DNA from: a virus
Length of the DNA stretch: 64,000 nucleotides
Reading direction: 5' to 3' (one strand)
IMG/VR virus record: IMGVR_UViG_3300042462_000099
Span: 1 to 64,000 of that record
Shown: in pieces, positions 1-64,000 of the stretch
How positions within the stretch are numbered: position 1 is the stretch's first letter
How the letters are laid out: the number at the start of each line of letters is the position of its first letter
The notes under the pieces: generated by a model
What the model was told of the DNA's origin: nothing
The model's input: only the letters and a program-made list of their open reading frames with translations
The model's database searches: none
Made by a program: the position numbers and the translations under genes

Positions 1-165
1 CCAGATAAGAACTTGTCTACCTTAAGGAAGACCACCACCTAGTGCACGGTTTAGGCCATAACTAGGTGTTGGTTGATACTCATAGTTAACCCCTACCCCA
101 GTGCCCAACTTTTTTCTTAACTTTGGATCAAGTGATGCCATTGCTTCTTCTACTGTAACTGTCAT
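1..165 (-). pseudogene. RecA-like recombinase, 5' end, with in-frame TAA; runs off the window
   Basis: The ATG at 165 overlaps the mazG stop as TAATG. Forty-seven codons are followed by TAA at 24-22, and the same frame stays open to the window edge. Residues 38-47 read LNRALGGGLP and, after the stop, the frame reads GRQVLIW. Together these match the start of a RecA/RadA-type core just ahead of its Walker A, so the product would be a DNA-pairing recombinase. The stop replaces a single residue and the frame is kept. This could be a nonsense mutation, a sequencing or assembly error, or a truncated peptide. The other genes in the window use TAA normally, so codon reassignment is unlikely. Family assignment is moderate because only the N-terminus is visible. 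Confidence 0.55.
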
Positions 166-482
166 TAGAATCTTACTCCATGCTTCTCTGGTCTAGTCTT
201 GTTAAACTTTGTCTTTTCATCAAAAGCATAATCAAGTGAAATCTTAGTATACCCTGCCTCAACCATTCCTGCATAAAGGTCAAGGGTACGAATAAGAATA
301 TCTGCAAATTCTTTAGCAATTTCTTCTTCGCCCTTATCTTTTCTAACAGCCTCAAGCACCTCAACAACTTCTGAGACAATCATCATTAGTTGCTTAGACA
401 CAAATATATCATCAACATCCTGATCCCAGAAACCTTTTTCTATTGCTACTTCATGCAACTTAATTGCTAAATCATCAAACAT
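165..482 (-). CDS. MazG-like nucleotide pyrophosphohydrolase
   Basis: A 105-residue all-alpha protein of the MazG/dUTPase-like superfamily. It would hydrolyse NTPs or dNTPs to monophosphates in the cytoplasm, either cleaning the nucleotide pool or modulating alarmones. The metal-binding pattern is visible: acidic residues in the helix SEVVEVLEAV (about residues 37-46), then EFADILIRTLDL (58-69), the usual ExxE...ExxD arrangement. The length fits single-domain phage MazG proteins. Its start overlaps the end of the polymerase gene by 8 nt, and its stop overlaps the RecA-like start, so all three are probably translationally coupled. The exact substrate cannot be read from sequence. Confidence 0.85.
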   Translation of the reverse strand: MFDDLAIKLHEVAIEKGFWDQDVDDIFVSKQLMMIVSEVVEVLEAVRKDKGEEEIAKEFADILIRTLDLYAGMVEAGYTKISLDYAFDEKTKFNKTRPEKHGVRF

Positions 483-3400
483 TTATATCCTCCAATGTAA
501 CTGTGCCGTCTTTTGTTTTTCCAAAACTGAACTTATAAGACTTTCCTTCTTCAATATGCATATAGGCTTTTGCAAATGATGTTGGAAATACTGTTATGGA
601 ATGCAACTCTCTTGATGTATCTGCCAAAGTTAGCGATGCCATCTTCTTTCCAGTCTTTGTAATCCTTGGTTTAAAAGATACAACAAACATTTCTTCATCA
701 GTGTATGGTAGTTGCTTATAGCCTAAGAACTTAACAAGAGCGTTAGTTGACCCCTTTATCTCATCAGAAGGAACTGCAGAAACAATCCTATTGTCATTAA
801 CAAGAATGAGGTAAGTACGACCAGTCTCAATAGTGGTATTTTCATCATCAAATATGCCGACACTGCCAGTTTTGTCCAAAACTTCAACTCGTGACCATCC
901 TGTTCCTCGCTTAATTGATTTTACCATACCCATAAAAATGTATGATCCTTTTTCTTCAAAGTCAACAATATCCTGAATGAATGCGTAGTAGTGAGAAGGA
1001 ATAGTAATATTAAACTCTGGAAGGTTTAAATACTCATATAGGTTTTCTTTAATCTCTGTATCATTTCTTGGATTATCATTAAATGTTGCTGCGCCGATTG
1101 CATTTAAGGCTTGTAGTGCACGACTATTTACTCCGTTACCTTTGGTAAAGGTAAACTCTTCAAGTTCTTTGTACGAACCAAATGGTCGTGATTCAATATA
1201 TCTTTGACCAATCTTGTCAGATATGAACTTGATAGCACTGAGTCCGAACCGAATGCCCTTACCCTCAATCTTAAAATCAATATCCGAATCGTTAATATGA
1301 GGTAGTTTGATGCTAATCCCCATTCTTTTTGCTTCAATAAGATATTCAGTTCTTGCATCTTTATCCTTTTCATTTTTTAATATTGAGTACATGAACTCTA
1401 GTGGGTAATGATACTTTAACCACGCCGTCCAATACGAGAGCGTAGAATAAGCAACCGCATGAGACTTGTTGAACGAATATCCTGCGTGTGCTTCGAAGTC
1501 ATGCCAAAGATCTTTAGCATCATTAGGCGAAATATAAGCAGATGCACCAGATACGAACCTATCCTTAAAAATGTCAAACTCTTTAGCATCTTTTTTCTTT
1601 CCAATGATCTTTCTAACTTTATCTGCTTCCGACATGGACATTTGTCCAAGGTGTACGCATGCTTGCATAACTTGTTCTTGGTAAAGAATACAGCCATAAG
1701 TGTCCTCCGTAAATTCTTTTAGTATTTGATGGATATATGATATGTTTTTGCGACCATGCTTTCTGTCAACATATTCTTTTCCAATAGTATTCATTGCGCC
1801 TGGACGAACTAAGGCATTAGATGCAGCAAGTTCATCAAGATTTTTTACACCCATTTTAATAAGAAGGTTGGTATATGGCGCTGCTTCACACTGAAACACA
1901 CCCTTTGTAAAACCACTTGATAGCATTTCATAAACATTTGCATCGTCCATCTTAATCTTAAGAAGATCTATTTTCTTTCCATCTCGTTCTTTAATGATAT
2001 CAATAGTGTCTTTTAATACAGATAATGTTTTTAATCCTAATGCATCAATCTTTATAAGCCCGATGCGTTCAGCCTCTTCCATGTCGACACCAACAACAGG
2101 TATACGTTCATCAGACCCAGTAGAAGATCTTGTTTCCAACGGAGCAAACCTAAAAATCGGATCTTTGCTAGTGACCACACCAGCAGCGTGTATGCCAGTA
2201 CCACGAATACGACCACGTAATTGTTCACCATAGACCTCCACCTCTGGATATTTTTCTCTAAACTCTCTTGTTGATTTTGATGTGCAATAATCATCCCATG
2301 AATCAACTGTCTTTAAAACTTTGTTAACATCTGACAATGGTATATTTAATACTCTTGATACATCTCTAACAATTCCTTTTCCAGTAAACTGTAAGAATGT
2401 AGCAATTGATGCAACATGTCGATACTGTCTAACTAAATAATCTTTTACTTCTTCACGACGAGTGTCTTGGATATCAGTGTCAATATCTGGAAAGTCATTG
2501 CGGTCTGGGTTGATAAATCGGAAGAAAAGAAGTTTGTGCTTTATCGGGTCAATGTCAGTAATCCTTAGAGCATAACAAACCAAAGAACCTGCAGCCGAAC
2601 CACGACCTGGGCCTACCATGATCTCTTCCTTTTTAGCCCAGTTAATCATGTTACTCACAACAAGGAAATATGGGGCAAACTTCTTGTCCTTAATAATCTG
2701 CAACTCTTCTTCAAGTCTGTCAAGGTACTCTTGATTTTCTGCCAAACCTCTTTCGACCAAACCTTCCATAGCAATCTTTGCAAGTTCTTTGTCAGGACTC
2801 TTATACTGCACTGGTAGTAAATTTAGTCCTTCTTGTATATCATAGTCTTCTACTGTATCTGCTAATAGGATTGTGTTTGAGTATATGTCAGGTCTGTCTA
2901 TCCCCTGCGATTCCATCGCTGCCTTCATCTCTTCATAAGATAAAAGATGGATGTCAAACTTATTAAAAGTTATCTGACGGTCTTCGCCATAAAGATAGTC
3001 AAGTCTCTTCATCATGTCTGGCTGCTTCTTGGACTTATCATATGTTGTATCTTTTTGAATCTTTGCATGAGTATTCATAAGAAGTTTAAATTCTTGAATC
3101 TCTATCTGAGACTTATCTGCATGGTGACAGTCTGGAGTCACAATAGCCTTAATTCCAAACTCATCTGCTAAATCAAGAAGATGCTTATTAATATGAGGTT
3201 CGTTATGCGGCATTACCTCAATATAATAGTCTTGACCAAATCGTTCTTGGAACCAGGATATATATTTCTTTGCAAGTGCAAACTCTTCTTCTTCAAGTGC
3301 TTTAACCAAAACACTGCTTGGACAAGCAGAAGAAACAATAATACCTTCTTTATACTTATCTAATATTTCAAAATCAAATCGTGGCTTCTTAAAGAAACCA

Positions 3401-3747
3401 TCTGTCCAAGATAGTTCACTAATCTTGTTTAAGTTTTCTAAACCAATTTTATTCTTGGCTAGAAGGATAATGTGGTTGTAGACAAGATCTTGCTGACCTT
3501 CTCTTTCAGACTTATCTCTTGTATCAGATATGTCTGCACACATATATCCTTCTAGACCGAGAATCGGCTTAATGCCCTTTGCTTTTGCAACTCGGTACAG
3601 TTCCCGATGCCCAGACAATGTTCCGTGATCAGTGATAGCCAATGCTGGCATACCAAGACCAACTGCTCGGTCTACTAATTCTTCTGGAGTAGCAATCCCA
3701 TCAAACAAACTAAAATGGGTATGGACATGTAAGCCTACGTAGTTCAT
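475..3747 (-). CDS. dnaE: DNA polymerase III alpha subunit (DnaE-type replicase)
   Basis: A 1090-residue C-family replicative polymerase, slightly shorter than cellular DnaE. The N-terminal PHP domain has the metal-binding pattern HVHTHFS (residues 7-13) and TDHGT (39-43). The palm carries GPGRGSAAGS (379-388) and the catalytic aspartates in PDIDTD (420-425). The third acid is D568 in IKIDALGL. The HhH region is near 833-870, and OB-fold-like beta regions follow at about 935-1000 and 1003-1090. The ATG at 3747 lies 1 nt after the SSB stop, with no strong Shine-Dalgarno, so coupling to ssb is likely. It implies a phage-encoded replisome together with the helicase and primase upstream. No separate exonuclease domain is evident; the intact-looking PHP histidines could provide proofreading, as in actinobacterial DnaE1 (inference). 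Confidence 0.96.
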   Translation of the reverse strand: MNYVGLHVHTHFSLFDGIATPEELVDRAVGLGMPALAITDHGTLSGHRELYRVAKAKGIKPILGLEGYMCADISDTRDKSEREGQQDLVYNHIILLAKNKIGLENLNKISELSWTDGFFKKPRFDFEILDKYKEGIIVSSACPSSVLVKALEEEEFALAKKYISWFQERFGQDYYIEVMPHNEPHINKHLLDLADEFGIKAIVTPDCHHADKSQIEIQEFKLLMNTHAKIQKDTTYDKSKKQPDMMKRLDYLYGEDRQITFNKFDIHLLSYEEMKAAMESQGIDRPDIYSNTILLADTVEDYDIQEGLNLLPVQYKSPDKELAKIAMEGLVERGLAENQEYLDRLEEELQIIKDKKFAPYFLVVSNMINWAKKEEIMVGPGRGSAAGSLVCYALRITDIDPIKHKLLFFRFINPDRNDFPDIDTDIQDTRREEVKDYLVRQYRHVASIATFLQFTGKGIVRDVSRVLNIPLSDVNKVLKTVDSWDDYCTSKSTREFREKYPEVEVYGEQLRGRIRGTGIHAAGVVTSKDPIFRFAPLETRSSTGSDERIPVVGVDMEEAERIGLIKIDALGLKTLSVLKDTIDIIKERDGKKIDLLKIKMDDANVYEMLSSGFTKGVFQCEAAPYTNLLIKMGVKNLDELAASNALVRPGAMNTIGKEYVDRKHGRKNISYIHQILKEFTEDTYGCILYQEQVMQACVHLGQMSMSEADKVRKIIGKKKDAKEFDIFKDRFVSGASAYISPNDAKDLWHDFEAHAGYSFNKSHAVAYSTLSYWTAWLKYHYPLEFMYSILKNEKDKDARTEYLIEAKRMGISIKLPHINDSDIDFKIEGKGIRFGLSAIKFISDKIGQRYIESRPFGSYKELEEFTFTKGNGVNSRALQALNAIGAATFNDNPRNDTEIKENLYEYLNLPEFNITIPSHYYAFIQDIVDFEEKGSYIFMGMVKSIKRGTGWSRVEVLDKTGSVGIFDDENTTIETGRTYLILVNDNRIVSAVPSDEIKGSTNALVKFLGYKQLPYTDEEMFVVSFKPRITKTGKKMASLTLADTSRELHSITVFPTSFAKAYMHIEEGKSYKFSFGKTKDGTVTLEDINV

Positions 3748-3748
3748 A

Positions 3749-4405
3749 TTACCAATCAGCGTTGGTTGATGAAGTTACAGATGGACTATCAAAGCCCAAA
3801 TAGAAGGCTTCTTGTTCAGCATAAGGAATCTTCTTTAGTGCTGACTCAAGAGGATAAGGCTCAACTGTTCCCCAGTTAAATGGTTCCTTATCTGGTGCTG
3901 ATGGAATCAATGTGTAATTTGTTTCAGTTCCCTGACCATTACGCTTTAACTTCCATAGTACATTTGAGATGCTTCCTGTTTCAAGAGCATACTCACGAAT
4001 TGTATTAAATGATGACTGCTTGCTGATACCCATTGACCAGATTGCAACATATGGTGCTTCGATACCGTCATCTACAAGAACGTTACAATAGAAACGAAGA
4101 CGACCTCTCCAGCCAGCCTTTGGATCTTTACGGTGCATTTCTTCTGCCCAGTCACGTCCTTCTGTGTCCATAGTATCTACAGCCTTGCGCTTATAGTCCT
4201 TTGGATTAACGTGCTCCTTAACAACTAGTGCAAGTCCGCGCTTTTCATTATAGTTTGCAGAGTCCTCATCAAGTTCTTCAATGAATCGGATCTTTACTGA
4301 TTGGCCGTCGGCAAGTTTAAGCCACTTTACCTTTGGTCCTGACTCGTCATACTTTGGCTTGTCGAGCAGGGCATTGATTGCTTTTAGTCCCTTTACTACG
4401 CTCAT
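3749..4405 (-). CDS. Probable single-stranded DNA-binding protein
   Basis: A 218-residue protein between primase and polymerase. It resembles phage SSB-like proteins: an N-terminal segment with WLKLADGQSVKIRFI (about 29-43), a beta-rich core, basic stretches, and a C-terminus ending in S/T/N/D residues and a final Trp. It would coat ssDNA at the fork and contact replisome partners. A strong Shine-Dalgarno (AAGGAG) sits 7 nt upstream of the ATG at 4405, and a promoter-like TGCTAAACT lies about 30 nt upstream. No catalytic motifs are visible. The call rests on position and general similarity, so other DNA-binding roles are possible. Confidence 0.5.
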   Translation of the reverse strand: MSVVKGLKAINALLDKPKYDESGPKVKWLKLADGQSVKIRFIEELDEDSANYNEKRGLALVVKEHVNPKDYKRKAVDTMDTEGRDWAEEMHRKDPKAGWRGRLRFYCNVLVDDGIEAPYVAIWSMGISKQSSFNTIREYALETGSISNVLWKLKRNGQGTETNYTLIPSAPDKEPFNWGTVEPYPLESALKKIPYAEQEAFYLGFDSPSVTSSTNADW

Positions 4406-4430
4406 ATTATTTCTCCTTTGTGTTGTTGTA

Positions 4431-5375
4431 TTAGTTTAGCATAAGTGATATGGAGTTGTCAAATCGAAACTCTAAGTTTTTTATTGATTCATCATCCATA
4501 TCACCTATGTCTTTATATTTGCTATTAAGTTGTATAACGGAAACACGAGATCCAAGTTTTTCAATTATCCTGTCTTTCATATTTCCTCCTGCTTCATCGT
4601 TATCAGCAACAACAATAATGTTATTGAAATACTTCTGAAGCAATTCTATTTGTGAGTTTGATACGTTAGCGCCAAGGGTAGCAACGGCTGGTAGACCAAC
4701 TTGGTCAAGCCTCATAACATCAAAAGATGATTCTACCACATAGACTCTATCTGCTGTCTTGACTCTGTGTAAATTAAATAATGTTTTTGATTTTGGAAGT
4801 CCTGGAGTATTTTTAAATTCTTTGCCTTCGATTGATCTGCCAACAAAACCTAAAGCAATTCCATCTGGGCTATGTACTGGAACAGTTACCATATCTTGTT
4901 TTTCTGAATAGCCTAAAGAAAATTTTAATGCTGACTCTTTAGTAATTTTCCTATAGTTAAAATAATCTTTTGCTCTATCTGATGCTGCAAGGTTATTGTA
5001 AAGTCTTTTTAAAACTAGTTCGTCAAACTGTTTAAACTCTTCTTTTTTAATTAGTGTCTTGTCTATTTCAGAGATAATACTTCCTATTTTTTCTTTGCTC
5101 TTTATAAAACGAGCAGCCTCAAAATATGTTCTTCCAGATGTATGCATTACAAGTTCAATTAAGTCTGCAGATTTTTGACAAGAAAAACAGAAAAACATTC
5201 CGCTATCTTTTTGAACTTCTCCTGCTGGTGTTCTATGGTTATTATGAAATGGACAGAATATTATAAAGTCTGCATCAAGTTCAGACTCAACGTCTACACC
5301 CGATCCTGCGAGAACTCTTCTAACTTGCTCTTGACTGTATAAATCGCCTTTGACCCGTCTATTCCTTCTATCCAT
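4431..5375 (-). CDS. DnaG-like DNA primase
   Basis: A 314-residue primase that would lay RNA primers for the phage replicase. The N-terminal zinc-binding domain has C41-P-F-H44 and C63-F-S-C66, the CHC2 arrangement. A TOPRIM domain follows, with the glutamate motif VVESSFDVM (E215) and the acidic motif VADNDEAGG (D258, D260). The C-terminal helicase-binding domain of bacterial DnaG is absent, as in many phage primases. The ATG at 5375 has a GGGAAGAAG ribosome site; no other ATG, GTG or TTG start occurs before the conserved region. The first 27 codons therefore overlap the upstream gene by 82 nt in another frame. Confidence 0.93.
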   Translation of the reverse strand: MDRRNRRVKGDLYSQEQVRRVLAGSGVDVESELDADFIIFCPFHNNHRTPAGEVQKDSGMFFCFSCQKSADLIELVMHTSGRTYFEAARFIKSKEKIGSIISEIDKTLIKKEEFKQFDELVLKRLYNNLAASDRAKDYFNYRKITKESALKFSLGYSEKQDMVTVPVHSPDGIALGFVGRSIEGKEFKNTPGLPKSKTLFNLHRVKTADRVYVVESSFDVMRLDQVGLPAVATLGANVSNSQIELLQKYFNNIIVVADNDEAGGNMKDRIIEKLGSRVSVIQLNSKYKDIGDMDDESIKNLEFRFDNSISLMLN

Positions 5376-5620
5376 TCGCTTTGTCTTCTTCCCGTGTATA
5401 CTCCGTGTATTGATATCTCAAATTCAAAATACTTCTTGTTCTCATTATAGTCTATCGTAAAATCTATGTCTATGTCAAGCCTTGGCACATATCCGCTAAG
5501 TCTCATTTCCAAGATTATTAGTCTTTTATACTCAGCCCTAAGTCTACCTATGGCAGATTCATCATGGATGATTCCGCTAAGGTTGAACCTTTTAATCGCC
5601 TTGTGGTGATAGTTTGACAT
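5294..5620 (-). CDS. Uncharacterised protein overlapping primase
   Basis: A 108-residue protein not recognised as any family. It has a basic, helical N-terminus, a central beta-rich acidic part (LDIDIDFTIDYNENKKYFEF) and a charged C-terminus. It lies between helicase and primase and its 3' end overlaps the primase reading frame by 82 nt, so it is probably a replication accessory factor (inference). A TATAAT hexamer on the minus strand at 5631-5626 is only 5 nt from the ATG, which would allow a leaderless start. Both overlapping frames look real: the primase has no later start, and this frame has a plausible compact fold. Confidence 0.55.
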   Translation of the reverse strand: MSNYHHKAIKRFNLSGIIHDESAIGRLRAEYKRLIILEMRLSGYVPRLDIDIDFTIDYNENKKYFEFEISIHGVYTGRRQSEWIEGIDGSKAIYTVKSKLEEFSQDRV

Positions 5621-5632
5621 ATCATATTATAA

Positions 5633-6853
5633 CTACTTATCTTCAAAATCTTTATATCTATAGTATCCCTTGTCAAAATCGCACTGAACAAGGAAGTCTC
5701 CCATAAATCCATTACGGTTCTTTCTAAAAGCGCATTCAATAATATCACTATTATTACCACGGCCTAGAGCAAGCACCCAGTCAGCATCGTAGGCAATCTG
5801 TCTAGACCAAGCAGTCTGACCCAGTGTAGGTACCGTAGAAAGATCGTTAACGTCATCTGGTGTAGCAGACGAGATAGCAATAATAGGAACTTCTTCGCCA
5901 ATAGCCATTAGTTTAAGTTCTCTTGAAAGGTTCTTCATTCGTACCGTTTCATTATCTGACTTCTGATTAGGAGCCATCAATTGTAAATAGTCGACAATTA
6001 CAAAGTCTGGCTTGTACTGATCAATCTTTCCACGAAGGACTGAAGGGTTGATTTCTCCACCTTGATCATTTGAGATAATATGAAACTCTGGCTTACCTTG
6101 TAGATTCTTTGCATGCCATTCTTTCAGCATATCCATTTCAATCTCGCCATTACTCAACTTTCTATGAGACCAACGCCCTTCTCCCATGATAGTAAATACA
6201 CGGTTACGGACTTCTGTCTCTGACATCTCAAGAGAGATTACAAGGGGTGTCTTACCCTGTTTCCAGGCCTGTACAGCGAAGTACAGGGCTAACCAAGACT
6301 TTCCTATACCTGGGTATGCTAAGAAGACTCCTAACTGACCTGGCATAATTCCAGACGGTAGGTAGTTGTCAAATCCTGGTAGACCAGTCTTGATACCAAT
6401 GTGACCTAGTTCTTGCTGCTTTTTAACATTTTCAAAGTAGGCAATAGCAGACTCCAAGTCCGTAACATCAATATCACGAATAGCAGAAGTATTTTTCTTT
6501 AACTCCGATGTCTGTGTAATTAAATCATTAAGAGCAATTGTTCCTTGACCATTTTGAACATTTCCTGCTGCTGATCTTAAAATATCTTTTAGGCTATCTG
6601 TTAAGTATTCTCCTTGCAACTCTTCAAGGTGGTGTTTAGTTGCTCCAATATTTGCTACAGGAGAGAAGTCTCTAAACTTTTCTGTAACAAGTTCTGCTGG
6701 TGGAAGGGTTGAGTTGTTCTCAAAATAGAGTCGTATAAAATTCCAAATGTCTCCGTGAGTTCTCAGAAGGTTATCTACGTTTGCTTGTAGCAGTACATGG
6801 ATTTGTTTATCCTGAAGAACTGCTGTTATAAGTTTAGCCTCTGTATTATTCAC
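5633..6853 (-). CDS. DnaB-like replicative DNA helicase
   Basis: A 406-residue RecA-fold helicase of the DnaB/gp4 family that would unwind the fork and recruit the primase. The N-terminal helical domain (about 1-130) is followed by a linker and the ATPase core. Walker A is AYPGIGKSW (179-187). ISLEMSETEVRNR (206-218) is the typical DnaB motif. Walker B is FVIVDYLQLM (284-293), with D288. The Q/S motif IAISSA follows at about 325-330. The length is a little below bacterial DnaB (about 450-470). Its start overlaps the preceding small gene by 8 nt. Confidence 0.93.
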   Translation of the reverse strand: MNNTEAKLITAVLQDKQIHVLLQANVDNLLRTHGDIWNFIRLYFENNSTLPPAELVTEKFRDFSPVANIGATKHHLEELQGEYLTDSLKDILRSAAGNVQNGQGTIALNDLITQTSELKKNTSAIRDIDVTDLESAIAYFENVKKQQELGHIGIKTGLPGFDNYLPSGIMPGQLGVFLAYPGIGKSWLALYFAVQAWKQGKTPLVISLEMSETEVRNRVFTIMGEGRWSHRKLSNGEIEMDMLKEWHAKNLQGKPEFHIISNDQGGEINPSVLRGKIDQYKPDFVIVDYLQLMAPNQKSDNETVRMKNLSRELKLMAIGEEVPIIAISSATPDDVNDLSTVPTLGQTAWSRQIAYDADWVLALGRGNNSDIIECAFRKNRNGFMGDFLVQCDFDKGYYRYKDFEDK

Positions 6854-7154
6854 TTAGCCACTCCTTTGCCATCCGTCTACGCTCTTCTCTTTCTTCATCG
6901 TCTCTTTTTTTATCTTTTTGTGCCTGTAATATTTTCTCTGCATTGTACGCAAAGTAATTCCAAGATGGGTGCTCTGCAACTTTAAAATAGTACTCAAGTA
7001 TATCGTAGCATCCAGAGATACCGTATGATTCTACAAGAGCGTCTGAAGCCCATTGCTCTACATTTAAATTAAGTGATGGCTTTTGCTCATACCTTGCAGT
7101 ATGGAACTTGCTGTAGCGTGAAAGCAAAGCCATTCGGTCTTTGCGTTCGGCCAT
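6846..7154 (-). CDS. Small protein upstream of helicase, possible loader
   Basis: A 102-residue, mostly helical protein ending in a highly charged, probably coiled-coil segment (about 70-100, many K/R/E/D). It is not recognised. It is coupled to the helicase by an 8-nt overlap, and its own ATG overlaps the preceding stop as TAATG. Small charged proteins directly upstream of phage replicative helicases are sometimes helicase loaders, but nothing in the sequence proves that here. Confidence 0.6.
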   Translation of the reverse strand: MAERKDRMALLSRYSKFHTARYEQKPSLNLNVEQWASDALVESYGISGCYDILEYYFKVAEHPSWNYFAYNAEKILQAQKDKKRDDEEREERRRMAKEWLSE

Positions 7155-7360
7155 TACTTTTCGTCTGCCTCCGCTTGGGCTTCAACAATCTTTGCAGTTA
7201 GTTTGTCTTCAACAAACTTATAAACTCTTTCAAAAGCCTGATCTGTATTTTCTCCATCACGCTTGCTATCAATGATTCCAAGATCCAGCCTCAAAGACTG
7301 AAAATTTCCAAGATTTAATGTATACCCCAGCGTTACTGATACTTTCGTTTCTTCTGCCAT
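7154..7360 (-). CDS. Conserved-looking small beta protein
   Basis: A 68-residue protein whose true start is the ATG at 7360, preceded by a strong GGAGGGG site. The longer open frame to 7447 lacks a site and runs into the neighbour. It has a beta-strand N-terminus (KVSVTLGYTLNLGNFQSLRL) and an acidic helical C-terminus rich in A/E/D/K. No family is recognised. Its place among replication genes suggests a replisome accessory or nucleic-acid-binding role (inference). Confidence 0.65.
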   Translation of the reverse strand: MAEETKVSVTLGYTLNLGNFQSLRLDLGIIDSKRDGENTDQAFERVYKFVEDKLTAKIVEAQAEADEK

Positions 7361-7376
7361 TACCCCTCCAAGGGAC

Positions 7377-7922
7377 TTAGTTAATAGATTCATTCCAAAT
7401 CGGAATGTATCGTCCATCTTCTGTTCTCGTATATGTAAGTATACCATCGCCCATTCTGCGTGTCAACTCTTGTTTTGTTGGCGTGATATCGTTTGTTATT
7501 AAATTATCTTTTCTTGGTCTTCCAATATGGTGAGTTGCAAGTATATCACGTATCTCTCTTACTTGCGATTCTGAGTAGTATGATCGTACTTGCCATCCTC
7601 TATCCCCGCCTTTTTGAGATCCCGTTGGAAATGGAATGACTCCCCGTTTCATTAGTGATGGCATATATTTTTTATGACGATTAACTAAATCAGCAGTCTG
7701 GCCTACTGTATATGCTCTTTCTCTTTTATTTTTAAAATCATTAATTAAACAACTTTCAATCTGATCTTTTGTAATATTATAAACAGACATTATTCCGTTA
7801 GATTGATTATAATGATGTACACGAACAAGGCATCCGTTTAAAAACCATACCTTCTTACTTCCAGGTATTACAGGGAGGAGATTGTACCCTTCGCTCTGAG
7901 TTGTTCCTTTTTTAGTAGCCAT
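7377..7922 (-). CDS. MerR-like winged-helix DNA-binding protein
   Basis: A 181-residue protein. Residues about 69-130 look like a MerR/excisionase-type DNA-binding domain: a helix-turn-helix in AYTVGQTADLVNRHKKYMPS, a wing with GVIPFPTGSQKGGDRGWQVR, then the SESQVREIRDIL helix. An AT-hook-like GRPRK follows (about 138-142). The N-terminal half is a beta-rich segment not recognised. It could be a transcription regulator or a recombination or replication accessory factor. Its first 55 nt overlap the end of the zinc-ribbon gene in another frame, suggesting coupled expression. Confidence 0.6.
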   Translation of the reverse strand: MATKKGTTQSEGYNLLPVIPGSKKVWFLNGCLVRVHHYNQSNGIMSVYNITKDQIESCLINDFKNKRERAYTVGQTADLVNRHKKYMPSLMKRGVIPFPTGSQKGGDRGWQVRSYYSESQVREIRDILATHHIGRPRKDNLITNDITPTKQELTRRMGDGILTYTRTEDGRYIPIWNESIN

Positions 7923-8059
7923 CTTCCCTCTTCCGAATTGTTAGGTGGATTAAAAAATTTTCTATTACCACACAAAACACAATAGACTTCAAGATGATTG
8001 ATTGCACTATATATCCTGTCTATAAACATTCTGCCAGAGCACTTGTTGCATTTGATCAT
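7868..8059 (-). CDS. Small zinc-ribbon protein
   Basis: A 63-residue protein with two CxxC knuckles, CNKC (residues 4-7) and CVLC (about 27-30), which together would bind one zinc ion. The C-terminal half is basic. Such proteins bind nucleic acid or a polymerase partner, but the target is unknown. The ATG overlaps the stop of the structural gene to the right as TAATG, so it is the junction between the virion block and the replication block. Confidence 0.65.
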   Translation of the reverse strand: MIKCNKCSGRMFIDRIYSAINHLEVYCVLCGNRKFFNPPNNSEEGRWLLKKEQLRAKGTISSL

Positions 8060-8496
8060 TATGAAGGTATGCCAACTGCTATTATATTAATCCCAACCGA
8101 TACTTCTCCTGCCGAGTTAAACTTTACAATACCCTCTACGCCTGTAGTAGTTATTGCTTTAATTACAACCGTAACATTTTTGCCAGCGGTTGTATCTTTA
8201 ATTGTTACTGGTGTCGCAGTTACAATTGGTGCATAAGCAAAACCAACTCCAAATGGATATGTCCATGACTTTTCTTCGCCTGCAATGATTGAAGTAGAAC
8301 TAACGATTTCTTTATACCCTCCAACAATACGGGCTTCTGAGGTTTTTCTACTTTGAGGCCCCGCTGTTGTTGTATCTACAGTGACATATTTGTTTGCTGA
8401 TGTTGAGGCACTTTTTTGCAACTGAATAATTGCCTGAGCCATATCATAAATATATGCAACGTCTAATGGCTGTCCTTTATCTGGAACTGATATCAT
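8059..8496 (-). CDS. Tail-tip or decoration protein, C-terminal beta domain
   Basis: A 145-residue protein at the end of the tail-gene series. The N-terminus is helical (about 10-30). The C-terminal two thirds is beta-rich, with WTYPFGVGFAYAPIVTATPV (about 78-97) resembling the lectin-like beta domains found on phage tail fibres. It is transcribed from a promoter placed for a leaderless mRNA (TGGTATAAT, 6 nt from the ATG). Virion role inferred from position. Confidence 0.55.
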   Translation of the reverse strand: MISVPDKGQPLDVAYIYDMAQAIIQLQKSASTSANKYVTVDTTTAGPQSRKTSEARIVGGYKEIVSSTSIIAGEEKSWTYPFGVGFAYAPIVTATPVTIKDTTAGKNVTVVIKAITTTGVEGIVKFNSAGEVSVGINIIAVGIPS

Positions 8497-8502
8497 AATA
8501 TA

Positions 8503-8511
8503 ATTATACCA
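8503..8511 (-). promoter_or_regulatory. Extended -10 promoter, leaderless position
   Basis: Minus-strand TGGTATAAT overlapping the stop codon of the upstream gene. Six nt separate it from the ATG at 8496, so transcription would start at or next to the start codon. Confidence 0.65.
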
Positions 8512-8980
8512 GACTCAAAGGAGTTATGGACTCAAACAGAGTTGCTGAAGGATATCTTGTTTTTGGAAAAGTTGATGCCTGGATTGCAAGCATTACGCTT
8601 GTTTTACCAGTATCTGTTACTGCTCTAAATTCGTTACCAGTAATAGATCTTACAAACTTCCAATCTGTTTCTCCATTATATTTTAAATATATATCAAATG
8701 TTTCAATGCCATTAATATCTTTTGACCAAACTGCAGATATTGTTTTTTGTTGAATAGGGTCTAATGGAATTTGCGCTGTAAAAGAAACATTAAGACCGAC
8801 TAAGATATTAGTAATAGGATCTTTTTTTAGATTTACTGGAATATTGTATATTGGAGACCAATGAGAAACTCTGTTATTGTCATCAGTAATTATTCTATAT
8901 CTTACTTTGTAGGCCCCAGATGCGCCTGCAAAATTTGTTAACTGCGCTTTTGGAATTATAACTTTTTTAACTTGTGGCAT
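8504..8980 (-). CDS. Minor tail protein, Fn3-like
   Basis: A 158-residue beta-rich protein. YKVRYRIITDDNNRVSHWSP (about 24-43) and the later FDIYLKYNGETDWKFV have the look of a fibronectin-type or similar beta-sandwich as seen in tail-tip proteins. It lies immediately after the larger tail protein (the start at 8980 overlaps the next stop). No enzymatic motif. Role inferred from the tail cluster. Confidence 0.55.
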   Translation of the reverse strand: MPQVKKVIIPKAQLTNFAGASGAYKVRYRIITDDNNRVSHWSPIYNIPVNLKKDPITNILVGLNVSFTAQIPLDPIQQKTISAVWSKDINGIETFDIYLKYNGETDWKFVRSITGNEFRAVTDTGKTSVMLAIQASTFPKTRYPSATLFESITPLSLV

Positions 8981-10092
8981 TATTGTATTCCAAGCCCAAA
9001 CCTAAACTCTATATAGTTTGTTGTATTTGGCGTTTTGATAATTGGAAGAGACCCTGTATTTTTAATTACAGAATATCCAGTCATTCCATATATAGGGTTT
9101 GCTTTACTTGTATTTTCAATCCTTACCCCGTCAAAACATACATAGTGGTTCGCACTTGTAGTAGTATTTTTAATAACAGAAGCATATACTCTAACTGTAT
9201 CTGTCATAGACCAAGACCAGCCAGGACTTCTTATTGCTGTGTCAATAGAACCAGTCATAACTCTATATCTATTTGAGGAAAAAGAAGCGCTATCTGTAAT
9301 CTGAACTTGTGCAGACTTTCCTGTGTTTACTCCAGTTGTACATAGAAATTCTACAATTATTTTTACTGATGTTGGATTATCTTCAAGGTCTTCTCCATTT
9401 TTGTTTATAACTGAATAAGCAACCTTGATCAAATCAGATTGAGAATAGTTATCTAGATTAAGAGATGTGTTAGATAATTTTATATATTCTGATGTGTTGG
9501 ATGGAACCCATTTTGCTGCTGCCGTTGATATTTCAGAAGAGTCTCCACGAAGTGCAATAAAAGAATTTAAATATCGACATCTTTCGTTTCTTGTAACACG
9601 TGGCTCTGTAGAAAAAACTTTATTATCAGCATTTGTTCTAAAAACTTTAGAGGTTGTTGCAATAATATTGTCTCCATCATTGCCATCTAATGGGTCTGGA
9701 ATATATGGAATTGTCGAAGAGGCTCCAGAGTACTCCCAGTTTTCAGAAAATGTATAAAGAATTTTGCTATCATATGCTCCTGCTGTGGTGTTTGATCCTG
9801 CAGAAAATACGCCAACCTCTGTAATTTCATATCTTTCTTCTGTTGGTAACTCTGCAGTAAACACAATCTTTGATACTCCATTTTCAGAAACATATCCTCT
9901 GGATGTTATTGGAACACGAAGCATTTCAAAATCTAATCTTTCTTTTTCTGCAAAAGATGCTGCATAGTCAGACAAGTTAGCAGAAGAACCAAGAGGGGTT
10001 GGTCCACAGCCAATAGCAATGTGTGACGCATAGGCAGAAGCCTGACCAATCAAATACTTGGCTATAATGTTTTTACCGTTTGTAGTTATCAT
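8980..10092 (-). CDS. Minor tail / baseplate fibre protein
   Basis: A 370-residue protein. The first 120 residues (KNIIAKYLIGQASAYASHIA..., then RYEITEVGVFSAG) resemble the N-terminal attachment domain of tail-fibre or tail-collar proteins, which docks a fibre to the baseplate. The rest is beta-rich with many Ser, Thr and Asn. The ATG at 10092 overlaps the preceding stop as ATGA. It would be part of the host-recognition tip. Confidence 0.6.
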   Translation of the reverse strand: MITTNGKNIIAKYLIGQASAYASHIAIGCGPTPLGSSANLSDYAASFAEKERLDFEMLRVPITSRGYVSENGVSKIVFTAELPTEERYEITEVGVFSAGSNTTAGAYDSKILYTFSENWEYSGASSTIPYIPDPLDGNDGDNIIATTSKVFRTNADNKVFSTEPRVTRNERCRYLNSFIALRGDSSEISTAAAKWVPSNTSEYIKLSNTSLNLDNYSQSDLIKVAYSVINKNGEDLEDNPTSVKIIVEFLCTTGVNTGKSAQVQITDSASFSSNRYRVMTGSIDTAIRSPGWSWSMTDTVRVYASVIKNTTTSANHYVCFDGVRIENTSKANPIYGMTGYSVIKNTGSLPIIKTPNTTNYIEFRFGLGIQ

Positions 10093-10586
10093 ATCTCATC
10101 CACCTCATATATTGTACCATTATACTGACTTCCTTTTGTTTGAATGTTAACCTGCACTAACTCATTTGGCTCCATATTTATTACGTTAATAACTAAATCC
10201 CCTGTTTCTGGATCAATATATACAATTTCCTTGTTGGGTCCAGTTCCTTCTGAAGGAACGTGAGCATCTAATTTAATAGGAAAGTTATCAAAAAACTCTT
10301 TTGATGTGTCTTGTAATCCTAAGACTCTTTGTGGGCTGTACTGATAAGCAAGCATTGTTAGATTTTTGATTGGTCTATAAAGAACATCTTGGCCATTTAT
10401 AATATCAGATCTTGTAATTGTAATTATTTCTTGACCACCAATATCTTCAAAGATTAGATCTGTCATTATTTCAATTGGAACAAGTTCTGAACTCTGAATA
10501 ATTAAATTAGGAGTCGCAACTTTAATATCTGCTTTTGCAGCAACTGATGATGTCGATGCTGGGACTGATGCTACTGGATCTACCAT
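10089..10586 (-). CDS. Minor tail protein
   Basis: A 165-residue beta-rich protein with a low-complexity Ala/Ser/Val N-terminus (about 1-20) and a C-terminal domain with YIDPETGDLVINVINMEPNE. It is not recognised as a family. Overlapping start and stop codons on both sides fix it inside the tail-tip operon. Confidence 0.6.
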   Translation of the reverse strand: MVDPVASVPASTSSVAAKADIKVATPNLIIQSSELVPIEIMTDLIFEDIGGQEIITITRSDIINGQDVLYRPIKNLTMLAYQYSPQRVLGLQDTSKEFFDNFPIKLDAHVPSEGTGPNKEIVYIDPETGDLVINVINMEPNELVQVNIQTKGSQYNGTIYEVDEI

Positions 10587-13500
10587 TACACTACCTCGCT
10601 TAGATAAATTTCCATACTAGGTCCATCTGTGGACTTTGAATATGAAATACTATAAACAACAAATTTCTTTCCACTGGTTCCAGAGTAATCTAAATCTCCT
10701 TCGTAATAGTCAACTTCAGCAATATCTCCAAGTTGTACTGTAGGATTAGCAAAAATCTTTAACCCTATAGACTTTCTTGGCTTAATAATTTTACCAGTTA
10801 GCCAAGACATCAAAGCATTTGCTTCATCTTTTGATTGAATATATGGAGTGTCAAGACTAAAATCTTTTTTACCATGTGTCATTCTGCTAATCTTTATATC
10901 TTCATATTGTCTTGAAACTTTATTTGGATATGAAACCAGGGTATCTCCGCTGTATTGTGGATTTGAAAAGTCACTATTCTTTGAATAATATTCATCTACA
11001 CTAAGAGACTCGTCTGTTTCCTGTGTAAATGTTACGCCCTGAATTCTTAAATAGTTTCCTGATGCAGAGTCAAGAGTAATGGCTTTATCAGTTGCATTAA
11101 AAATTATAAACTCTGCCCCATATGCTCCTGCTCTAAAGCCAGAAACTGAGTAACCTTTTATAGAATTAAAGGTTGGAGATAGTTGAGCATAAATTGCTGG
11201 GTATGCTTTTTCATATTTAATCTTAAAGACTGAAGCCTCTCTCATGATAGTTCCAAACTCCTCAAAATATAAATTGCTTTGAGGTGGCTCATAAGAACTA
11301 ATTCCTGTTAGGTATGTTGACTGAATGATTCCACTCATTGCATATTTTCTCATGGATTCGCTAGTATTAATTTCTCCATCTTCATCAAAAACAGTTGATG
11401 CTGGAGTATTTAAAATATACTTGCTATTTTGTCCATAGTTTGCTCCGATTGCATATATGTTCTCAAACATTATACGAGAAGACCCTCTTGTAAAAAGAGC
11501 CATATTATTATAAACTGGTAAAGGATCCTTATCTATTACGCTTGCAATAAACTGGTTATTTATATAAATATAGAACTTTCTTTCATTTCCAATGTTTTCG
11601 TACTCTATAGATATATCATATACTGTTGGAGTCTTCTCTGCTACCATGCGGTATTGACCAGTAAACTTGCCATCATCTACAACAATGTTTGCTAATCCAG
11701 CATAGAGTTTCTCTGGTATTGCTTCTGATGTGACTGAGTCTTTCTTTACCTTGTAAAAAATAACATTATTAACATCTGGTGATTTTGTTTTATCTATAGT
11801 AGTTTTACCAAGAGCAACTAGTTCTAAAAAGTATCCATTGTTAGTATCTGGATTAACCATTATACCAAGACCACCTGAGCCACCCACTATACTGACATCT
11901 TTGTCTGGAGTTGTTCCAGGAATCAAATAATATGATGTAGCACCAACAGCAGTTTGTCCACGATCAGCATTGTTTTCTATCTTGCCAACGATTCTCATTC
12001 TAGTCCCAAAATGAGTAAACTTATTTGTCATTGGCTTGTATACATAAGATATAAAATCAAGAGGAGATTCTGAAGTCTTAAATGCTGGGCCAGCCATAAT
12101 TAGTGCTGACGACTGGATTGTTCCAGTGCTTGTTGATTGCATGTTTGAAACATCTGCTTCTTTATAATATTGAGTTGAAAGAAAATTCTTTATTACACCA
12201 TTTCTTGTTGTATTTTTTGCTAATTCAGGAGTAACTCCTGCTGCACCAAGTGCTGTTGCAGGGGTTGTTAGTCCTGTTTGAAAAAGATACTTTGATTTCA
12301 TAGTACAACCTCTTACGTTATTATTATCAGACCAATAAGGAGATAGCCCTGCAAAGTGAGAAGTGATTGCTGTATTAAATTGTCCTCTGCCGTGTTTTGC
12401 AACTGCTCCATTTTGCAAATATTCTTTTCCATTTAGTTCAATGTAGTTTGGCTCTGCATAAATTCTAACTAATCCTGTTGGGAATATTGAACCACCAAAC
12501 TTTAACTTAGAAAAATAGTTTTGATATTCTTGAACACTTGTTATCCAAACATTTCCATATCCAGATACAGAGAACTCGACAGCATCAAATCTAATAACTT
12601 CTCCATTTGAATAGAAGTATCCATTGTATCTTGCAAGCCAATAAATTCCTTCGCCAAAGTTCATAATATTATTTACAATTTTATTTCCAGATACATATGG
12701 GACAGCATCTGTAAGATTTGAGTTTAAAGGTATTGCGCTTAAAACATAATCAGACATTTCTGATAGTTGATTATTTACTGACTTTGTTGTCTCTGTTCCA
12801 GAAACTTCCCAAAGTAATACTGGCTTATACACCCAAGTCTTTTCATTATCAATTAAACTTGCTTGTTTGATACTTCCAAATGTTTTTTGAATATACCTTG
12901 ATGTAAAATTAATTTTTCCATCATTATAAACCTGATTGTCTTCTGATGTAACTTCAATAATATTTGATAGGGTGTCAGATGTAGAAAGGTTGCTTATTGC
13001 TTTATCTTTAACTAGATCATTTGTTCCTATAAACTTTATATCAGTTTGTCTTTGATTATTAGAAGGCATAAAGTAGTCTTTGCTCATCATAACAAAGTTA
13101 TTGTATTCATCAAAGAACATTGCTGTTTGTGTTGATACCGCTATATCCTGTAAAACTTCTGCAATGGTTTTATTTGAATTACAAAAAAAGAAAGGAATAA
13201 CTGATTCAGTTTCTCCAGGCAGTCTTTTAAATACATAGTTTGAAAAACCAATATAGTCTAGTAACATGCATACAGCAGTGCTTACTGAAACATTTGGTAC
13301 AAGAAGTTCTGGAGCAGTCATTGATTCAAAATAAAAGAACATGTCTCTTAGAGATAAAGATACGGTTCTTTCAGAAATATTACTTGTTGGAAATCCTTCA
13401 GAGTACATTGTCTTCAGTGGAACAAAATAATCATATCCATCCACATCTACTATAATGTCATAAAATTTAATTTGAATATTTCGTGTCATATACTTGCTAA

Positions 13501-14914
13501 CAATACTTAAAGAATTATTAGGATTAAAAGCAGAATCATAATCAAACAAGTTTAATGTTCCAGTTGAAGCAAGAAGTTGGCCTACTGGCAAACCACTTAT
13601 ACCAAGATCAGAAGCAGATTTTGCAATAGAAAAATCTAATGTCTTGTCTGAAAGGTTTACACAAAGCCTAGGAGATATTTCAATTAAATCAAAAGAAGAC
13701 TGTGGAGTATTCATGCTATCAACGACTATTCTTATTCCCTTTATATAATCAAACTCACGGTATTTGTCTGCAAGGTTTACTTGATCACGAAACTTTATTG
13801 GGTCTGTAAGGTCTGTTACAAAGTTGGTAACACGGTCTATAGTTTCTTCTTCTAACTGCCACGCATACTCTGGTTTAAAAGTAGCATACTGGCCAGTGTT
13901 GTTTGCTCCAGTTTGCCAAATATGAAAAGTACCTATATCGGTTTTTGAAGATTGGATTAAGTAGGCATAGCCATGGATATTCTTCTCTGGCAAGAATGAT
14001 GCATTTGTATATGTCTCTGCAAAAATAAAAGAAGATCTATATGCGTCTGGAACCTTTAGGCCATAGGACAACTCGACATATCCATCATGTTTTATTACTG
14101 GAGTTCCGTCTCTTCTTGTTGTTCCTTCATTAAACGAATACAGGTTTGTCCAGTTACCATTCTGAAGCCCCTGGATTTTCCATCGCTTTGGAGTTTGGCT
14201 TTTAGAGTTGCCGTAGAATGGATCTGAAAATGTTGAATCATTTGAAGAGAATGTACCAAGATCAACATTGCCAACATGTGTTTGCATTTTAACGACTACT
14301 CTGTTTGCTGGAACATTTTCTTTATAAACAATAAATGGACAGGCATCTTCAATTGGATAAGCAGCATCAACTGTAGAAGATGATATTCCGTATTCAACCC
14401 CATCCTCTGTTCTATATGAAGACCAATATTTAAACAGATCATCTTTATGACCCATATAATATCTAGGTCTTCTTGCCATGTCAACATTCGAATGATGTAA
14501 GTATTTGCCACGTATAAATGAAGATTTATTGATTCCAGATCTTGGTCTAAACTTTGAGAAACAACTTTCTAAAGAGTAAAGCATTCCAATTTTTTCTTTT
14601 TTTGGAGACATTGTAAACGGAGCACCAAACGGTGAGACATCAGAGTATGTAAACCCTCCATCGATTACGACATCGGCATCTGTTGCATTTGTATAATATT
14701 TTACTGCAGAAGCAGAAGTGCCAGAATCATAGGGGTCGTAGGATCCTGGTAAATTTTTATATGGAGAAGTTTCTTTCTTTGGTCTATATCTATAGTTTCC
14801 AATTCTTTCAATATTTTCTGGAATGTTCATATTCCATTCAGCAATGATTGCAGACTGTGTTCTTATTACAGAAGACTCTTGAAGGTGTTTCTGTAGTTCG
14901 GCATTCTCAAACAT
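10586..14914 (-). CDS. Large tail hub / tip protein
   Basis: A 1442-residue protein downstream of the tape measure and the Dit-position protein, the usual place of the tail hub or Tal-like protein. The mid part (about 430-700) has alternating beta regions with SVSTAVCMLLDYIGFSNYVF and FCNSNKTIAEVLQDIAVSTQ, a pattern typical of phage hub domains. The C-terminus (about 1370-1442, LGDIAEVDYYEGDL... VYSISYSKSTDGPSMEIYL) is like the end of hub proteins of siphoviruses. A region around 950-1130 resembles a concanavalin-like jelly roll. Starts and stops overlap both neighbours by 1 nt. Confidence 0.7.
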   Translation of the reverse strand: MFENAELQKHLQESSVIRTQSAIIAEWNMNIPENIERIGNYRYRPKKETSPYKNLPGSYDPYDSGTSASAVKYYTNATDADVVIDGGFTYSDVSPFGAPFTMSPKKEKIGMLYSLESCFSKFRPRSGINKSSFIRGKYLHHSNVDMARRPRYYMGHKDDLFKYWSSYRTEDGVEYGISSSTVDAAYPIEDACPFIVYKENVPANRVVVKMQTHVGNVDLGTFSSNDSTFSDPFYGNSKSQTPKRWKIQGLQNGNWTNLYSFNEGTTRRDGTPVIKHDGYVELSYGLKVPDAYRSSFIFAETYTNASFLPEKNIHGYAYLIQSSKTDIGTFHIWQTGANNTGQYATFKPEYAWQLEEETIDRVTNFVTDLTDPIKFRDQVNLADKYREFDYIKGIRIVVDSMNTPQSSFDLIEISPRLCVNLSDKTLDFSIAKSASDLGISGLPVGQLLASTGTLNLFDYDSAFNPNNSLSIVSKYMTRNIQIKFYDIIVDVDGYDYFVPLKTMYSEGFPTSNISERTVSLSLRDMFFYFESMTAPELLVPNVSVSTAVCMLLDYIGFSNYVFKRLPGETESVIPFFFCNSNKTIAEVLQDIAVSTQTAMFFDEYNNFVMMSKDYFMPSNNQRQTDIKFIGTNDLVKDKAISNLSTSDTLSNIIEVTSEDNQVYNDGKINFTSRYIQKTFGSIKQASLIDNEKTWVYKPVLLWEVSGTETTKSVNNQLSEMSDYVLSAIPLNSNLTDAVPYVSGNKIVNNIMNFGEGIYWLARYNGYFYSNGEVIRFDAVEFSVSGYGNVWITSVQEYQNYFSKLKFGGSIFPTGLVRIYAEPNYIELNGKEYLQNGAVAKHGRGQFNTAITSHFAGLSPYWSDNNNVRGCTMKSKYLFQTGLTTPATALGAAGVTPELAKNTTRNGVIKNFLSTQYYKEADVSNMQSTSTGTIQSSALIMAGPAFKTSESPLDFISYVYKPMTNKFTHFGTRMRIVGKIENNADRGQTAVGATSYYLIPGTTPDKDVSIVGGSGGLGIMVNPDTNNGYFLELVALGKTTIDKTKSPDVNNVIFYKVKKDSVTSEAIPEKLYAGLANIVVDDGKFTGQYRMVAEKTPTVYDISIEYENIGNERKFYIYINNQFIASVIDKDPLPVYNNMALFTRGSSRIMFENIYAIGANYGQNSKYILNTPASTVFDEDGEINTSESMRKYAMSGIIQSTYLTGISSYEPPQSNLYFEEFGTIMREASVFKIKYEKAYPAIYAQLSPTFNSIKGYSVSGFRAGAYGAEFIIFNATDKAITLDSASGNYLRIQGVTFTQETDESLSVDEYYSKNSDFSNPQYSGDTLVSYPNKVSRQYEDIKISRMTHGKKDFSLDTPYIQSKDEANALMSWLTGKIIKPRKSIGLKIFANPTVQLGDIAEVDYYEGDLDYSGTSGKKFVVYSISYSKSTDGPSMEIYLSEVV

Positions 14915-15576
14915 TATACCTCTTCCAAAGTAAGAGATACATTCCAGTAATCAAAGTTCTTTCCACGCTTTTCTACAGTGTAAGAAAAATCTGAAAAGAA
15001 CATTTCAACTAGTTGGCTGTACTGTGGTAAGTGTGCATATTTGTTTATGCTTGGTTGACCAACATTATTAAAGTTAGAGTACTTGTCGTATGCTAAGAAT
15101 ACCCAGAAAGAACCCTTGTGATTTTCATACCAATCAAGCATTTCAACCCCGCCTGCTCCAGCATCAGTTGTAAACTGTAATGGCTGATTTTTATTTCCAA
15201 CTAGATCAGTAGTAGCCAAACCAGTAGTCATGTTAAAATCTGGAGAATCTAAAAATGATCTTGAAGGAATCATATTCCAAGATGTGGAGATAGTTAGTTT
15301 ATCTGCAATGTGATATGAACGTGTTCTGCCATTAATCATTCTTTCTTTCTTTTCAATTCTTGTTGTTTTAAAATCCAGAGGCCCTCTATTATCGTCTGTT
15401 AGAATTAAAAAGTTATCGTAAAGGTTTGCATCTGTTACATCTCCATGCAAGGAGTCTACCTCTAGACCATTTGGTATATAAACTCCATTGCTTAGGGTTC
15501 CAGAATTCTCTGACCATAGCATAGCCTGTGGTCTGTTGTAGTACTTTCTACCTAGCATGTATGATGATGATGCCAT
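14914..15576 (-). CDS. Distal tail (Dit-position) protein
   Basis: A 220-residue beta-rich protein between tape measure and hub, the standard location of the distal tail protein that joins tube to tip. It ends with FSDFSYTVEKRGKNFDYWNV, similar in style to the last strands of tube-fold proteins. There is no catalytic motif. Overlaps of 1 nt at both ends tie it to its neighbours. Call by gene order. Confidence 0.55.
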   Translation of the reverse strand: MASSSYMLGRKYYNRPQAMLWSENSGTLSNGVYIPNGLEVDSLHGDVTDANLYDNFLILTDDNRGPLDFKTTRIEKKERMINGRTRSYHIADKLTISTSWNMIPSRSFLDSPDFNMTTGLATTDLVGNKNQPLQFTTDAGAGGVEMLDWYENHKGSFWVFLAYDKYSNFNNVGQPSINKYAHLPQYSQLVEMFFSDFSYTVEKRGKNFDYWNVSLTLEEV

Positions 15577-18500
15577 TATAATCTATTCCCCCGAATTTTC
15601 TGTGCGTCAATGCCCTTTATCTGAGCAATAACTGTCTTTGCAATTTCATCTGGGTTTGAATCAGACTTAACATTTACATTGATACTATAATTATACACTG
15701 AATCCCCAATAGAATCTCCATTATTTATTGCCTTCATTCTATCAACTCCATAAGAATCAACCGCATACTTGCTCATAACAAACTCACCTGGAGTAAGCAT
15801 TGCTGGAACCGTATCAGTCCCCTTGGCAAATCCACCAACCGACATGTACTTTGGAACTATTCCGCCCTTAGCAAGTCCATACCAGCCAAAGTCAGTTGCA
15901 AATCGATCTGCTTTTAGTTCGGCTGCTTCTTTTGCTTTTAATAGTGCAAGGGCTTCTGCTGCTGCTTTTGCTTCTGCTTCTTCTTTTATTCTTCTTGCTG
16001 TTTCTGCAATTGCAGCATCTCTTGCATTCTTTTCCGTACCAGAGGAATTGTCACTAAAGTCCCAATCATTGGCAGAACCAGGACCACCCTTTACCCAACC
16101 CTTAGCATTATCCCATCCATAATCTCCAGCAGGTTTTTCTGGCTTCACGCAATTACCCTTACCATCAGATACAAGTGGTGCTGTACATACTGTTGGATTT
16201 GTAGTAGTAGTTGTAGTAGGGGCTGTAACAGTTGTTGTAGTAGCGACTGTATTAACATATACAGTTTTATATTCTTTTGTAAATATTTCAATAGTTTTCG
16301 AAGATGGTAGAAGATTAATGTCTCTAAGAATATCTGCCATAGACTTTGCGCCCTTTGCAGTAGACTCTGCAACTGCTGCGATAGCGTCCTTCATTCTCTT
16401 TTCCATAGCCTCAGAAGTTGCTTCTGCTGCTAGAGCAATACGTTCCCAATCATCTGCTGTAAGGCCAGCAAAAGTTTCTACATCATCAAGTTCTGCATTG
16501 ATGGCAATCAGTGCTGCTTCTTGTGTAGCAAGAGATGCATCTTGTTCTGCTAACGCAGTGACAATTGCTTGCTGTGCATCCATTTCTGCCTGAACTGCTT
16601 TTAGTTGTGCTTCAGTCGCTGCTTTGGCAGCAGCAATCGCTGCCTGACGGGCAGGTTCAAGGGCATCTTGCTCTGCTTTTGCAGCCTTAAGATCTGATTC
16701 AAGTTTTGTTTTAATGTCTGCTATTTGTTGTTCTAGCAAGACTCTTTCTGGATTGTTCTCTAATGCATAAATTTGTTCTGAAATAATATACTGCTCTTCA
16801 AGAATCTGAGTTCTTGTTTTTCCATCTTTGTTTGTTAAAGCATTAACATCATTTTCTCTTGACTGATTAAGTCCGTCCATCTGTGCATTTCCAAAATCAC
16901 CAGCATTAGCAGAACGAATATCTTGAACGGCTGCTGCTGCAGCAGAAATATCTCCAGATGATAAAGCATCTGCCAAACCTAGTTGCTGTTGCTGCTCTCT
17001 TGATATTCTTTCGTTAATGGATAATACATTTTGTAATGCTTCTGCTTGAAGGTCATACTTTTTGTTTATGTCTTCTGCTGCTTTATCAATTAAAGATAGG
17101 TCATGGCTAAGAACATTTGACTTATCTTGATATTTTTTAATTGGGTCATCAAAGTCTTTCTTTATTTTATCTTCTTTTGCAGAGATAGCGGTATCTGCAT
17201 CAGACTGAAGTTTATTAATTTTATCTTGTACAGCCTTTTCTCTAGCATCATAATCGGCATTAACTGCATCAACAGCATCATTCATAGACTTACTAATATT
17301 ATCAAACTTTGTTTGGATCTGTGCCATATTTGCATTAGCAACATTCATTTGTGAGGCAACCAAAGATCTTTCTTTTCCAACACTTGCTTGGGTTTTATTT
17401 CCAAGTAAACTAGTTAATGCTTCTGGGGTGTAAGCCTTTTTCGTTGTAGGATCAATCATTCTTGATGCTACATTTGCTACAGCCTTTGCTCCAACGTTAA
17501 CTCCACCGTAGGTAGTACCATCTGGCCTTGTTCCCTTTTCACTAACATACCCTGCAAGTTCTGACCCAGTCATTCGTGATCTTAGTCTTGATTTTATTCC
17601 AAGGGCTTCTTGAGCAGCAGATGCACCACCCATAATAATTTCTGACACTGTCTTTGTAATATTTACTTTAATGTCTGAATTCTTTTTAATTTCATTTAAA
17701 GAATCAACTACATCTTGTAGTGATGCATTTGCACCAGCAGTCTTATTTTTAACTGCATCCATTGCTGCAAGTAGGGTGCTAAGTTGTTCTGGATCTCCAA
17801 GGGCATCTGTCATTGCTCCTTCTGATATTCCACGGGACAAACCAGATGATGCTAGGAAAGCCTGAAGTTCTTGTCTTCTTGCCATATCTGCATTTTCTTG
17901 TCTTGCTCTTGCTCCTTGAGAAACTATGTTGTTAATCTTGTCTCTTGTGTCTGCTTGAACAGCAAGAGCATTGTTAATCCTTAGTTCTTCATCAGTAATC
18001 TTTCCTGTAGCAATTGCAGTTGTATATGCCTCATCACTTAATACTCTTTGGATTTGAGTATTTGTCATTCCCAGTCCTGCTAATTTTTTCATAACAATTG
18101 ATTGTTGATCAAAGTTTCTAATTGTCTGAATTTGTGCTACATTGAAGTCACCAATAATTGCTTTGTCAAATCCAGCCGCAACTTCTTTACCTTTTGTATT
18201 TAGTGCAAGGTCTCCAACCTTAGCACCCTTTGCTAAGAATTTTTTACCTTTAGGATCGTTTGGGTCAAGTACTCTGCCTTTATTCTTGCCACTCTTAACC
18301 TTTTTAGTTGCCACCTTGCCATACTTAGCCTGCTCTGTTTTGTCAAGGCCAGTAAACCAATCAATGAACTGTCCATTATAACCTTTAGTAGGATCTGTTG
18401 CCTGAGTAGGCTTGCCAGATTTCATACCCATTAGTTGTTGTTGTATACCGTTAAATTTATTACCAATCTGTCCACCAGAGACAGCCTTAAACAAAGCCTT

Positions 18501-21500
18501 GATTCCACCTTCAGCATCAATTGCTGCAAGGCGAACATTCTTAAGTCTTGTCATCAAGTCATCAATTGGGGTTGCTGCTCGTTCTGCTTTTTCTACAGGA
18601 GTAGTCACGCCTGGAATTACTGGGCCTTTATTTGCTGCCTTAGAATTTCCAACATTCCATGCTTCGGCTTCACCAGTCTTAGCAATTGCTGCTCTTTGCT
18701 CTACTCCACGATCTCCAGTAAGCCTTGCTATTCCCTTTGCAGCCATGTAAGCATCTATAACATTTGAATCACCAGAAGCAACAAAGTCCATCATCATACT
18801 TGTTGTTATTTGTTTTCCATCTGCTCCGACAAGCATATTCCAGTTTGCAAGAATGGCTTGCATTGTAGGGTCACCCGCTTTTGCAGCGTCTTGAACCTCA
18901 ATTTTTGTTAATATACTTTTTGCTTTACCATCTTTAGTTTTAAAACCATCAAGCACTTTTTTAAATGCTGCAACTTTTTTAATTTTATTAATACCATCAA
19001 CATTTATATCAACAGTTGTTCCGTACTTAGCCTTCATGTTTGAAAGAATATTAATTGCTTCTGTATTTTCTTTAATATTTACTTTATTGTCTGGATGAGA
19101 GATATACGCAACAGTTGTTTGTATTGTATTATCTGTTGCTCCACCCTTCATAAGCATTTGCATAACAACATTTGCTTCTGCTGTACTACCAGTAGCAGCA
19201 ACAAGCAGTTCAAAGTCTGCAACAAATGTTCCACCTGATTCAGCAAGATCTGCTAATCTTATTGCAACAAGTGGATCAATAGACCCTGCTGCAAGATCTA
19301 GTTGAAGAACAGTTTTAAAACTACTGTCTTTCATTCCTTCAAGTCTTGTTACAGAATTATCAGCAAAAGTCTTCATAGCACTTGAAGAGTCTTTATATCT
19401 TTCTCCTACTGAAAGTTTTATTGCATCATTAAAGGCATCGCCTCCAACATTTGCTTTAGCAGCAACCAAAGAGTCTAGGTCTGCCTTGTTCTGAGCAGTA
19501 AGTAGTCCAAGATCCCTTGCTCTGTCTTTTTCAATTTGTGCTCTTTCTGCATCGGTTTTTGCCATTGCTAGTTTGATGTCGTACTGCTTATTAAGAGCAT
19601 CTACAGCATTATTTCCACTCTCTACCGCAGAAATTGCCATCTGAACTGCTGCTGAATCAAGTTTTGCTTTTTCTTGTCCTGCTTTATTCCAGTCCCAAAG
19701 AAGTTTTGCACCAACTGCAATTGTGGCAACTGCTGCTGCCCAGCCAACTGGATTCCAGAAGTTTGTTGCTGCTGTGGCTGCAAGAACGCTTGCTGTTCCT
19801 GCTGTGGCTGCTGTGGCTGCTGCAGCACCTCCTGCAATTCCAATACCTAGTCCAACTCCTCCTGCAACAGCCCCTGTTTTTAATAGACTTCCAGCATCTT
19901 TACCAGGTTGCTTACCCCAAAGTTCCCCTCTAGAAGTATCTCCTGTTTTTTCAAGAGCATCTGTTGCACCCTTAACTGTTCTTGCTTGAATTTCTGCAAT
20001 TATTTGTAATGGATTGTTTAATAAATCTTGTCCATTGGGGCCTAGTAGTTCTGACAGTTCTCCAGTAATTACTGCTGGTATTTCATAACTACCTAGTTGT
20101 TCTCCAAGTGCAGAAGCAATACTTCTTGCTTGATCCATACTCAATACACCTTGGCTTATTGCTGTTCCAAGTTGTAGTGCTATATTTTTTCCTATATCTG
20201 TTTGAGATGCTCCAGTTTTTGCTTGAACATTAATATCTTCTAAAAGTGCTTTTCCTGGACCAGAAGTTAAATAAGTTTGTCCAGACTTTCTTGTTTCTGC
20301 ATCTACTCCCGAAGCCATGTCTGCTCTTCGTTTATTTGCAGACTCTGTAGCACTTACTGTTTTTGTTATTTTAGAAATTTCTATAAGTTTATCTGTTGTC
20401 ATGGACATAGAGTTACCTAAAGCAACGCCTTCTTTTCTTGCATTGTCCATAGCCTTTCTATAAAGCCATATTGCTCCGATCACGGCTGTTAGTGCAACTC
20501 CAGCAGCAATCCAAGGATTCATAAGCATTGGAAGCATGCCTGCTACTGCTGAGGCTGCGAATAAGCCTGTTGTAACCTTTGCGTCTGCTCCTCCCATCAT
20601 GGCACCCATTGCAACTGCGCCAATCGCTCCTGCTGCAGGGCCTGCTATCTTGCCAACTTTTTCTTGTCTTGCTGCTAAATTTAATTTGCGAGTTTGTTTA
20701 TTCTCTGCCTTTTGCTTTCTTGCTGCTGCTTCTTCTTCACGCTGTTTAGTTAGTTCAGCACGACGCTCACGATCTGCCCTATTTTTTTCTTCATTGGCAC
20801 GGATCTCTGCAGTTCTTGCTGCTTTTGCTTCTGCTGCTGCTTTGTCTTGTGCTGCTTTAAGACTTGCTGCTCTTGCTTTTTCTTGTAATTTTTCATGGTC
20901 ACGAAGAGCCTGTGCTAACTGTGCTTCTGTTGCACCAGCCTTTTGTAGTGCAACTCTTTTTTCAATCCAGGTATCGCCCTTAGCCTTGGCTCGCATAGTT
21001 TGTCTTGGCATATCTTTCTTTGCAACAACTGAGGTTCCTGCTGGCTGATTAATAACTCTTGTATCATCTGCTGTTCCGCCAACTCTTTTTACCTTACCAG
21101 TTTTTGCTTTTCCAGAAGTTGCTTTTATTTCTTTTATTTTACCAGTTTTATTATCTCGAAGTCCTTCTCCAGGAGTAGCAAGAATAAATTCACCAGTTCT
21201 TTTGTTTAAACGTAAATCAATAAGTTGCTTATATTTTTTTATGTCATCGTAAAAAGTCTTGCCTTTTCCAGTTCTTTCATCTATAATAAACTTTGCTGCC
21301 TCGGCTGCATATTTTGTTTCTGGGTTGATCATTCCAGACAATCCTGGTGGTGCCTTTTTAGTTTCTAGAAGTGCATGGGCTTTTAATTCTAACTCTGCTG
21401 CTTTAGAAACCAGCATTGCTTCTTGTGCTGTAATTGGATGTCTTCCAGAAGCAAGGAATTTTGCAGCAGCGTTATACTCTCCATTTTTTGTGCCTAAAAG

Positions 21501-24500
21501 ATTTCCATTTTTCTTATCCCAGGCTATTAAATTTGATGTTCTTTTTTCGGTTAAATAGTTGTTTACTGCACCTAAATCACCAAAAGCGTAACCCTTATTC
21601 CATTTCTCTGCAGCCCTTGCAATTGAACTTTGTCCCTTTTCTGCTTTTCCTGGTTCTACGTGTGCTGCTTCTATTTGAACAAGTCTTGCTATTTTTCCAG
21701 AATCTAAGTTTGGATACTTCTCTTGCATATAAGCCTTTAACTTAGAAACTTCTCCTTGTGCTCCAAGGGCTTTGTTCTTTGCCTCTGTCTCTGCTAATAC
21801 TGCCTTATACTCTTTGTACCCTTCAATATTATTAGACTTGAATCCACCAGCAGCCTTTGTTGGTCCACCAATTGTTAAACGCTCTTTTAGTTTGCTCCAA
21901 TTAGCAAACGATCTGTCTGATACTCTTTTACCCTTTTGAGAATCAACATCAAAAAGATATCTCATGCTTTGCTTTAGATGATCAGCAGTTGCGCCCTTTT
22001 CTCCTTTACGGCCAGTAAAGATTAGTCCATCTGGGCCTTGAACTGTTTGGGCTGCCAGGTTCTTAAGAAATAGGGGTTTCTTTTTTCTCCAGGCTTCTCT
22101 TGTTTTTTCTGTAATTTCTGGGCCACGAACAACGTCGTCCATATATCTTTCAAGGTCAACTACGTGTGGAGGCATAGCCTTTGCTTGTGTTGGGCCATCT
22201 GGAATAACTCCAGCCATGTGACCACTTACCCAGAAATCTTGATTAGCGTGTCCAGCCTGTCTTTGCTTTAACTGTTGCTCTTCAAACTTTTTAATAATCT
22301 CTGCTGCTGTTGCTTGTTTTGGTGTTGAAGGTTTGACTGCAGAATGAACTGCATGATATTGCGACCAGTCAACCTTAAGACCTTGTTCAAGTCTTTTAAT
22401 CATTCCATTGTAGACAACTTTTTCGTCTTTATTTAATCCGAACCCCTTTACAGTTTGTCTTAGTTTTGGAAGAACTGTTTCAATCTCTGTTCGCATTGCA
22501 GTGTTATATTCTGCTGCGGACATACCCTTTGGAATTGGTAATGTTGATTCAGCAAAGAACCTTCTTGCCCCACCCTTTTCTCCCAACAGATTAATATTGG
22601 CCATCTTTTCCATTGAAAGCATATCTTTTGGTTTTGCATAATCTCTTCCAAGTTTCTGGGTGGCTGCCTGAAATACTCCCATGGTGCCAGCATCTGCAAG
22701 TTTATTTCCAGATAGATTACCTCCATGAAGGTCTCTATCTCCTCTTAGATTTGCTGCTACTAACTGTCTAAAATATTCTTCCTTGCTAAACTTGCCACCC
22801 ATATTCTTTTCAGCAAATTTAGCATCAAATGGGGATTCAAGAACAATAATTTTTCTTTTTCCAGAAGGATCTAAGGGATCACGCATTGTTCTAATTGTTT
22901 GCATTGGTGCATCAAGGCCGTGTGCCTGTCTTGCTATCACCGTTGCTCTTTGTTCTGCAAGAGCAGCCTTTTCGTCTACCATTGGCTTTACAAATACTTT
23001 ATCTCCATTTGGCTTTTGATACATACCGCCAATACCAGGAACTGGGAAACTTCTTCCAGATGAGTCTGCAATTTTTCTACCAAAGTCAGTTGGGGCCATT
23101 GATCCAAATCTACTATTTTTTGCTGCTTCTGCAACTTGCTTTAGTGTTAACTCTTGCTGCATTCTCTTTGTTACTGCATCAAAAGACTTTGGCATTCCTA
23201 AAAATAGTGGTTGAGAAGAAGATTGAGATTTTCTATATGCATCAATTTGTGGTTTAATCCAAGGATACTTGTCCAAGTTTCTTTGACGTTGTTCAGCACG
23301 TCTTGCATCTTGTGCTTTTCTAATTGATTCTAATTGAGGAGAAAGCGTTCTTGATACCTGTGCTCCCTTTGCTGCTGGCAACTTTCCAGCCATATGTCCT
23401 GGAACACTATCGGTAAATATTGCCTTAAGAAGTCCATGATGCTTTTCAGTTAACTTTGCTGGAATAACTGCTTCACCTGGAGCAAGCATTGCTGGTTGAA
23501 TATCTCCAGCACCCTTTGGTCCTGGAACTGTTAGAACTCCGTCTTTATACTTTTTTACTTTTAGTCCAGCCTTGGCTGCCGTTGCTCCTGCTTTACCACC
23601 TGTAAATAGCCCAGGGCTTGATGCTGCAAGAGTTCTTGCTTGAGATGCTGCTGTCTGATAAGCCCTTCCAAGTGCTTCTACGGATGCTCTTTCTACTCCA
23701 AATACCTGAATAAGTTTTTGATGAGCACCGTGAAGTGCATTAGACTGTACTGTATTTTCAAGTTGATCTTGAGTTAAATAGTCAAACCCTGAACCAAGTA
23801 ACTTAGTCTGCCCATTTAGTTTAGCAATTCCACCACGAAGCATTGCAAAGAATTTGATTACGTTTGCAACACCGTTAGCAAGCAAACCAAATGTCATAAG
23901 AACTACTGGTCCTATTCCGCCAAGTACTGCAAGCATAATGGTTACAAACTTCTTTGTTCCATCACTAAGATTATTGAACTTCTCCATTAACCCGCCAAAG
24001 AATTTAACTACTGGAGTAAGGGCTTCTAGGAATGCCTTTCCTAAAGGCATTATTTCTACTTTAAACTTTTCAATTGCTGCCTGGAATTTTACTCCGACTG
24101 CATCTTCAACTTTTCCTAATTCTCGCTCAGATAGGATTGCAAGATCTTGAACAGATGCTCCAGCAAGTGCTAATGTTCTACTTGCTTGAGATCCATCTGC
24201 TGTTATATTCTGAAATAAAGTTGATAGACGAGCAAACTGGAACTTACCGAACATCTGCTCAATTGCTCTTGCACGGTTAAGTGGATCAAGAGTATCAAGT
24301 GCTTGTGCAAAACCAATAACAGTATTCTTTAGATTTCCAGCATTCTGTTCAACAATTCCTTGTACGTTAATACCCATACCAGCAAGCATTGCTGATGCTT
24401 TCTTGGTTGGGTTAATTAATGCTGCAAGACCAGACTTTAGTGCGTTGGCACCTTCTGATGCATTAATTCCGCCTTCCTTCATTGCTGTAAGGAAGAATGC

Positions 24501-25601
24501 AAGATCTTCTACAGAACCACCAAGTTGCTTAACAACTGGTGCTGCTTTAGGAATAGCAATTGTTAAATCTTCAATAGAAAGGACTGTCTGGTTTTCTACT
24601 GCGTTAAGGAAATCAATTTTCTTTGCAAGGTCTTCTGCTGCGATGCCAAAAGAGTTAGTCAATGATATTGTTGTTTCAAGTGCTTGCTGTTGATCAACTT
24701 GACCAAGAACTGCTAACTTAGTTGCTGTCTTTACTTGCTCTTCAAGTGCCCTGCCAGAAAAACCTGCAGCAGCAGCCTTGGCTGCCATTGCCATTGTGTC
24801 TTTTACTGATAGACCAAACTTTGTGTACTCAACACCAATTCGTTTAATATTTTCAACTGCTGTATTTGCCTCTGCGTCAGAGGTCATCATGTTTCCATAA
24901 ACACGTCTAAAGTTAACTGTTTCTTTTTCTAGTTCTCTAAAAGCCTTCGATGCTGCACCCATAAACATCATTAATGGTATTGTCAAACCAACCATTAACT
25001 GACGACCAGCCCACTGCATATTCTTACCGTAATTTAGAAGGCTAGTAGAGCCTTGCTTTAATAATTGATTAAGAAGTTGCTGTCTCTGTGCTGCGTATTG
25101 TATGCGTGTACCAAGTTCTGTAAACTTACCATTAGTCATTGCAAGGGTTCTTGGCATTACCCTGATCGCATCGACAAGCCCTCCGTTAGCCTTTGCCAAC
25201 TGAATATACTGAGACTGAATTGCCTTTACTCTGTCACGTCTTGCACGGTTAAAGATTTCACGCTCTGCTGCAAAAGCACGACTAAAAACCTTAGTGTTGG
25301 CAGTTGCAGCAGCAGCGGAATATCTGAAGTATTGCTTAAGGCTTAACTGGTTTTTTTCTAGTGCAGAGGTGAAAGCATGTGTACTAGTTTGCGCCCTAAT
25401 CTGACTTGCAGAAAACTGCCCAGTCGCATTTATAGACTGAAGCATTGCAGCATTTAAACCCTTTTGGGCATTTGCTGCTGCAACGTTACCTTGTGCTAGG
25501 GATTGATGAAATTTACTAAGTGCTCCTTGGAGTCTACGCAACTCTGCCAGCGCACCAGCGGTGTCAAAATGTATACCTATGTTAGCATTTACATCAGACA
25601 C
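15576..25601 (-). CDS. Tail tape measure protein with embedded kinase-like domain
   Basis: A 3341-residue protein, among the longest tape measures; at about 0.15 nm per residue the helical part could span up to 500 nm. Residues about 218-470 match the TP901-type tape-measure core. Hydrophobic, probably membrane-active stretches lie near 547-583, 1655-1705 and 1905-1970. A charged coiled coil covers about 1560-1645, and more helical repeats occur at about 2700-3000. The phage motif PAMLxPGExV occurs twice (about 705 and 3267). A Thr-rich linker with two cysteines lies near 3110-3150. Residues about 850-1075 look like a kinase-like fold (glycine-rich start, K872, E883, GDRDLHGGN 954-962, D970). 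Start is GTG at 25601 with an AAAGGGG site. It sets tail length and probably helps DNA entry. Confidence 0.93.
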   Translation of the reverse strand: MSDVNANIGIHFDTAGALAELRRLQGALSKFHQSLAQGNVAAANAQKGLNAAMLQSINATGQFSASQIRAQTSTHAFTSALEKNQLSLKQYFRYSAAAATANTKVFSRAFAAEREIFNRARRDRVKAIQSQYIQLAKANGGLVDAIRVMPRTLAMTNGKFTELGTRIQYAAQRQQLLNQLLKQGSTSLLNYGKNMQWAGRQLMVGLTIPLMMFMGAASKAFRELEKETVNFRRVYGNMMTSDAEANTAVENIKRIGVEYTKFGLSVKDTMAMAAKAAAAGFSGRALEEQVKTATKLAVLGQVDQQQALETTISLTNSFGIAAEDLAKKIDFLNAVENQTVLSIEDLTIAIPKAAPVVKQLGGSVEDLAFFLTAMKEGGINASEGANALKSGLAALINPTKKASAMLAGMGINVQGIVEQNAGNLKNTVIGFAQALDTLDPLNRARAIEQMFGKFQFARLSTLFQNITADGSQASRTLALAGASVQDLAILSERELGKVEDAVGVKFQAAIEKFKVEIMPLGKAFLEALTPVVKFFGGLMEKFNNLSDGTKKFVTIMLAVLGGIGPVVLMTFGLLANGVANVIKFFAMLRGGIAKLNGQTKLLGSGFDYLTQDQLENTVQSNALHGAHQKLIQVFGVERASVEALGRAYQTAASQARTLAASSPGLFTGGKAGATAAKAGLKVKKYKDGVLTVPGPKGAGDIQPAMLAPGEAVIPAKLTEKHHGLLKAIFTDSVPGHMAGKLPAAKGAQVSRTLSPQLESIRKAQDARRAEQRQRNLDKYPWIKPQIDAYRKSQSSSQPLFLGMPKSFDAVTKRMQQELTLKQVAEAAKNSRFGSMAPTDFGRKIADSSGRSFPVPGIGGMYQKPNGDKVFVKPMVDEKAALAEQRATVIARQAHGLDAPMQTIRTMRDPLDPSGKRKIIVLESPFDAKFAEKNMGGKFSKEEYFRQLVAANLRGDRDLHGGNLSGNKLADAGTMGVFQAATQKLGRDYAKPKDMLSMEKMANINLLGEKGGARRFFAESTLPIPKGMSAAEYNTAMRTEIETVLPKLRQTVKGFGLNKDEKVVYNGMIKRLEQGLKVDWSQYHAVHSAVKPSTPKQATAAEIIKKFEEQQLKQRQAGHANQDFWVSGHMAGVIPDGPTQAKAMPPHVVDLERYMDDVVRGPEITEKTREAWRKKKPLFLKNLAAQTVQGPDGLIFTGRKGEKGATADHLKQSMRYLFDVDSQKGKRVSDRSFANWSKLKERLTIGGPTKAAGGFKSNNIEGYKEYKAVLAETEAKNKALGAQGEVSKLKAYMQEKYPNLDSGKIARLVQIEAAHVEPGKAEKGQSSIARAAEKWNKGYAFGDLGAVNNYLTEKRTSNLIAWDKKNGNLLGTKNGEYNAAAKFLASGRHPITAQEAMLVSKAAELELKAHALLETKKAPPGLSGMINPETKYAAEAAKFIIDERTGKGKTFYDDIKKYKQLIDLRLNKRTGEFILATPGEGLRDNKTGKIKEIKATSGKAKTGKVKRVGGTADDTRVINQPAGTSVVAKKDMPRQTMRAKAKGDTWIEKRVALQKAGATEAQLAQALRDHEKLQEKARAASLKAAQDKAAAEAKAARTAEIRANEEKNRADRERRAELTKQREEEAAARKQKAENKQTRKLNLAARQEKVGKIAGPAAGAIGAVAMGAMMGGADAKVTTGLFAASAVAGMLPMLMNPWIAAGVALTAVIGAIWLYRKAMDNARKEGVALGNSMSMTTDKLIEISKITKTVSATESANKRRADMASGVDAETRKSGQTYLTSGPGKALLEDINVQAKTGASQTDIGKNIALQLGTAISQGVLSMDQARSIASALGEQLGSYEIPAVITGELSELLGPNGQDLLNNPLQIIAEIQARTVKGATDALEKTGDTSRGELWGKQPGKDAGSLLKTGAVAGGVGLGIGIAGGAAAATAATAGTASVLAATAATNFWNPVGWAAAVATIAVGAKLLWDWNKAGQEKAKLDSAAVQMAISAVESGNNAVDALNKQYDIKLAMAKTDAERAQIEKDRARDLGLLTAQNKADLDSLVAAKANVGGDAFNDAIKLSVGERYKDSSSAMKTFADNSVTRLEGMKDSSFKTVLQLDLAAGSIDPLVAIRLADLAESGGTFVADFELLVAATGSTAEANVVMQMLMKGGATDNTIQTTVAYISHPDNKVNIKENTEAINILSNMKAKYGTTVDINVDGINKIKKVAAFKKVLDGFKTKDGKAKSILTKIEVQDAAKAGDPTMQAILANWNMLVGADGKQITTSMMMDFVASGDSNVIDAYMAAKGIARLTGDRGVEQRAAIAKTGEAEAWNVGNSKAANKGPVIPGVTTPVEKAERAATPIDDLMTRLKNVRLAAIDAEGGIKALFKAVSGGQIGNKFNGIQQQLMGMKSGKPTQATDPTKGYNGQFIDWFTGLDKTEQAKYGKVATKKVKSGKNKGRVLDPNDPKGKKFLAKGAKVGDLALNTKGKEVAAGFDKAIIGDFNVAQIQTIRNFDQQSIVMKKLAGLGMTNTQIQRVLSDEAYTTAIATGKITDEELRINNALAVQADTRDKINNIVSQGARARQENADMARRQELQAFLASSGLSRGISEGAMTDALGDPEQLSTLLAAMDAVKNKTAGANASLQDVVDSLNEIKKNSDIKVNITKTVSEIIMGGASAAQEALGIKSRLRSRMTGSELAGYVSEKGTRPDGTTYGGVNVGAKAVANVASRMIDPTTKKAYTPEALTSLLGNKTQASVGKERSLVASQMNVANANMAQIQTKFDNISKSMNDAVDAVNADYDAREKAVQDKINKLQSDADTAISAKEDKIKKDFDDPIKKYQDKSNVLSHDLSLIDKAAEDINKKYDLQAEALQNVLSINERISREQQQQLGLADALSSGDISAAAAAVQDIRSANAGDFGNAQMDGLNQSRENDVNALTNKDGKTRTQILEEQYIISEQIYALENNPERVLLEQQIADIKTKLESDLKAAKAEQDALEPARQAAIAAAKAATEAQLKAVQAEMDAQQAIVTALAEQDASLATQEAALIAINAELDDVETFAGLTADDWERIALAAEATSEAMEKRMKDAIAAVAESTAKGAKSMADILRDINLLPSSKTIEIFTKEYKTVYVNTVATTTTVTAPTTTTTTNPTVCTAPLVSDGKGNCVKPEKPAGDYGWDNAKGWVKGGPGSANDWDFSDNSSGTEKNARDAAIAETARRIKEEAEAKAAAEALALLKAKEAAELKADRFATDFGWYGLAKGGIVPKYMSVGGFAKGTDTVPAMLTPGEFVMSKYAVDSYGVDRMKAINNGDSIGDSVYNYSINVNVKSDSNPDEIAKTVIAQIKGIDAQKIRGNRL

Positions 25602-25630
25602 TATTCATAACACCCCTTTTCATTTTTTGT

Positions 25631-25954
25631 CTATCGAATTGAATTTACAATATTTGCTGTATCACCAAGATTGATTCCTGCTGCTACTTCAATAATTTTA
25701 TATACCGTTGGAAGATCTAAGATTTCTTCTAGGTTTTCTCTATCTTCTGCGATATCTGCCTTGTACTGCTTTAGGGCAATCTGTACGCAATCAACTAATA
25801 CATCCATTGACTTTTCGTTATCATCTGCCACTGTCGCCAATTCTCCAAAGCGCTTCATGAAAGGCTTAAGAAGAGACAGTTTAAGTGGTCTTACTTCAAT
25901 CGTTGTTCCATCAAGAAATGATATTTCATTTTTCTCTTGAGTCTTTGCTGCCAT
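25631..25954 (-). CDS. Tail assembly chaperone (short, G-like)
   Basis: A 107-residue protein directly upstream of the tape measure. It is clearly related to the N-terminal half of the next gene on the right: both share the D-T-x-(I/V)-E-V-x-P-L-K start, the SMDVLVDCVQIALKQY type helix, and the LPTVYKI-type end with AAGI. It matches the G part of the usual G/GT chaperone pair that loads the tape measure. It has its own TGGTATAAT promoter (25982-25990) and an AAGGGGG ribosome site, so no frameshift links it to its partner. Confidence 0.75.
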   Translation of the reverse strand: MAAKTQEKNEISFLDGTTIEVRPLKLSLLKPFMKRFGELATVADDNEKSMDVLVDCVQIALKQYKADIAEDRENLEEILDLPTVYKIIEVAAGINLGDTANIVNSIR

Positions 25955-25981
25955 TGTATTTCCCCCTTGTGGTAGTAATTA

Positions 25982-25990
25982 ATTATACCA
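25982..25990 (-). promoter_or_regulatory. Extended -10 promoter for short tail chaperone
   Basis: TGGTATAAT on the minus strand, with a leader of about 20 nt carrying the ribosome site before the ATG at 25954. Confidence 0.6.
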
Positions 25991-26010
25991 CGCTGAGAGC
26001 CTATTTTTAA

Positions 26011-26691
26011 CTAAATTGTTTCGTACTCTAGACCCATATTTATACCAAAACCAGCCTGCTTTGCCTTTATTCCTTGATAAGAAAGGATATCATTTGCATC
26101 TCTTGCTTCGCCTTTACCGAATACTCTTGACTTCATTTCTTCCCATTCATCTTTTTTGCCAAGACTCTTATCTAAATCTACCCCTTGCATTGCTGCTAAA
26201 AACTTATTATGTCGATATTCCTGGTCTCTTTTTGCTGCCAAGGTAGCAGACAGTTCTGGCATTGACAAAGATAGTTCTAGTTCTTCGTAGTCTTTCCATA
26301 TACCAAGAAGAAACACTTCTGATTCTAATGCTGCAAGATCTAAGCCTTCCCAAGATGTACCGCTTTCTTTTGCCTGCTCTACAACTGGCTCTTCTTCTTT
26401 TTCGTTTATTTTGATTCCAGCAGCAATCGCTAGTATTTCGTATACCGTTGGCATATCTAAATTATCTTGGATATCTTCTACACTATTAGATATTTGAGGA
26501 TAGTATTGTTTCATAGATATTCTTACACACTCTGATAATGCTTCCATACCTTCTTCATCATTTTTAGATTCCTTGACAACTTCAAAAGCAATCATAAACT
26601 CTCTTAAGTATTTTATTTTTAATGGAGAAACCTCAACAGGAGTATCATCAATTAAATGAATAGTCAAAGAGTCGTATATTTTTGTTGTCAT
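26011..26691 (-). CDS. Tail assembly chaperone (long, GT-like)
   Basis: A 226-residue protein whose N-terminal 105 residues are related to the short chaperone. It has an extra C-terminal domain (about 120-226) with many Glu, Leu and Trp, in the place of the T domain that binds the tape measure. The start is taken as the ATG at 26691, not the one 30 nt upstream: a TGGTATACT promoter ends 6 nt before it, giving a leaderless message, and the upstream codons lie inside a terminator. In lambda-like phages this pair is made by programmed frameshift; here two separate genes appear to do it. Confidence 0.75.
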   Translation of the reverse strand: MTTKIYDSLTIHLIDDTPVEVSPLKIKYLREFMIAFEVVKESKNDEEGMEALSECVRISMKQYYPQISNSVEDIQDNLDMPTVYEILAIAAGIKINEKEEEPVVEQAKESGTSWEGLDLAALESEVFLLGIWKDYEELELSLSMPELSATLAAKRDQEYRHNKFLAAMQGVDLDKSLGKKDEWEEMKSRVFGKGEARDANDILSYQGIKAKQAGFGINMGLEYETI

Positions 26692-26697
26692 AAAACA

Positions 26698-26706
26698 AGT
26701 ATACCA
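26698..26706 (-). promoter_or_regulatory. Extended -10 promoter, leaderless position
   Basis: Minus-strand TGGTATACT, 6 nt from the ATG at 26691 and immediately after a terminator hairpin, so the chaperone and tail genes form a fresh transcription unit. Confidence 0.65.
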
Positions 26707-26707
26707 A

Positions 26708-26738
26708 ACAGAAAAGCCCAATCTCGAAAGACTGGGCT
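26708..26738 (-). terminator. Rho-independent terminator after major tail gene
   Basis: On the minus strand a stem of AGCCCAGTCT with AGATTGGGCT (one G-U pair) closes a TTCG loop and is followed by TTTTCTGTTT. It would insulate the very highly needed tail-tube gene from the chaperones. Confidence 0.85.
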
Positions 26739-26758
26739 ATCTGCTTTATTAAGTTGTA

Positions 26759-27382
26759 TTATGCTAGATCTGTACGGTCTACGATCTTGCCGTATGAACC
26801 GTCATTGTTTGGTAGCAAACGGAATGAAACTTCAAACATTGAAGCCTCGTCACGCTTTGATGATACAGAAACATTCTCAATTGAGATTGCACGGTATGCT
26901 GAGTAAATACGCTCAACAGCCTTGTCTGCTCCACCATAACCTGAACCTACTGCAATAAGACCACGCTCAACTGGGACATCGCCCAAGTCTCCTGCAGAAA
27001 TATCAAGTGTAACCTTATCAAGATCTGAGTCATCTAGATCTGCGTCTGGACGAGCAATTGCAATTAGCAAGTTTTCTAGAGTTGCCTCTGCGAAAGATGT
27101 TGCCATTGTTACCTGCATGCCCTGCTTAAATAGTTTTGCTACGTCAAGAACCTGATCCACGTTAACTTCACCGAAGTCTGGTTGGAACTGTAGTTCTAGT
27201 CCGTTGCTTGTATAACCAACATTTGTAAAACCTGTTGGACCTGAAGTTGCTGATAGTGTATCAACATACTTTGTCCCAGGTACGAATGCTGGTGTTGTTG
27301 CCATAGTTCCAGTTGCGTTCTTTACGAACAGTGCTGCTGCACCAACAATAATGTTGCTGGAATTACCTTTTTGATATGCCAT
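26759..27382 (-). CDS. Major tail (tube) protein
   Basis: A 207-residue beta-rich protein between the tail-terminator-position gene and the chaperones, the standard place of the tube subunit. It begins MAYQKGNSSNIIVGAAALFV and contains the GLELQFQPDFGEVNVDQ segment common in actinophage tube proteins. Its GC content and codon use look higher than its neighbours, as expected for a strongly expressed gene. Expression signals are also strong: an extended -10 at 27436-27444, an AGAGGTGG ribosome site, and a terminator right after the stop. Confidence 0.85.
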   Translation of the reverse strand: MAYQKGNSSNIIVGAAALFVKNATGTMATTPAFVPGTKYVDTLSATSGPTGFTNVGYTSNGLELQFQPDFGEVNVDQVLDVAKLFKQGMQVTMATSFAEATLENLLIAIARPDADLDDSDLDKVTLDISAGDLGDVPVERGLIAVGSGYGGADKAVERIYSAYRAISIENVSVSSKRDEASMFEVSFRLLPNNDGSYGKIVDRTDLA

Positions 27383-27435
27383 GCTTCCACCTCTTTTTCC
27401 TTGTTAGAATTTGAAGCGCTTGTTTCCTCGTTCTT

Positions 27436-27444
27436 ATTATATCA
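27436..27444 (-). promoter_or_regulatory. Extended -10 promoter for major tail protein
   Basis: Minus-strand TGATATAAT about 53 nt upstream of the ATG at 27382, leaving a leader with a strong ribosome site. Confidence 0.6.
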
Positions 27445-27453
27445 CCATTTTTA

Positions 27454-27975
27454 CTAGTCTGATTTGTGCCAGTCGTAGTCGATGATCATCTTATTCCCCG
27501 CATATGTTCGGGCTGTTCCGAAATCAATGATATCTCTTACTTCTTCTAGTTGATAGATCTTAAAATGATGGAAGAATACAGGCTTAGATTCTGCTGACCA
27601 TAGTCCTACATTTTCTCTTGCCCAGTTGTTAATTTCTTCTGCAGACTCATCTCCAGAGTCTAGTAGGTCGCTGACATACTGCTGGATGTGAACCATTTGC
27701 TCCTGTGGAAGCATTGTTGCATTACCTGTAGCATAAAAGTAGTATAAGACCTGCTCACACTTTATATGTGGAAATGGGCCTCTACGCATTCTAAACATTC
27801 TGTCATATACCGCAAAAAGTCCATTGCTGTTTGGAAAAGTCTGTGTCAAAGAGTCAATGTCTGTTGGAAGAGTTGGAAAGAAATATGTTGCCTCTCCAGT
27901 TCCAAATCTTTCATCTATCTTTGCTGCAAGATACTTATTGATTATACTTGGTGGATGATGTATTAGTGCTGACAT
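27454..27975 (-). CDS. Tail terminator / completion protein
   Basis: A 173-residue alpha/beta protein immediately upstream of the tube gene. It is not a clear family match, but the order (neck proteins, then this gene, then tube) is that of the tail terminator that caps the tube and binds the head. It contains a helical N-terminus, FPHIKCEQVLYYFYATG in the middle and an Asp/Tyr-rich end. Start ATG at 27975 overlaps the preceding stop. Confidence 0.5.
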   Translation of the reverse strand: MSALIHHPPSIINKYLAAKIDERFGTGEATYFFPTLPTDIDSLTQTFPNSNGLFAVYDRMFRMRRGPFPHIKCEQVLYYFYATGNATMLPQEQMVHIQQYVSDLLDSGDESAEEINNWARENVGLWSAESKPVFFHHFKIYQLEEVRDIIDFGTARTYAGNKMIIDYDWHKSD

Positions 27976-28652
27976 TATTTAACTCCTATCAAACTTGCAT
28001 TAGCAATCCAGCGATACCCTGTTTTTATCCCTTGAGATCTTCCAGACTTGCTTCCTGCTGGCAGATCTTTTTTGTATGCTTTTGGATATTTAAACTGTTT
28101 AGATAAACCACTTGTTTTTAAAAATGATTGACGGAAATATACTCCAAAGAATTCATTGATTACTTTTTCAAACTGACCCTTTGTTTCTCCTCCAGGATTA
28201 GTAACTACAACGGGGTTTGATGTAAATATTTGCTCTCCGTCAATATCAAAAGACAGAACGTTTGCTTTCTTTGGCTTAATTGTTACGGGAAGACCTGCTT
28301 CCATAATCTTTGCTTTGTCAGAAAATGGAACGTTAGAACCTTCTTTTATAGATGTTGATTGGCGTAGATTTGATTTAAAAGAAATTCCAAGAGGACTAAT
28401 TGTATAGTCTATGTCAAACAATCTTGCTTTTGGACTACCAGTCAGTGTCCATTCATAAACGTGGTGTAAAAGTTCTGGCGTAACTCTAGCATTTGAATCA
28501 ATATACTGTGAAGCAAGTTCAACAATCTGTGGGGCTAAGTCATTAAATAATTGCGTCTTTCCTTTTTGAACTCCATCTAGAAATCCAAAAGAATAAGACA
28601 TAATGTTGTCCATTTCTTTTTTAAATCTTTTACTTTCTGTAGTAACTCTCAT
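27975..28652 (-). CDS. HK97 gp10-like tail-completion protein
   Basis: A 225-residue protein in the neck module. The basic N-terminus (RFKKEMDNIMSYSFGFLDGV) followed by a helical stretch and a beta-rich core is typical of gp10-like proteins that join tail to head. The C-terminus is Lys, Ser and Gly rich. ATG overlaps the preceding stop as ATGA. Assignment from order and general appearance. Confidence 0.5.
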   Translation of the reverse strand: MRVTTESKRFKKEMDNIMSYSFGFLDGVQKGKTQLFNDLAPQIVELASQYIDSNARVTPELLHHVYEWTLTGSPKARLFDIDYTISPLGISFKSNLRQSTSIKEGSNVPFSDKAKIMEAGLPVTIKPKKANVLSFDIDGEQIFTSNPVVVTNPGGETKGQFEKVINEFFGVYFRQSFLKTSGLSKQFKYPKAYKKDLPAGSKSGRSQGIKTGYRWIANASLIGVK

Positions 28653-29098
28653 AGGTCACCTGTTTGATTTTCTGATCTACGAATAATTATTCTATAGTAT
28701 TCAATACTGCCAAAGGCTCCAGTTACAGGTTCAAATGTTGCAATTTCAAATAGTGTTGGCTTTCCAACTCTCGGTCCAGATGTTTCAAGAAATATCCTGT
28801 TTCCAGTTTGATCAGAAATATCTGTAAGCAATATATTTGTCATTGCCTGAGCATCTTCTCTGCTTGAAAAACGAATATCGCTTTTTGTTCTTCCAACCAA
28901 AATTGAGTTTGTTGTTATATTTACATTAGGCTTAACTTCTTCTTTAAATGCTGATCCGCCAGATGTGAAGTTGCAGGCTACTGTTCTGTCTAATATCCAT
29001 TGCTTTTTAATTGCTCCATAATTTCCTTGCTCAACTATTGGGTAGTATAAAGACGCTTGCATTGGAAACATAAAGTCTGGATCTTCGCACACGGCCAT
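28649..29098 (-). CDS. Head-closure (stopper) protein
   Basis: A 149-residue beta-rich protein. The segment SLYYPIVEQGNYGAIKKQWI near the start and the later LVGRTKSDIRF and IEYYRIIIRR strands suit a small beta-barrel head-closure protein. It sits between the connector-position gene and the gp10-like gene, with 1-nt and 4-nt overlaps. The function is inferred from synteny. Confidence 0.5.
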   Translation of the reverse strand: MAVCEDPDFMFPMQASLYYPIVEQGNYGAIKKQWILDRTVACNFTSGGSAFKEEVKPNVNITTNSILVGRTKSDIRFSSREDAQAMTNILLTDISDQTGNRIFLETSGPRVGKPTLFEIATFEPVTGAFGSIEYYRIIIRRSENQTGDL

Positions 29099-29991
29099 TA
29101 TAAAACCCCAATTTTTTTAATAGACTTTGCATACTTTGAAAGTATTTTGTCTACAATTATATTTCCTGTTCCCTCAAAAAGACCTTTATCAAATTGTATT
29201 TTAAATTGGTCTGTATTATATGATGAAATATATCTCTTATAGTAGTCTAATTTTCCACAATCAATATCATGAATTAACATCTCTGTAGCACGTCTTATAT
29301 CTGATGGAACAGTTTCGTATCCGTGCTCAACAACAAATCGATAATCCCAGCCTCTTGCAAAACCACGATAAATAAATGTTGTATCAATTGTATCTGATTG
29401 TCCAGCAGGAATAATAATTGGAGCGCCTTCCATTCTGTCAATTAAGTCTGAAGAAGACTCAACAATTGCAGATTTGTCTGGAGTCACAGAATAAGATCTG
29501 TCTTCAACAAGAACATTGTTTTCATATACTGCTAATATTTTCTTTACATTATCCCAAACTGGAACATAGTCAGAACCATTTCCTGATACCTCTAAAACCT
29601 TTTTTTCATAGTAAAATCCTTCTGGGATTACTGAATCAATCACTGCTCTTGCAATTTCTTCTTTAAGTGCATACTCCGCAATTTCGGATGCAGTTGTTCC
29701 GTTGTCTTCTGGGTTTGAGTATGGTCTAATTATTTCATAAAACTCTTCGTAAACTAAATTTGTAGCATCAGAACTATCATTAGCAAAAACTTCTATTTTA
29801 TAGTCATTATCATGTCTTCCTGAAACTGATGAGGATAGTCTTGCCCCTGTTTGAGGATTTGCATATGTTGTCTCTGTTACTGAAAGATCCGCCATATCTA
29901 TTACTTTTACAACAAAGTCGTCAGACCCAATTGGCACCAAATAGTGCTCTATAAAAATAACATCATATGGCGGAACTCTCAATATTTCCAT
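29098..29991 (-). CDS. Head-tail connector / adaptor protein
   Basis: A 297-residue protein. The N-terminal half is beta-rich and the C-terminal part (about 225-297) is helical with RRATEMLIHDIDCGKLDYYK, reminiscent of gp6/adaptor proteins that bind beneath the portal. It is longer than the usual adaptor (about 100-150 residues), so an extra domain is present. No catalytic motif. Confidence 0.5.
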   Translation of the reverse strand: MEILRVPPYDVIFIEHYLVPIGSDDFVVKVIDMADLSVTETTYANPQTGARLSSSVSGRHDNDYKIEVFANDSSDATNLVYEEFYEIIRPYSNPEDNGTTASEIAEYALKEEIARAVIDSVIPEGFYYEKKVLEVSGNGSDYVPVWDNVKKILAVYENNVLVEDRSYSVTPDKSAIVESSSDLIDRMEGAPIIIPAGQSDTIDTTFIYRGFARGWDYRFVVEHGYETVPSDIRRATEMLIHDIDCGKLDYYKRYISSYNTDQFKIQFDKGLFEGTGNIIVDKILSKYAKSIKKIGVL

Positions 29992-29992
29992 A

Positions 29993-30430
29993 TTAGTTTT
30001 CCAATGCTGCTTTTAGTTCATCTGGTGTTGCAAGTCTAATATGATCACGAGACAACCACTTATCAGCAGCAGCCTTAGTAACAATATTAAATCCACGATA
30101 AACCTTGCCAGCCTCTGGCCATGAAACATTTCTTGTAGAATGAATTGCGACCTTGTCAGAATTATCAGCCTTTGGAGCGTCTGATGGCTTTGGACCATCT
30201 GCTGCCATTGAACCAATAGCACCACTCTTTAGAAAGCCTAGAGCCTGATCAGGAGCCTTTGGGGCCTCTGCTACAACTGGTGTTGGATCTTCAACAGGAA
30301 GAGTTCTTGGCTCTACCGCAATTTCTACAACTGGTGTTTCTACAACCTCTGGTGCTGGAGTTTCTACAACTTCTTCTACTGGAAGAACTGTTGAATCTTC
30401 TGTTACGTTTTCATTAAAATTATTTTCCAT
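29993..30430 (-). CDS. Proline-rich head-associated protein
   Basis: A 145-residue protein just after the capsid gene. The N-terminal 65 residues form an acidic P/V/E linker with repeated PxVVE-like units. The C-terminal domain (about 92-145, NVSWPEAGKVYRGFNIV... LATPDELKAALEN) is compact and globular. It may be a decoration or head-vertex protein with a flexible arm (inference). It has a TGATATAAT promoter and an AAGGAGG site, so it is expressed separately from the capsid gene. Confidence 0.55.
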   Translation of the reverse strand: MENNFNENVTEDSTVLPVEEVVETPAPEVVETPVVEIAVEPRTLPVEDPTPVVAEAPKAPDQALGFLKSGAIGSMAADGPKPSDAPKADNSDKVAIHSTRNVSWPEAGKVYRGFNIVTKAAADKWLSRDHIRLATPDELKAALEN

Positions 30431-30448
30431 TATATCCTCCTTGTTTGT

Positions 30449-30457
30449 ATTATATCA
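30449..30457 (-). promoter_or_regulatory. Extended -10 promoter
   Basis: Minus-strand TGATATAAT about 18 nt before the ATG at 30430; it follows the capsid-gene terminator. Confidence 0.6.
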
Positions 30458-30469
30458 TTAAAGTATTAA

Positions 30470-30499
30470 GGGGGACAGGAGAGTGAACTCCCGCCCCCC
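30470..30499 (-). terminator. GC-rich hairpin after major capsid gene
   Basis: On the minus strand a G-run, then GGGAG, a TTCA loop, CTCTC and a C-run form a very stable stem, followed by an A/T-rich tail without a pure T-tract. It is probably a terminator or an mRNA-stabilising end. Confidence 0.65.
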
Positions 30500-30520
30500 A
30501 TTAAAGGTACTGTTTACAGA

Positions 30521-31654
30521 TTATGCATCTGCAGCAGCGTCAGCGAATGCAATTGCATCCTCTTCTTCCCACTGAATACCAAAGCGGACGAATACTGTGT
30601 ACTCAATTGTGTCCTTCTTTGCTACGTATTCACGGTTTACAGTGATGTCACGCTGGAATCCCCATACACGGTTTGCAGGGAATGTCAAGTCGATATAGCC
30701 TGCTGGGTAGTAAGGAACTTCCTGAACTTCAATTCCGAGAACACGAGTTGTACGTGCTCCACCGAATGTCTGTCCAATACCATCAAGGTATGATTGGCGG
30801 TTTGCCTGGGTTGATCCTGGCATCTGGCCTGCAAATGCTTCTGCTACTGCATCAGCAAGTGTACCGTTGTTCTTAACGATTCCACCGAATGCATCTGTAC
30901 CTGCGTAGAACTTAAGATTGTTCTTAAGTGCACGGTACTTGCGTGGCATTGCATTGATGATGCCCTGCATTACATCAGGTGTCCAAGCATTATCTGCTAC
31001 GGTTACTACTGACTCATGTGCATCTCCGTTTGTCTTTACCTTCTTGATAAAGCCTGGCATGATTGACAAGAATGCTCCTGTTGCACCATCACCATTGATA
31101 GCGAGATCTTCGATATCATTTGCGAATGCGTTGGTCATCAAGCGTACTAAGTGATCTTCTAGAGCGTCACCTTCTACACCATCTTCCAATGATTCTGCTG
31201 TTACTTCCCAATCAAGACGAATCTTCTTGGTAGTAAGTTCAACCTTAGAGAATGTTGCACCTGTGTTTGTGTAGTTACCAACTGCTTGCGCTGCTGCACG
31301 AATTACACGCTCACCGACATTTACCTTCTCAAGTTCCATAGAATTAGCCTTCATTGTTACACGACGGCCATCCTTTGCTAATACTGTAGCGTCCCAAACA
31401 TAGTCGATAAAACGACGTGCCTGCTCGGGGCGCAAAATTCCAGAAGCCGCTGAACCACTAGGGTTAACAGCATTTGCTCCGCTTGTTGATCCAAGAGTTG
31501 CTGTTGGAATATTACCAAGTGTCGATGCACCTGGATCTGTTACTCCACCAACACCACCTGATGCGAAAGCACCTTGGCCTTGGTACAGACCTGGATTTGT
31601 TCCTCCTAGATTTGCACTCTCGCCTGGCTGGTTTTTGATTATTTCTTCTGACAT
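30521..31654 (-). CDS. Major capsid protein (HK97 fold)
   Basis: A 377-residue shell subunit. The start at 31654 is chosen because GGAGGTGAC lies just before it; the ATG at 31681 lies upstream of that site and overlaps the previous stop. The N-terminal about 75 residues are Gly/Ser/Thr/Asn-rich (a delta-like or flexible arm). The body then shows a spine-helix pattern (HLVRLMTNAFANDIEDLAI) and a late domain (ANRVWGFQRDITVNREYVAK, VFVRFGIQWEEEDAIAF) typical of HK97-type capsid proteins. GC and codon use are higher than its neighbours, as for a strongly expressed gene. Confidence 0.9.
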   Translation of the reverse strand: MSEEIIKNQPGESANLGGTNPGLYQGQGAFASGGVGGVTDPGASTLGNIPTATLGSTSGANAVNPSGSAASGILRPEQARRFIDYVWDATVLAKDGRRVTMKANSMELEKVNVGERVIRAAAQAVGNYTNTGATFSKVELTTKKIRLDWEVTAESLEDGVEGDALEDHLVRLMTNAFANDIEDLAINGDGATGAFLSIMPGFIKKVKTNGDAHESVVTVADNAWTPDVMQGIINAMPRKYRALKNNLKFYAGTDAFGGIVKNNGTLADAVAEAFAGQMPGSTQANRQSYLDGIGQTFGGARTTRVLGIEVQEVPYYPAGYIDLTFPANRVWGFQRDITVNREYVAKKDTIEYTVFVRFGIQWEEEDAIAFADAAADA

Positions 31655-31677
31655 ATTGTCACCTCCTAGTGATTTGT

Positions 31678-32256
31678 TCATTTGAATAGATCGGCTGTTT
31701 TGAGGAAACTACCGCCCCATAGGGATTTTTCAACCATTTCAGGTTGAGACTGTAAGATATCGCCGATATCTCCAGACTTTCGGAATGCGGTTTCTGCTTC
31801 CACAGCGTCTACTCGTTTTCCAAATTCATTAAATTCACCTGAAACTGCTGCAATATCTTTTGCAACTGCTTCGAATGAACTCTTTACTGTATCAACATCT
31901 ACCTTTGAAGACTTAAGAAGTTCTACTTCTGCTTGCAAAGACTTAACTGTTGACAATAGATCGCTAAAGGCTGATGTTAGATTATTCTTGATTTCGGTAA
32001 TTGCTTCAGCAACTACGTCATCTGACTTAGATACATCTGCGTCTGCGTCTGCTACTTCTTCAACTGTTTCTGCAACTGGTGCTTCTTCAGTCTCTGCTGC
32101 TGGTGCTTCATCTGATTTAACAACATCTGTTGTTTCAATCTCTTCTGCCTTTGCAACCTCTTCTGTAACTTCTTCAACCACGGCATCTGCCTCTGGAGCG
32201 ACCACAACATCTTCAACTACATCAGTCTTTTCAACTTTTGCTTTTGCTTTTGTCAT
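31678..32256 (-). CDS. Scaffold protein from internal in-frame start
   Basis: Inside the protease gene the ATG at 32256 has a perfect AAGGAGGTAA ribosome site 6 nt upstream, and the reading frame is the same. It would give a 192-residue protein beginning MTKAKAKVEK: an acidic linker (about 10-95), then a coiled coil (about 100-165) and the basic tip. This resembles the lambda C/Nu3 arrangement, where the scaffold is made separately in larger amounts. Confidence 0.75.
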   Translation of the reverse strand: MTKAKAKVEKTDVVEDVVVAPEADAVVEEVTEEVAKAEEIETTDVVKSDEAPAAETEEAPVAETVEEVADADADVSKSDDVVAEAITEIKNNLTSAFSDLLSTVKSLQAEVELLKSSKVDVDTVKSSFEAVAKDIAAVSGEFNEFGKRVDAVEAETAFRKSGDIGDILQSQPEMVEKSLWGGSFLKTADLFK

Positions 32257-33018
32257 AGGACTTACCTCCTTGTTAATCTTAGAAGTATTAATGCCTTTAG
32301 CACTATCAACTAAGAATTTTATCATTTCTATTTTTTCATTATCCGTTTTTTCAACGAACCCTATATTTTCCATTGCTTCTCCAGAAGTTGGGCTGACTTC
32401 GGATTCATTTTCTGAAACCATAACGATACCAGATTCTTTATCATAAAAAACATTTTCTAATACTGTTTCATCTGCTTTAATAACATCTACGCCATCAACT
32501 TTTTCAACAGAAACAATATTTGCAAATTGATTTGCTGGTGAATCTACAAGACTTAACTCTACCAAATCATATTGCTTAATAATTCTAATTTGTGTGTCTG
32601 ACTTTTCATCATATCCGTCATCCCACTTATTCATTCTTCCGCCAATAGAAAAACCAGCAAGAGTTCCATCTAGAACTTTTTCCCAAGTATCTTGTGCACC
32701 CTTTGAAACATATGCAGATACAAATACTCCATTATAGAATTTCTTTGTTTCTGGATCAAAGTACTTTTCTGCTTTGAAGTCTACCATCTTGCCTACTGCT
32801 AATGGCTGATGCATTTCTCTAATGTTCCCACGGAATTTTGCAAATGCTTCCATGGATGCTTCTGCTGTTACAATATCATTTTGCTTATCAATGTTATCAA
32901 GGGACGCAAAACCAGATACGGTACGTCGCTCTTTGTCTACCTTGCTAAAAGGCATTGAAAGACGCAGATTGTCCCCATCTGAATTCCAATGGGCCTTGGA
33001 TATATTGCTCACCATCAT
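31678..33018 (-). CDS. Capsid maturation protease fused to scaffold
   Basis: A 446-residue protein when started at the ATG 33018 (TTG at 33039 is possible but the AAAAGGGG site favours 33018 or 33015). The first about 175 residues are a prohead protease (S78-type): REMHQPLAVGK carries the catalytic His, and TLAGFSIGGRM the catalytic Ser. The second half is a very acidic, Val/Glu/Ala-rich and then coiled-coil scaffold. The C-terminal end is a helix rich in Lys and Phe (WGGSFLKTADLFK), probably the capsid-binding tip. It cleaves the prohead during maturation. Confidence 0.87.
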   Translation of the reverse strand: MMVSNISKAHWNSDGDNLRLSMPFSKVDKERRTVSGFASLDNIDKQNDIVTAEASMEAFAKFRGNIREMHQPLAVGKMVDFKAEKYFDPETKKFYNGVFVSAYVSKGAQDTWEKVLDGTLAGFSIGGRMNKWDDGYDEKSDTQIRIIKQYDLVELSLVDSPANQFANIVSVEKVDGVDVIKADETVLENVFYDKESGIVMVSENESEVSPTSGEAMENIGFVEKTDNEKIEMIKFLVDSAKGINTSKINKEVSPMTKAKAKVEKTDVVEDVVVAPEADAVVEEVTEEVAKAEEIETTDVVKSDEAPAAETEEAPVAETVEEVADADADVSKSDDVVAEAITEIKNNLTSAFSDLLSTVKSLQAEVELLKSSKVDVDTVKSSFEAVAKDIAAVSGEFNEFGKRVDAVEAETAFRKSGDIGDILQSQPEMVEKSLWGGSFLKTADLFK

Positions 33019-33038
33019 ATTATAAACCCCTTTTAACA

Positions 33039-33047
33039 ATTATATCA
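33039..33047 (-). promoter_or_regulatory. Extended -10 promoter for protease/scaffold
   Basis: Minus-strand TGATATAAT just after the portal stop, about 20 nt before the ATG at 33018; it lets the capsid genes be transcribed apart from the portal gene. Confidence 0.6.
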
Positions 33048-33067
33048 CAATGTGGACAAATCGGGCA

Positions 33068-34663
33068 TTAGGGAGTTTTTCTTCCCTCTCCCTTTGGGCC
33101 TCTTCCAGCAACTGTTGATGTGCTGTCTGAATTATTATTTGTTCGTTCCGAATCTCTTGCTCTTGTTGTATTTGCCTCTGCTGCTGCAGCAGGCTTGAGT
33201 TCAAGAACTTCATCTCCACCCTCACGCTGTGGCATATCAAGAACAACACGTGCCTCATTTGGAGTCATGATTTGATTTTTGACATAGCGTTCAAGAATTT
33301 GAGACTGAGCAATTTCATCTGTAAGGGTGAGTTCATTAAATGTAAACTCAAGAATATCTGTCTTTTCTCTAATGACTTTATTGATCATTTTCTCAAGTTG
33401 TCGCTGGGCTGGTCTTGCTACCTGCTCCTTAAAGGTGCGATCCTGTGCAAGTGCTGCTGCAATAGATCCAGAATCGCCACCTCCAAGTTTAGATAGTGGC
33501 ACTTGATGTGCTACCAGGATATCATCACGGTTTTGTTTACGATACTCTTTAAATGAGCCGTCTTGTATACCGTCTTCGATGGGATCCATCTTGAATTCAA
33601 CTTTATTTGTATCGCTATCTCCTGGTAGTGGAATATATAGCGTTCTGTGTGATTGACCTTTTAGACTTGTCTGTAAGAATCTAAACATCTTATCTTCTGC
33701 GTCACTTGATAGTTTAGCACCCTTTAAAGTAATAACATATCTTGGCACTGCCTTGTTAGCAAAATAATCAATATTGTACTGAGACGCAAGAGAATCTCCA
33801 TGTAGAGAATTTATTGCAGACATAATATCTGGCACACCATAAAATGTATTTAATGGTGAGTATTGTTTAAAATGAATAATCTCATTTGGTCTTGCATCGG
33901 TAGTTAATGGATTCTGATTCTTTGCACCAAAGTTACGGAAGTAAACAATCTTATTTCCAATAATCTGAACATATCCATCTTTAATTCTTCTAACTCTCAT
34001 AGTTGTGGAAGGAATATGTCCTACATATCCAATCTCTCCACGAGTAGTTCTGCCAATTTCTAGATATCCGTTACCTGTAGACTGTAGGTCTGTGTAAACT
34101 TTTTCCATTGTTGCAGTAAAAGAATCGTCATCATTTAATGACTCTAGCCAGTCTCTTACTTCAATCTTTGCTCTTTCAATTCTCTTACGTGCTTTTTGTG
34201 TAGCACTGTTATCTTCTGAAGATTCAAGCCTTAACATTGTTCTTGGAGAAACCTTGAACTCATATCCAAGTCCAACAATGTTTTCTACCTTGGCATCGAT
34301 TGCTGCGTGGTTTGCAAATGATGTGTCATAGTAGTTTGCCAATTCATAAAGGTTCCATGGTGGTGTGATAACATCAAACATTCCATAGCCGTTTACATAT
34401 ACTAGGCCTGGGTTTATTTCTTTTGACTGTGCTCCGTCAATACCGCTTTTTCCAGCAAGTGCTGCTGTCGTGTATTGGGTTGTTGGCTCAACCATTTTTG
34501 TTGAAGTTCTACTTATACGTCTTTTAAAATTTGCTTCTAGTCCATCAAGGCCTTTTAGAGTATCCCAGTTTCCGTTAAAAGGATCTGATTTTGAAAACAA
34601 GTCTTCTGCTCTATTTGATTCATCAATACTTGCTCCGATGATGTATTCGTTATCTTCTGACAT
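33068..34663 (-). CDS. Portal protein
   Basis: A 531-residue HK97-type portal. After an N-terminal arm, the segment NPGLVYVNGYGMFDVITPPW and then NYYDTSFANHAAIDAKVENI is the classical start of the portal clip and stem. Later YSPLNTFYGVPDIMSAINSL is the portal motif (xYGxP), and VAHQVPLSKLGGG and the helix EQVARPAQRQLEKMINKVIR follow. It forms the dodecameric DNA gate at one vertex. The C-terminus is Ala/Arg/Asn-rich. The start overlaps the preceding stop (TAATG). Confidence 0.93.
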   Translation of the reverse strand: MSEDNEYIIGASIDESNRAEDLFSKSDPFNGNWDTLKGLDGLEANFKRRISRTSTKMVEPTTQYTTAALAGKSGIDGAQSKEINPGLVYVNGYGMFDVITPPWNLYELANYYDTSFANHAAIDAKVENIVGLGYEFKVSPRTMLRLESSEDNSATQKARKRIERAKIEVRDWLESLNDDDSFTATMEKVYTDLQSTGNGYLEIGRTTRGEIGYVGHIPSTTMRVRRIKDGYVQIIGNKIVYFRNFGAKNQNPLTTDARPNEIIHFKQYSPLNTFYGVPDIMSAINSLHGDSLASQYNIDYFANKAVPRYVITLKGAKLSSDAEDKMFRFLQTSLKGQSHRTLYIPLPGDSDTNKVEFKMDPIEDGIQDGSFKEYRKQNRDDILVAHQVPLSKLGGGDSGSIAAALAQDRTFKEQVARPAQRQLEKMINKVIREKTDILEFTFNELTLTDEIAQSQILERYVKNQIMTPNEARVVLDMPQREGGDEVLELKPAAAAEANTTRARDSERTNNNSDSTSTVAGRGPKGEGRKTP

Positions 34664-35049
34664 TAGTCTTCCTCTCCATAAAGAGCGATTGTGTCTTTGG
34701 CTGCTTGAACAGCACCAAGATCGTTTAGGTTTGGAAGAAGTCCAGACTTCATACGATCTACTTGTTCAGAATATTCTTCTTCTGAAACCCTTGTTAACCC
34801 TGGAACAAATACGCAAGTTCCGTCTCCTGGATCTCCATAATACATTGCAGTCTTTTTTAATTCTGCCATTCTAGAAATATCATTTTTGTCTGAGGGAATG
34901 TTTAGAACAGAGCCATTTCCGTCTGTAAACCACTTGCCATTTGCCTTTTTGTATACATATAAACCCCAGTCATAGTTCTTTTCAATGACTTGGCGTCTTA
35001 CATTCTTTACAATTGGTTGACCAGTTTTTGGGTCTATTAGTGAATCCAT
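34663..35049 (-). CDS. Uncharacterised head-module protein
   Basis: A 128-residue protein just upstream of the portal. It has a compact alpha/beta N-terminus (NYDWGLYVYKKANGKWFTDG) and an acidic helical C-terminus. No family recognised. The ATG at 35049 is preferred because TGGTATACT lies 7 nt upstream, giving a leaderless message; the GTG two codons earlier would fall at the transcription start itself. Confidence 0.55.
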   Translation of the reverse strand: MDSLIDPKTGQPIVKNVRRQVIEKNYDWGLYVYKKANGKWFTDGNGSVLNIPSDKNDISRMAELKKTAMYYGDPGDGTCVFVPGLTRVSEEEYSEQVDRMKSGLLPNLNDLGAVQAAKDTIALYGEED

Positions 35050-35056
35050 AACCACA

Positions 35057-35065
35057 AGTATACCA
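35057..35065 (-). promoter_or_regulatory. Extended -10 promoter, leaderless position
   Basis: Minus-strand TGGTATACT between the LamG-type gene and the head module, 7 nt from the ATG at 35049. Confidence 0.65.
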
Positions 35066-35067
35066 TA

Positions 35068-38000
35068 CTAGATTGCACTTAGGGTTTGCGCTGACCAGCC
35101 TACATCCGTAGCAATTAAATAATCATAATCTTTTAACGTAAACATGGAATCTGAATCAATAATAACCTTATTTGTTCCAACATAACTCTTATAAATATCA
35201 GAAGGGTCTACTCCGTAGTAAGATTTTGAAGAAAGAACAAGAACTCCGTTCCATAATGCTGGGTACCAAAAAGTCCATGGGTACTCTCCTTGGGGAGAAT
35301 ATCTAACTCTAAACCAAAGTCTTTTATTTGTTTTTTGAACTTCTTGTAGGTTTGTTGATTGATAATAAGAAATTGTGTTCATCATCAATGGACCGTTTAT
35401 GTGAAGATATCCAGGAGTCCCATAGAAGTAAAGTAGTTCTGGGAAAGATATTCCAAGAAATGCCCACTCATCTATAGAAATAACTGGATTTGAGACAAGG
35501 GTTCCATTTAGATAAAATCCAACCCCATCCTCAAGTGCTCCAGTCTTTGCATTTATAGCATAGATCTTTGCACGACTACCATCTGGATTATTTGCAACTA
35601 GATAAAATTTAATGTGCTTGTTTGAAGCCTTAATCTCAAACACTTCAACTTCTGAAAAAGGAAATGTATCATCTGAATATTTAATGCATGCCTGAAGAAC
35701 CATAAGGTTATAGTCTGCAGATTTTGTTTTATTAAGTGGTATGGAAATACCACGATTAATATTTGGGTTGTTTTGCCCTCTTAGTTCGATACCGCTTCTT
35801 TTTGTTAGGTATAGATATGGAGAACTTCCTTTGTATATGGAGAATGGGTTATTAGATTTGTAGTCATAATAACTTCCAGTCTTTGTATAAGGATACATTG
35901 GTATTCCAAATCTTGTTCCTACGGCATTTGGAGATGTATCGTTTAATGCCTGAGAAGAGTATTGCAAAAATTTAAGCATAGGCTTTTTTATTTTAGAATC
36001 TTTAATAAAAAAGTCAAGATGTGTAACGATAGATATGTCATTTACGCTTGATGATTTTGGAGGATAGATGATTGAGTTATTAACAACTTCATACTTTGTA
36101 TTTATCCAGTCTGTGTCTGGATAGATAATTCCATCTTTAGCAATAGACTGAGTATTTTCAAAAAACAGATCAGGCTGATTATAAGAGGATGAGGAAAATT
36201 TAAAAGATATATATGACTTTAGTATTGAGTCTGTTGTGTCATAGGTATAAGTTTTAACTGCGTTATTTTTTAAATCATCATAATCATCATATCCAGTATA
36301 AAGATGATTATCTAATGAAGAATATTTCTGTGATATTGGAATTGAATATGTTTCGTATAAAGAAGCAATTGTTTCTGTTGTTCCTTCTACTGACACTCTT
36401 TCTCCATATTTCCAAAAACCCAAAGAAGTCTCACTCTGTTTTAACTTGCCTGGTGAATCGTAGTCTATATTAAACTGAATAAAATCAAGATTATAATATT
36501 CATCTCCTCTTGCATCTTTAACATATGTTGCTAAATTTGATAACGGTATTGAGTCTTCCCAATATCCATTAATATCTATACCTAGCCTAAAGGAATCAAA
36601 ATCTTGTTTTGGAAGAATTGTGCAACTTGCCATGTGGCTTAAAAGCCTATTGCCTGTAAGCGATGAATAGTTTATGGGTAAGCCAGTTTCATTAAAAAGA
36701 TCTTTTATCTTTAATGCATTTCTTGCATTACAAAATCCAAAAGCATATATATTTCCAGTAAAAGTGTTAACAAATGTTTTTGTTCCTCCAACATAAAGAG
36801 AAAGAGACCCAATATTACCAAAAAAAGAAGAAACGTTCTGTGCATAGTAGTTAGATAAAACCCTGATGTCTATTCCTACAGAAAAAATATCATTAACTGA
36901 AATATTGTTTGTAGACGTATACAGAATTTCTTCTTGTCCACCATAGTTAAGGCTGTACCTAACTCTACTGCCAACAAAATCTATTGAAAAATAATTACCA
37001 GAAATATCATCACTAATTTTAATTAAGCATTGAGTTCCTTCTGCTGTCTTTGCTTTAAATACTCCGTAAAGAATGTTAACTTCATCATTTAAAAAACTCA
37101 AAGAGTTATATCTTAAATATCCATTTTCTAAAGCCCAATCATTTGTTGGTCTAAACGTAATAAAGTTTTTAGACTCATTCTGTTCTGGTAAACATGAGGA
37201 AAAAAGACTTGATTCTGTTTTACTAGATAAAAATATTTCAGGAAGAGGATATTCTGGAACTGTCAACTTATTGTTATTAACAGAAAGATTATTTGAAATT
37301 CCTTGCGACCAAGTTCCAAGAGATGGGTATGAATAATTGTTTGCATAATTAGCAAAAGCATAGTCTACATAAACTGAAGAACCGCTATAAGCAGTATTAA
37401 TATTTTCTGGAAACTCAACTCCTTGTCCATAGACAAATCTTATCTTTCCAAGTTGATCGGATATCTCGTATGGATAAAGCCCAACACAGTCAATAGAAAT
37501 ATTTGGAATATCCTCATATGCGTAAAAACCAATCCAGTCTTGGTCTTTACCATTTAAATCAAGTTTATTTTGTGGAACATAAGATTCTTCTGTCAATAAC
37601 ACATCTATAACCTTTTCTCCATTTAGAGATAGTGTTGCTCTGTTCTTGCTAACAAAAAAATGAAACAGCATTGGTCTTCCCCACTCTGCAACATAGTGAG
37701 TTTGATAGTTAGATCCAATCTTAATGCCAACAAAATTTCCATCAACATAGATTCCATCTTCAGAGTTTAATGGTCCAACAATTCTTTTTCTATCGTATGT
37801 TTTAGAATTAATATTTGCCCAAAACTCTAGAGTATACTGATTGTTTTTACCAGACTGGTTTAAAAATCCGTTTGCAGGCAAGATTAAGGATGGGCTGCCA
37901 TTATTATAATAAATTTGAGTTGAGTTTTGTGAACCATAAACAATAGGAACTCCAAAGTTTTTTGCTTTTAAATTCATTGAGCCATTAAGCAAATAGTATC

Positions 38001-38709
38001 CTTTTTGATCTGATCTAGAATACGCAAAAGCCTCAATACCTTTTGTAATGGTTGTAGATATTGTTGTAGGTACTGTTACTACAGAACTACCTAAAGATTC
38101 TGAACTAAACTCTTCACACCATTGTCCGAAACTAAAACCATTAATTAAAACCTCTATATTGCTGTTACCTCCATCACCAAAATAATCAATTTCAAAGACA
38201 AGTCTTACTGTCACGGCGTCATCTGGAATTCTAAAGGTTTCTCCGATAAAAAGCCAAGAGTCAGTTATAGAGGTCTCAAAAGATTTTAATTTTTTAACAA
38301 CTGTTCCAGAAGCCTCATCATTATATTCATAACCAATTGAGAATGTAGAAGCATTTTGGCTTAATGATTTAAAGTATGTTCCTACAGCAAAAGTCTTTAA
38401 AGATTGATCAAGTTCTTTAAAGTTTTTTAAATCCTTGCTAACATATCTTGTTATTCCTTTAGCGTTTATGGCTAGTGGTCTTGCTTTTATTTTTGTTACA
38501 ATACTTGAAGGGAATGGAGCATCTTCTGTTACAAACAAGGTTTTTTGACTAGAGTCTATATTTTGGTCAGGATCTACATCCCAAAAGTTTAAACCTCTTT
38601 GTATTTCTGAAATTTGAGAAACGTAATCTGCTTTGTCATCTAAAGACCATAGGACAGTCGGTTGCTGTGCAAACACTTTTTCTGCATATAAATTTGAAGC
38701 AATAGACAT
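35068..38709 (-). CDS. Large LamG/concanavalin-like virion protein
   Basis: A 1213-residue protein of beta-sandwich (LamG, concanavalin-like) domains. The start SNLYAEKVFAQQPTVLWSLDD has the AxxPxxxWxLDD pattern of LamG-bearing tail proteins. At least two jelly-roll units are visible: about 265-420 (NQYTLEFWANINSK, then RPMLFHFFVSKNRATLSLNG) and about 510-660 (YGVFKAKTAEGTQCL, SVGIDIRVLSNYYAQN). A third region lies at about 985-1150. Such proteins bind glycans or decorate tails. It is upstream of the head genes. AGGAGG before the ATG at 38709. Confidence 0.75.
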   Translation of the reverse strand: MSIASNLYAEKVFAQQPTVLWSLDDKADYVSQISEIQRGLNFWDVDPDQNIDSSQKTLFVTEDAPFPSSIVTKIKARPLAINAKGITRYVSKDLKNFKELDQSLKTFAVGTYFKSLSQNASTFSIGYEYNDEASGTVVKKLKSFETSITDSWLFIGETFRIPDDAVTVRLVFEIDYFGDGGNSNIEVLINGFSFGQWCEEFSSESLGSSVVTVPTTISTTITKGIEAFAYSRSDQKGYYLLNGSMNLKAKNFGVPIVYGSQNSTQIYYNNGSPSLILPANGFLNQSGKNNQYTLEFWANINSKTYDRKRIVGPLNSEDGIYVDGNFVGIKIGSNYQTHYVAEWGRPMLFHFFVSKNRATLSLNGEKVIDVLLTEESYVPQNKLDLNGKDQDWIGFYAYEDIPNISIDCVGLYPYEISDQLGKIRFVYGQGVEFPENINTAYSGSSVYVDYAFANYANNYSYPSLGTWSQGISNNLSVNNNKLTVPEYPLPEIFLSSKTESSLFSSCLPEQNESKNFITFRPTNDWALENGYLRYNSLSFLNDEVNILYGVFKAKTAEGTQCLIKISDDISGNYFSIDFVGSRVRYSLNYGGQEEILYTSTNNISVNDIFSVGIDIRVLSNYYAQNVSSFFGNIGSLSLYVGGTKTFVNTFTGNIYAFGFCNARNALKIKDLFNETGLPINYSSLTGNRLLSHMASCTILPKQDFDSFRLGIDINGYWEDSIPLSNLATYVKDARGDEYYNLDFIQFNIDYDSPGKLKQSETSLGFWKYGERVSVEGTTETIASLYETYSIPISQKYSSLDNHLYTGYDDYDDLKNNAVKTYTYDTTDSILKSYISFKFSSSSYNQPDLFFENTQSIAKDGIIYPDTDWINTKYEVVNNSIIYPPKSSSVNDISIVTHLDFFIKDSKIKKPMLKFLQYSSQALNDTSPNAVGTRFGIPMYPYTKTGSYYDYKSNNPFSIYKGSSPYLYLTKRSGIELRGQNNPNINRGISIPLNKTKSADYNLMVLQACIKYSDDTFPFSEVEVFEIKASNKHIKFYLVANNPDGSRAKIYAINAKTGALEDGVGFYLNGTLVSNPVISIDEWAFLGISFPELLYFYGTPGYLHINGPLMMNTISYYQSTNLQEVQKTNKRLWFRVRYSPQGEYPWTFWYPALWNGVLVLSSKSYYGVDPSDIYKSYVGTNKVIIDSDSMFTLKDYDYLIATDVGWSAQTLSAI

Positions 38710-38724
38710 AGGTCCTCCTAGTCT

Positions 38725-38733
38725 ATTTTATCA
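38725..38733 (-). promoter_or_regulatory. Extended -10-like promoter
   Basis: Minus-strand TGATAAAAT overlapping the stop of the oxygenase gene, before the LamG gene; the hexamer TAAAAT is a weaker match. Confidence 0.4.
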
Positions 38734-39261
38734 TACAATGCGGGTAAACCAACGTGGTGTTGTGTATCGTATTCCATCTTGAATTCCCCGAACTCCGTGC
38801 ACATAGTCTGGATTGTCTGGGAAGCAAAGAAGATCTCCTGGCTCAGGCTTATGAGATATACCTAATGCTGGGAAATATATATCTCCACCAGTATAGTCGT
38901 CATTAAGATAAAGAATTGTTGCAATATCATTTGGTCTATTCATATCATAATGCTCGTGCATGCCCTCACCTGGAGTAAACTTTGCAATATGTGTTTTTTC
39001 ATCTAAGAAAGGCTGAAATGGCCCTTCATAATTTTCAAGAACAAAATCATAAACCTTTTTAGCATACTCTTGCAAAACATCTAAAGAAGACTGATCATTT
39101 CTTTGTATTTCGTGATATGTATGTACTGTAAACTCTTTTTCGCCATTTCCATACTCAGTAAAAAGAAGTGTATGTGCTTTTGAGTATTCTGTAATAGACA
39201 TTGCCAAATTCTTTGGCATAAACTCTTTTACATATATTACTTTTGATTTTAAATCTTCCAT
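38731..39261 (-). CDS. 2OG-Fe(II) dioxygenase, prolyl 4-hydroxylase-like
   Basis: A 176-residue double-stranded beta-helix oxygenase. The iron triad is visible: H104 and D106 in EHYDMNRP, and H155 in DYVHGVRG. R165 in IRYTTPRWF would bind 2-oxoglutarate. ATILYLNDDYTGGDIYFP (113-130) is the typical P4H core strand pair. It would hydroxylate a protein side chain (Pro or Lys) with O2 and 2-oxoglutarate in the cytoplasm. It overlaps the reductase stop by 1 nt. A candidate substrate in this window is the collagen-like protein at 57772-58497 (inference). Confidence 0.88.
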   Translation of the reverse strand: MEDLKSKVIYVKEFMPKNLAMSITEYSKAHTLLFTEYGNGEKEFTVHTYHEIQRNDQSSLDVLQEYAKKVYDFVLENYEGPFQPFLDEKTHIAKFTPGEGMHEHYDMNRPNDIATILYLNDDYTGGDIYFPALGISHKPEPGDLLCFPDNPDYVHGVRGIQDGIRYTTPRWFTRIV

Positions 39262-41291
39262 TATTTCACCTTAATTTCGCAATAGTCTGTTGTGCAATAT
39301 GCTTCACCCTGAGCCTCAAGATTATCTACACCGTCGTAAATTGCTCCAAAGTCAATGTGCTTCAATTTGCCAATATAACCATTATACTCCTCTTCAGTAA
39401 TCTGAGTATATGGTTGCTGAGGATATGTATGATTTCCCATTGGTAGGAACGAAACAGCCTTCAATTGCCCTTCGTACATATGTAGTGCTGGAGCAACGTG
39501 CTTTGATTCTGTTTCCTTGTCAAAAGATAGTGTTACAGAAACTCCATTGTCTGACCAGTACTTCTGAGCAGTTGCAGCAAGGGCAATCTTTTCAAATAAT
39601 GTTACATCCTTTTCAGAACGTTTTTGTCCTGACTTAATTGGGAAATAAACTACAGATGTATTTGCTGAGACTACGTCTTTTTCAACGTTATAATTTGCTG
39701 CCTTGAATAAATGCAGCATTGGATCTGTATCACCAAAACGGACTGCACGTAAGAAGAATTCTCCTCCAGGACCCCAGTGAACTCCAGGAGTTGCACCAGA
39801 AAGAATTGATACTGATCCTGATGGCTTAACTGTTGTTACACGAATTGATTCACGAACACATAGCCATTCTGAATACTGGTGATCATAGTGACGGATCTTG
39901 TTATACCCTTCATCCATCCATTCACGAACTGCTGGCAAACCTTTTTGATCTGCAAATGATGCAATACCAGTAAGGGATGTACCAATACGACGATTACGTT
40001 GCATGATACCGTTTGTTTGTGGCCAGTGTGTTGGAAGAAGAGTGACAGTCTTGCCATATAGGTAAGCAAACTTTAATGTCTTGAGGAAGTCCTCCTTAGA
40101 TTCATGACGATTCAAGTGCACTTCTACAAGTGTACATAATTCATATGACTCTAATGGCTGCTCCGCACAAGGATTAAAGCCCATAACACGATAGTCTTTT
40201 CCATCTGCGGGATCTGCAAGACGACCATAATTACGAGCAACATCAAGCCAAATAAATCCTGGCTCTCCATTGTTAACAATTAGATCAGTATATTTTTCAT
40301 ATTCCATTCCAACTGTTGCAGAAATTGAGTTATTTGACATCCAAGCCCAACCTGGATTTTCTGGATCAAAAGAGTTACGCTCTGGAAAAACTTCAGCATT
40401 TTTAAGATTAATAAAATCTTCGTCTCCTGCTGCTCCTAAAGCAAGAGTTGCAGAACGACGAACATTGCCAGAAACAACACATGTACCAATAAGGTTAATT
40501 ATGTCTGTGATAGCACGAGAATCTAAGGTTTCTCCTACTCTACCGCCAATTACACGATCTACCTGTGTATGTAGTTGAATAAGGGGTGCTGGACCGCTGG
40601 CGACCCCTCCAAAGCCTTTAATGGGTGCTCCTAGAGGTCTGATAAGGTCGTAGTTAAACTTTTGAATAGACTGATTTGGTCTTAGGTAAGAATTAAGAAG
40701 AAGTCTTACTGATTCAACCCAGCCTTCACGAGTGTCTGGAATTTCGAACACCTGTTCTGGTTCTGTTGGAGCAGAGATTAAGAAATTCTTTTCCTGTCCT
40801 ACTGTATCAAACCCTACTCCGATACCAAGCATCAAAGCATCCATTACCCAAGCAAACAAGGCTCCTGGATCATTCTTATCAAGGTCCTTTGTAGAAACCA
40901 TTGCACAGTTTTGGAGTGCTGCTGAGTTCTTCTTCTCCATTGTCATTGGTGTACCAAAAGTCCACATACCTCTTCCTGGTGGTGTCCACTTTAGTTCAAA
41001 CATTCTTTGGAATGCTTCTTGTGCAGACTTCTGAGCCTTGTAGTCATTCCATGGTAGACGGTTTTCTTTAGCATGGTTCTTTTGAACTGAATACATACCC
41101 TCGATTACACGACGACAAACTTCGTGCCATCTTTCCTTAGTTCCATCTTCTTTCATGCGAGAATACGTACGAATAAAAGTAATTTCTCCAAGTGAATTTT
41201 CTGCTGCATCCTTAAACCCGAATGGGCTTTCTTGGCTCTTGTACTTTTCTACGAAGTCCTCTGGAAGTTTAAAACTAAAAAAATCTGACAT
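39261..41291 (-). CDS. Adenosylcobalamin-dependent class II ribonucleotide reductase
   Basis: A 676-residue monomeric class II reductase that makes dNTPs from ribonucleotides. The cysteines are visible: C129 and C386 (active-site pair), C375 in NPCAEQ (radical site, with E377), and C666 and C671 at the C-terminal tail CTTDYC. The spacings C375-C386 and C666-C671 equal those of the Lactobacillus leichmannii enzyme (as I recall). VKPSGSVSILSGATPGVHWG (488-507) is the conserved phosphate-binding loop. A TGGTATACT promoter and an AAAGGACG site precede it. It makes phage dNTP supply depend on host vitamin B12. Confidence 0.95.
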   Translation of the reverse strand: MSDFFSFKLPEDFVEKYKSQESPFGFKDAAENSLGEITFIRTYSRMKEDGTKERWHEVCRRVIEGMYSVQKNHAKENRLPWNDYKAQKSAQEAFQRMFELKWTPPGRGMWTFGTPMTMEKKNSAALQNCAMVSTKDLDKNDPGALFAWVMDALMLGIGVGFDTVGQEKNFLISAPTEPEQVFEIPDTREGWVESVRLLLNSYLRPNQSIQKFNYDLIRPLGAPIKGFGGVASGPAPLIQLHTQVDRVIGGRVGETLDSRAITDIINLIGTCVVSGNVRRSATLALGAAGDEDFINLKNAEVFPERNSFDPENPGWAWMSNNSISATVGMEYEKYTDLIVNNGEPGFIWLDVARNYGRLADPADGKDYRVMGFNPCAEQPLESYELCTLVEVHLNRHESKEDFLKTLKFAYLYGKTVTLLPTHWPQTNGIMQRNRRIGTSLTGIASFADQKGLPAVREWMDEGYNKIRHYDHQYSEWLCVRESIRVTTVKPSGSVSILSGATPGVHWGPGGEFFLRAVRFGDTDPMLHLFKAANYNVEKDVVSANTSVVYFPIKSGQKRSEKDVTLFEKIALAATAQKYWSDNGVSVTLSFDKETESKHVAPALHMYEGQLKAVSFLPMGNHTYPQQPYTQITEEEYNGYIGKLKHIDFGAIYDGVDNLEAQGEAYCTTDYCEIKVK

Positions 41292-41325
41292 TTGTATCGT
41301 CCTTTCAAAAACGGATTAAGGTTTA

Positions 41326-41334
41326 AGTATACCA
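41326..41334 (-). promoter_or_regulatory. Extended -10 promoter for ribonucleotide reductase
   Basis: Minus-strand TGGTATACT about 35 nt upstream of the ATG at 41291, with AAAGGACG as ribosome site in between. It follows a terminator. Confidence 0.65.
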
Positions 41335-41340
41335 GAGTTT

Positions 41341-41381
41341 TATAAAAAGCAAAACTCTACCTTAATGTGTAGTTGAGAGTT
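41341..41381 (-). terminator. Probable terminator upstream of reductase
   Basis: Minus-strand stem AACTCT with AGAGTT followed by TTGCTTTTTATA, overlapping the stop of the small upstream gene. The stem is only 6 bp with a long loop, so confidence is moderate. Confidence 0.5.
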
Positions 41382-41529
41382 AAGAAAAACTCATACCTCT
41401 ATCATGAGAAATAGGAAAACATCTTTCACAATAAGACTTTGATGCACTTGTAACTGGACAAGATTTAGTAACAACCTTGTGACCAAAAACAAAACATAAA
41501 ATCTTTTTAGATATTAAAGTTCTACCCAT
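41380..41529 (-). CDS. Small Cys-rich protein (DUF1660-like)
   Basis: A 49-residue gene. The ATG at 41529 lies inside the end of the preceding oxygenase gene. It has the start LISKKILCFVFGHK followed by CP and YCERC, the pattern of small phage zinc-binding proteins that begin with a C-x-x-FGHK motif. It likely folds around one zinc ion. Function is unknown. Confidence 0.6.
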   Translation of the reverse strand: MGRTLISKKILCFVFGHKVVTKSCPVTSASKSYCERCFPISHDRGMSFS

Positions 41530-42185
41530 AGTGAATCTACGCCAAGACTTTTTGGACAAATATCATATGCAATAGTGATTCTGCTTTTTTCACTCCACCA
41601 TAAATCTCTTGTATGAGGGTGACCAGTTTCTGAAACAATTGCTCTATTGTTAATATTAACATTGTCAAAATCTTTAACTCTATCAATTTGATAAAAAGTT
41701 ACAGATGGTTCTGCATTGACACAGTAGTAACCATGAAAAACTGGAGCGCCTTGTCCACCCATATGGTCATGAAGATTCATCTTTACAGAAGACTTATCTG
41801 GATTAGCAGCAAGCCATTGCTCTTTAGTTCCAGGAAGCATTTTCTTGTCAAGGTTGTACCAACCCTTAATCGCATAGTTCTGCTCATTAAAATCAATACC
41901 GTAGTAAGCAGATGCCTCAAAGACCAAGTCTCTCAGGGTGTCTTTTAGTTTATCTAATCCTGGGTGACTATATGTGTTTTTATCAAATATATTATAGTGA
42001 TGAGCCAGTTGTGTCGAAGGCCCATGATCTTCATCTACTCCAACTAGTTCTTCTTTTGGAATAAAATCTCTTTGTCCTGCAACCATCTTTTTTTGATCAT
42101 CAGCAAGGTAATCAAATAAAGAATCTAAATCATTATCAATAATCTTATCAAAAAACTTATGTGGTGGTTTAGACATTGCTATCAT
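41514..42185 (-). CDS. 2OG-Fe(II) oxygenase-like protein, copy 2
   Basis: A 223-residue protein, a paralogue of the next gene on the right. The metal site is suggested by NLHDHMGG, and later GHPHTRDLWW with RITIAYDICP would supply the distal His and the 2-oxoglutarate-binding Arg. Between them GYYCVNAEPSVTFY and NNRAIVSE match strands of the jelly roll. It looks like the family of putative phage 2OG-Fe(II) oxygenases. The start ATG at 42185 overlaps the preceding stop as ATGA, favoured over the ATG at 42200. The substrate is unknown. Confidence 0.72.
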   Translation of the reverse strand: MIAMSKPPHKFFDKIIDNDLDSLFDYLADDQKKMVAGQRDFIPKEELVGVDEDHGPSTQLAHHYNIFDKNTYSHPGLDKLKDTLRDLVFEASAYYGIDFNEQNYAIKGWYNLDKKMLPGTKEQWLAANPDKSSVKMNLHDHMGGQGAPVFHGYYCVNAEPSVTFYQIDRVKDFDNVNINNRAIVSETGHPHTRDLWWSEKSRITIAYDICPKSLGVDSLWVEL

Positions 42186-42844
42186 GATAATGGGATCCAA
42201 TGCTGCTCTTGGCCCATACCGTGAGTAATTAGGTCTCTTAGTGGAATAACATCATATGCAACAGTAATTCTTGGACCTTCCCAGTCCCAGTCAGCCATAG
42301 CATGTGGGTGACCCATTTCAGAAAGAATTGCCCTATTGTCAATGTTAACATTTTCAACATTCTTATCAAATACACGATAGTGTGTTGTAGATGGAGCAGC
42401 CTTTACACAATAGTATCCATGGAAGTTTGGGGCACCTTCTGGACCATGATCGTGCCAGTCTAGTTTTCCTTTACCTTTGTTGGTAATGTTAAACCATCCT
42501 TGAAGCATATATTGGTTTGCATTAAAATCAACACCATAATAGTCACATGCTTCTTTTGTCATATCGCCAATTGCCTTGTATAGGCTATAAAGTTCTTTAC
42601 TGTGAAATTGGAAAACATTATATTGTCTCCACTTCATTGTTGAAACACTGTTTGACTGCTTCCATATTTCATTTTCTCCAACTGGAGTTACGCCAATAAT
42701 TTCTGCTTTTTGAATTTTAGTATATCGATCTTGAAGATCTGCTGACAACTTGTTTAAATCATTACCAAGAAATCTCTCAAAAAACCTATGAGGTTGTGGA
42801 GACCTGCTTGTACTTTCCACCATCGGTGGGTAGTTTGAATTCAT
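42182..42844 (-). CDS. 2OG-Fe(II) oxygenase-like protein, copy 1
   Basis: A 220-residue protein sharing WHDHGPEGAPNFHGYYCV, NIDNRAILSEMGHPH and RITVAYDVIP with its neighbour. A jelly-roll oxygenase core with HDH and the later GHPH/R motif is likely. The duplication suggests that the two enzymes modify different sites or substrates. A promoter (TGATATACT at 42873-42881) and AGGGGAAA site precede the ATG at 42844. It is directly downstream of a Hint-fibre gene, so a virion-modification role is plausible (inference). Confidence 0.72.
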   Translation of the reverse strand: MNSNYPPMVESTSRSPQPHRFFERFLGNDLNKLSADLQDRYTKIQKAEIIGVTPVGENEIWKQSNSVSTMKWRQYNVFQFHSKELYSLYKAIGDMTKEACDYYGVDFNANQYMLQGWFNITNKGKGKLDWHDHGPEGAPNFHGYYCVKAAPSTTHYRVFDKNVENVNIDNRAILSEMGHPHAMADWDWEGPRITVAYDVIPLRDLITHGMGQEQHWIPLS

Positions 42845-42872
42845 ATTTTTCCCCTATTCAACTAGTAAATAA

Positions 42873-42881
42873 AGTATATCA
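42873..42881 (-). promoter_or_regulatory. Extended -10 promoter for oxygenase pair
   Basis: Minus-strand TGATATACT about 28 nt before the ATG at 42844, in the short gap after the Hint-fibre stop. Confidence 0.6.
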
Positions 42882-42885
42882 CATG

Positions 42886-44454
42886 CTACGCTTGTGGTGT
42901 TTGAGTCTGGTCGTACCAGTCTTTACCATCATGTGTAAGCGAGTGCTCGGTGAAGAATATGTCATAAGGCTCACAGTTAACTGTAATAACATTTACTGGG
43001 AACTCAAGAGTTTCAAGTTCAGTAACAGGTGCCCATGCTCCTAGAGAGTAATCCCAAACCATATCTGTTTGAACTATATTTTTAGCCCATTCAAATGTTG
43101 AAACTCCTTCTCTTTGTACAAGAATTAAGTGGCTTGGAGAGAATGCATCTCCATTTAGTCTAATTGTTGTATCTGTAGCATGTGTATCTATCTTGTTAAT
43201 TGTTGTTACAACTTCTTCTGCTGAAGACAGATCAAACTCACTAGACCAATCGTAGATTGTTGCTGTCTGTGTATCTGAAAGTCCTGGAAGAGATATAGAC
43301 TTTAGTTGATCGCCAACATTAAGGTCTTGTGCTTCTTTAAGAGTTCCGTCAGACATTCTGACCTTAGTCTTAGGTCCAAGAGAGTAGTATCCTGGGCCAC
43401 GTGCTGGTGAGAATCCAAAGACACCGAATGGTGAGAATCCAAAGACACCGAATGGTGAGAATCCAAAGACACCGAATGGTGAGAATCCAAATACTGAGAA
43501 TGGTGAGAATGGTGAGAATCCGAAGACACCGAATGGTGAGAATCCAAATACGTAGAAAGGAGTAAATGTAAACACTGAAAATGGTGCTACAGGTGCAAAC
43601 GTAAATACGCTAAATGGAATAAATGAGAATACTCCGAATGGGGCAAACGAAAACACTCCGAATGGAGTAAACGAGAACACTGGAGCAAATGAGAATACGC
43701 CAAACGGTGTAAACGAGAATACTCCGAATGGAGCAAATGAGAATACGCCAAACGGTGTAAACGAGAATACTGGTGTAAACGAGAACACTCCAAATGGAGT
43801 AAACGAGAATACTCCGAATGGAGTAAACGAGAATGTCTGAACAGAAGCAGAAGCGGTAGAAAGTTCTGACCATCCCTTTGAGTTATAGGCACGAACACGA
43901 TATGTCTGTGATGTTCCTGCTTCTTGGTTTACGTTTATTGATGTTCCAGAAGTATAAACTGTCTTTCCATCTGATGATGTAATTTCATAGTTTGTTATTG
44001 CTGCTCCGCCATTATCTGCAGGGGCTAACCAAGATACGCTATCATAGGCTGCTCCAGTTGGTGAAGATGCTGTTACTGCTGTTGGAGCATCTGGAACTGT
44101 AATAGACTCAAATGATCCACCAACAAGTTCAGAAGAGTCTCCATAAGATGCGTGAACTGCTTTTATTTTCCAAGTGTAGTTTGTACCACCACGAAGTCCA
44201 GTTGCTATAAATGGTGAAGATGTTACCCCAGCAAATGTTTTAGTTCCATAAGATGCACTGGTTGCTGTAATGGTGTAAGATGTTGGGGTTGCACCGTAGG
44301 TTGGGGGTGTAAATGTAATTGTAAACTGACCACTAAAATATGTAAAACCAGAGTTAACTACAGAAACAATTGTTGGTTCTGTTGGGCTAATCGACTGATA
44401 TCTTGGAACAGCCTTTGACTGCTTTCCTGCTTTACCACCTTTACGAATTGGCAT
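42886..44454 (-). CDS. Tail fibre with octapeptide repeats and C-terminal Hint domain (A)
   Basis: A 522-residue protein. After a basic N-terminus come two fibronectin-III-like domains (about 27-118 and 119-206), then about 18 tandem units of the type FSFTPFGV / FGFSPFGV (208-350). A Hint domain fills 358-510. Block A begins at S358 (SLGPKTKVRMSDG), where inteins usually have Cys. Block B has SPSH (439-442) where TxxH is usual. The end is CEPYDIFFTEHSLTHDG with H508 and D509 in place of His-Asn. There is no homing endonuclease and only 12 residues follow. It may self-cleave or form a covalent bond through the Ser. An AAAAGGGG site precedes the ATG. Confidence 0.8.
   Translation of the reverse strand: MPIRKGGKAGKQSKAVPRYQSISPTEPTIVSVVNSGFTYFSGQFTITFTPPTYGATPTSYTITATSASYGTKTFAGVTSSPFIATGLRGGTNYTWKIKAVHASYGDSSELVGGSFESITVPDAPTAVTASSPTGAAYDSVSWLAPADNGGAAITNYEITSSDGKTVYTSGTSINVNQEAGTSQTYRVRAYNSKGWSELSTASASVQTFSFTPFGVFSFTPFGVFSFTPVFSFTPFGVFSFAPFGVFSFTPFGVFSFAPVFSFTPFGVFSFAPFGVFSFIPFSVFTFAPVAPFSVFTFTPFYVFGFSPFGVFGFSPFSPFSVFGFSPFGVFGFSPFGVFGFSPFGVFGFSPARGPGYYSLGPKTKVRMSDGTLKEAQDLNVGDQLKSISLPGLSDTQTATIYDWSSEFDLSSAEEVVTTINKIDTHATDTTIRLNGDAFSPSHLILVQREGVSTFEWAKNIVQTDMVWDYSLGAWAPVTELETLEFPVNVITVNCEPYDIFFTEHSLTHDGKDWYDQTQTPQA
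43364..43416. repeat. 53-bp identical segment shared with 53817-53869
   Basis: An exact 53-nt match with the other Hint-fibre gene, in the same orientation and covering the repeat/Hint junction (FGFSPARGPGYYSLGPKTK). It is flanked by diverged sequence on both sides, suggesting recent exchange or strong selection at this junction. Confidence 0.9.
43405..43833 (-). repeat. 24-bp tandem repeats encoding F-rich octapeptides
   Basis: About 18 units of 24 bp encode F-S-F-T-P-F-G-V and variants, with occasional units shortened or lengthened. The 3' units (FGFSPFGV) are nearly identical at the DNA level, consistent with recent expansion by slippage or recombination. Confidence 0.9.
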
Positions 44455-44484
44455 TTATTTCCCCTTTTCCTATTTGTATTTTAA

Positions 44485-46434
44485 TTATGCTGTTAGATCG
44501 CCTGAAAGAATCCAGATATTAGTATCACGCTTTGTTAGCGTTCCACCTGAGTACTGAGCACGAAGTTTTAGTCCTGGTGTACGATAAATTGTTACTCCTG
44601 CTCCCTCTGCAATTGTTGTCTGGCCTGTTCCCTTTTGGAAAACGTCAACAGATGTTCCTATTGGAAAGGCCACTGAAGAGTTTGGTGGAACAGTTATGCT
44701 TGTTGGGCTTGAACTGTTTGTTTCAACAACATTTGTTGCATCAGATAGAGCAAGTGTATAACTTGTTGTCTGTGTATTAAATGATGACAGTGTTGCTGAA
44801 TCAAGTTCAGTCTTACTTGCCTTAAGAGCAAGAGCATTTGTAATTGTAGTTGAGAAGTTTGCATCGCTACCCAGCGCTGTTGCTAACTCGTTTAATGTAT
44901 TGAGAGTTCCAGGTGCTGAAGCGACTAATGCTGCAATTGCTGAGTCAGCATATGCTGTTGTTGCTATCTGAGTATTATTTGTTCCTGCTGCTGCTGTTGG
45001 GGCAGTTGGTACACCAGTAAGTGCTGGTGATGCAACTGATGCCTTCAAAGCATCTGCAGTATCTACATATGTTTTAGTAGCCAAGGCTGCTGTATCAGCA
45101 ATTCCGTGGATATCTGTAGTGTCTGTAGCATGTGATGACAATGCTGAATCAGAGTATGTTTTAGTAGCAAGTGCTGATGTATCAGCAATTCCATGAACGT
45201 TTGTTGTATCATCGTTGTGCGCTGTTAGTGCTGTTCCTGCTGCAGTTGCTGCTGCAGCAATAGCGTCTGCTTCTGCTGTATCAGCGTATGACTTTGTAGC
45301 AAGAAGTGAAGTATCTGCAATTCCATGAACATCAGTTGTACTTGTGTTATGAGATCCTACTGCTGAATCAGCGTATGTCTTTGTAGCAAGGGCTGTTGTA
45401 TCAGCAATACCATGAACATCAGTTGTATCTGATCCGTGAGCAAGAACTGCTGCATCTGCCTTAGCCTGTGCTCCAGAAGATGTTTCAAGAACTGAGGTAT
45501 CAGCAATTCCATGAACATTTGTTGTATCTGCTGAGTGTGTTCCAAGAGCAGTAGTTGCAGCGGTATCTGCTGCTGAAATAGCCTCTGACTTTGCAGTTGC
45601 TACATTTGCTGTAGTTGCAAGAAGTGCTGTGTCAGCAATTCCATGAACATTTGTTGTATCTGTAGCATGTGTTCCAATTGCTGTATCTGTATAAGATGCT
45701 GCTGTAGTTGTTGCTGCTGTCTCTGCAGCATCTGCTGCTGAATCGGCATAAGCCTTTGTAGAAAGAAGTGCTGTGTCAGCAATTCCATGAACATTTGTTG
45801 TGTCTGCTGAGTGTAAACCAATAGATGTCTCTATTTCAGTTGCAACATAAGCGTTTCTAGAAGTTGTCATGCTTGTTTCTGATGCTGTAATTGCATCATT
45901 TACTGACGTATTTGTTGCAAGAACGGTTGTGTCTGCAATTCCATGAATGTTAGTTGTATCTGCGCTATAAGTTGTAAGTGCTGCTGAGATTGCATCGTTT
46001 ACTGATGAATTTGTTGCAAGTACAGTGGTATCTGCAATACCATGAACGTTTGTTGTATCTCCATTGTGTGTAGTGATTGCATCAGAGACTACATCTCCGA
46101 TCATTTCTACTGCAGAAGCGAGTTCTCCAAGAGTATCCAATGCTGCTGGAGCATTTGTGATAAGGGAGCCTAGTTGGGAGATAGGAATTTGTCCTGAGCC
46201 ATTAAGTGTGGCAACACCACCAGGCTGTGCCTTTTCTGAGTCTAGTATGAAACCTGAAGTGTCGAGGTCTCCAAAATCTTTAAAATATGATAGGGCAGAC
46301 CATGAGTTGGTTCCGTCGCCCATCTTGAACATGCCTGAATCGGTTTCAAAACCAATTTCACCTGCTGCTAATACTGGGTTTGCTGCAGTCCATTGTGACG
46401 CAGTACCTCTACGCTGTTGCATTCTAGTTGCCAT
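44485..46434 (-). CDS. Tail fibre with nine HGIADT repeats
   Basis: A 649-residue fibre. The N-terminal MATRMQQRRGTASQWTAANP / LAAGEIGFETDSGMFKMGDG is the tail-fibre attachment motif seen in many phages. Nine copies of TT(N/D)(V/I)HGIADT follow, spaced by Ala/Asp/Thr/Ser-rich stretches of variable length that would form a trimeric beta/coiled stalk. The last about 75 residues (IPPN...SVDVFQKGTG..., YSGGTLTKRDTNIWILSGDL) match the end of the protein at 55656-56285. It is transcribed from TGTTATAAT with a leader hairpin. Confidence 0.8.
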   Translation of the reverse strand: MATRMQQRRGTASQWTAANPVLAAGEIGFETDSGMFKMGDGTNSWSALSYFKDFGDLDTSGFILDSEKAQPGGVATLNGSGQIPISQLGSLITNAPAALDTLGELASAVEMIGDVVSDAITTHNGDTTNVHGIADTTVLATNSSVNDAISAALTTYSADTTNIHGIADTTVLATNTSVNDAITASETSMTTSRNAYVATEIETSIGLHSADTTNVHGIADTALLSTKAYADSAADAAETAATTTAASYTDTAIGTHATDTTNVHGIADTALLATTANVATAKSEAISAADTAATTALGTHSADTTNVHGIADTSVLETSSGAQAKADAAVLAHGSDTTDVHGIADTTALATKTYADSAVGSHNTSTTDVHGIADTSLLATKSYADTAEADAIAAAATAAGTALTAHNDDTTNVHGIADTSALATKTYSDSALSSHATDTTDIHGIADTAALATKTYVDTADALKASVASPALTGVPTAPTAAAGTNNTQIATTAYADSAIAALVASAPGTLNTLNELATALGSDANFSTTITNALALKASKTELDSATLSSFNTQTTSYTLALSDATNVVETNSSSPTSITVPPNSSVAFPIGTSVDVFQKGTGQTTIAEGAGVTIYRTPGLKLRAQYSGGTLTKRDTNIWILSGDLTA

Positions 46435-46446
46435 TTATATCTCCTT

Positions 46447-46461
46447 ATGGGTGCTGCCCAT
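46447..46461 (-). promoter_or_regulatory. 5' leader hairpin of the HGIADT fibre mRNA
   Basis: ATGGG-CAGCA-CCCAT on the minus strand, located at the predicted transcription start and just before the AAGGAG site. It may stabilise the message or control start access. Confidence 0.5.
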
Positions 46462-46470
46462 TATTCTCTT

Positions 46471-46479
46471 ATTATAACA
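46471..46479 (-). promoter_or_regulatory. Extended -10 promoter for HGIADT fibre
   Basis: Minus-strand TGTTATAAT about 36 nt before the ATG at 46434; the leader starts in a hairpin. Confidence 0.6.
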
Positions 46480-46487
46480 TCAATTTA

Positions 46488-46937
46488 TTAGTTGAAGTTA
46501 TCTACTGCACTACCGCCATCGAATACTACTGTCCAAGTTGTATCACTTGGTCCACCAGCATCCAAACCTACACCCAATGGGCTATTAAAAGTTCCAGCAT
46601 TATAGAACTGCGAAACAATGAAACCTGTTCCATCAATTGCAGTATCGTGAATGTGCTCTGGAAGTGTGTTTGTATCATCAATAGTTGCTTGGGTATACCA
46701 AGAACCGTTGTAATAAAAATTAATTCTACTTGTTAAAGTGTCTAACCACTGTGTTCCATTAGTTGGTGAAGAAGGAGGAGTTGGGCCTACTGCCATTGAA
46801 TGACTATCAACATACTCCTTAGTTGCTGCATGTGACGCTGTTGTAGGTGTTCCTACTGTCACTGCATCTCCAAATGTACCGCCGTTTGCTACGACTAATC
46901 CATTTTTGACTCTAAAGTCTTTGTCAACTGTTGTCAT
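46488..46937 (-). CDS. Tail-fibre-like protein, short
   Basis: A 149-residue protein with an N-terminus (TTVDKDFRVKNGLVVANGGT) related to that of the 603-residue gene to its right (ATVNKDFKIKSGLIVEGTTA), so they probably share an attachment or oligomerisation motif. The rest is a beta-rich domain with ATKEYVDSHS and NGSWYTQATIDDTNT. It is a fibre subunit or adaptor. A GGGAG site precedes the ATG at 46937. Confidence 0.6.
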   Translation of the reverse strand: MTTVDKDFRVKNGLVVANGGTFGDAVTVGTPTTASHAATKEYVDSHSMAVGPTPPSSPTNGTQWLDTLTSRINFYYNGSWYTQATIDDTNTLPEHIHDTAIDGTGFIVSQFYNAGTFNSPLGVGLDAGGPSDTTWTVVFDGGSAVDNFN

Positions 46938-46972
46938 TTACTGCTCCCTCTTCCAACTATTTTTATTTTTTA

Positions 46973-48784
46973 TTACGCTACTAATGTTCCGACAACAGTT
47001 ACTACTGAAGTGTTGTTGGCGGTTGTTACTAGAAGTTGTACATTTGCTCCTGAGATACCTGCAGAAATTGCTGATGCTGAACCGTTAGTTCCAACAATTC
47101 CATACTCTGTGATTGCAACGTTATCGTTGGCATCAAGTGTTAAAAGTACCTTTGAGATTTCTGTGTGATCTCCATAGGCAACCTTTACAAGATATTCTGC
47201 TGAGCGATAATCAGCCTTTGCAAAGGCATGTGCTACCTGAACTCCTGCTGTTGCTGCTTCAAGAGTTGCTGCAACCTGCTTAGCAACTGAGTTTAACTCA
47301 ACTGCTGTAAAGTTTGGAACAACTGCTTCAAGAGCATCTACTGCTCTTTGTGCTGTGAAGTACTTATTTGTTGAACCTTCTGTCAGATCATTAGTTGTAG
47401 AATCTGCTACACCATTTTCTGCTGAAATTGTAAGACCATTTTCGTCACCAGTAATAGTGATGTTTGTCTTTGTAGCACCAACAATGAGTGCTGCTGCTGC
47501 AGTCTTAGCACGAGTATCTGTGAAGTAGAGACTTCCTGATTCTGCTACATCAGAAGTAACAAGTGCGTCTGCGTGATCGATTGCTGCTTGCTGTGCAAGA
47601 CCAATTTCTGTGCTTGTCTTGTATGCTGACCAAACTTCTGTTGAAGAAGATGATGCATCATTGATCAAGTCATCTGCATAGTCCTTAGCATCTTGCTCTG
47701 CTGTATCAGCATATGACTGGTAAGCAGTTGTGATTGCTGTCTCACGGTCATTTGTGTAAGAATTTGCTGATGTTACTGCATCTGATTCGGCTGTATCAAC
47801 ATACTGCTTTGTTGCTGCGTCTGTATTTGCTGTAGGTGTTCCAAGACCAGTAATCTTGTTTGATCCCATTGCAATTTCGCCAGTCATTGATCCGCCAGCA
47901 AGTGGAAGTTTGTTTCCAATTGATACTGCAAGGCCTGCAGCATCTACGTTATCGCCAAGTGCTTCAGCAAGTTCGTTAAGTGTATCTAATGCTGCTGGTG
48001 CTGAATCTACAAGATCAGCAACTGCTTGAGAGATTCTTGCTGCAACTGTGTTTCCACCAGTTCCATCAATTGTTGCATCTCCAATAAGAAGATCTGTGTA
48101 TGCTTCGTAAGCAGTTGTAATTAACCCTTCACGAGTATCTGTATAAGCCTTAGCATCTACTTCTGCTTGGTCTGCATAGCCTTGTGTTGCAAGAACATCT
48201 GCACCCCACTTGACAGAAGAACCTGCTGCTGGAGTAAGAACGATATGAGAATCAGAGTTGATTGTCATTGCTCCTGCGCCAGTGAAGTTAAGTGTATCTC
48301 CAATAGTCTTATTTGTTAATGTTTGTGTGTTGGTTGTTCCAACTACCGCACCAGTTGCACCGTGTGCTTCTGTTAGGTTAGAGTGTGCTGTAAGGGCTGC
48401 TGCTGCATCAGTTGCGGCTTGTGCTGCTGCACCAATCGTGTCCCAAAGACCAGTGTTAGCAGTTACTGCTCTCTGATCAGTAAAGTACTTGTTTGTACCT
48501 TCTGTAAGATCACCTGTAGTATGATTTGAAATATCTGATACTTGACCAGTTACATCACCAGTTAAATCTGCTGTAATTGTTCCTGCAGCAAAGTTACCAT
48601 TAGCATCACGCTTTACAACCTTGTTTGCTTCGTTAGCAGATGTTGCTGTACCACCGATAAGATCAATAATATAATTTTGATCTGCTGTTTTCTTTGTAAG
48701 AACGTCAAAATTGTTAACTGTCGCTGTTGTACCTTCAACAATGAGACCACTCTTAATTTTAAAATCTTTATTTACTGTTGCCAT
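46973..48784 (-). CDS. Tail fibre with YADTAE-type coiled repeats
   Basis: A 603-residue fibre. The N-terminus matches the shorter neighbour. The stalk has two copies of DLTEG(S)TNKYFT(D/A)QRAV, and many YADTAE/YTNDRE-type Asp/Ala helical repeats. The C-terminal domain (about 515-603, AEYLVKVAYGDHTEISKVLL, then VLLTLDANDNVAITEYGIVG) is closely similar to the end of the next gene and to a fold common in cyanophage structural proteins. It would form a trimeric fibre on the tail. Confidence 0.7.
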   Translation of the reverse strand: MATVNKDFKIKSGLIVEGTTATVNNFDVLTKKTADQNYIIDLIGGTATSANEANKVVKRDANGNFAAGTITADLTGDVTGQVSDISNHTTGDLTEGTNKYFTDQRAVTANTGLWDTIGAAAQAATDAAAALTAHSNLTEAHGATGAVVGTTNTQTLTNKTIGDTLNFTGAGAMTINSDSHIVLTPAAGSSVKWGADVLATQGYADQAEVDAKAYTDTREGLITTAYEAYTDLLIGDATIDGTGGNTVAARISQAVADLVDSAPAALDTLNELAEALGDNVDAAGLAVSIGNKLPLAGGSMTGEIAMGSNKITGLGTPTANTDAATKQYVDTAESDAVTSANSYTNDRETAITTAYQSYADTAEQDAKDYADDLINDASSSSTEVWSAYKTSTEIGLAQQAAIDHADALVTSDVAESGSLYFTDTRAKTAAAALIVGATKTNITITGDENGLTISAENGVADSTTNDLTEGSTNKYFTAQRAVDALEAVVPNFTAVELNSVAKQVAATLEAATAGVQVAHAFAKADYRSAEYLVKVAYGDHTEISKVLLTLDANDNVAITEYGIVGTNGSASAISAGISGANVQLLVTTANNTSVVTVVGTLVA

Positions 48785-48802
48785 TTTTTATATCTCCTTT
48801 TA

Positions 48803-49249
48803 TTATGCCTTAAGTCCCATACGAGCATATCGTACAGTGACTGGCTTGATCGCAGGATCTGGAGTGACTGTTAAGGCCACGGTATTTCCAGTGCGAGAGA
48901 CATTAATGGTGCCAATATTCCCATCATTGTCGATTGTTCCATACTCACTGACAGAAACACCGTCTCCGTCAACAAGAATTGTCATTTCAGTTGCGTAGAA
49001 CTTGTTGTCCCCTGCTGTGGTCTTTGATATTGAAACAATATACTTAACCATACGCCAAACTGTAGCATCAAAGTTATCAATAACAGTTACGTTCTCAATT
49101 CCATTGACTGTGTTTTCATTGTTACCTGCTGATCCTAAATCTGTTGATTGAGAAACAAGGGTATCGATTAAATCTTCATAGTTTTCTTGAGTAGGTCTAT
49201 CACCTGTTTGAAATAGACTTTTAACTCCTGGGACTGATATCTTTGCCAT
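48803..49249 (-). CDS. Fibre-associated protein, same C-terminal fold
   Basis: A 148-residue protein whose last about 80 residues (MVKYIVSISKTTAGDNKFYA, SVSEYGTIDNDGNIGTINV) are a paralogue of the end of the 603-residue fibre. The N-terminus (KSLFQTGDRPTQENYEDLI) resembles short adaptor motifs in phage baseplates. It is read from a TGATATAAT promoter 6 nt from the ATG, thus leaderless. Confidence 0.65.
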   Translation of the reverse strand: MAKISVPGVKSLFQTGDRPTQENYEDLIDTLVSQSTDLGSAGNNENTVNGIENVTVIDNFDATVWRMVKYIVSISKTTAGDNKFYATEMTILVDGDGVSVSEYGTIDNDGNIGTINVSRTGNTVALTVTPDPAIKPVTVRYARMGLKA

Positions 49250-49255
49250 ACTGAG

Positions 49256-49264
49256 ATTATATCA
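49256..49264 (-). promoter_or_regulatory. Extended -10 promoter, leaderless position
   Basis: Minus-strand TGATATAAT, 6 nt from the ATG at 49249. Confidence 0.65.
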
Positions 49265-49270
49265 TGGATT

Positions 49271-49495
49271 TTAAAGTATATAGTTATTCAGACCAATGAC
49301 AGCGATGCCAATTGGCGCAGGAGAGGCTGCTGAGTAGCCTGGAATCTGAATGTTTGTTATCCGTATCCTAAATGGTAACACTTCGTTAATCTTAACTATT
49401 GGATAAGGTTTTGAGATCTTTATAGCCCCGTAAGTTACAGCATTAATTGCTGAAACTTTTCTCTTAGTATTATTATTGATTATTGATGTGGCCAT
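49271..49495 (-). CDS. Small virion-region protein
   Basis: A 74-residue beta-rich protein (VLPFRIRITNIQIPGYSAAS). Its start overlaps the preceding stop by 1 nt. It is not recognised and probably belongs to the baseplate or fibre set by location. Confidence 0.5.
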   Translation of the reverse strand: MATSIINNNTKRKVSAINAVTYGAIKISKPYPIVKINEVLPFRIRITNIQIPGYSAASPAPIGIAVIGLNNYIL

Positions 49496-49902
49496 TAATC
49501 AGTTACATCTTCAATAACAATTACGCTACCCTGGCAAACTGTCCAAACAGTTTCATTTCCTGGGGCAGACAACTGAATATCAAATATGTCTCCAGTCTGT
49601 AATGTTAAAGATTGTGTTGCTGATAAAAATACTGTAAATTCTCCTGGAAGGTCATCTGGATCTGCAGCGGGACTTAAAGTCATAACAACTGAAGCATCAT
49701 CACTAATAATGCCTGGAATCGTATTTGGTCTTTTGATTTTCATGGCTATTGACCAATCTGGCACATTGAGAGGTGCCTCTAAATCATCAGTAACGTAAAC
49801 CTTAAATGATGCAGTATCTCCACGGACAAATGTCCAAGTAACTTGTGGTGGCTTTGAGCCAACATCATACTGAGATTTTTGAGAATTCCTATTTGTTGCC
49901 AT
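49495..49902 (-). CDS. Beta-sandwich baseplate/fibre protein (copy 1 of 3)
   Basis: A 135-residue protein with the pattern WTFVRGDTASFKVYVTDD, GDIFDIQLS and SVIVIEDVTD. The same skeleton (xRGDTxxxxV...F/YDIQ...G.I.V.xDVT) recurs at 57335-57754 and 58614-58991. It is like the N-terminal immunoglobulin-like domain of BppU-type upper baseplate proteins. It is made from a leaderless message (TGGTATAAT 6 nt before the ATG). Confidence 0.6.
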   Translation of the reverse strand: MATNRNSQKSQYDVGSKPPQVTWTFVRGDTASFKVYVTDDLEAPLNVPDWSIAMKIKRPNTIPGIISDDASVVMTLSPAADPDDLPGEFTVFLSATQSLTLQTGDIFDIQLSAPGNETVWTVCQGSVIVIEDVTD

Positions 49903-49908
49903 TTTTAA

Positions 49909-49917
49909 ATTATACCA
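49909..49917 (-). promoter_or_regulatory. Extended -10 promoter, leaderless position
   Basis: Minus-strand TGGTATAAT, 6 nt from the ATG at 49902. Confidence 0.65.
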
Positions 49918-49929
49918 CGAATCTTTGGT

Positions 49930-50880
49930 TTATACCCAGTCTTTTGGGAACTCCGCAAAGTCATCATATCCTATAAAACTAAAAACATCTGACTTTTTAG
50001 AGGAAATCATATCTCTTTGAATATAAGCAGTAAAAGTACTTCTAGGGGTTCCGATAAACTCCTTTGACTGACACATTACCAATAATCCAATTAGACCAAA
50101 GACGATCTCTGACTGGCTAGGTAAAGCCAAAAACTCATCTGAAAAATTATCTACAATATAGTCATCTAAAAACGTAATATCTTTATTTTTAAATATTTCA
50201 TTGTTTACATCATCTGTTAATACTACGGTTTTTAAATCATTATTTTTAAGCGCTTTGTCAAAATCTTTCTCTGAAAAACTGAATGTTCTTTCTGCATGAT
50301 CTGTAAGCCTTACGTGCATGCCACGAAATTCTCCAAGACTGTTGGCAATTTTGTTTGCTAAATTTATATAATCTTCTTTAAAAGTTACTTTTATTTTATT
50401 TAAAAATTCATTATCTTGATTAGCAAAAAAGGTTTCACGGTTGGCCAGGTTTGGACCAGACATATTATAAGACTTGTTTTCTTCAAAGATTAATTCTTTT
50501 TTATTAAAATATTCAGCACCTACCTGAATTTCTTTAGAAACATTTACATAATCTGAAAACAGATTGTCAGATATTTTAATTTCATCTTTAGAAAATTGAT
50601 CTATTTTACCAAAAGCAATATACTCCCAAACCAAAGACTTATTAAAATCTATTAACTCAAAAAAGTTTACCATCTCTCTTTTAACAATTGAATCTCTTTT
50701 TCCAAAAACAACATTGTCACTAATTGGAAAACTATCAAGCCAGTTCTGTTGACTATCAAGTAAATTATAGATAACAAGTTTTTTATTTGTTATATAAGAA
50801 AGACCCAGACCTACTTCTAAACTAAACAGCCTGTTTGTAAGTCCTGCATGGTGTAATCTGTAAAATAAAAAGTTATCCAT
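49930..50880 (-). CDS. Fucosyltransferase-fold glycosyltransferase
   Basis: A 316-residue GT-B-like enzyme of the O-fucosyltransferase/NodZ-type superfamily. The N-terminal motif HAGLTNRLFSLEVGLGLSYI (11-30) is the typical start. FRGMHVRLTDHAE (185-197) contains the H-x-R motif (H189, R191) that binds the GDP-sugar phosphate. GTPRSTFTAYIQR (277-289) is the late conserved segment. The donor is probably GDP-L-fucose or, given its neighbour, GDP-L-galactose. It overlaps the epimerase gene by 8 nt. The acceptor is unknown: a fibre protein or a host glycan. Confidence 0.72.
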   Translation of the reverse strand: MDNFLFYRLHHAGLTNRLFSLEVGLGLSYITNKKLVIYNLLDSQQNWLDSFPISDNVVFGKRDSIVKREMVNFFELIDFNKSLVWEYIAFGKIDQFSKDEIKISDNLFSDYVNVSKEIQVGAEYFNKKELIFEENKSYNMSGPNLANRETFFANQDNEFLNKIKVTFKEDYINLANKIANSLGEFRGMHVRLTDHAERTFSFSEKDFDKALKNNDLKTVVLTDDVNNEIFKNKDITFLDDYIVDNFSDEFLALPSQSEIVFGLIGLLVMCQSKEFIGTPRSTFTAYIQRDMISSKKSDVFSFIGYDDFAEFPKDWV

Positions 50881-51898
50881 TTTGTTTTTTTATCCATTCA
50901 TATGTTTGTTTGATTCCATCTTTAAGAGACATTGAGTAATCCCAGTCTAATTTTTCTCTAACTAAATCATTATTAGAGTTTCTGCCTCTAACTCCAAGTG
51001 GGCCAGGAATGTGCATTTTGCTAAGAGTTTTGTCTTCAATGCTACAAGCAATATCTACCAACTGATTAATAGTAACCATTTCTTCAGACCCAATATTGAC
51101 TGGTCCAGTAAAGTCTGACTCCATAAGCCTTCTTGTTGCTTCTATGCATTCATCTATATATAGGAATGAACGAGTCTGTTCTCCATCCCCCCAAATTTCT
51201 ATAAATCCATCTGACTGAATAACTTTTCTACATATTGCTGCTGGTGCTTTTTCTTTTCCACCATCCCAAGTTCCTTCTGGTCCATAAATATTATGATATC
51301 TGGCAATGGCTACAGGGATCTTGTTGTTTCTATTAAAGGCTAAGAACATTCTCTCACTAAACAGTTTCTCCCAGCCGTACTCGCTGTCAGGATCTGCAGG
51401 GTATGCATCAGACTCCTTAAGTCCAGGATTATTAACATCCAACTGCTTATAGTCAGGATACATACAGGCAGAACTTGAATAAAATATTTTGGTTTTATTA
51501 ATATCATACTTTTCATTAAGTCTAGACTGCGCTCTTAATAGGTTAAGGTTTATTAGAGCAGAGTTTTCCATAATCTGAGAATCGTTTAAACCAGTAAAGA
51601 TATATCCTGCTCCACCCATGTCTGCTGCAAATTGGTATATCTCATCAAATGAATCTATAGAACGATATGGAACTTCGTGGTAAAAGTTTCCTTGATATCC
51701 TTTAAACTGAATAACTTTTTCAACATTCTCATATACCGAAAGATCTCTTTCAACAAACTCGTCTGCTTGTGTTTCTGAAAAGTCTGGATGTTTTAAATCA
51801 ACACCACGAACCCAGTATCCTTCTGATTTTAATCTTTTAACCATGTGGCTTCCAATAAAACCACCTGCACCAAAAACTAATGCCGTTTTCTGTTTCAT
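50873..51898 (-). CDS. GDP-mannose 3,5-epimerase
   Basis: A 341-residue extended short-chain dehydrogenase/reductase when started at the ATG 51898 (TAATG overlap; preferred over the upstream start). Residues: GAGGFIG (10-16) binds NAD; S143 and C145 in YSSSACMYP; Y174 and K178 in YGWEK; K217 in GGKEKAPAA; R306 in GVRGRNSNN. These equal the residues and spacing of plant GDP-mannose 3,5-epimerase as I recall it. AADMGGAGYI, NIYGPEGTWDGG and VNIGSEEMV also match that family closely. The product would be GDP-L-galactose. It is the donor-making partner of the adjacent transferase (inference). Confidence 0.88.
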   Translation of the reverse strand: MKQKTALVFGAGGFIGSHMVKRLKSEGYWVRGVDLKHPDFSETQADEFVERDLSVYENVEKVIQFKGYQGNFYHEVPYRSIDSFDEIYQFAADMGGAGYIFTGLNDSQIMENSALINLNLLRAQSRLNEKYDINKTKIFYSSSACMYPDYKQLDVNNPGLKESDAYPADPDSEYGWEKLFSERMFLAFNRNNKIPVAIARYHNIYGPEGTWDGGKEKAPAAICRKVIQSDGFIEIWGDGEQTRSFLYIDECIEATRRLMESDFTGPVNIGSEEMVTINQLVDIACSIEDKTLSKMHIPGPLGVRGRNSNNDLVREKLDWDYSMSLKDGIKQTYEWIKKQNG

Positions 51899-52440
51899 TA
51901 GGCTAAACCGTTTTTCAATGCTCCCCAAGTTCCATTTCCTTTTGCTTGAACAATGAGTATTCCAGGATTTCCAGAATGAGCAACAATTCCTACTGCAACA
52001 CCAGAGTTTTCTGGTTTTGCTCCTGACGAATCGTTTGCTCCTGAAATAAGCCCTCCAGTTTGACCAACATAAAGAATTGAGCCACTTGCAAATGTTGAAG
52101 TATTTAAACCTTCAAGAACTCCTCCTACTACAACTACACCATTAGCATTATTTGCTATATTAGTTTTTGCTAAACCTAATAATGTTTGTGTAGAAGAACC
52201 AGTGAGTTTTGTTATTAGAGTTCTTTCTGATACTGAACTATATCCAGAAGCATAAACAGGGTCTCCTGCTGATATTGATGATCCAGTTTCATTTCTTACA
52301 CTAATTTGAAAATATGAAAGGCCTAAAGGTGGAAGAATCTCTTCTAGTTTAGTTACTAAATCTTTAATATCTCCGTGTACATTCACGTTATCGCTTGCTA
52401 AGGGATACGGTAAGCCTAGCCCGTTTAATTTTGTTGCCAT
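51898..52440 (-). CDS. Tail/head fibre-type beta protein
   Basis: A 180-residue protein rich in Gly, Ser, Val and Asn. The centre NETGSSISAGDPVYASGYSS, then GVVVVGGVLEGLN and GSILYVGQTGGL, is a beta-solenoid or beta-barrel pattern frequent in cyanophage-type structural proteins. It probably forms a virion appendage. A TGGTATAAT hexamer lies 9 nt upstream of the ATG. Confidence 0.6.
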   Translation of the reverse strand: MATKLNGLGLPYPLASDNVNVHGDIKDLVTKLEEILPPLGLSYFQISVRNETGSSISAGDPVYASGYSSVSERTLITKLTGSSTQTLLGLAKTNIANNANGVVVVGGVLEGLNTSTFASGSILYVGQTGGLISGANDSSGAKPENSGVAVGIVAHSGNPGILIVQAKGNGTWGALKNGLA

Positions 52441-52449
52441 AGTACTTTT

Positions 52450-52458
52450 ATTATACCA
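52450..52458 (-). promoter_or_regulatory. Extended -10 promoter, near leaderless
   Basis: Minus-strand TGGTATAAT, 9 nt from the ATG at 52440. It is back-to-back with the endolysin promoter. Confidence 0.6.
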
Positions 52459-52468
52459 TTGTTCAGAG

Positions 52469-52498
52469 TTGACTTTTGAAGAAATATCATGCTATACT
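52469..52498 (+). promoter_or_regulatory. Sigma-70/A-type promoter for endolysin
   Basis: TTGACT (52469-52474), 18-nt spacer, TATACT (52493-52498) with an upstream TG. It drives the only plus-strand gene in this region. Confidence 0.8.
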
Positions 52499-52504
52499 AG
52501 GTAG

Positions 52505-52524
52505 TAACACCTACCAAGGTGTTA
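52505..52524 (+). promoter_or_regulatory. 5' leader hairpin of endolysin mRNA
   Basis: TAACACC-TACCAA-GGTGTTA begins at the predicted transcription start and is followed by TTGTTTTCT and the ribosome site. It may stabilise the message or act as an attenuator. Confidence 0.55.
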
Positions 52525-52545
52525 TTGTTTTCTAAGGAGGAAACT

Positions 52546-53109
52546 ATGATTAAATTTATCGAAAGAAACAAAGAGATCATTAGCACACTCAGTATATTGA
52601 CTTTAGTAGTGTCTTTGTCAAACACTGCTAATGCTGAAACACGAACAAGTGACAAAAACAATTTGAGTATAGAACAGGCTCAGGAGCAAGGAAACGCCTC
52701 GAAAGAGGTTTTTTTGGTTTCTAAAGCAAAAAGGCTAGAGAGTTTTGAGAATAAGACATCTCTGACCGATATTGAACTAAAGGAACTGCTTTCTCTAGTA
52801 GGATTTAAGGGTAAAGACCTTGTGGTTGCTTGGGCGGTTGCTAAAAAAGAATCTAATGGACGACCATTGGCTTTTAATGGCAATCACAAGACTGGTGACT
52901 CGTCTTATGGAATGTTCCAAATTAATATGATTGACAACCTTGGTCCTGACCGTAGAGAAAAGTTCGATCTTGACTCTAATGCTGAACTGTTCAATCCCGT
53001 TAAAAATGCTGAAATTGCATACTACATGACAAACGGTGGAGACGATTGGTCTTCTTGGAAGGGCATTACGCCTAAGACCAGAATGTGGATGAGCAAGTTT
53101 CCTAAGTAG
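52546..53109 (+). CDS. Secreted lysozyme/transglycosylase-like endolysin
   Basis: A 187-residue protein. The ATG at 52546 has an AAGGAGG site; upstream codons are not preceded by one. An N-terminal signal peptide (about 1-30, hydrophobic core ILTLVVSLSNTANA, cut after ANA) suggests Sec export. The catalytic-like domain contains AVAKKESNGRPLAFN (with a candidate catalytic Glu) and GDSSYGMFQINM (the GxxSxGxxQxN motif of SLT/lysozyme folds), then AYYMTNGGDDWSSWKG. It would cut peptidoglycan at lysis. It is on the opposite strand to all neighbours and has its own promoter. It converges with the next gene with an 8-nt overlap. Confidence 0.82.
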   Translation: MIKFIERNKEIISTLSILTLVVSLSNTANAETRTSDKNNLSIEQAQEQGNASKEVFLVSKAKRLESFENKTSLTDIELKELLSLVGFKGKDLVVAWAVAKKESNGRPLAFNGNHKTGDSSYGMFQINMIDNLGPDRREKFDLDSNAELFNPVKNAEIAYYMTNGGDDWSSWKGITPKTRMWMSKFPK

Positions 53110-53335
53110 GCCATTTGTTTGCTGGGCAAGTTGCATGCAAAAGTCTTGACTTAGCAACCATAAAACAGCCACACAAACTACATTGCTTAGTTGCTAAAAG
53201 GTTTGGGCATGATTTACATATGTCATATCTTTGGTCTGCAACATTCTTATGAGCATATTCAGTATTTGGATTAATAAAATCCCAAGGCCTTGTGTCTCCA
53301 AGGTTTTCTATCCATTGATCAAACTTATTTTTCAT
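53102..53335 (-). CDS. Small double zinc-knuckle protein
   Basis: A 77-residue protein. CKSC (about 40-43), C (52), CGC (55-57) and a late C (70) within RYDICKSCPNLLATKQCSLC and TCPANKW form a zinc-ribbon pattern known from small phage proteins near tail genes. No function is known. Its 3' end overlaps the endolysin by 8 nt on the other strand. Confidence 0.65.
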   Translation of the reverse strand: MKNKFDQWIENLGDTRPWDFINPNTEYAHKNVADQRYDICKSCPNLLATKQCSLCGCFMVAKSRLLHATCPANKWPT

Positions 53336-53343
53336 TTTTTCTC

Positions 53344-55647
53344 CTAATCTGTATTAGAAATATCATACCACTGCTTGCCATCATGTGTCAAGGCGTGTTC
53401 TGTAAAGTATATGTCGTATGGCTCACAGTTTATAGATATTACTTCAACTGGGAACTCAAGCATTTCTAGTTCGGTTATTGATTCCCAGTTTCCAAGGTAG
53501 TCTCTAATTAAATCTGTTGAAATAACATCTCTTGACCATACAAACAATATTTCTTCATTACGCTTAACCATTATTACGTGGTTAGGGCTAAATGCATCTC
53601 CGTTAATTCTGTATGTCTTGTCTGTTGTGTGTCTAGTCACACTATTAACAGTTGTTATAACATTTTCAAATATGACATCGTCAATTGTTGACCAAGTCAA
53701 TAGTGAAGATGTTGTTGCATCTGTTTGAGAGATTTCACCTGAATTTACAGATAATAGTTCATCTCCTACAACAATATCTTGTGCTTCCTTTAGGCTGCCA
53801 TCAGCCATTCTAATTTTAGTCTTAGGTCCAAGAGAGTAGTATCCTGGGCCACGTGCTGGTGAGAATCCGAAGACAGAGAATGTTGGAGTAAAGGTAAAGG
53901 CTGCTGTTGGAGTAAAGGTAAAGGCTGCTGTTGGAGTAAATGAGAATGCTGGTGCGGTTGGAGTAAATGAGAAGGCATTTGGATCTGTACAAGAAGCACC
54001 TGATGCTCCTCCATCTACACACTTAACGCCAACATCTGCTTGGTAGCATGGGCTTGCTGGGTTTGGAACATCCCCCTGTGCACATAAATGGAATCCAGAA
54101 AGAAGCGCTGGATATGTTGGGGCAACTGGAGTAAATGAGAATGTTGGAGTAAATGTGAATACAGGAGTAAATGAGAACGTATTTATAAGTTCTCCACAAC
54201 ATGAATATCCTACGCCTATTTGATATTCGTTTGGTCCTCCAAGATAGGTCCTTCCTAAATCTGCACATGTAGCGGTAGTATTTTTAGTTTGAACATTTGG
54301 AGACTGACAATTTGGCTTTGCAAGTGGTGTAAATGAAAAGACACTAAATGGCGTAAATGTAAATACTGAAAATGGCGTAAATGTAAATGCTACGGTACAA
54401 GCCTCGCTTTCTTCCCAAGGACTTGACCTTCCTGCTTGATAAAATGGTTCAAGGTAATCATTTACAGAACAATCTGAATAAATAATATTTACAGTTCTAT
54501 TTTGAGCATATCTTTTTCTTATTGATCCAACACAGGTTCCCCAGTCGTCCCAATTATAAACATATGAGGTTCCAGCAGTACAAGTTACTACACAATCTCT
54601 TTGCTGTCTCCAAGGACTTGAATTTCCTACTACATAAAATTGTTGAGTTCCAGTGCTGATAGAACAGTCTGCATTAACTGTAGAATAATCTCTATCTGTT
54701 GCCCATCTAGACTGTGTTCCATTAGAGCATGTATCCCATTCTCCCCAATTATAAGTGTATGTTGTTGCTACCGTACATGTTGCAGCAACGTAATTCCACA
54801 TAGTTAAATTTACATTTGTTCCTGAAGCAACTGCAGTTCCTGATGCTGGAGATTGACTTTCTACTTTGCCACTATTAGCAGCAGTGCTTGTAGTTGTTCC
54901 TGTTGTAACACTTCCAGAAACTAGTCCTGCTGTTTGAAGTGCAGTTTGTGCTGCAGCAGAAGTCATTCCTACAACATTTGGAACTGTTTTATCTAATACT
55001 ACGGCTGGTGGGGCATTTGTTTTAACTGTACCCTGTCCTAATTGAGAAGATCCAGTTTGATTTGCTCCAGAATATACAAAAACAGTTATGTCGTGCATAT
55101 TATCTGGAGTAAGACCAGTTGCGGTAACACTTGTTGCTGTTGTTCCATATAAACTAAAACCTGGCTCGTTATCTGTAAATCTTGGAACAACCATTAAATG
55201 GAATGATACTTGTCCTGAAGATGTCCAACTAATTGTTGCAGTTGTTGTGCCAGTTGCAGTGCCCGATACGTTTGAAATACTTAGTGCTGGTGTGTATGGA
55301 GTAAAAGTAAACACACCAAATGGTACAAATGAAAACACTGAAAATGTAACTGGCGTGAATGAAAATGGTGTAACTGGTGTAAATGTAAATACACTAAACG
55401 GAGTAAAAGAAAATAGTCTATATGTAAAATCTATTGGGCTTTCATAATCAACCAATGTTCCTGCTGGCGCTGCTTGGGTTATAACAGTGTTTGTCTTTGT
55501 ATTATCTTCTTGAGTTACTGTAGATGCAGTTCCTACTATTAGACCATTGCTTTGGATTAATTCTTCGGCTTCTGTTTTTGATATTTCAAGGATATTTGGT
55601 ACTGAAACCATTCCTTTAGAAGCAGACCATTTGCTAATCCAACCCAT
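53344..55647 (-). CDS. Tail fibre with PASTA, TSR-like, octapeptide and Hint domains (B)
   Basis: A 767-residue mosaic. PASTA-like domains at about 16-76 (VPNILEISKTEAEELIQSNG) and 221-283 (VPNVVGMTSAAAQTALQTAG) suggest peptidoglycan binding. FSFTPFSV-type repeats lie at 78-117, 421-442, 491-510 and 558-597. A fibronectin-like domain spans about 120-210. Two Cys/Trp-rich modules (WGEWDTC at about 301 and WDDWGTC at 366) resemble thrombospondin type 1 repeats. The C-terminal Hint domain runs from S605 to D756, with SPNH (687-690) and THDG at the end. It is a paralogue of the 522-residue fibre. It likely binds and perhaps attaches to the cell wall. Confidence 0.8.
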   Translation of the reverse strand: MGWISKWSASKGMVSVPNILEISKTEAEELIQSNGLIVGTASTVTQEDNTKTNTVITQAAPAGTLVDYESPIDFTYRLFSFTPFSVFTFTPVTPFSFTPVTFSVFSFVPFGVFTFTPYTPALSISNVSGTATGTTTATISWTSSGQVSFHLMVVPRFTDNEPGFSLYGTTATSVTATGLTPDNMHDITVFVYSGANQTGSSQLGQGTVKTNAPPAVVLDKTVPNVVGMTSAAAQTALQTAGLVSGSVTTGTTTSTAANSGKVESQSPASGTAVASGTNVNLTMWNYVAATCTVATTYTYNWGEWDTCSNGTQSRWATDRDYSTVNADCSISTGTQQFYVVGNSSPWRQQRDCVVTCTAGTSYVYNWDDWGTCVGSIRKRYAQNRTVNIIYSDCSVNDYLEPFYQAGRSSPWEESEACTVAFTFTPFSVFTFTPFSVFSFTPLAKPNCQSPNVQTKNTTATCADLGRTYLGGPNEYQIGVGYSCCGELINTFSFTPVFTFTPTFSFTPVAPTYPALLSGFHLCAQGDVPNPASPCYQADVGVKCVDGGASGASCTDPNAFSFTPTAPAFSFTPTAAFTFTPTAAFTFTPTFSVFGFSPARGPGYYSLGPKTKIRMADGSLKEAQDIVVGDELLSVNSGEISQTDATTSSLLTWSTIDDVIFENVITTVNSVTRHTTDKTYRINGDAFSPNHVIMVKRNEEILFVWSRDVISTDLIRDYLGNWESITELEMLEFPVEVISINCEPYDIYFTEHALTHDGKQWYDISNTD
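53817..53869. repeat. 53-bp identical segment shared with 43364-43416
   Basis: The same exact match at the repeat/Hint junction of the second fibre, about 10.4 kb from its partner and in the same direction. Confidence 0.9.
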
Positions 55648-55655
55648 GATTAGCC

Positions 55656-56285
55656 CTACGCTGTCAAATCGCCAATAAGGATCCAGGTATCGGTATCAGT
55701 TTTTACTAGTGACCCACCAGAATATCTTGCAGCAATTTTCTTGTTTAAATTTTTACTTAAAACAGTTACACCGCTAGACTCACTAATAAATACACCACCA
55801 GTACCGTACCTAATCAAGTCAACACGCTGGCCAATAACAAATGGCACTGTTGCGTTTGTTGGAACTGTGATAATAACATTGTCATTTGAGGTAATTTTTA
55901 AAGTTTTGCCTACATCAGACAAACTAAGTGTTTTGCTTGCAGTAATAGATGTTAAATAAACAGAATCAGAGTACTCTCTCCAAGAACCATTATAATAATA
56001 TTGAATTTGGTTTATAATGTCTCCATTATCTGTTTGCTGAATAAAACAAACAAGACCATTAATTGGGTTTACTATAACATCATTACGAGAAGACGGATTT
56101 AAAAAATTATTTACTCCACCTTTTGCACGTAGAACTGATTCATAGGTTGCTGAGTTTAAAAACTTATGAGTACCGCTCCAAATATAGTTTGCAGTTGTAT
56201 TTGTGCTTCCAGTAACTGGATACCAAGCATCATCTTCTGAATCATATAAGTAGGCTAATTTCCCCTCATCGCTAATTGTTGACAT
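55656..56285 (-). CDS. Fibre protein with shared GDLTA C-terminus
   Basis: A 209-residue protein started at the ATG 56285 (overlapping the preceding stop as TAATG; the upstream start at 56306 is less likely). The C-terminal half (SDVGKTLKITSNDNVIITVP, YSGGSLVKTDTDTWILIGDL) is a paralogue of the end of the HGIADT fibre. The N-terminal half (LYDSEDDAWYPVTGSTNTTA) looks like a fibre-attachment domain. It is placed upstream of the PASTA/Hint fibre, so it may be its adaptor. Confidence 0.6.
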   Translation of the reverse strand: MSTISDEGKLAYLYDSEDDAWYPVTGSTNTTANYIWSGTHKFLNSATYESVLRAKGGVNNFLNPSSRNDVIVNPINGLVCFIQQTDNGDIINQIQYYYNGSWREYSDSVYLTSITASKTLSLSDVGKTLKITSNDNVIITVPTNATVPFVIGQRVDLIRYGTGGVFISESSGVTVLSKNLNKKIAARYSGGSLVKTDTDTWILIGDLTA

Positions 56286-56731
56286 TATACTCCTATCGGC
56301 TTCCATGCATTTGTTAATGAATCAAAAATATACATAGTTAATGGAACAGAGTCTCTATCTACCCAAAGCGCTCCGTCTGTTACTGTATTTGTTGCTGGTG
56401 GGGTGTTAGTAAAAATTGCACTTGGAAAAACAACAGAGTTAGATGCGGAAGAATTTTTGTTCATCCATACATAGCCTTCTAGTGGAGAAGTTGGAGCAGT
56501 AGCAGTTACTGAAGAACCAATTCCTCTATTATTTATTGTTGTTATATCATTTTTCATTTGTTGTAAATGATAGGCAATAGAATTTGATTGAATTTCTGCT
56601 GTTGAGGCTGGTGGGGTTGTTGTTCCATAAAGAAAAAGTCTTAATGCTGCGACAATGTCTGCAGCGTCACCATATGCTGGGATCTGGGTATTAAAGGGTC
56701 CGTTTAAGTTCGGATTTATATCTTGAGCCAT
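56285..56731 (-). CDS. Tail/fibre protein
   Basis: A 148-residue protein with an N-terminal helical part (YGDAADIVAALRLFLYGTTT) and a beta-rich C-terminus (GYVWMNKNSSASNSVVFPSA, DGALWVDRDSVPLTMYIFDS). It is probably a baseplate or fibre adaptor by location. The GAGGTGG site fixes the ATG at 56731; the TGGTATAAT promoter lies at the end of the gene to its right. Confidence 0.55.
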   Translation of the reverse strand: MAQDINPNLNGPFNTQIPAYGDAADIVAALRLFLYGTTTPPASTAEIQSNSIAYHLQQMKNDITTINNRGIGSSVTATAPTSPLEGYVWMNKNSSASNSVVFPSAIFTNTPPATNTVTDGALWVDRDSVPLTMYIFDSLTNAWKPIGV

Positions 56732-56751
56732 TTGTTAACCACCTCTAAAAA

Positions 56752-56760
56752 ATTATACCA
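56752..56760 (-). promoter_or_regulatory. Extended -10 promoter
   Basis: Minus-strand TGGTATAAT overlapping the stop of the upstream gene, about 20 nt from the ATG at 56731. Confidence 0.6.
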
Positions 56761-57334
56761 TACTAATAAACAAATGAACGGACAAATTGCCAACCAAATC
56801 GGACCATGCTCCATCCTGAAGGGATGCTCCATGAATAGTTATTGGTAATCCACGGGACGATCCGTTAGTAATTATATCTCCTACTAGCATAGAACTTGCT
56901 ATTGGGGTTTGGCTGCCAGAAATATTATGCATTACGGCAAAATCTGAAGCCTGGACTGTAGTTATCATATCTTCTGGAACCACATCTATTAAATTTATTA
57001 CAATTTCAACTTCTCCATCAACAAAAGTTCTTGACTCAACCTCTGAGTATTGATTTGTTGTCATTTTAAATATTTTTTCCCAAGTTTCATCTCCAGAGTC
57101 ATTTATTCTCTGGTATAAAAATTGATAGTCTTCATGTGAAGGATTAACATTTATACACAAATCAAAAACCTTAAAAGTTTGATTGCCACCTATAGAAACT
57201 AGATTTGGATCCCCTACAGAAGTAAATATTCTGCTTCCTCGTTCTCCATTTGGACCGACATCTAAATCTACGCTTATTGATTCTGGTCCGCCAAGAACTG
57301 TGATATCCTCTGTGTCAATCAATACATCTACCAT
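56753..57334 (-). CDS. Tail/baseplate protein
   Basis: A 193-residue beta-rich protein. SVDLDVGPNGERGSRIFTSV (about 20-39) resembles the Gly-Pro-Gly-Arg turn that begins several actinophage tail-tip proteins. The rest has EVEIVINLIDVVPEDMITTV and a Gly/Ser/Asn-rich end. Its start is adjacent to the preceding stop. Function is inferred from position. Confidence 0.55.
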   Translation of the reverse strand: MVDVLIDTEDITVLGGPESISVDLDVGPNGERGSRIFTSVGDPNLVSIGGNQTFKVFDLCINVNPSHEDYQFLYQRINDSGDETWEKIFKMTTNQYSEVESRTFVDGEVEIVINLIDVVPEDMITTVQASDFAVMHNISGSQTPIASSMLVGDIITNGSSRGLPITIHGASLQDGAWSDLVGNLSVHLFISMV

Positions 57335-57754
57335 TTAAGACTCCAGACTTGGGTTTGTTACATCTTCAACAACAGTTATAATACCAGTTAAAACTGTGAT
57401 TACCTTATCGTATGGTTGAGGATCTGTGTTACCAGAACGTCCATCAACTATTTGTATGTCGTAGACATACTGAACTGTAGAGTTTAGAAGATTTCCATCT
57501 CCTGGCCTAATTGCACATGTTAAATATGTGTTATCTGCAGATATTGAAGCATATGCTTTAACTACAGCAGGGTTTGACGCATAGTCAAGACCTCTGGTTG
57601 GCGCAATTGTAAATTTTGGTCCTTTTAATGTACCTGCATTATGTTCAAATTCAGAAAGGTTATAGGGTGTACCGTCAGACTTTTTTGGGTATACCCGAAA
57701 TTCATAGGTATCACCTTTATAGTATGTAATGTTCATTGTGCCTGGGAATGCCAT
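57335..57754 (-). CDS. Beta-sandwich baseplate/fibre protein (copy 2 of 3)
   Basis: A 139-residue protein sharing the skeleton of the other two copies: ITYYKGDTYEFRVYPKKSDG at the start, YVYDIQIVDGR in the middle and ITVLTGIITVVEDVTNP at the end. The copies are diverged and may dock different fibres. It has a TGGTATAAT promoter exactly 6 nt from the ATG, a textbook leaderless start. Confidence 0.6.
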   Translation of the reverse strand: MAFPGTMNITYYKGDTYEFRVYPKKSDGTPYNLSEFEHNAGTLKGPKFTIAPTRGLDYASNPAVVKAYASISADNTYLTCAIRPGDGNLLNSTVQYVYDIQIVDGRSGNTDPQPYDKVITVLTGIITVVEDVTNPSLES

Positions 57755-57760
57755 GATTTT

Positions 57761-57769
57761 ATTATACCA
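57761..57769 (-). promoter_or_regulatory. Extended -10 promoter, leaderless position
   Basis: Minus-strand TGGTATAAT, 6 nt from the ATG at 57754. Confidence 0.7.
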
Positions 57770-57771
57770 TG

Positions 57772-58497
57772 TTACCTGACTGAAACTGCTATACTTTTTA
57801 ACAATACTATTGCGTCCATATCGGTTCTAACCTGTGGACTAATTCCAGAAATCTTATCAGCATCTGAATTTAAAAATAGGGTTTGAGTGACAGAGAGGTC
57901 ATACGAATATTGATATTTTAAAGATGCTACAAAAGATATAACTTCAGACTTGCTTTCAGGGAAAAATGATCTAACCCATACTTCTGTATTTGAAGAATAT
58001 GTAGTGATTTCAAAATCATAAGTTATTTGTAGTTGGGTGCCAAGTTCTAATCCTTTAAGGTTAATTCTTTTTGTTTCTTTTCCATATAGACCCTGAGAAT
58101 TTGATGGAAGATATTTTTCAACTGTTTCACGTGAAACATTTCCAAGAGTTAAGGATACCCAACCATCTTCTCCCTGAGACGCTCCAGTTTTTGTTGGTAT
58201 CAGGTTATCAGATACGTACTTTGCCCAACCTGCTGGCTGATTGTAATTTGGTAAAGAACTTTTTCCATCTTGTCCTTTTTGTCCAGTATCTCCCTTTTGT
58301 CCTTTTTGTCCATCTTGTCCAGGTTCACCTTTAGGGCCTTGAGGTCCAGTTTCTCCTTGAAGACCTCTTGGTCCTTGAGGGCCAGGAACTGGAATATATC
58401 CGACTGAGTTGTCCGTAACTATACTTTGCTGGTTTTCAACTTGAGATGCGTATGCCGCTTTCTTGCTTATTGGAAAATCCATATTTTTAGAAACCAC
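57772..58497 (-). CDS. Collagen-like fibre protein
   Basis: A 241-residue protein with 14 uninterrupted Gly-X-Y triplets at about 39-80 (GPQ, GPR, GLQ, GET... GQD, GKS). This would fold into a trimeric collagen-like stalk. The Y position holds Lys four times (GPK and GQK) and Pro once (GEP), sites typical for hydroxylation. The C-terminal globular domain (about 90-241) is beta-rich. The start is the GTG at 58497, because GGAGGA lies 4 nt upstream; the ATG at 58482 is too far from it. It is likely a tail or fibre appendage. Confidence 0.8.
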   Translation of the reverse strand: MVSKNMDFPISKKAAYASQVENQQSIVTDNSVGYIPVPGPQGPRGLQGETGPQGPKGEPGQDGQKGQKGDTGQKGQDGKSSLPNYNQPAGWAKYVSDNLIPTKTGASQGEDGWVSLTLGNVSRETVEKYLPSNSQGLYGKETKRINLKGLELGTQLQITYDFEITTYSSNTEVWVRSFFPESKSEVISFVASLKYQYSYDLSVTQTLFLNSDADKISGISPQVRTDMDAIVLLKSIAVSVR

Positions 58498-58512
58498 AAA
58501 TCCTCCAGTAAA

Positions 58513-58614
58513 TTATTTTTTAACTTTAAAAACTTTTACATTTCCATTTGTTGAAATTTTTATTGCTGACGGTAATTGAATGGGAGTTATATGGGATACT
58601 TTTATAATTGGCAT
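58513..58614 (-). CDS. Very small protein between baseplate and collagen-like genes
   Basis: A 33-residue reading frame (MPIIKVSHITPIQLPSAIKI then a basic end VKVFKVKK) whose ATG overlaps the preceding stop as TAATG. Such overlaps mark translated genes in this genome. Function is unknown; it may be a short virion peptide or a regulator. Confidence 0.55.
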   Translation of the reverse strand: MPIIKVSHITPIQLPSAIKISTNGNVKVFKVKK

Positions 58615-58991
58615 TAGATGGTACCTGTAATATCGCCAATCACATTTATTGTTCCAATAACTGGAGTCCATACAGTATCGTCAATTTTAACTTGAAGATC
58701 AAAAATTAATTCAGAAACTATACTTTTATAGGTTGTTCCCCAATAAGATGTTATATCTGGAGAAGCGGTAACAACTACATATCCAGGATGTGAAGAAACT
58801 ACTAAATCATCAATTATCTGAGTTTTTGGATCATAGGAACTTGCTTTAAAAATCCAGCCAGTAGTATCAAATAATGAGACTTCATCATTTTCTAAAAAGT
58901 CGATTCTTATAGTTGCAGTATCACCACGAACTACAGACCACTTGATATTTATCGGGTCATAGCCAAAAACTTCAGGTCCACAGATAGTCAT
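58614..58991 (-). CDS. Beta-sandwich baseplate/fibre protein (copy 3 of 3)
   Basis: A 125-residue protein of the same type as copies at 49495-49902 and 57335-57754: IKWSVVRGDTATIRIDFLEN, ELIFDLQVKIDDTVWTPVIG, then INVIGDITG. The first gene of this operon, transcribed from TGGTATAAT 8 nt from the ATG, thus near leaderless. Confidence 0.6.
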   Translation of the reverse strand: MTICGPEVFGYDPINIKWSVVRGDTATIRIDFLENDEVSLFDTTGWIFKASSYDPKTQIIDDLVVSSHPGYVVVTASPDITSYWGTTYKSIVSELIFDLQVKIDDTVWTPVIGTINVIGDITGTI

Positions 58992-58999
58992 AATACTAG

Positions 59000-59008
59000 A
59001 TTATACCA
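59000..59008 (-). promoter_or_regulatory. Extended -10 promoter, near leaderless
   Basis: Minus-strand TGGTATAAT, 8 nt from the ATG at 58991. It lies inside the first of three ATACCATG-like elements. Confidence 0.65.
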
Positions 59009-59019
59009 TGAAAAATGAC

Positions 59020-59060
59020 TAATACCATGATCGGTGGGTATAGGACAAACCATGGTATTA
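59020..59060. repeat. Inverted repeat near late promoter
   Basis: TAATACCATG (59020-59029) and its inverse CATGGTATTA (59051-59060) are 21 nt apart. A third related copy, TTATACCATG, overlaps the promoter at 59001-59010. They could be operator sites of a phage regulator. The rest of the 59009-59200 gap holds no gene that I can see. Confidence 0.5.
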
Positions 59061-59200
59061 GACTATAAAATTGTACCACAAAAAGGGACAATCTGGACAT
59101 GATATTAAAGTTTACCAAACTGTTACAATTGGATATGTCCGTTTTGTTACTATAAGTCTATTTTAGCCATGTATTGGATAGTGTATACTAAATATATATA

Positions 59201-59225
59201 AGAAAAAAGAACTATCTTTATAGTT
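59201..59225 (-). terminator. Terminator after holin gene
   Basis: On the minus strand AACTAT-AAAG-ATAGTT is followed by CTTTTTTCT. It is nested in a larger AT-rich inverted repeat (about 59193-59253). Confidence 0.55.
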
Positions 59226-59256
59226 TTAAAAGATATCTTATATATAGTATATATAG

Positions 59257-59508
59257 TTACTTGGATTTTGCAATATACTCAATAAGAATATCATACATGT
59301 GATCTAATTTTCGATCCATATCTTTTCTTTTGGTATCTGCTTCGTTTAGACGACTCTCTAATCTTGAAACTTGATCTTTGATACTTGATCCTGAATTTGG
59401 TTTAAGTTCGCTTAAGTAATGTCTCACCAGCCACTTGATTGCAAAGGCTATAGATGATACAATTGTTAGAATGGCTACTATAAGGGAAGCCCAGTCTTGT
59501 ACTGTCAT
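59257..59508 (-). CDS. Probable holin
   Basis: An 83-residue protein from the ATG at 59508. It has a short N-terminus, one strong transmembrane helix (about 7-27, ASLIVAILTIVSSIAFAIKW), then a basic-to-charged coiled coil (about 40-83). This is a common single-span holin layout. It would open the membrane for lysis, although the endolysin has its own signal peptide. A TATAAT hexamer is 9 nt upstream of the ATG, and a terminator follows the gene. Confidence 0.65.
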   Translation of the reverse strand: MTVQDWASLIVAILTIVSSIAFAIKWLVRHYLSELKPNSGSSIKDQVSRLESRLNEADTKRKDMDRKLDHMYDILIEYIAKSK

Positions 59509-59517
59509 AATAAGATT

Positions 59518-59523
59518 ATTATA
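59518..59523 (-). promoter_or_regulatory. TATAAT of holin gene, back-to-back with plus-strand gene
   Basis: Minus-strand TATAAT, 9 nt from the ATG at 59508. Only 32 bp separate the two divergent start codons. Confidence 0.5.
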
Positions 59524-59540
59524 AGGGGTGTATTTTAAAA

Positions 59541-60311
59541 ATGAAAACACAGATACTTAAAACACTTGAGCATTCTAAGAATTTAATTATATCCCCTGAC
59601 ATGGATGGTTTTATGACCGCAAAATTATTGGAGCGTTTTAACGGTTCGAAAATAGTGGGTTCGTACGATAAAAATCTTTTATGTCTCGCCGACGGGATCT
59701 CCCCAGAGGAATGCTTATTTGTAGACTGTGACATGAATCGAGAAGGTTTTGTTTCACTCGGAAATCATATGCGTTTAATAGAGGATGCTATGTCTTCTAA
59801 GTCGTTCAATCCGAATGTACACTTCGGCGTGACGACATATAGCGACAAGTTTCCTTACGCAACTGCGTTTTTAATTTCGTTCGCAACAGAGGTTCAAACC
59901 TCCGAATCTGACCTTATACGCATGGCCTTTGCTGATTCAACTCTACGCAATATGGAAAAGTACAGCAACAACATGCGAAACTGGTCAACACGGATGGAAC
60001 ATCCTGCAATAAAGTACATAATAGACAATTCGGACATTGCACGGGATAACGATAAGCAAGCAAGATTTGAATATGTTGATCAATCATTTACATCTAAGAG
60101 ATACGGCAAGGAACGTTACCTCAATACCCTTAATACGGCCCTAGAAGCCCAGCAGATGAGTTTTGAGCCATTAGTCCAGGGTGTTAAGTATATGGCTGAC
60201 AAAGTAGGCCGAAACACCTTGGTACGATATCAAAAAGATATAATCTCATATGCTGAAATATTTACAGATGAATATAGCGTGACATATGACCAGGAAATAG
60301 AGTGGAAATAA
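59541..60311 (+). CDS. DHH-like phosphoesterase
   Basis: A 256-residue protein. The N-terminal motif LIISPDMDGFMTAKLLERF (15-33) resembles the DHH-family motif I (DxDG), and EECLFVDCDMNR (56-67) resembles motif II. The hallmark DHH triad itself is not obvious, so this is a diverged member or a look-alike. DHH enzymes cut nucleotides or short nucleic acid, such as RecJ-type or nanoRNases. First gene of the plus-strand block; an AAGGGG site precedes the ATG. Confidence 0.5.
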   Translation: MKTQILKTLEHSKNLIISPDMDGFMTAKLLERFNGSKIVGSYDKNLLCLADGISPEECLFVDCDMNREGFVSLGNHMRLIEDAMSSKSFNPNVHFGVTTYSDKFPYATAFLISFATEVQTSESDLIRMAFADSTLRNMEKYSNNMRNWSTRMEHPAIKYIIDNSDIARDNDKQARFEYVDQSFTSKRYGKERYLNTLNTALEAQQMSFEPLVQGVKYMADKVGRNTLVRYQKDIISYAEIFTDEYSVTYDQEIEWK

Positions 60312-60314
60312 GGT

Positions 60315-60343
60315 TTGACGGATATTTGCCAATACGCTATAAT
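60315..60343 (+). promoter_or_regulatory. Sigma-70/A-type promoter
   Basis: TTGACG (60315-60320), 17-nt spacer, TATAAT (60338-60343), upstream of the gene at 60394. Confidence 0.8.
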
Positions 60344-60351
60344 AGTTATAC

Positions 60352-60365
60352 AACCGTTTTCGGTT
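60352..60365 (+). promoter_or_regulatory. 5' leader hairpin
   Basis: AACCG-TTTT-CGGTT lies at the predicted transcription start of the 60394 gene, before its GAGGAG site. Confidence 0.5.
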
Positions 60366-60393
60366 TAACATGTTAACACCAGAGGAGAATACA

Positions 60394-60579
60394 ATGAAGG
60401 ATACAGCAGTAGAAATTATGTCTGAGACTGTTGAACAGTTTAATAGACAAATGGCAGCACAGCAAAATATGGATCCCGCCGAAATTGAAAAAATCATTAA
60501 CGAGCAGTCTTATCAACTTCGTTATATGAATGGCATTATTTACGATGCATTAAAAGATAACGGTCATATTACAGAATAA
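60394..60579 (+). CDS. Small helical protein
   Basis: A 61-residue, all-helical acidic protein (SETVEQFNRQMAAQQNMDPA). The ATG at 60394 has a GAGGAG site; the upstream ATG at 60370 does not. Function is unknown. Its stop overlaps the next start as TAATG. Confidence 0.6.
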   Translation: MKDTAVEIMSETVEQFNRQMAAQQNMDPAEIEKIINEQSYQLRYMNGIIYDALKDNGHITE

Positions 60580-61085
60580 TGACTGATGCCAAAAGTGAAG
60601 AAGACTTTTGTTTTCTATGCCCCGAAAATTCTAAAGAATGTAAAATTTGGAACCACGTAGGGGTCACTTTTGGACAAAACGATACCAGATATCTATCTGT
60701 GTATATAGATCATGATTTTGAACAATACCAAACCTTAAACCTTGACAATGAACATAATCCCATATACCAAAATGAAAAATACTATGTGCATGAAGAGTTG
60801 TTTCCAAATACACCTTTTGAATTAGTTTTTATTCCAAATAAACATTATCGACAAACCAACGATATGTTAAATAGCCAAGAAGGACTTAGTACCTTTGCAG
60901 ATATAGTGCAAACTATAAATGATCTTAGAGTGTATTTGGATATAGATGAGATATCTATTCATTTTAATGATCGATCCCCGAATTTTATTGGACTTATGGA
61001 GCATCCTCATATACATATAGCCACTCATAGCAAATCTGAAAATTTATATCAGAGAGCGAGAGACTTTTTTAATGAAAAACCATGA
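60579..61085 (+). CDS. HIT-like protein
   Basis: A 168-residue protein with HPHIHIATH near the end (about 142-150), a match to the HxHxH motif of histidine-triad hydrolases and transferases. The preceding FNDRSPNFIGLMEHPHIHI and FELVFIPNKHYR are like the GalT/HIT fold (strand with Asn, then the triad). Two early cysteines (CFLC) may bind metal. Possible action on nucleotide-sugars or dinucleotides. It is co-transcribed with the small gene before it. Confidence 0.55.
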   Translation: MTDAKSEEDFCFLCPENSKECKIWNHVGVTFGQNDTRYLSVYIDHDFEQYQTLNLDNEHNPIYQNEKYYVHEELFPNTPFELVFIPNKHYRQTNDMLNSQEGLSTFADIVQTINDLRVYLDIDEISIHFNDRSPNFIGLMEHPHIHIATHSKSENLYQRARDFFNEKP

Positions 61086-61245
61086 AAATAAAGAGTGGTT
61101 AGAAATCCAATATGTAGACCAGGAAAAATCTATTGATACATTAGCCAAGATGTGTAATGTAGATAGAAAAGTTATTATAAATGCTTTAAATGACTTCCAG
61201 ATCTATAGAAAGTATAATACGGATAAACATCCTAAGCGTTGGTAG
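61072..61245 (+). CDS. Small HTH protein
   Basis: A 57-residue protein with a homeodomain-like helix-turn-helix (about 8-45: EWLEIQYVDQEKSIDTLAKM then CNVDRKVIINALNDF) and a basic end. It is probably a DNA-binding regulator or terminase-like small subunit fragment (weak). Start ATG at 61072 lies within the end of the HIT-like gene; its 3' end overlaps the convergent gene by 14 nt. Confidence 0.6.
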   Translation: MKNHENKEWLEIQYVDQEKSIDTLAKMCNVDRKVIINALNDFQIYRKYNTDKHPKRW

Positions 61246-61438
61246 GTCTTCCTAAGTCTTCCCAGAAAATTTCTCTACCCATGTTATCTGTTACTGGCAT
61301 AGACTTAGATTCACATTCTGCACAGACAGTTTCTGAAAATATTTTTACAGCAAGACTATCCATTTCTGGCTTATATAATGAACTTTCAAAATTAAATTCA
61401 TCATCTAAGGCATTCTCCAAATTGTCTAAAATTCCCAT
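61232..61438 (-). CDS. Small acidic protein with CxxC
   Basis: A 68-residue acidic protein with one CAEC pair (about 39-42). Function is unknown. It is read from the minus strand from a leaderless-type TGGTAAAAT (5 nt before the ATG). Confidence 0.5.
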   Translation of the reverse strand: MGILDNLENALDDEFNFESSLYKPEMDSLAVKIFSETVCAECESKSMPVTDNMGREIFWEDLGRPTNA

Positions 61439-61443
61439 AGTTC

Positions 61444-61452
61444 ATTTTACCA
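61444..61452 (-). promoter_or_regulatory. Extended -10-like promoter, leaderless position
   Basis: Minus-strand TGGTAAAAT, 5 nt from the ATG at 61438. Confidence 0.5.
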
Positions 61453-61507
61453 TAAATCTGAAAATATTGTTCAGATGTATGATACGTGTTTATAAAAATA
61501 AAATGAC

Positions 61508-61539
61508 AAAAAAATAGTGCGCCCATAACAGACGCACTA
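61508..61539 (-). terminator. Terminator of minus-strand early operon
   Basis: On the minus strand TAGTGCG pairs with CGCACTA (7 bp) and is followed by TTTTTTTG. The hairpin could also serve the plus strand weakly. Confidence 0.8.
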
Positions 61540-61554
61540 AGATTTATTTATTTG

Positions 61555-61743
61555 TCAAACCTTTTTAGCCTTACCTTGTATCCAACCTGAGTGGATACCA
61601 GCAAGTGGTGCGTCTATATTGATAGCCGTACCTATTGGTAGCACTTCCGCATAGCGGTCAATGAAGGATAGTACATTCTCCTTGTTAGGAAATTCCATCT
61701 TCTTAGTAGTACCTGTAACGCTTGTTAGTGTTGCTGTTATCAT
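61555..61743 (-). CDS. Small protein, paralogue of 62460-62636
   Basis: A 62-residue protein starting MITATLTSVTGTTKKMEFPN. The same skeleton (MIT-TLTS--G-TKKM-F) starts the plus-strand gene at 62460, so the two are diverged copies in opposite orientation. Function is unknown. It is the last gene of a minus-strand operon and ends at a terminator. Confidence 0.65.
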   Translation of the reverse strand: MITATLTSVTGTTKKMEFPNKENVLSFIDRYAEVLPIGTAINIDAPLAGIHSGWIQGKAKKV

Positions 61744-61863
61744 TTATTTACCTCCTAATATAAAACATAGTGCTATTGCTATAACTACTCCGATAAACGC
61801 TCCTATTGGTGCGTAATCAGCGTTCTCATCTAACCAATCAATCATATATGTAAATGGGTTCAT
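61744..61863 (-). CDS. Very small membrane protein
   Basis: A 39-residue protein with one transmembrane segment (APIGAFIGVVIAIALCFILGGK) after an acidic N-terminus. It is directly adjacent to the next gene. The TAA is followed at once by ATG. Possible superinfection or membrane-acting factor (inference). Confidence 0.6.
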   Translation of the reverse strand: MNPFTYMIDWLDENADYAPIGAFIGVVIAIALCFILGGK

Positions 61864-61864
61864 C

Positions 61865-61984
61865 TTAGTATGTATCCTCTACGCCTAATTCATAGGCTTT
61901 GTTTAGTAGTTCAATAAGGGCTGGTGTTACATCAAATCCGTTAGCAGTAATCATCTCTGCGAGAGTGTCCTTTGGGTACATCAT
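61865..61984 (-). CDS. Very small helical protein
   Basis: A 39-residue protein (MMYPKDTLAEMITANGFDVT...). The start is 61984 or the next ATG at 61981; AAAGGATAA is the ribosome site. It is the first gene after the damage-type minus-strand promoter. No function is visible. Confidence 0.55.
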   Translation of the reverse strand: MMYPKDTLAEMITANGFDVTPALIELLNKAYELGVEDTY

Positions 61985-62015
61985 TTGTTTATCCTTTGTT
62001 TGTTGTTATATGGCA

Positions 62016-62038
62016 AGTATAGCAGGATAGACTGACAA
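62016..62038 (-). promoter_or_regulatory. PafBC/RecA-independent-damage-type promoter (minus)
   Basis: Minus strand: TTGTCAGTC, 8-nt spacer, TATACT. It fits tTGTCRGTG-N8-TAnnnT and stands before the small minus-strand operon 61984-61555. Confidence 0.65.
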
Positions 62039-62046
62039 AAGCAACT

Positions 62047-62057
62047 CGACACGCCGT
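62047..62057 (+). repeat. CGACACGCCGT motif, copy 1
   Basis: Eleven-base element shared with 63357-63367 in the second regulatory module. Role unknown; binding site for a regulator is possible. Confidence 0.6.
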
Positions 62058-62109
62058 ATATAGGGCCTATGTCTATGTGATATACACCACATCGATCCCC
62101 TAGAAAAAG

Positions 62110-62133
62110 TTATCCACAGGGTGATGTGTATAA
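62110..62133. promoter_or_regulatory. Paired inverted DnaA boxes, module 1
   Basis: TTATCCACA (62110-62118) and, inverted, TTATACACA (62133-62125), 6 nt apart. Both fit the DnaA consensus TTWTNCACA exactly. The pair may be a replication origin element or a DnaA-sensing promoter region. Confidence 0.75.
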
Positions 62134-62154
62134 GTAATGTGATGTACCTCATAT

Positions 62155-62168
62155 GTGACTAATCTCAC
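62155..62168. promoter_or_regulatory. 14-bp palindromic operator, copy 1
   Basis: GTGACTAATCTCAC, the inverse of the GTGAGATTA(A/G)TCAC type found at 63340 and 63461. Probably a phage repressor or activator site upstream of the early promoter. Confidence 0.6.
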
Positions 62169-62202
62169 AATGTCCGATTTACCCTATTTATACCCCTCAA
62201 AA

Positions 62203-62224
62203 TGTCAGACCCCCCTGCTACAAT
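62203..62224 (+). promoter_or_regulatory. PafBC-type promoter (plus), module 1
   Basis: TGTCAGAC, 8-nt spacer (C-run then TGC), TACAAT. It precedes the first early gene at 62281. Confidence 0.65.
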
Positions 62225-62280
62225 TACAGTATAAAGAAAAACAAGAGGTAAAGAAATCCTCTAAAGAAAGGTGGTCTAAA

Positions 62281-62460
62281 ATGACTACACTAACAATAAC
62301 AAAATGCGTTGAGCATAACCCTATGAAATCTGCTATCTCCGAAATTGGTGATGAGCAATTTACTTTCTGCCAAGATTGTGAAAATAACATTGAGCGTTGG
62401 TATAACGATACCGACCCTGAGCGTCTGCCTATGTGGACAGATTGGAAGGTGTCTAAGTAA
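62281..62460 (+). CDS. Small Cys-containing early protein
   Basis: A 59-residue protein (MTTLTITKCVEHNPM, later FCQDCENNIERWY). One C near the start and a CxxC pair could bind zinc. The ATG at 62281 has an AAAGGTGG site. The longer frame back to 62155 runs through the promoter and is rejected. First gene of the early operon. Confidence 0.65.
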   Translation: MTTLTITKCVEHNPMKSAISEIGDEQFTFCQDCENNIERWYNDTDPERLPMWTDWKVSK

Positions 62461-62636
62461 TGATTACTCTTACACTTACATCTTACAATGGTAACACTAA
62501 GAAAATGCCTTTCGTTACCGAACAAAAATTGCGTGAGTTTATCTCTGCGCTACCTTCACAATTAAATAAATCAACAACTCTAAAAGTAGAGTGCGACCTG
62601 TTAGCAATTAACGGAATTATTAGAGGGGAAAAATAA
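62460..62636 (+). CDS. Small early protein, paralogue of 61555-61743
   Basis: A 58-residue protein starting MITLTLTSYNGNTKKMPF. The ATG overlaps the previous stop (TAATG). It shares its skeleton with the minus-strand gene at 61555. Function is unknown. Confidence 0.6.
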   Translation: MITLTLTSYNGNTKKMPFVTEQKLREFISALPSQLNKSTTLKVECDLLAINGIIRGEK

Positions 62637-62801
62637 ATGAGTATTTGGACTAAGTTCGCTACTGTAAGCGATTACCCTAAAGGCTTAATGAACCTATGCC
62701 CTTGCGGTCAGGTTGTATTAGCCCCCGCCCTGTATCACGAAGGGCAACCTTATTGGGAAAATCCTAATAAGTGTAAAGAATTATTCGAAGGAGTAAAATA
62801 A
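62637..62801 (+). CDS. Small early protein
   Basis: A 54-residue protein with CPCG (21-24) and a late C, possibly a zinc knuckle. The ATG directly follows the previous TAA. Function is unknown. Confidence 0.55.
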   Translation: MSIWTKFATVSDYPKGLMNLCPCGQVVLAPALYHEGQPYWENPNKCKELFEGVK

Positions 62802-62965
62802 TGAGTACCTATGTAAGCCTCGCCTCTGTATGTGGCGCAACATCAGCAAGCGTTGATGTCTATGACTTAGACCTTAACCCTCACGGCGTTATCTGTTGCG
62901 ATAACTGTGAGTCAATTATTCTATGCCGTAAGGCTTGGGACTTTCTCTATAAGGTAGGTAAGTAA
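62801..62965 (+). CDS. Small Cys-rich early protein
   Basis: A 54-residue protein with five cysteines (C11, then ICCDNCESIILC at about 31-42) that would bind a metal. TAATG overlaps at both ends indicate coupled translation. Confidence 0.55.
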   Translation: MSTYVSLASVCGATSASVDVYDLDLNPHGVICCDNCESIILCRKAWDFLYKVGK

Positions 62966-63111
62966 TGATAAAAGATGAATTGCGTGATGAAGCAGTTAAA
63001 TTAGCAAAAGAAAAATACGGTGATAACTGGTTAGCAGGTCTATGGGGTTGCGCTGGTGTATTGCTAACAGAAAAAGATTTTAAAGTTATAATTAGCGTAA
63101 TGGAGAAATAA
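62965..63111 (+). CDS. Small helical early protein
   Basis: A 48-residue protein, charged then hydrophobic (DNWLAGLWGCAGVLLTEKDF). Starts at an overlap with the previous stop. Function is unknown. Confidence 0.5.
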   Translation: MIKDELRDEAVKLAKEKYGDNWLAGLWGCAGVLLTEKDFKVIISVMEK

Positions 63112-63112
63112 A

Positions 63113-63202
63113 ATGAAAACACTTCAAGAAAAACTTGACGCAGTAGCGTTAGAATTAGAGCCAGTACTTTGGGATTTACTAAATGAAATTGAGGAAAAAT
63201 AA
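63113..63202 (+). CDS. Very small acidic protein
   Basis: A 29-residue acidic helix (MKTLQEKLDAVALELEPVLW). It lies between translated neighbours with a GGAGAAATA site. Tentative. Confidence 0.4.
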   Translation: MKTLQEKLDAVALELEPVLWDLLNEIEEK

Positions 63203-63295
63203 ATGAGTAACTTTTTTATTAGCGGTAACGCATTGTTTTGGTTTTCTTTTATTTGCTTATTCTATGGATCTTATTTATTCGTGAAGGGCGAATAA
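63203..63295 (+). CDS. Very small membrane protein
   Basis: A 30-residue protein with one transmembrane segment (NALFWFSFICLFYGSYLFV). Its ATG directly follows the previous stop; GAGGAAAAA is the site. Tentative function: membrane-acting early peptide. Confidence 0.45.
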   Translation: MSNFFISGNALFWFSFICLFYGSYLFVKGE

Positions 63296-63312
63296 AAAAA
63301 CCTAGCAAAAAG

Positions 63313-63334
63313 TTATCCACAGGGGTGTGTATAA
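63313..63334. promoter_or_regulatory. Paired inverted DnaA boxes, module 2
   Basis: TTATCCACA (63313-63321) and inverted TTATACACA (63334-63326), 4 nt apart. It repeats the arrangement of module 1, including the preceding AAAAAG. Confidence 0.75.
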
Positions 63335-63339
63335 CTAAT

Positions 63340-63353
63340 GTGAGATTAATCAC
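63340..63353. promoter_or_regulatory. 14-bp palindromic operator, copy 2
   Basis: GTGAGATTAATCAC, next to the DnaA boxes. Confidence 0.6.
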
Positions 63354-63356
63354 ATA

Positions 63357-63367
63357 CGACACGCCGT
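63357..63367 (+). repeat. CGACACGCCGT motif, copy 2
   Basis: Second copy of the element at 62047-62057. Confidence 0.6.
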
Positions 63368-63375
63368 GTTTAGAT

Positions 63376-63404
63376 TTGACTTTTTGACATTTCTTTGCTA
63401 TACT
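63376..63404 (+). promoter_or_regulatory. Sigma-70/A-type promoter
   Basis: TTGACT (63376-63381), 17-nt spacer, TGC and TATACT (63399-63404). It lies between the operators and could drive the genes from 63557. Confidence 0.75.
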
Positions 63405-63438
63405 TACATAGTAAGAACAATTAAATAAAGACATTAGC

Positions 63439-63496
63439 CAATGAGCCTAAGCAAATAAGTGTGAGATAAATCACAATGAGCCTTAGCAAATAAGTG
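63439..63496 (+). repeat. Tandem 23-bp repeat with operator between
   Basis: CAATGAGCCT(A/T)AGCAAATAAG plus TG occurs at 63439-63461 and 63474-63496 (period 35). The spacer holds the third operator, GTGAGATAAATCAC (63461-63474). No protein is encoded in this stretch as far as I can see; it is 260 bp of regulatory DNA. Confidence 0.7.
63461..63474. promoter_or_regulatory. 14-bp palindromic operator, copy 3
   Basis: GTGAGATAAATCAC, embedded between the two direct repeats. Confidence 0.6.
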
Positions 63497-63503
63497 GCAA
63501 AAA

Positions 63504-63525
63504 TGTCAGCCCCCCCTGATAGGAT
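63504..63525 (+). promoter_or_regulatory. PafBC-type promoter (plus), module 2
   Basis: TGTCAGCC, 8-nt spacer (C-run then TGA), TAGGAT. It shares the AATGTCAG-C-run-TG core with the promoter at 62203. Confidence 0.65.
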
Positions 63526-63556
63526 AGTATTATCACTTAAAGAAAGGTCAGAATAA

Positions 63557-63676
63557 ATGACACTTGAAGAATACAAGCAAATGGTAGAGGCTCAACGCCT
63601 TGCCTCATTAGGTAAAGGCTTAGAAGCCCTACTGAAATCAAAAGCAATACAAGAACAAATGAAAGAAGGCAAATAA
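63557..63676 (+). CDS. Very small helical early protein
   Basis: A 39-residue helical protein (MTLEEYKQMVEAQRLASLGK...). The AGAAAGGTCAG leader holds a site. First gene after module 2; its stop overlaps the next start. Confidence 0.55.
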   Translation: MTLEEYKQMVEAQRLASLGKGLEALLKSKAIQEQMKEGK

Positions 63677-63885
63677 TGTCAGCAAATGTTTATACAATCG
63701 AAAACCTACTTGTAGGAAAAACTTATCACTCAAAAACTCTAAAGGGTGAAATTATCTCAGCAGAAAAGTCTGATGTCTGGTACGCAGATTGCGAGTCTTA
63801 TCGTGTTAAGGTACGCCCTCACTATCCCTCAGTATTTAATCTAAAAGATACATACCGAATACTTGCCGTAAAGGTTGGTGACTAA
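63676..63885 (+). CDS. Small beta-rich early protein
   Basis: A 69-residue protein (SANVYTIENLLVGKTYHSKT, YRVKVRPHYPSVFNLKDTYR). Coupled by TAATG to the preceding gene. It may be a small SH3-like beta-barrel; function is unknown. Confidence 0.6.
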   Translation: MSANVYTIENLLVGKTYHSKTLKGEIISAEKSDVWYADCESYRVKVRPHYPSVFNLKDTYRILAVKVGD

Positions 63886-64000
63886 ATGATAAACTCAGTT
63901 ATGTCGATACCCTGCGAGGAATGCCACTCAACAGGTTTAATCTTTTTTGGCGATAATGATAATTTTGATGTCGAAACTTGTGAATGCGATTTTGGCATTG
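63886..64000 (+). CDS. Zinc-knuckle protein, 5' part (cut by window end)
   Basis: Begins right after the previous stop: MINSVMSIPCEECHSTGLIF, then CECDFG. CxxC-type knuckles like DnaJ zinc repeats. Incomplete. Confidence 0.5.
   Translation, partial: MINSVMSIPCEECHSTGLIFFGDNDNFDVETCECDFGI

Follow-up and report, generated by a model that had tools for sequence, protein, structure and literature searches.

The early module of this phage is likely to be driven by host PafBC-type promoters, which would be read by the host RNA polymerase together with PafBC, and single-stranded DNA (ssDNA) arising during infection would raise their transcription. PafBC is known as a bacterial repair-gene switch. 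The window, that is, the whole stretch of DNA that was analyzed, comprised 64,000 nucleotides (nt) of a 71,880-bp virus record. Three sites of the form TGTCAG, two bases, 8 nt, and TAnnnT had been marked in it by the earlier note, and all three were found (Table 1). Only the minus-strand coordinate had to be corrected: the site runs from 62037 to 62016, and the preceding T had been counted in at 62038.

Table 1. Features of the motif cluster, by position in the window or, beyond its end, in the record
Feature	Position	Strand	Remarks
Small ORFs (62, 39, 39 amino acids [aa])	61555..61984	-	downstream of minus-strand promoter; one tested, without family match
Candidate PafBC-type promoter TGTCAG-tctatcctgc-TATACT	62016..62037	-	leftward small-gene operon; also fits TTGCTT-N17-TATACT; identical copy in phage relative G002
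Recurring CGACACGCC	62047, 63357		in window
Recurring CGACACGCC	64641		in record
DnaA box TTATCCACA	62110..62118	+	perfect match
CRP-type palindrome TGTGA-N6-TCACA	62154..62169		pattern match
Candidate PafBC-type promoter TGTCAG-acccccctgc-TACAAT	62203..62224	+	no visible -35; rightward small-gene operon from 62281; identical copy in G002
Small ORFs (59, 58, 54, 54, 48, 29, 30 aa)	62281..63295	+	downstream of 62203 promoter; five tested, 0 Pfam matches
DnaA box TTATCCACA	63313..63321	+	perfect match
CRP-type palindrome TGTGA-N6-TCACA	63339..63354		pattern match
Ordinary sigma-A-type promoter TTGACT-N17-TATACT	63376..63404	+	upstream of 63504 site
CRP-type palindrome TGTGA-N6-TCACA	63460..63475		pattern match
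Candidate PafBC-type promoter TGTCAG-ccccccctga-TAGGAT	63504..63525	+	no visible -35; operon from 63557; near-identical copy in G002
Small ORFs running past window end	63557..64000	+	downstream of 63504 promoter
DnaA box TTATCCACA	64611		beyond window; perfect match
CRP-type palindromes	64658, 66190, 69117, 70420, 71845		beyond window; pattern match
Further promoter-like sites	64723, 66357, 67586, 67855, 68565, 69198, 70514		beyond window; motif match

Across the window, the pattern TGTCRG-N10-TAnnnT gave five exact matches against 1.1 expected, and since 1 of 100 shuffles also reached five, the window alone is just moderately significant and suggestive. Two matches were set aside. The one at 59601-59580 lies inside a coding sequence and is probably no promoter, and the one at 63677-63698 coincides with a gene start (ATG TCA GCA...), probably by chance, and scored -5.86 on the host spacer matrix described below. 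The three noted sites are exactly the plausible promoters within the window. In the full record, the strict motif occurred 12 times, compared to 0 times for the reversed pattern. Eleven of the 12 matches fell in the last 9.9 kb (61,990-71,880); for this stretch, 500 runs of a second-order Markov simulation averaged 0.17 matches, and none gave more than 2. When hexamers at a 10-nt spacing to TAnnnT were counted in this region, TGTCAG was found 11 times and any other hexamer at most 3 times. Ten sites are promoter-like, namely those at 62037 (minus strand), 62203, and 63504 plus seven beyond the window; they are located at promoter distance from gene starts and on the transcribed strand.

According to published work, the mycobacterial consensus is tTGTCRgtg-8 nt-TannnT (PMC5656591). 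PafBC is activated by ssDNA and enables the sigma-A polymerase to use promoters in which a -26 element replaces the -35 box; this is termed sigma adaptation, and the structure places PafB on the -26 element (PMC11804915). The phage sites share with the PafBC-dependent promoters (RecA-NDp, recA P1) of mycobacteria and other actinobacteria the tTGTCRG core, the 2 + 8 nt to TAnnnT, the R position, the G/C preference after the core, and the dispensable -35. They differ from them in being phage-borne, in their number (about ten in one module), in the lack of a LexA box, and in their better -10 boxes. The motif type proposed in the earlier note thus held up: its consensus was matched exactly and was regained from relatives by hexamer enrichment. 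At the level of sequence, the assignment of the sites to the PafBC motif is strongly supported.

The search of related phages for the same motif, suggested in the earlier note, gave matches in the freshwater relatives. IMG/VR contains 387 relatives of the module's DUF932 protein, and 80 of their loci (1.26 Mb) were read. In these loci, 591 forward sites had TGTCAG and TAnnnT at N10, compared to 2 to 5 at N9 or N11. When all hexamers located 10 nt upstream of TAnnnT were counted, TGTCAG (32-fold) and TGTCGG (19-fold) were the top two, and the hexamers behind them were far less enriched. Because the loci are related, these counts are not independent; the sites comprise 487 distinct 78-mers. In 77 of 81 loci, a TGTCRG-N10 site precedes the start codon of the DUF932 gene by 51 to 59 nt; the core of the other four is one base off (TGTCAC, TGTCTG), which weighs against the PafBC reading. 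Across the 58 distinct DUF932 upstream regions, position 5 is occupied by either A or G and the spacer is free to vary, while the core is fixed. The sites show what characterizes a PafBC promoter: a TGTCRG core whose fifth position is R, 10 nt (2 + 8) to TAnnnT, and no need for a -35. Freshwater phage relatives had 6 to 15 motif matches per genome. When IMG/VR was scanned with a narrower version of the motif, at least 119 stretches came up; among the matches listed, 118 of 119 share genes with this record and so do not speak for use by unrelated phages.

The same regions bear on the question of whether these could be ordinary sigma-A promoters, with the TGTCRG box being incidental or a minor extra. 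TTGACA-N17/18 promoters are enriched there too, the DUF932 promoter often has TTGCAT or TTGACT at N17-18, and in 68 of the 805 TTGAC[A/T]-N16-19 sites counted, TGTCRG is found where the PafBC box would lie. However, it is TGTCRG that is conserved and the N10 spacing that is exact, while a good -35 is missing at most sites: only 83 of the 487 unique sites agree with TTGACA in at least 5 of its 6 positions (N16-18). We therefore regard purely sigma-A-type promoters as quite unlikely. It counts against the PafBC reading that some individual sites do have a -35-like element at N17-N18 (68565, 69198, and 62037), and sigma-A alone may serve these at a low level.

The phage is placed near the Stanwilliamsviridae of Streptomyces by protein comparison. 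Its portal (47% identity), DnaE-like polymerase (54%), and DUF932 protein (52%) resemble theirs, and the homologous portal and DnaE-like polymerase come together with a counterpart of the terminal-repeat module, as is characteristic of this family. In Streptomyces phage Yaboi, the DUF932 and phrog_1392 genes lie inside a 12,432-bp terminal repeat that is identical at both ends, and their order is the same as in this phage, the record of which is a fragment. The modules of Yaboi and Coruscant both have DUF932 and phrog_1392 in this order and, like the one described here, contain many small genes of unknown function. Judged by this gene content and order, the motif cluster is homologous to the terminal-repeat module found in the Streptomyces relatives. 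By analogy with other phages, its genes would be early, which agrees with the earlier note. BLASTN of the 60- to 64-kb region against named phages gave 0 matches. Elsewhere in the window, a class II ribonucleotide reductase (39261-41291) is encoded beside a protein of 1213 aa that had no match in PHROGs (35068-38709).

The Streptomyces relatives differ from this phage in their promoters. TGTCRG-N10 sites are absent from the modules of Yaboi and Coruscant, which have TTGACA/T-N17/18 sites instead, and the six Streptomyces phages contained 0 to 3 motif matches per genome, overall no more than the reversed control. That these relatives do without the motif, when PafBC is to be expected in Streptomyces, speaks against the PafBC reading.

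The metagenomes of the relatives are presumably largely freshwater, and the record has a GC content of ~38%. Together with the actinobacteria-infecting phage relatives, habitat and low GC content point to the low-GC freshwater order Nanopelagicales as the probable host. Named Nanopelagicales genomes were picked by a 16S pattern scan. An adjacent pair of WYL proteins was detected in 7 of the 7 genomes tested, with matches to mycobacterial PafB and PafC of 7P5X at 2e-35 and 5e-29 and a match to HTH_PafC at 5.6e-31. PafB/PafC, for which the earlier note had proposed a search in the host, is thus present in every tested genome of the order to which the host probably belongs. In the loci read, pafB-pafC directly follows trmI and precedes tatC, and no proteasome or pupylation genes lie between, as if pafBC had been retained after loss of the proteasome cluster.

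Nanopelagicales damage genes carry the element as well. In the host genomes read, TGTCRG-N10-TAnnnT is located upstream of recA and of the DUF6504-dnaE2 cassette, with a LexA box directly after it, and this fusion of motif and LexA box was found in 116 of 151 Nanopelagicales genomes (reversed control, 0). These recA and dnaE2 promoters have the core and the spacing in common with the phage sites, and several share CCTGCTA beside the -10. Columns left free in the pattern also agree between host and phage: the core is followed in both by a T and then by G/C-G/C, and a G stands two bases before the -10. On a matrix built from the host spacers, the phage sites scored above all 2000 column-permuted controls, by a small margin (1.42 versus 1.31 for the best control). 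In contrast to the phage sites, the host promoters are directly joined by a LexA box (TCGAAC-N4-GTTCG), and their -10 reads TACCTT or TATTTT. The phage -10s are more TATAAT-like than the host ones, the LexA box CGAAC-N4-GTTCG was not found in the 71,880-bp record, and the phage sites thus lack the feature that marks an SOS/LexA-controlled promoter. Since the phage has better -10 boxes and no counterpart of the LexA operator overlapping the host sites, LexA should not repress the phage sites.

The motif is about 20-fold denser in the phage (12 in 72 kb) than in the host (10 to 14 per 1.3 to 1.5 Mb). Such a density could be expected if the sites were mainly decoys, drawing PafBC and polymerase off the host repair genes and thereby dampening the host response. 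The phage sites, however, lie on the transcribed strand at promoter distance from gene starts, and PafBC binds no DNA without polymerase (PMC11804915), which makes a pure decoy unlikely; a mainly decoy role is in our view extremely improbable. As a separate observation, a stretch of IMCC19121 (Nanopelagicales; G016:C1:821000-827000) carries, within 2.6 kb, six TGTCAG-N10-TAnnnT sites, several of which form back-to-back pairs CTGACAATTTGTCAG that drive divergent small genes. This stretch is possibly a mobile island using PafBC.

If host PafBC reads the phage promoters, the following sequence of events can be proposed. The host RNA polymerase, carrying the housekeeping sigma factor, would, together with host PafBC, recognize TGTCRG as a -26 element and TAnnnT as a -10 without a -35, and the roughly ten sites would drive the small genes of the early, terminal-repeat-like module. 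PafBC would supply some basal activity and would be switched on by ssDNA from infection, that is, from DNA entry, nuclease attack, replication, or breakdown of the host DNA. Phage early transcription would then rise as the host senses broken DNA. We infer the membership of this particular host in the Nanopelagicales, the early expression, and the activation of PafBC by infection; damage-triggered activation in the course of infection is plausible. It also speaks against this mechanism that PafBC needs activation, which would be odd for the first genes expressed unless the basal activity suffices. At recA P1, pafBC-dependent activity was observed even without damage (PMC5656591).

Which protein acts on the sites was approached through the phage gene content. 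A WYL-domain protein was found in none of 13 phage records, and no sigma region 4 above the cutoff was detected in the phages tested. Candidates for a phage sigma factor were limited to subthreshold fragments and were rejected. Given that neither a WYL protein nor a clear sigma factor was found in the phages tested, host PafBC is the likely activator. Alternatively, a phage-encoded adaptor could read TGTCRG and redirect the host polymerase, with the likeness to PafBC being due to mimicry or convergence. An activator box in place of the -35 at a fixed spacing from the -10 would fit such an adaptor equally well, and the early-module proteins are mostly without a known family. A precedent is provided by phage T4, in which MotA and AsiA appropriate sigma at middle promoters; there, too, an adaptor box stands in place of the -35 before a normal -10, but the adaptor is phage-supplied, whereas here it is apparently host-supplied. 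Besides the missing WYL protein, it argues against a phage adaptor that the Streptomyces relatives have the same module without the motif and that the phage and host elements have exactly the same core, R position, and spacing and the same flanking preferences, which is easiest to understand if one protein reads both. We consider a phage adaptor unlikely.

A different host regulator could also be responsible, for instance ClgR, for which binding to the mycobacterial recA P1 region was reported (cited in PMC5656591). However, P1 activity was lost upon deletion of pafBC in M. smegmatis (PMC5656591), and it is PafB that sits on the -26 element in the structure (PMC11804915). A reader other than PafBC in the host is thus very unlikely.

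One part of the earlier proposal, a link to prophage induction, found no support. No integrase was found in 11 phage records, which makes prophage induction unlikely, and the nearest characterized relatives found are the Stanwilliamsviridae, which are known as lytic phages. Control of phage genes by host damage signaling, as proposed here, is known from temperate phages, for example coliphage 186 (tum) and GIL01, in which phage genes are under host LexA control. There, LexA keeps the genes repressed until RecA relieves them, whereas the sites described here would bind an activator and belong to phages in which no integrase was found.

The intergenic regions with the candidate promoters contain further elements. 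Eight perfect CRP-type palindromes are present in the record, all in the early module, compared to ~0.1 expected. Each relative tested had three to eight of them, the six Streptomyces phages together had one, and the host genomes had 0 to 1 each. A Crp-family protein is encoded by the probable host and was found in none of the phages, and the palindromes could be bound by host Crp or by an unknown phage regulator. The first three intergenic regulatory regions contain one perfect DnaA box each, and in the 80 relatives 409 such boxes were counted versus ~19 expected. A third element, CGACACGCC, recurs in three regions and contains GACAC, a putative WhiA site. It or a similar sequence closely precedes several PafBC sites at recA and dnaE2 in the host; as a host signature it was rejected, since it occurs at control level in host genomes. 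The distances of all three elements to the PafBC sites vary.

In the literature covered by our search, which comprised few subscription papers, we found no description of PafBC use by phages. We tentatively suggest, as something that may quite possibly hold, that in a widespread lineage of freshwater actinophages the whole early module was rewired from sigma-A to the ssDNA-sensing PafBC. The ssDNA of infection would then create a feed-forward loop that ties early transcription to host damage and possibly to cAMP and DnaA status. If this is true, the host alarm becomes an on-switch for the phage, whose early genes would be tuned to the state of the host DNA without a phage regulator. Damage, such as that by sunlight in surface lakes or by nuclease defense, would be predicted to alter the outcome of infection. 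The phages would also offer hundreds of naturally occurring PafBC promoter variants, which would be useful for defining the element, and the promoters would provide a possible reason for a pafBC-centered coevolution of the genome-reduced Nanopelagicales hosts and their phages.
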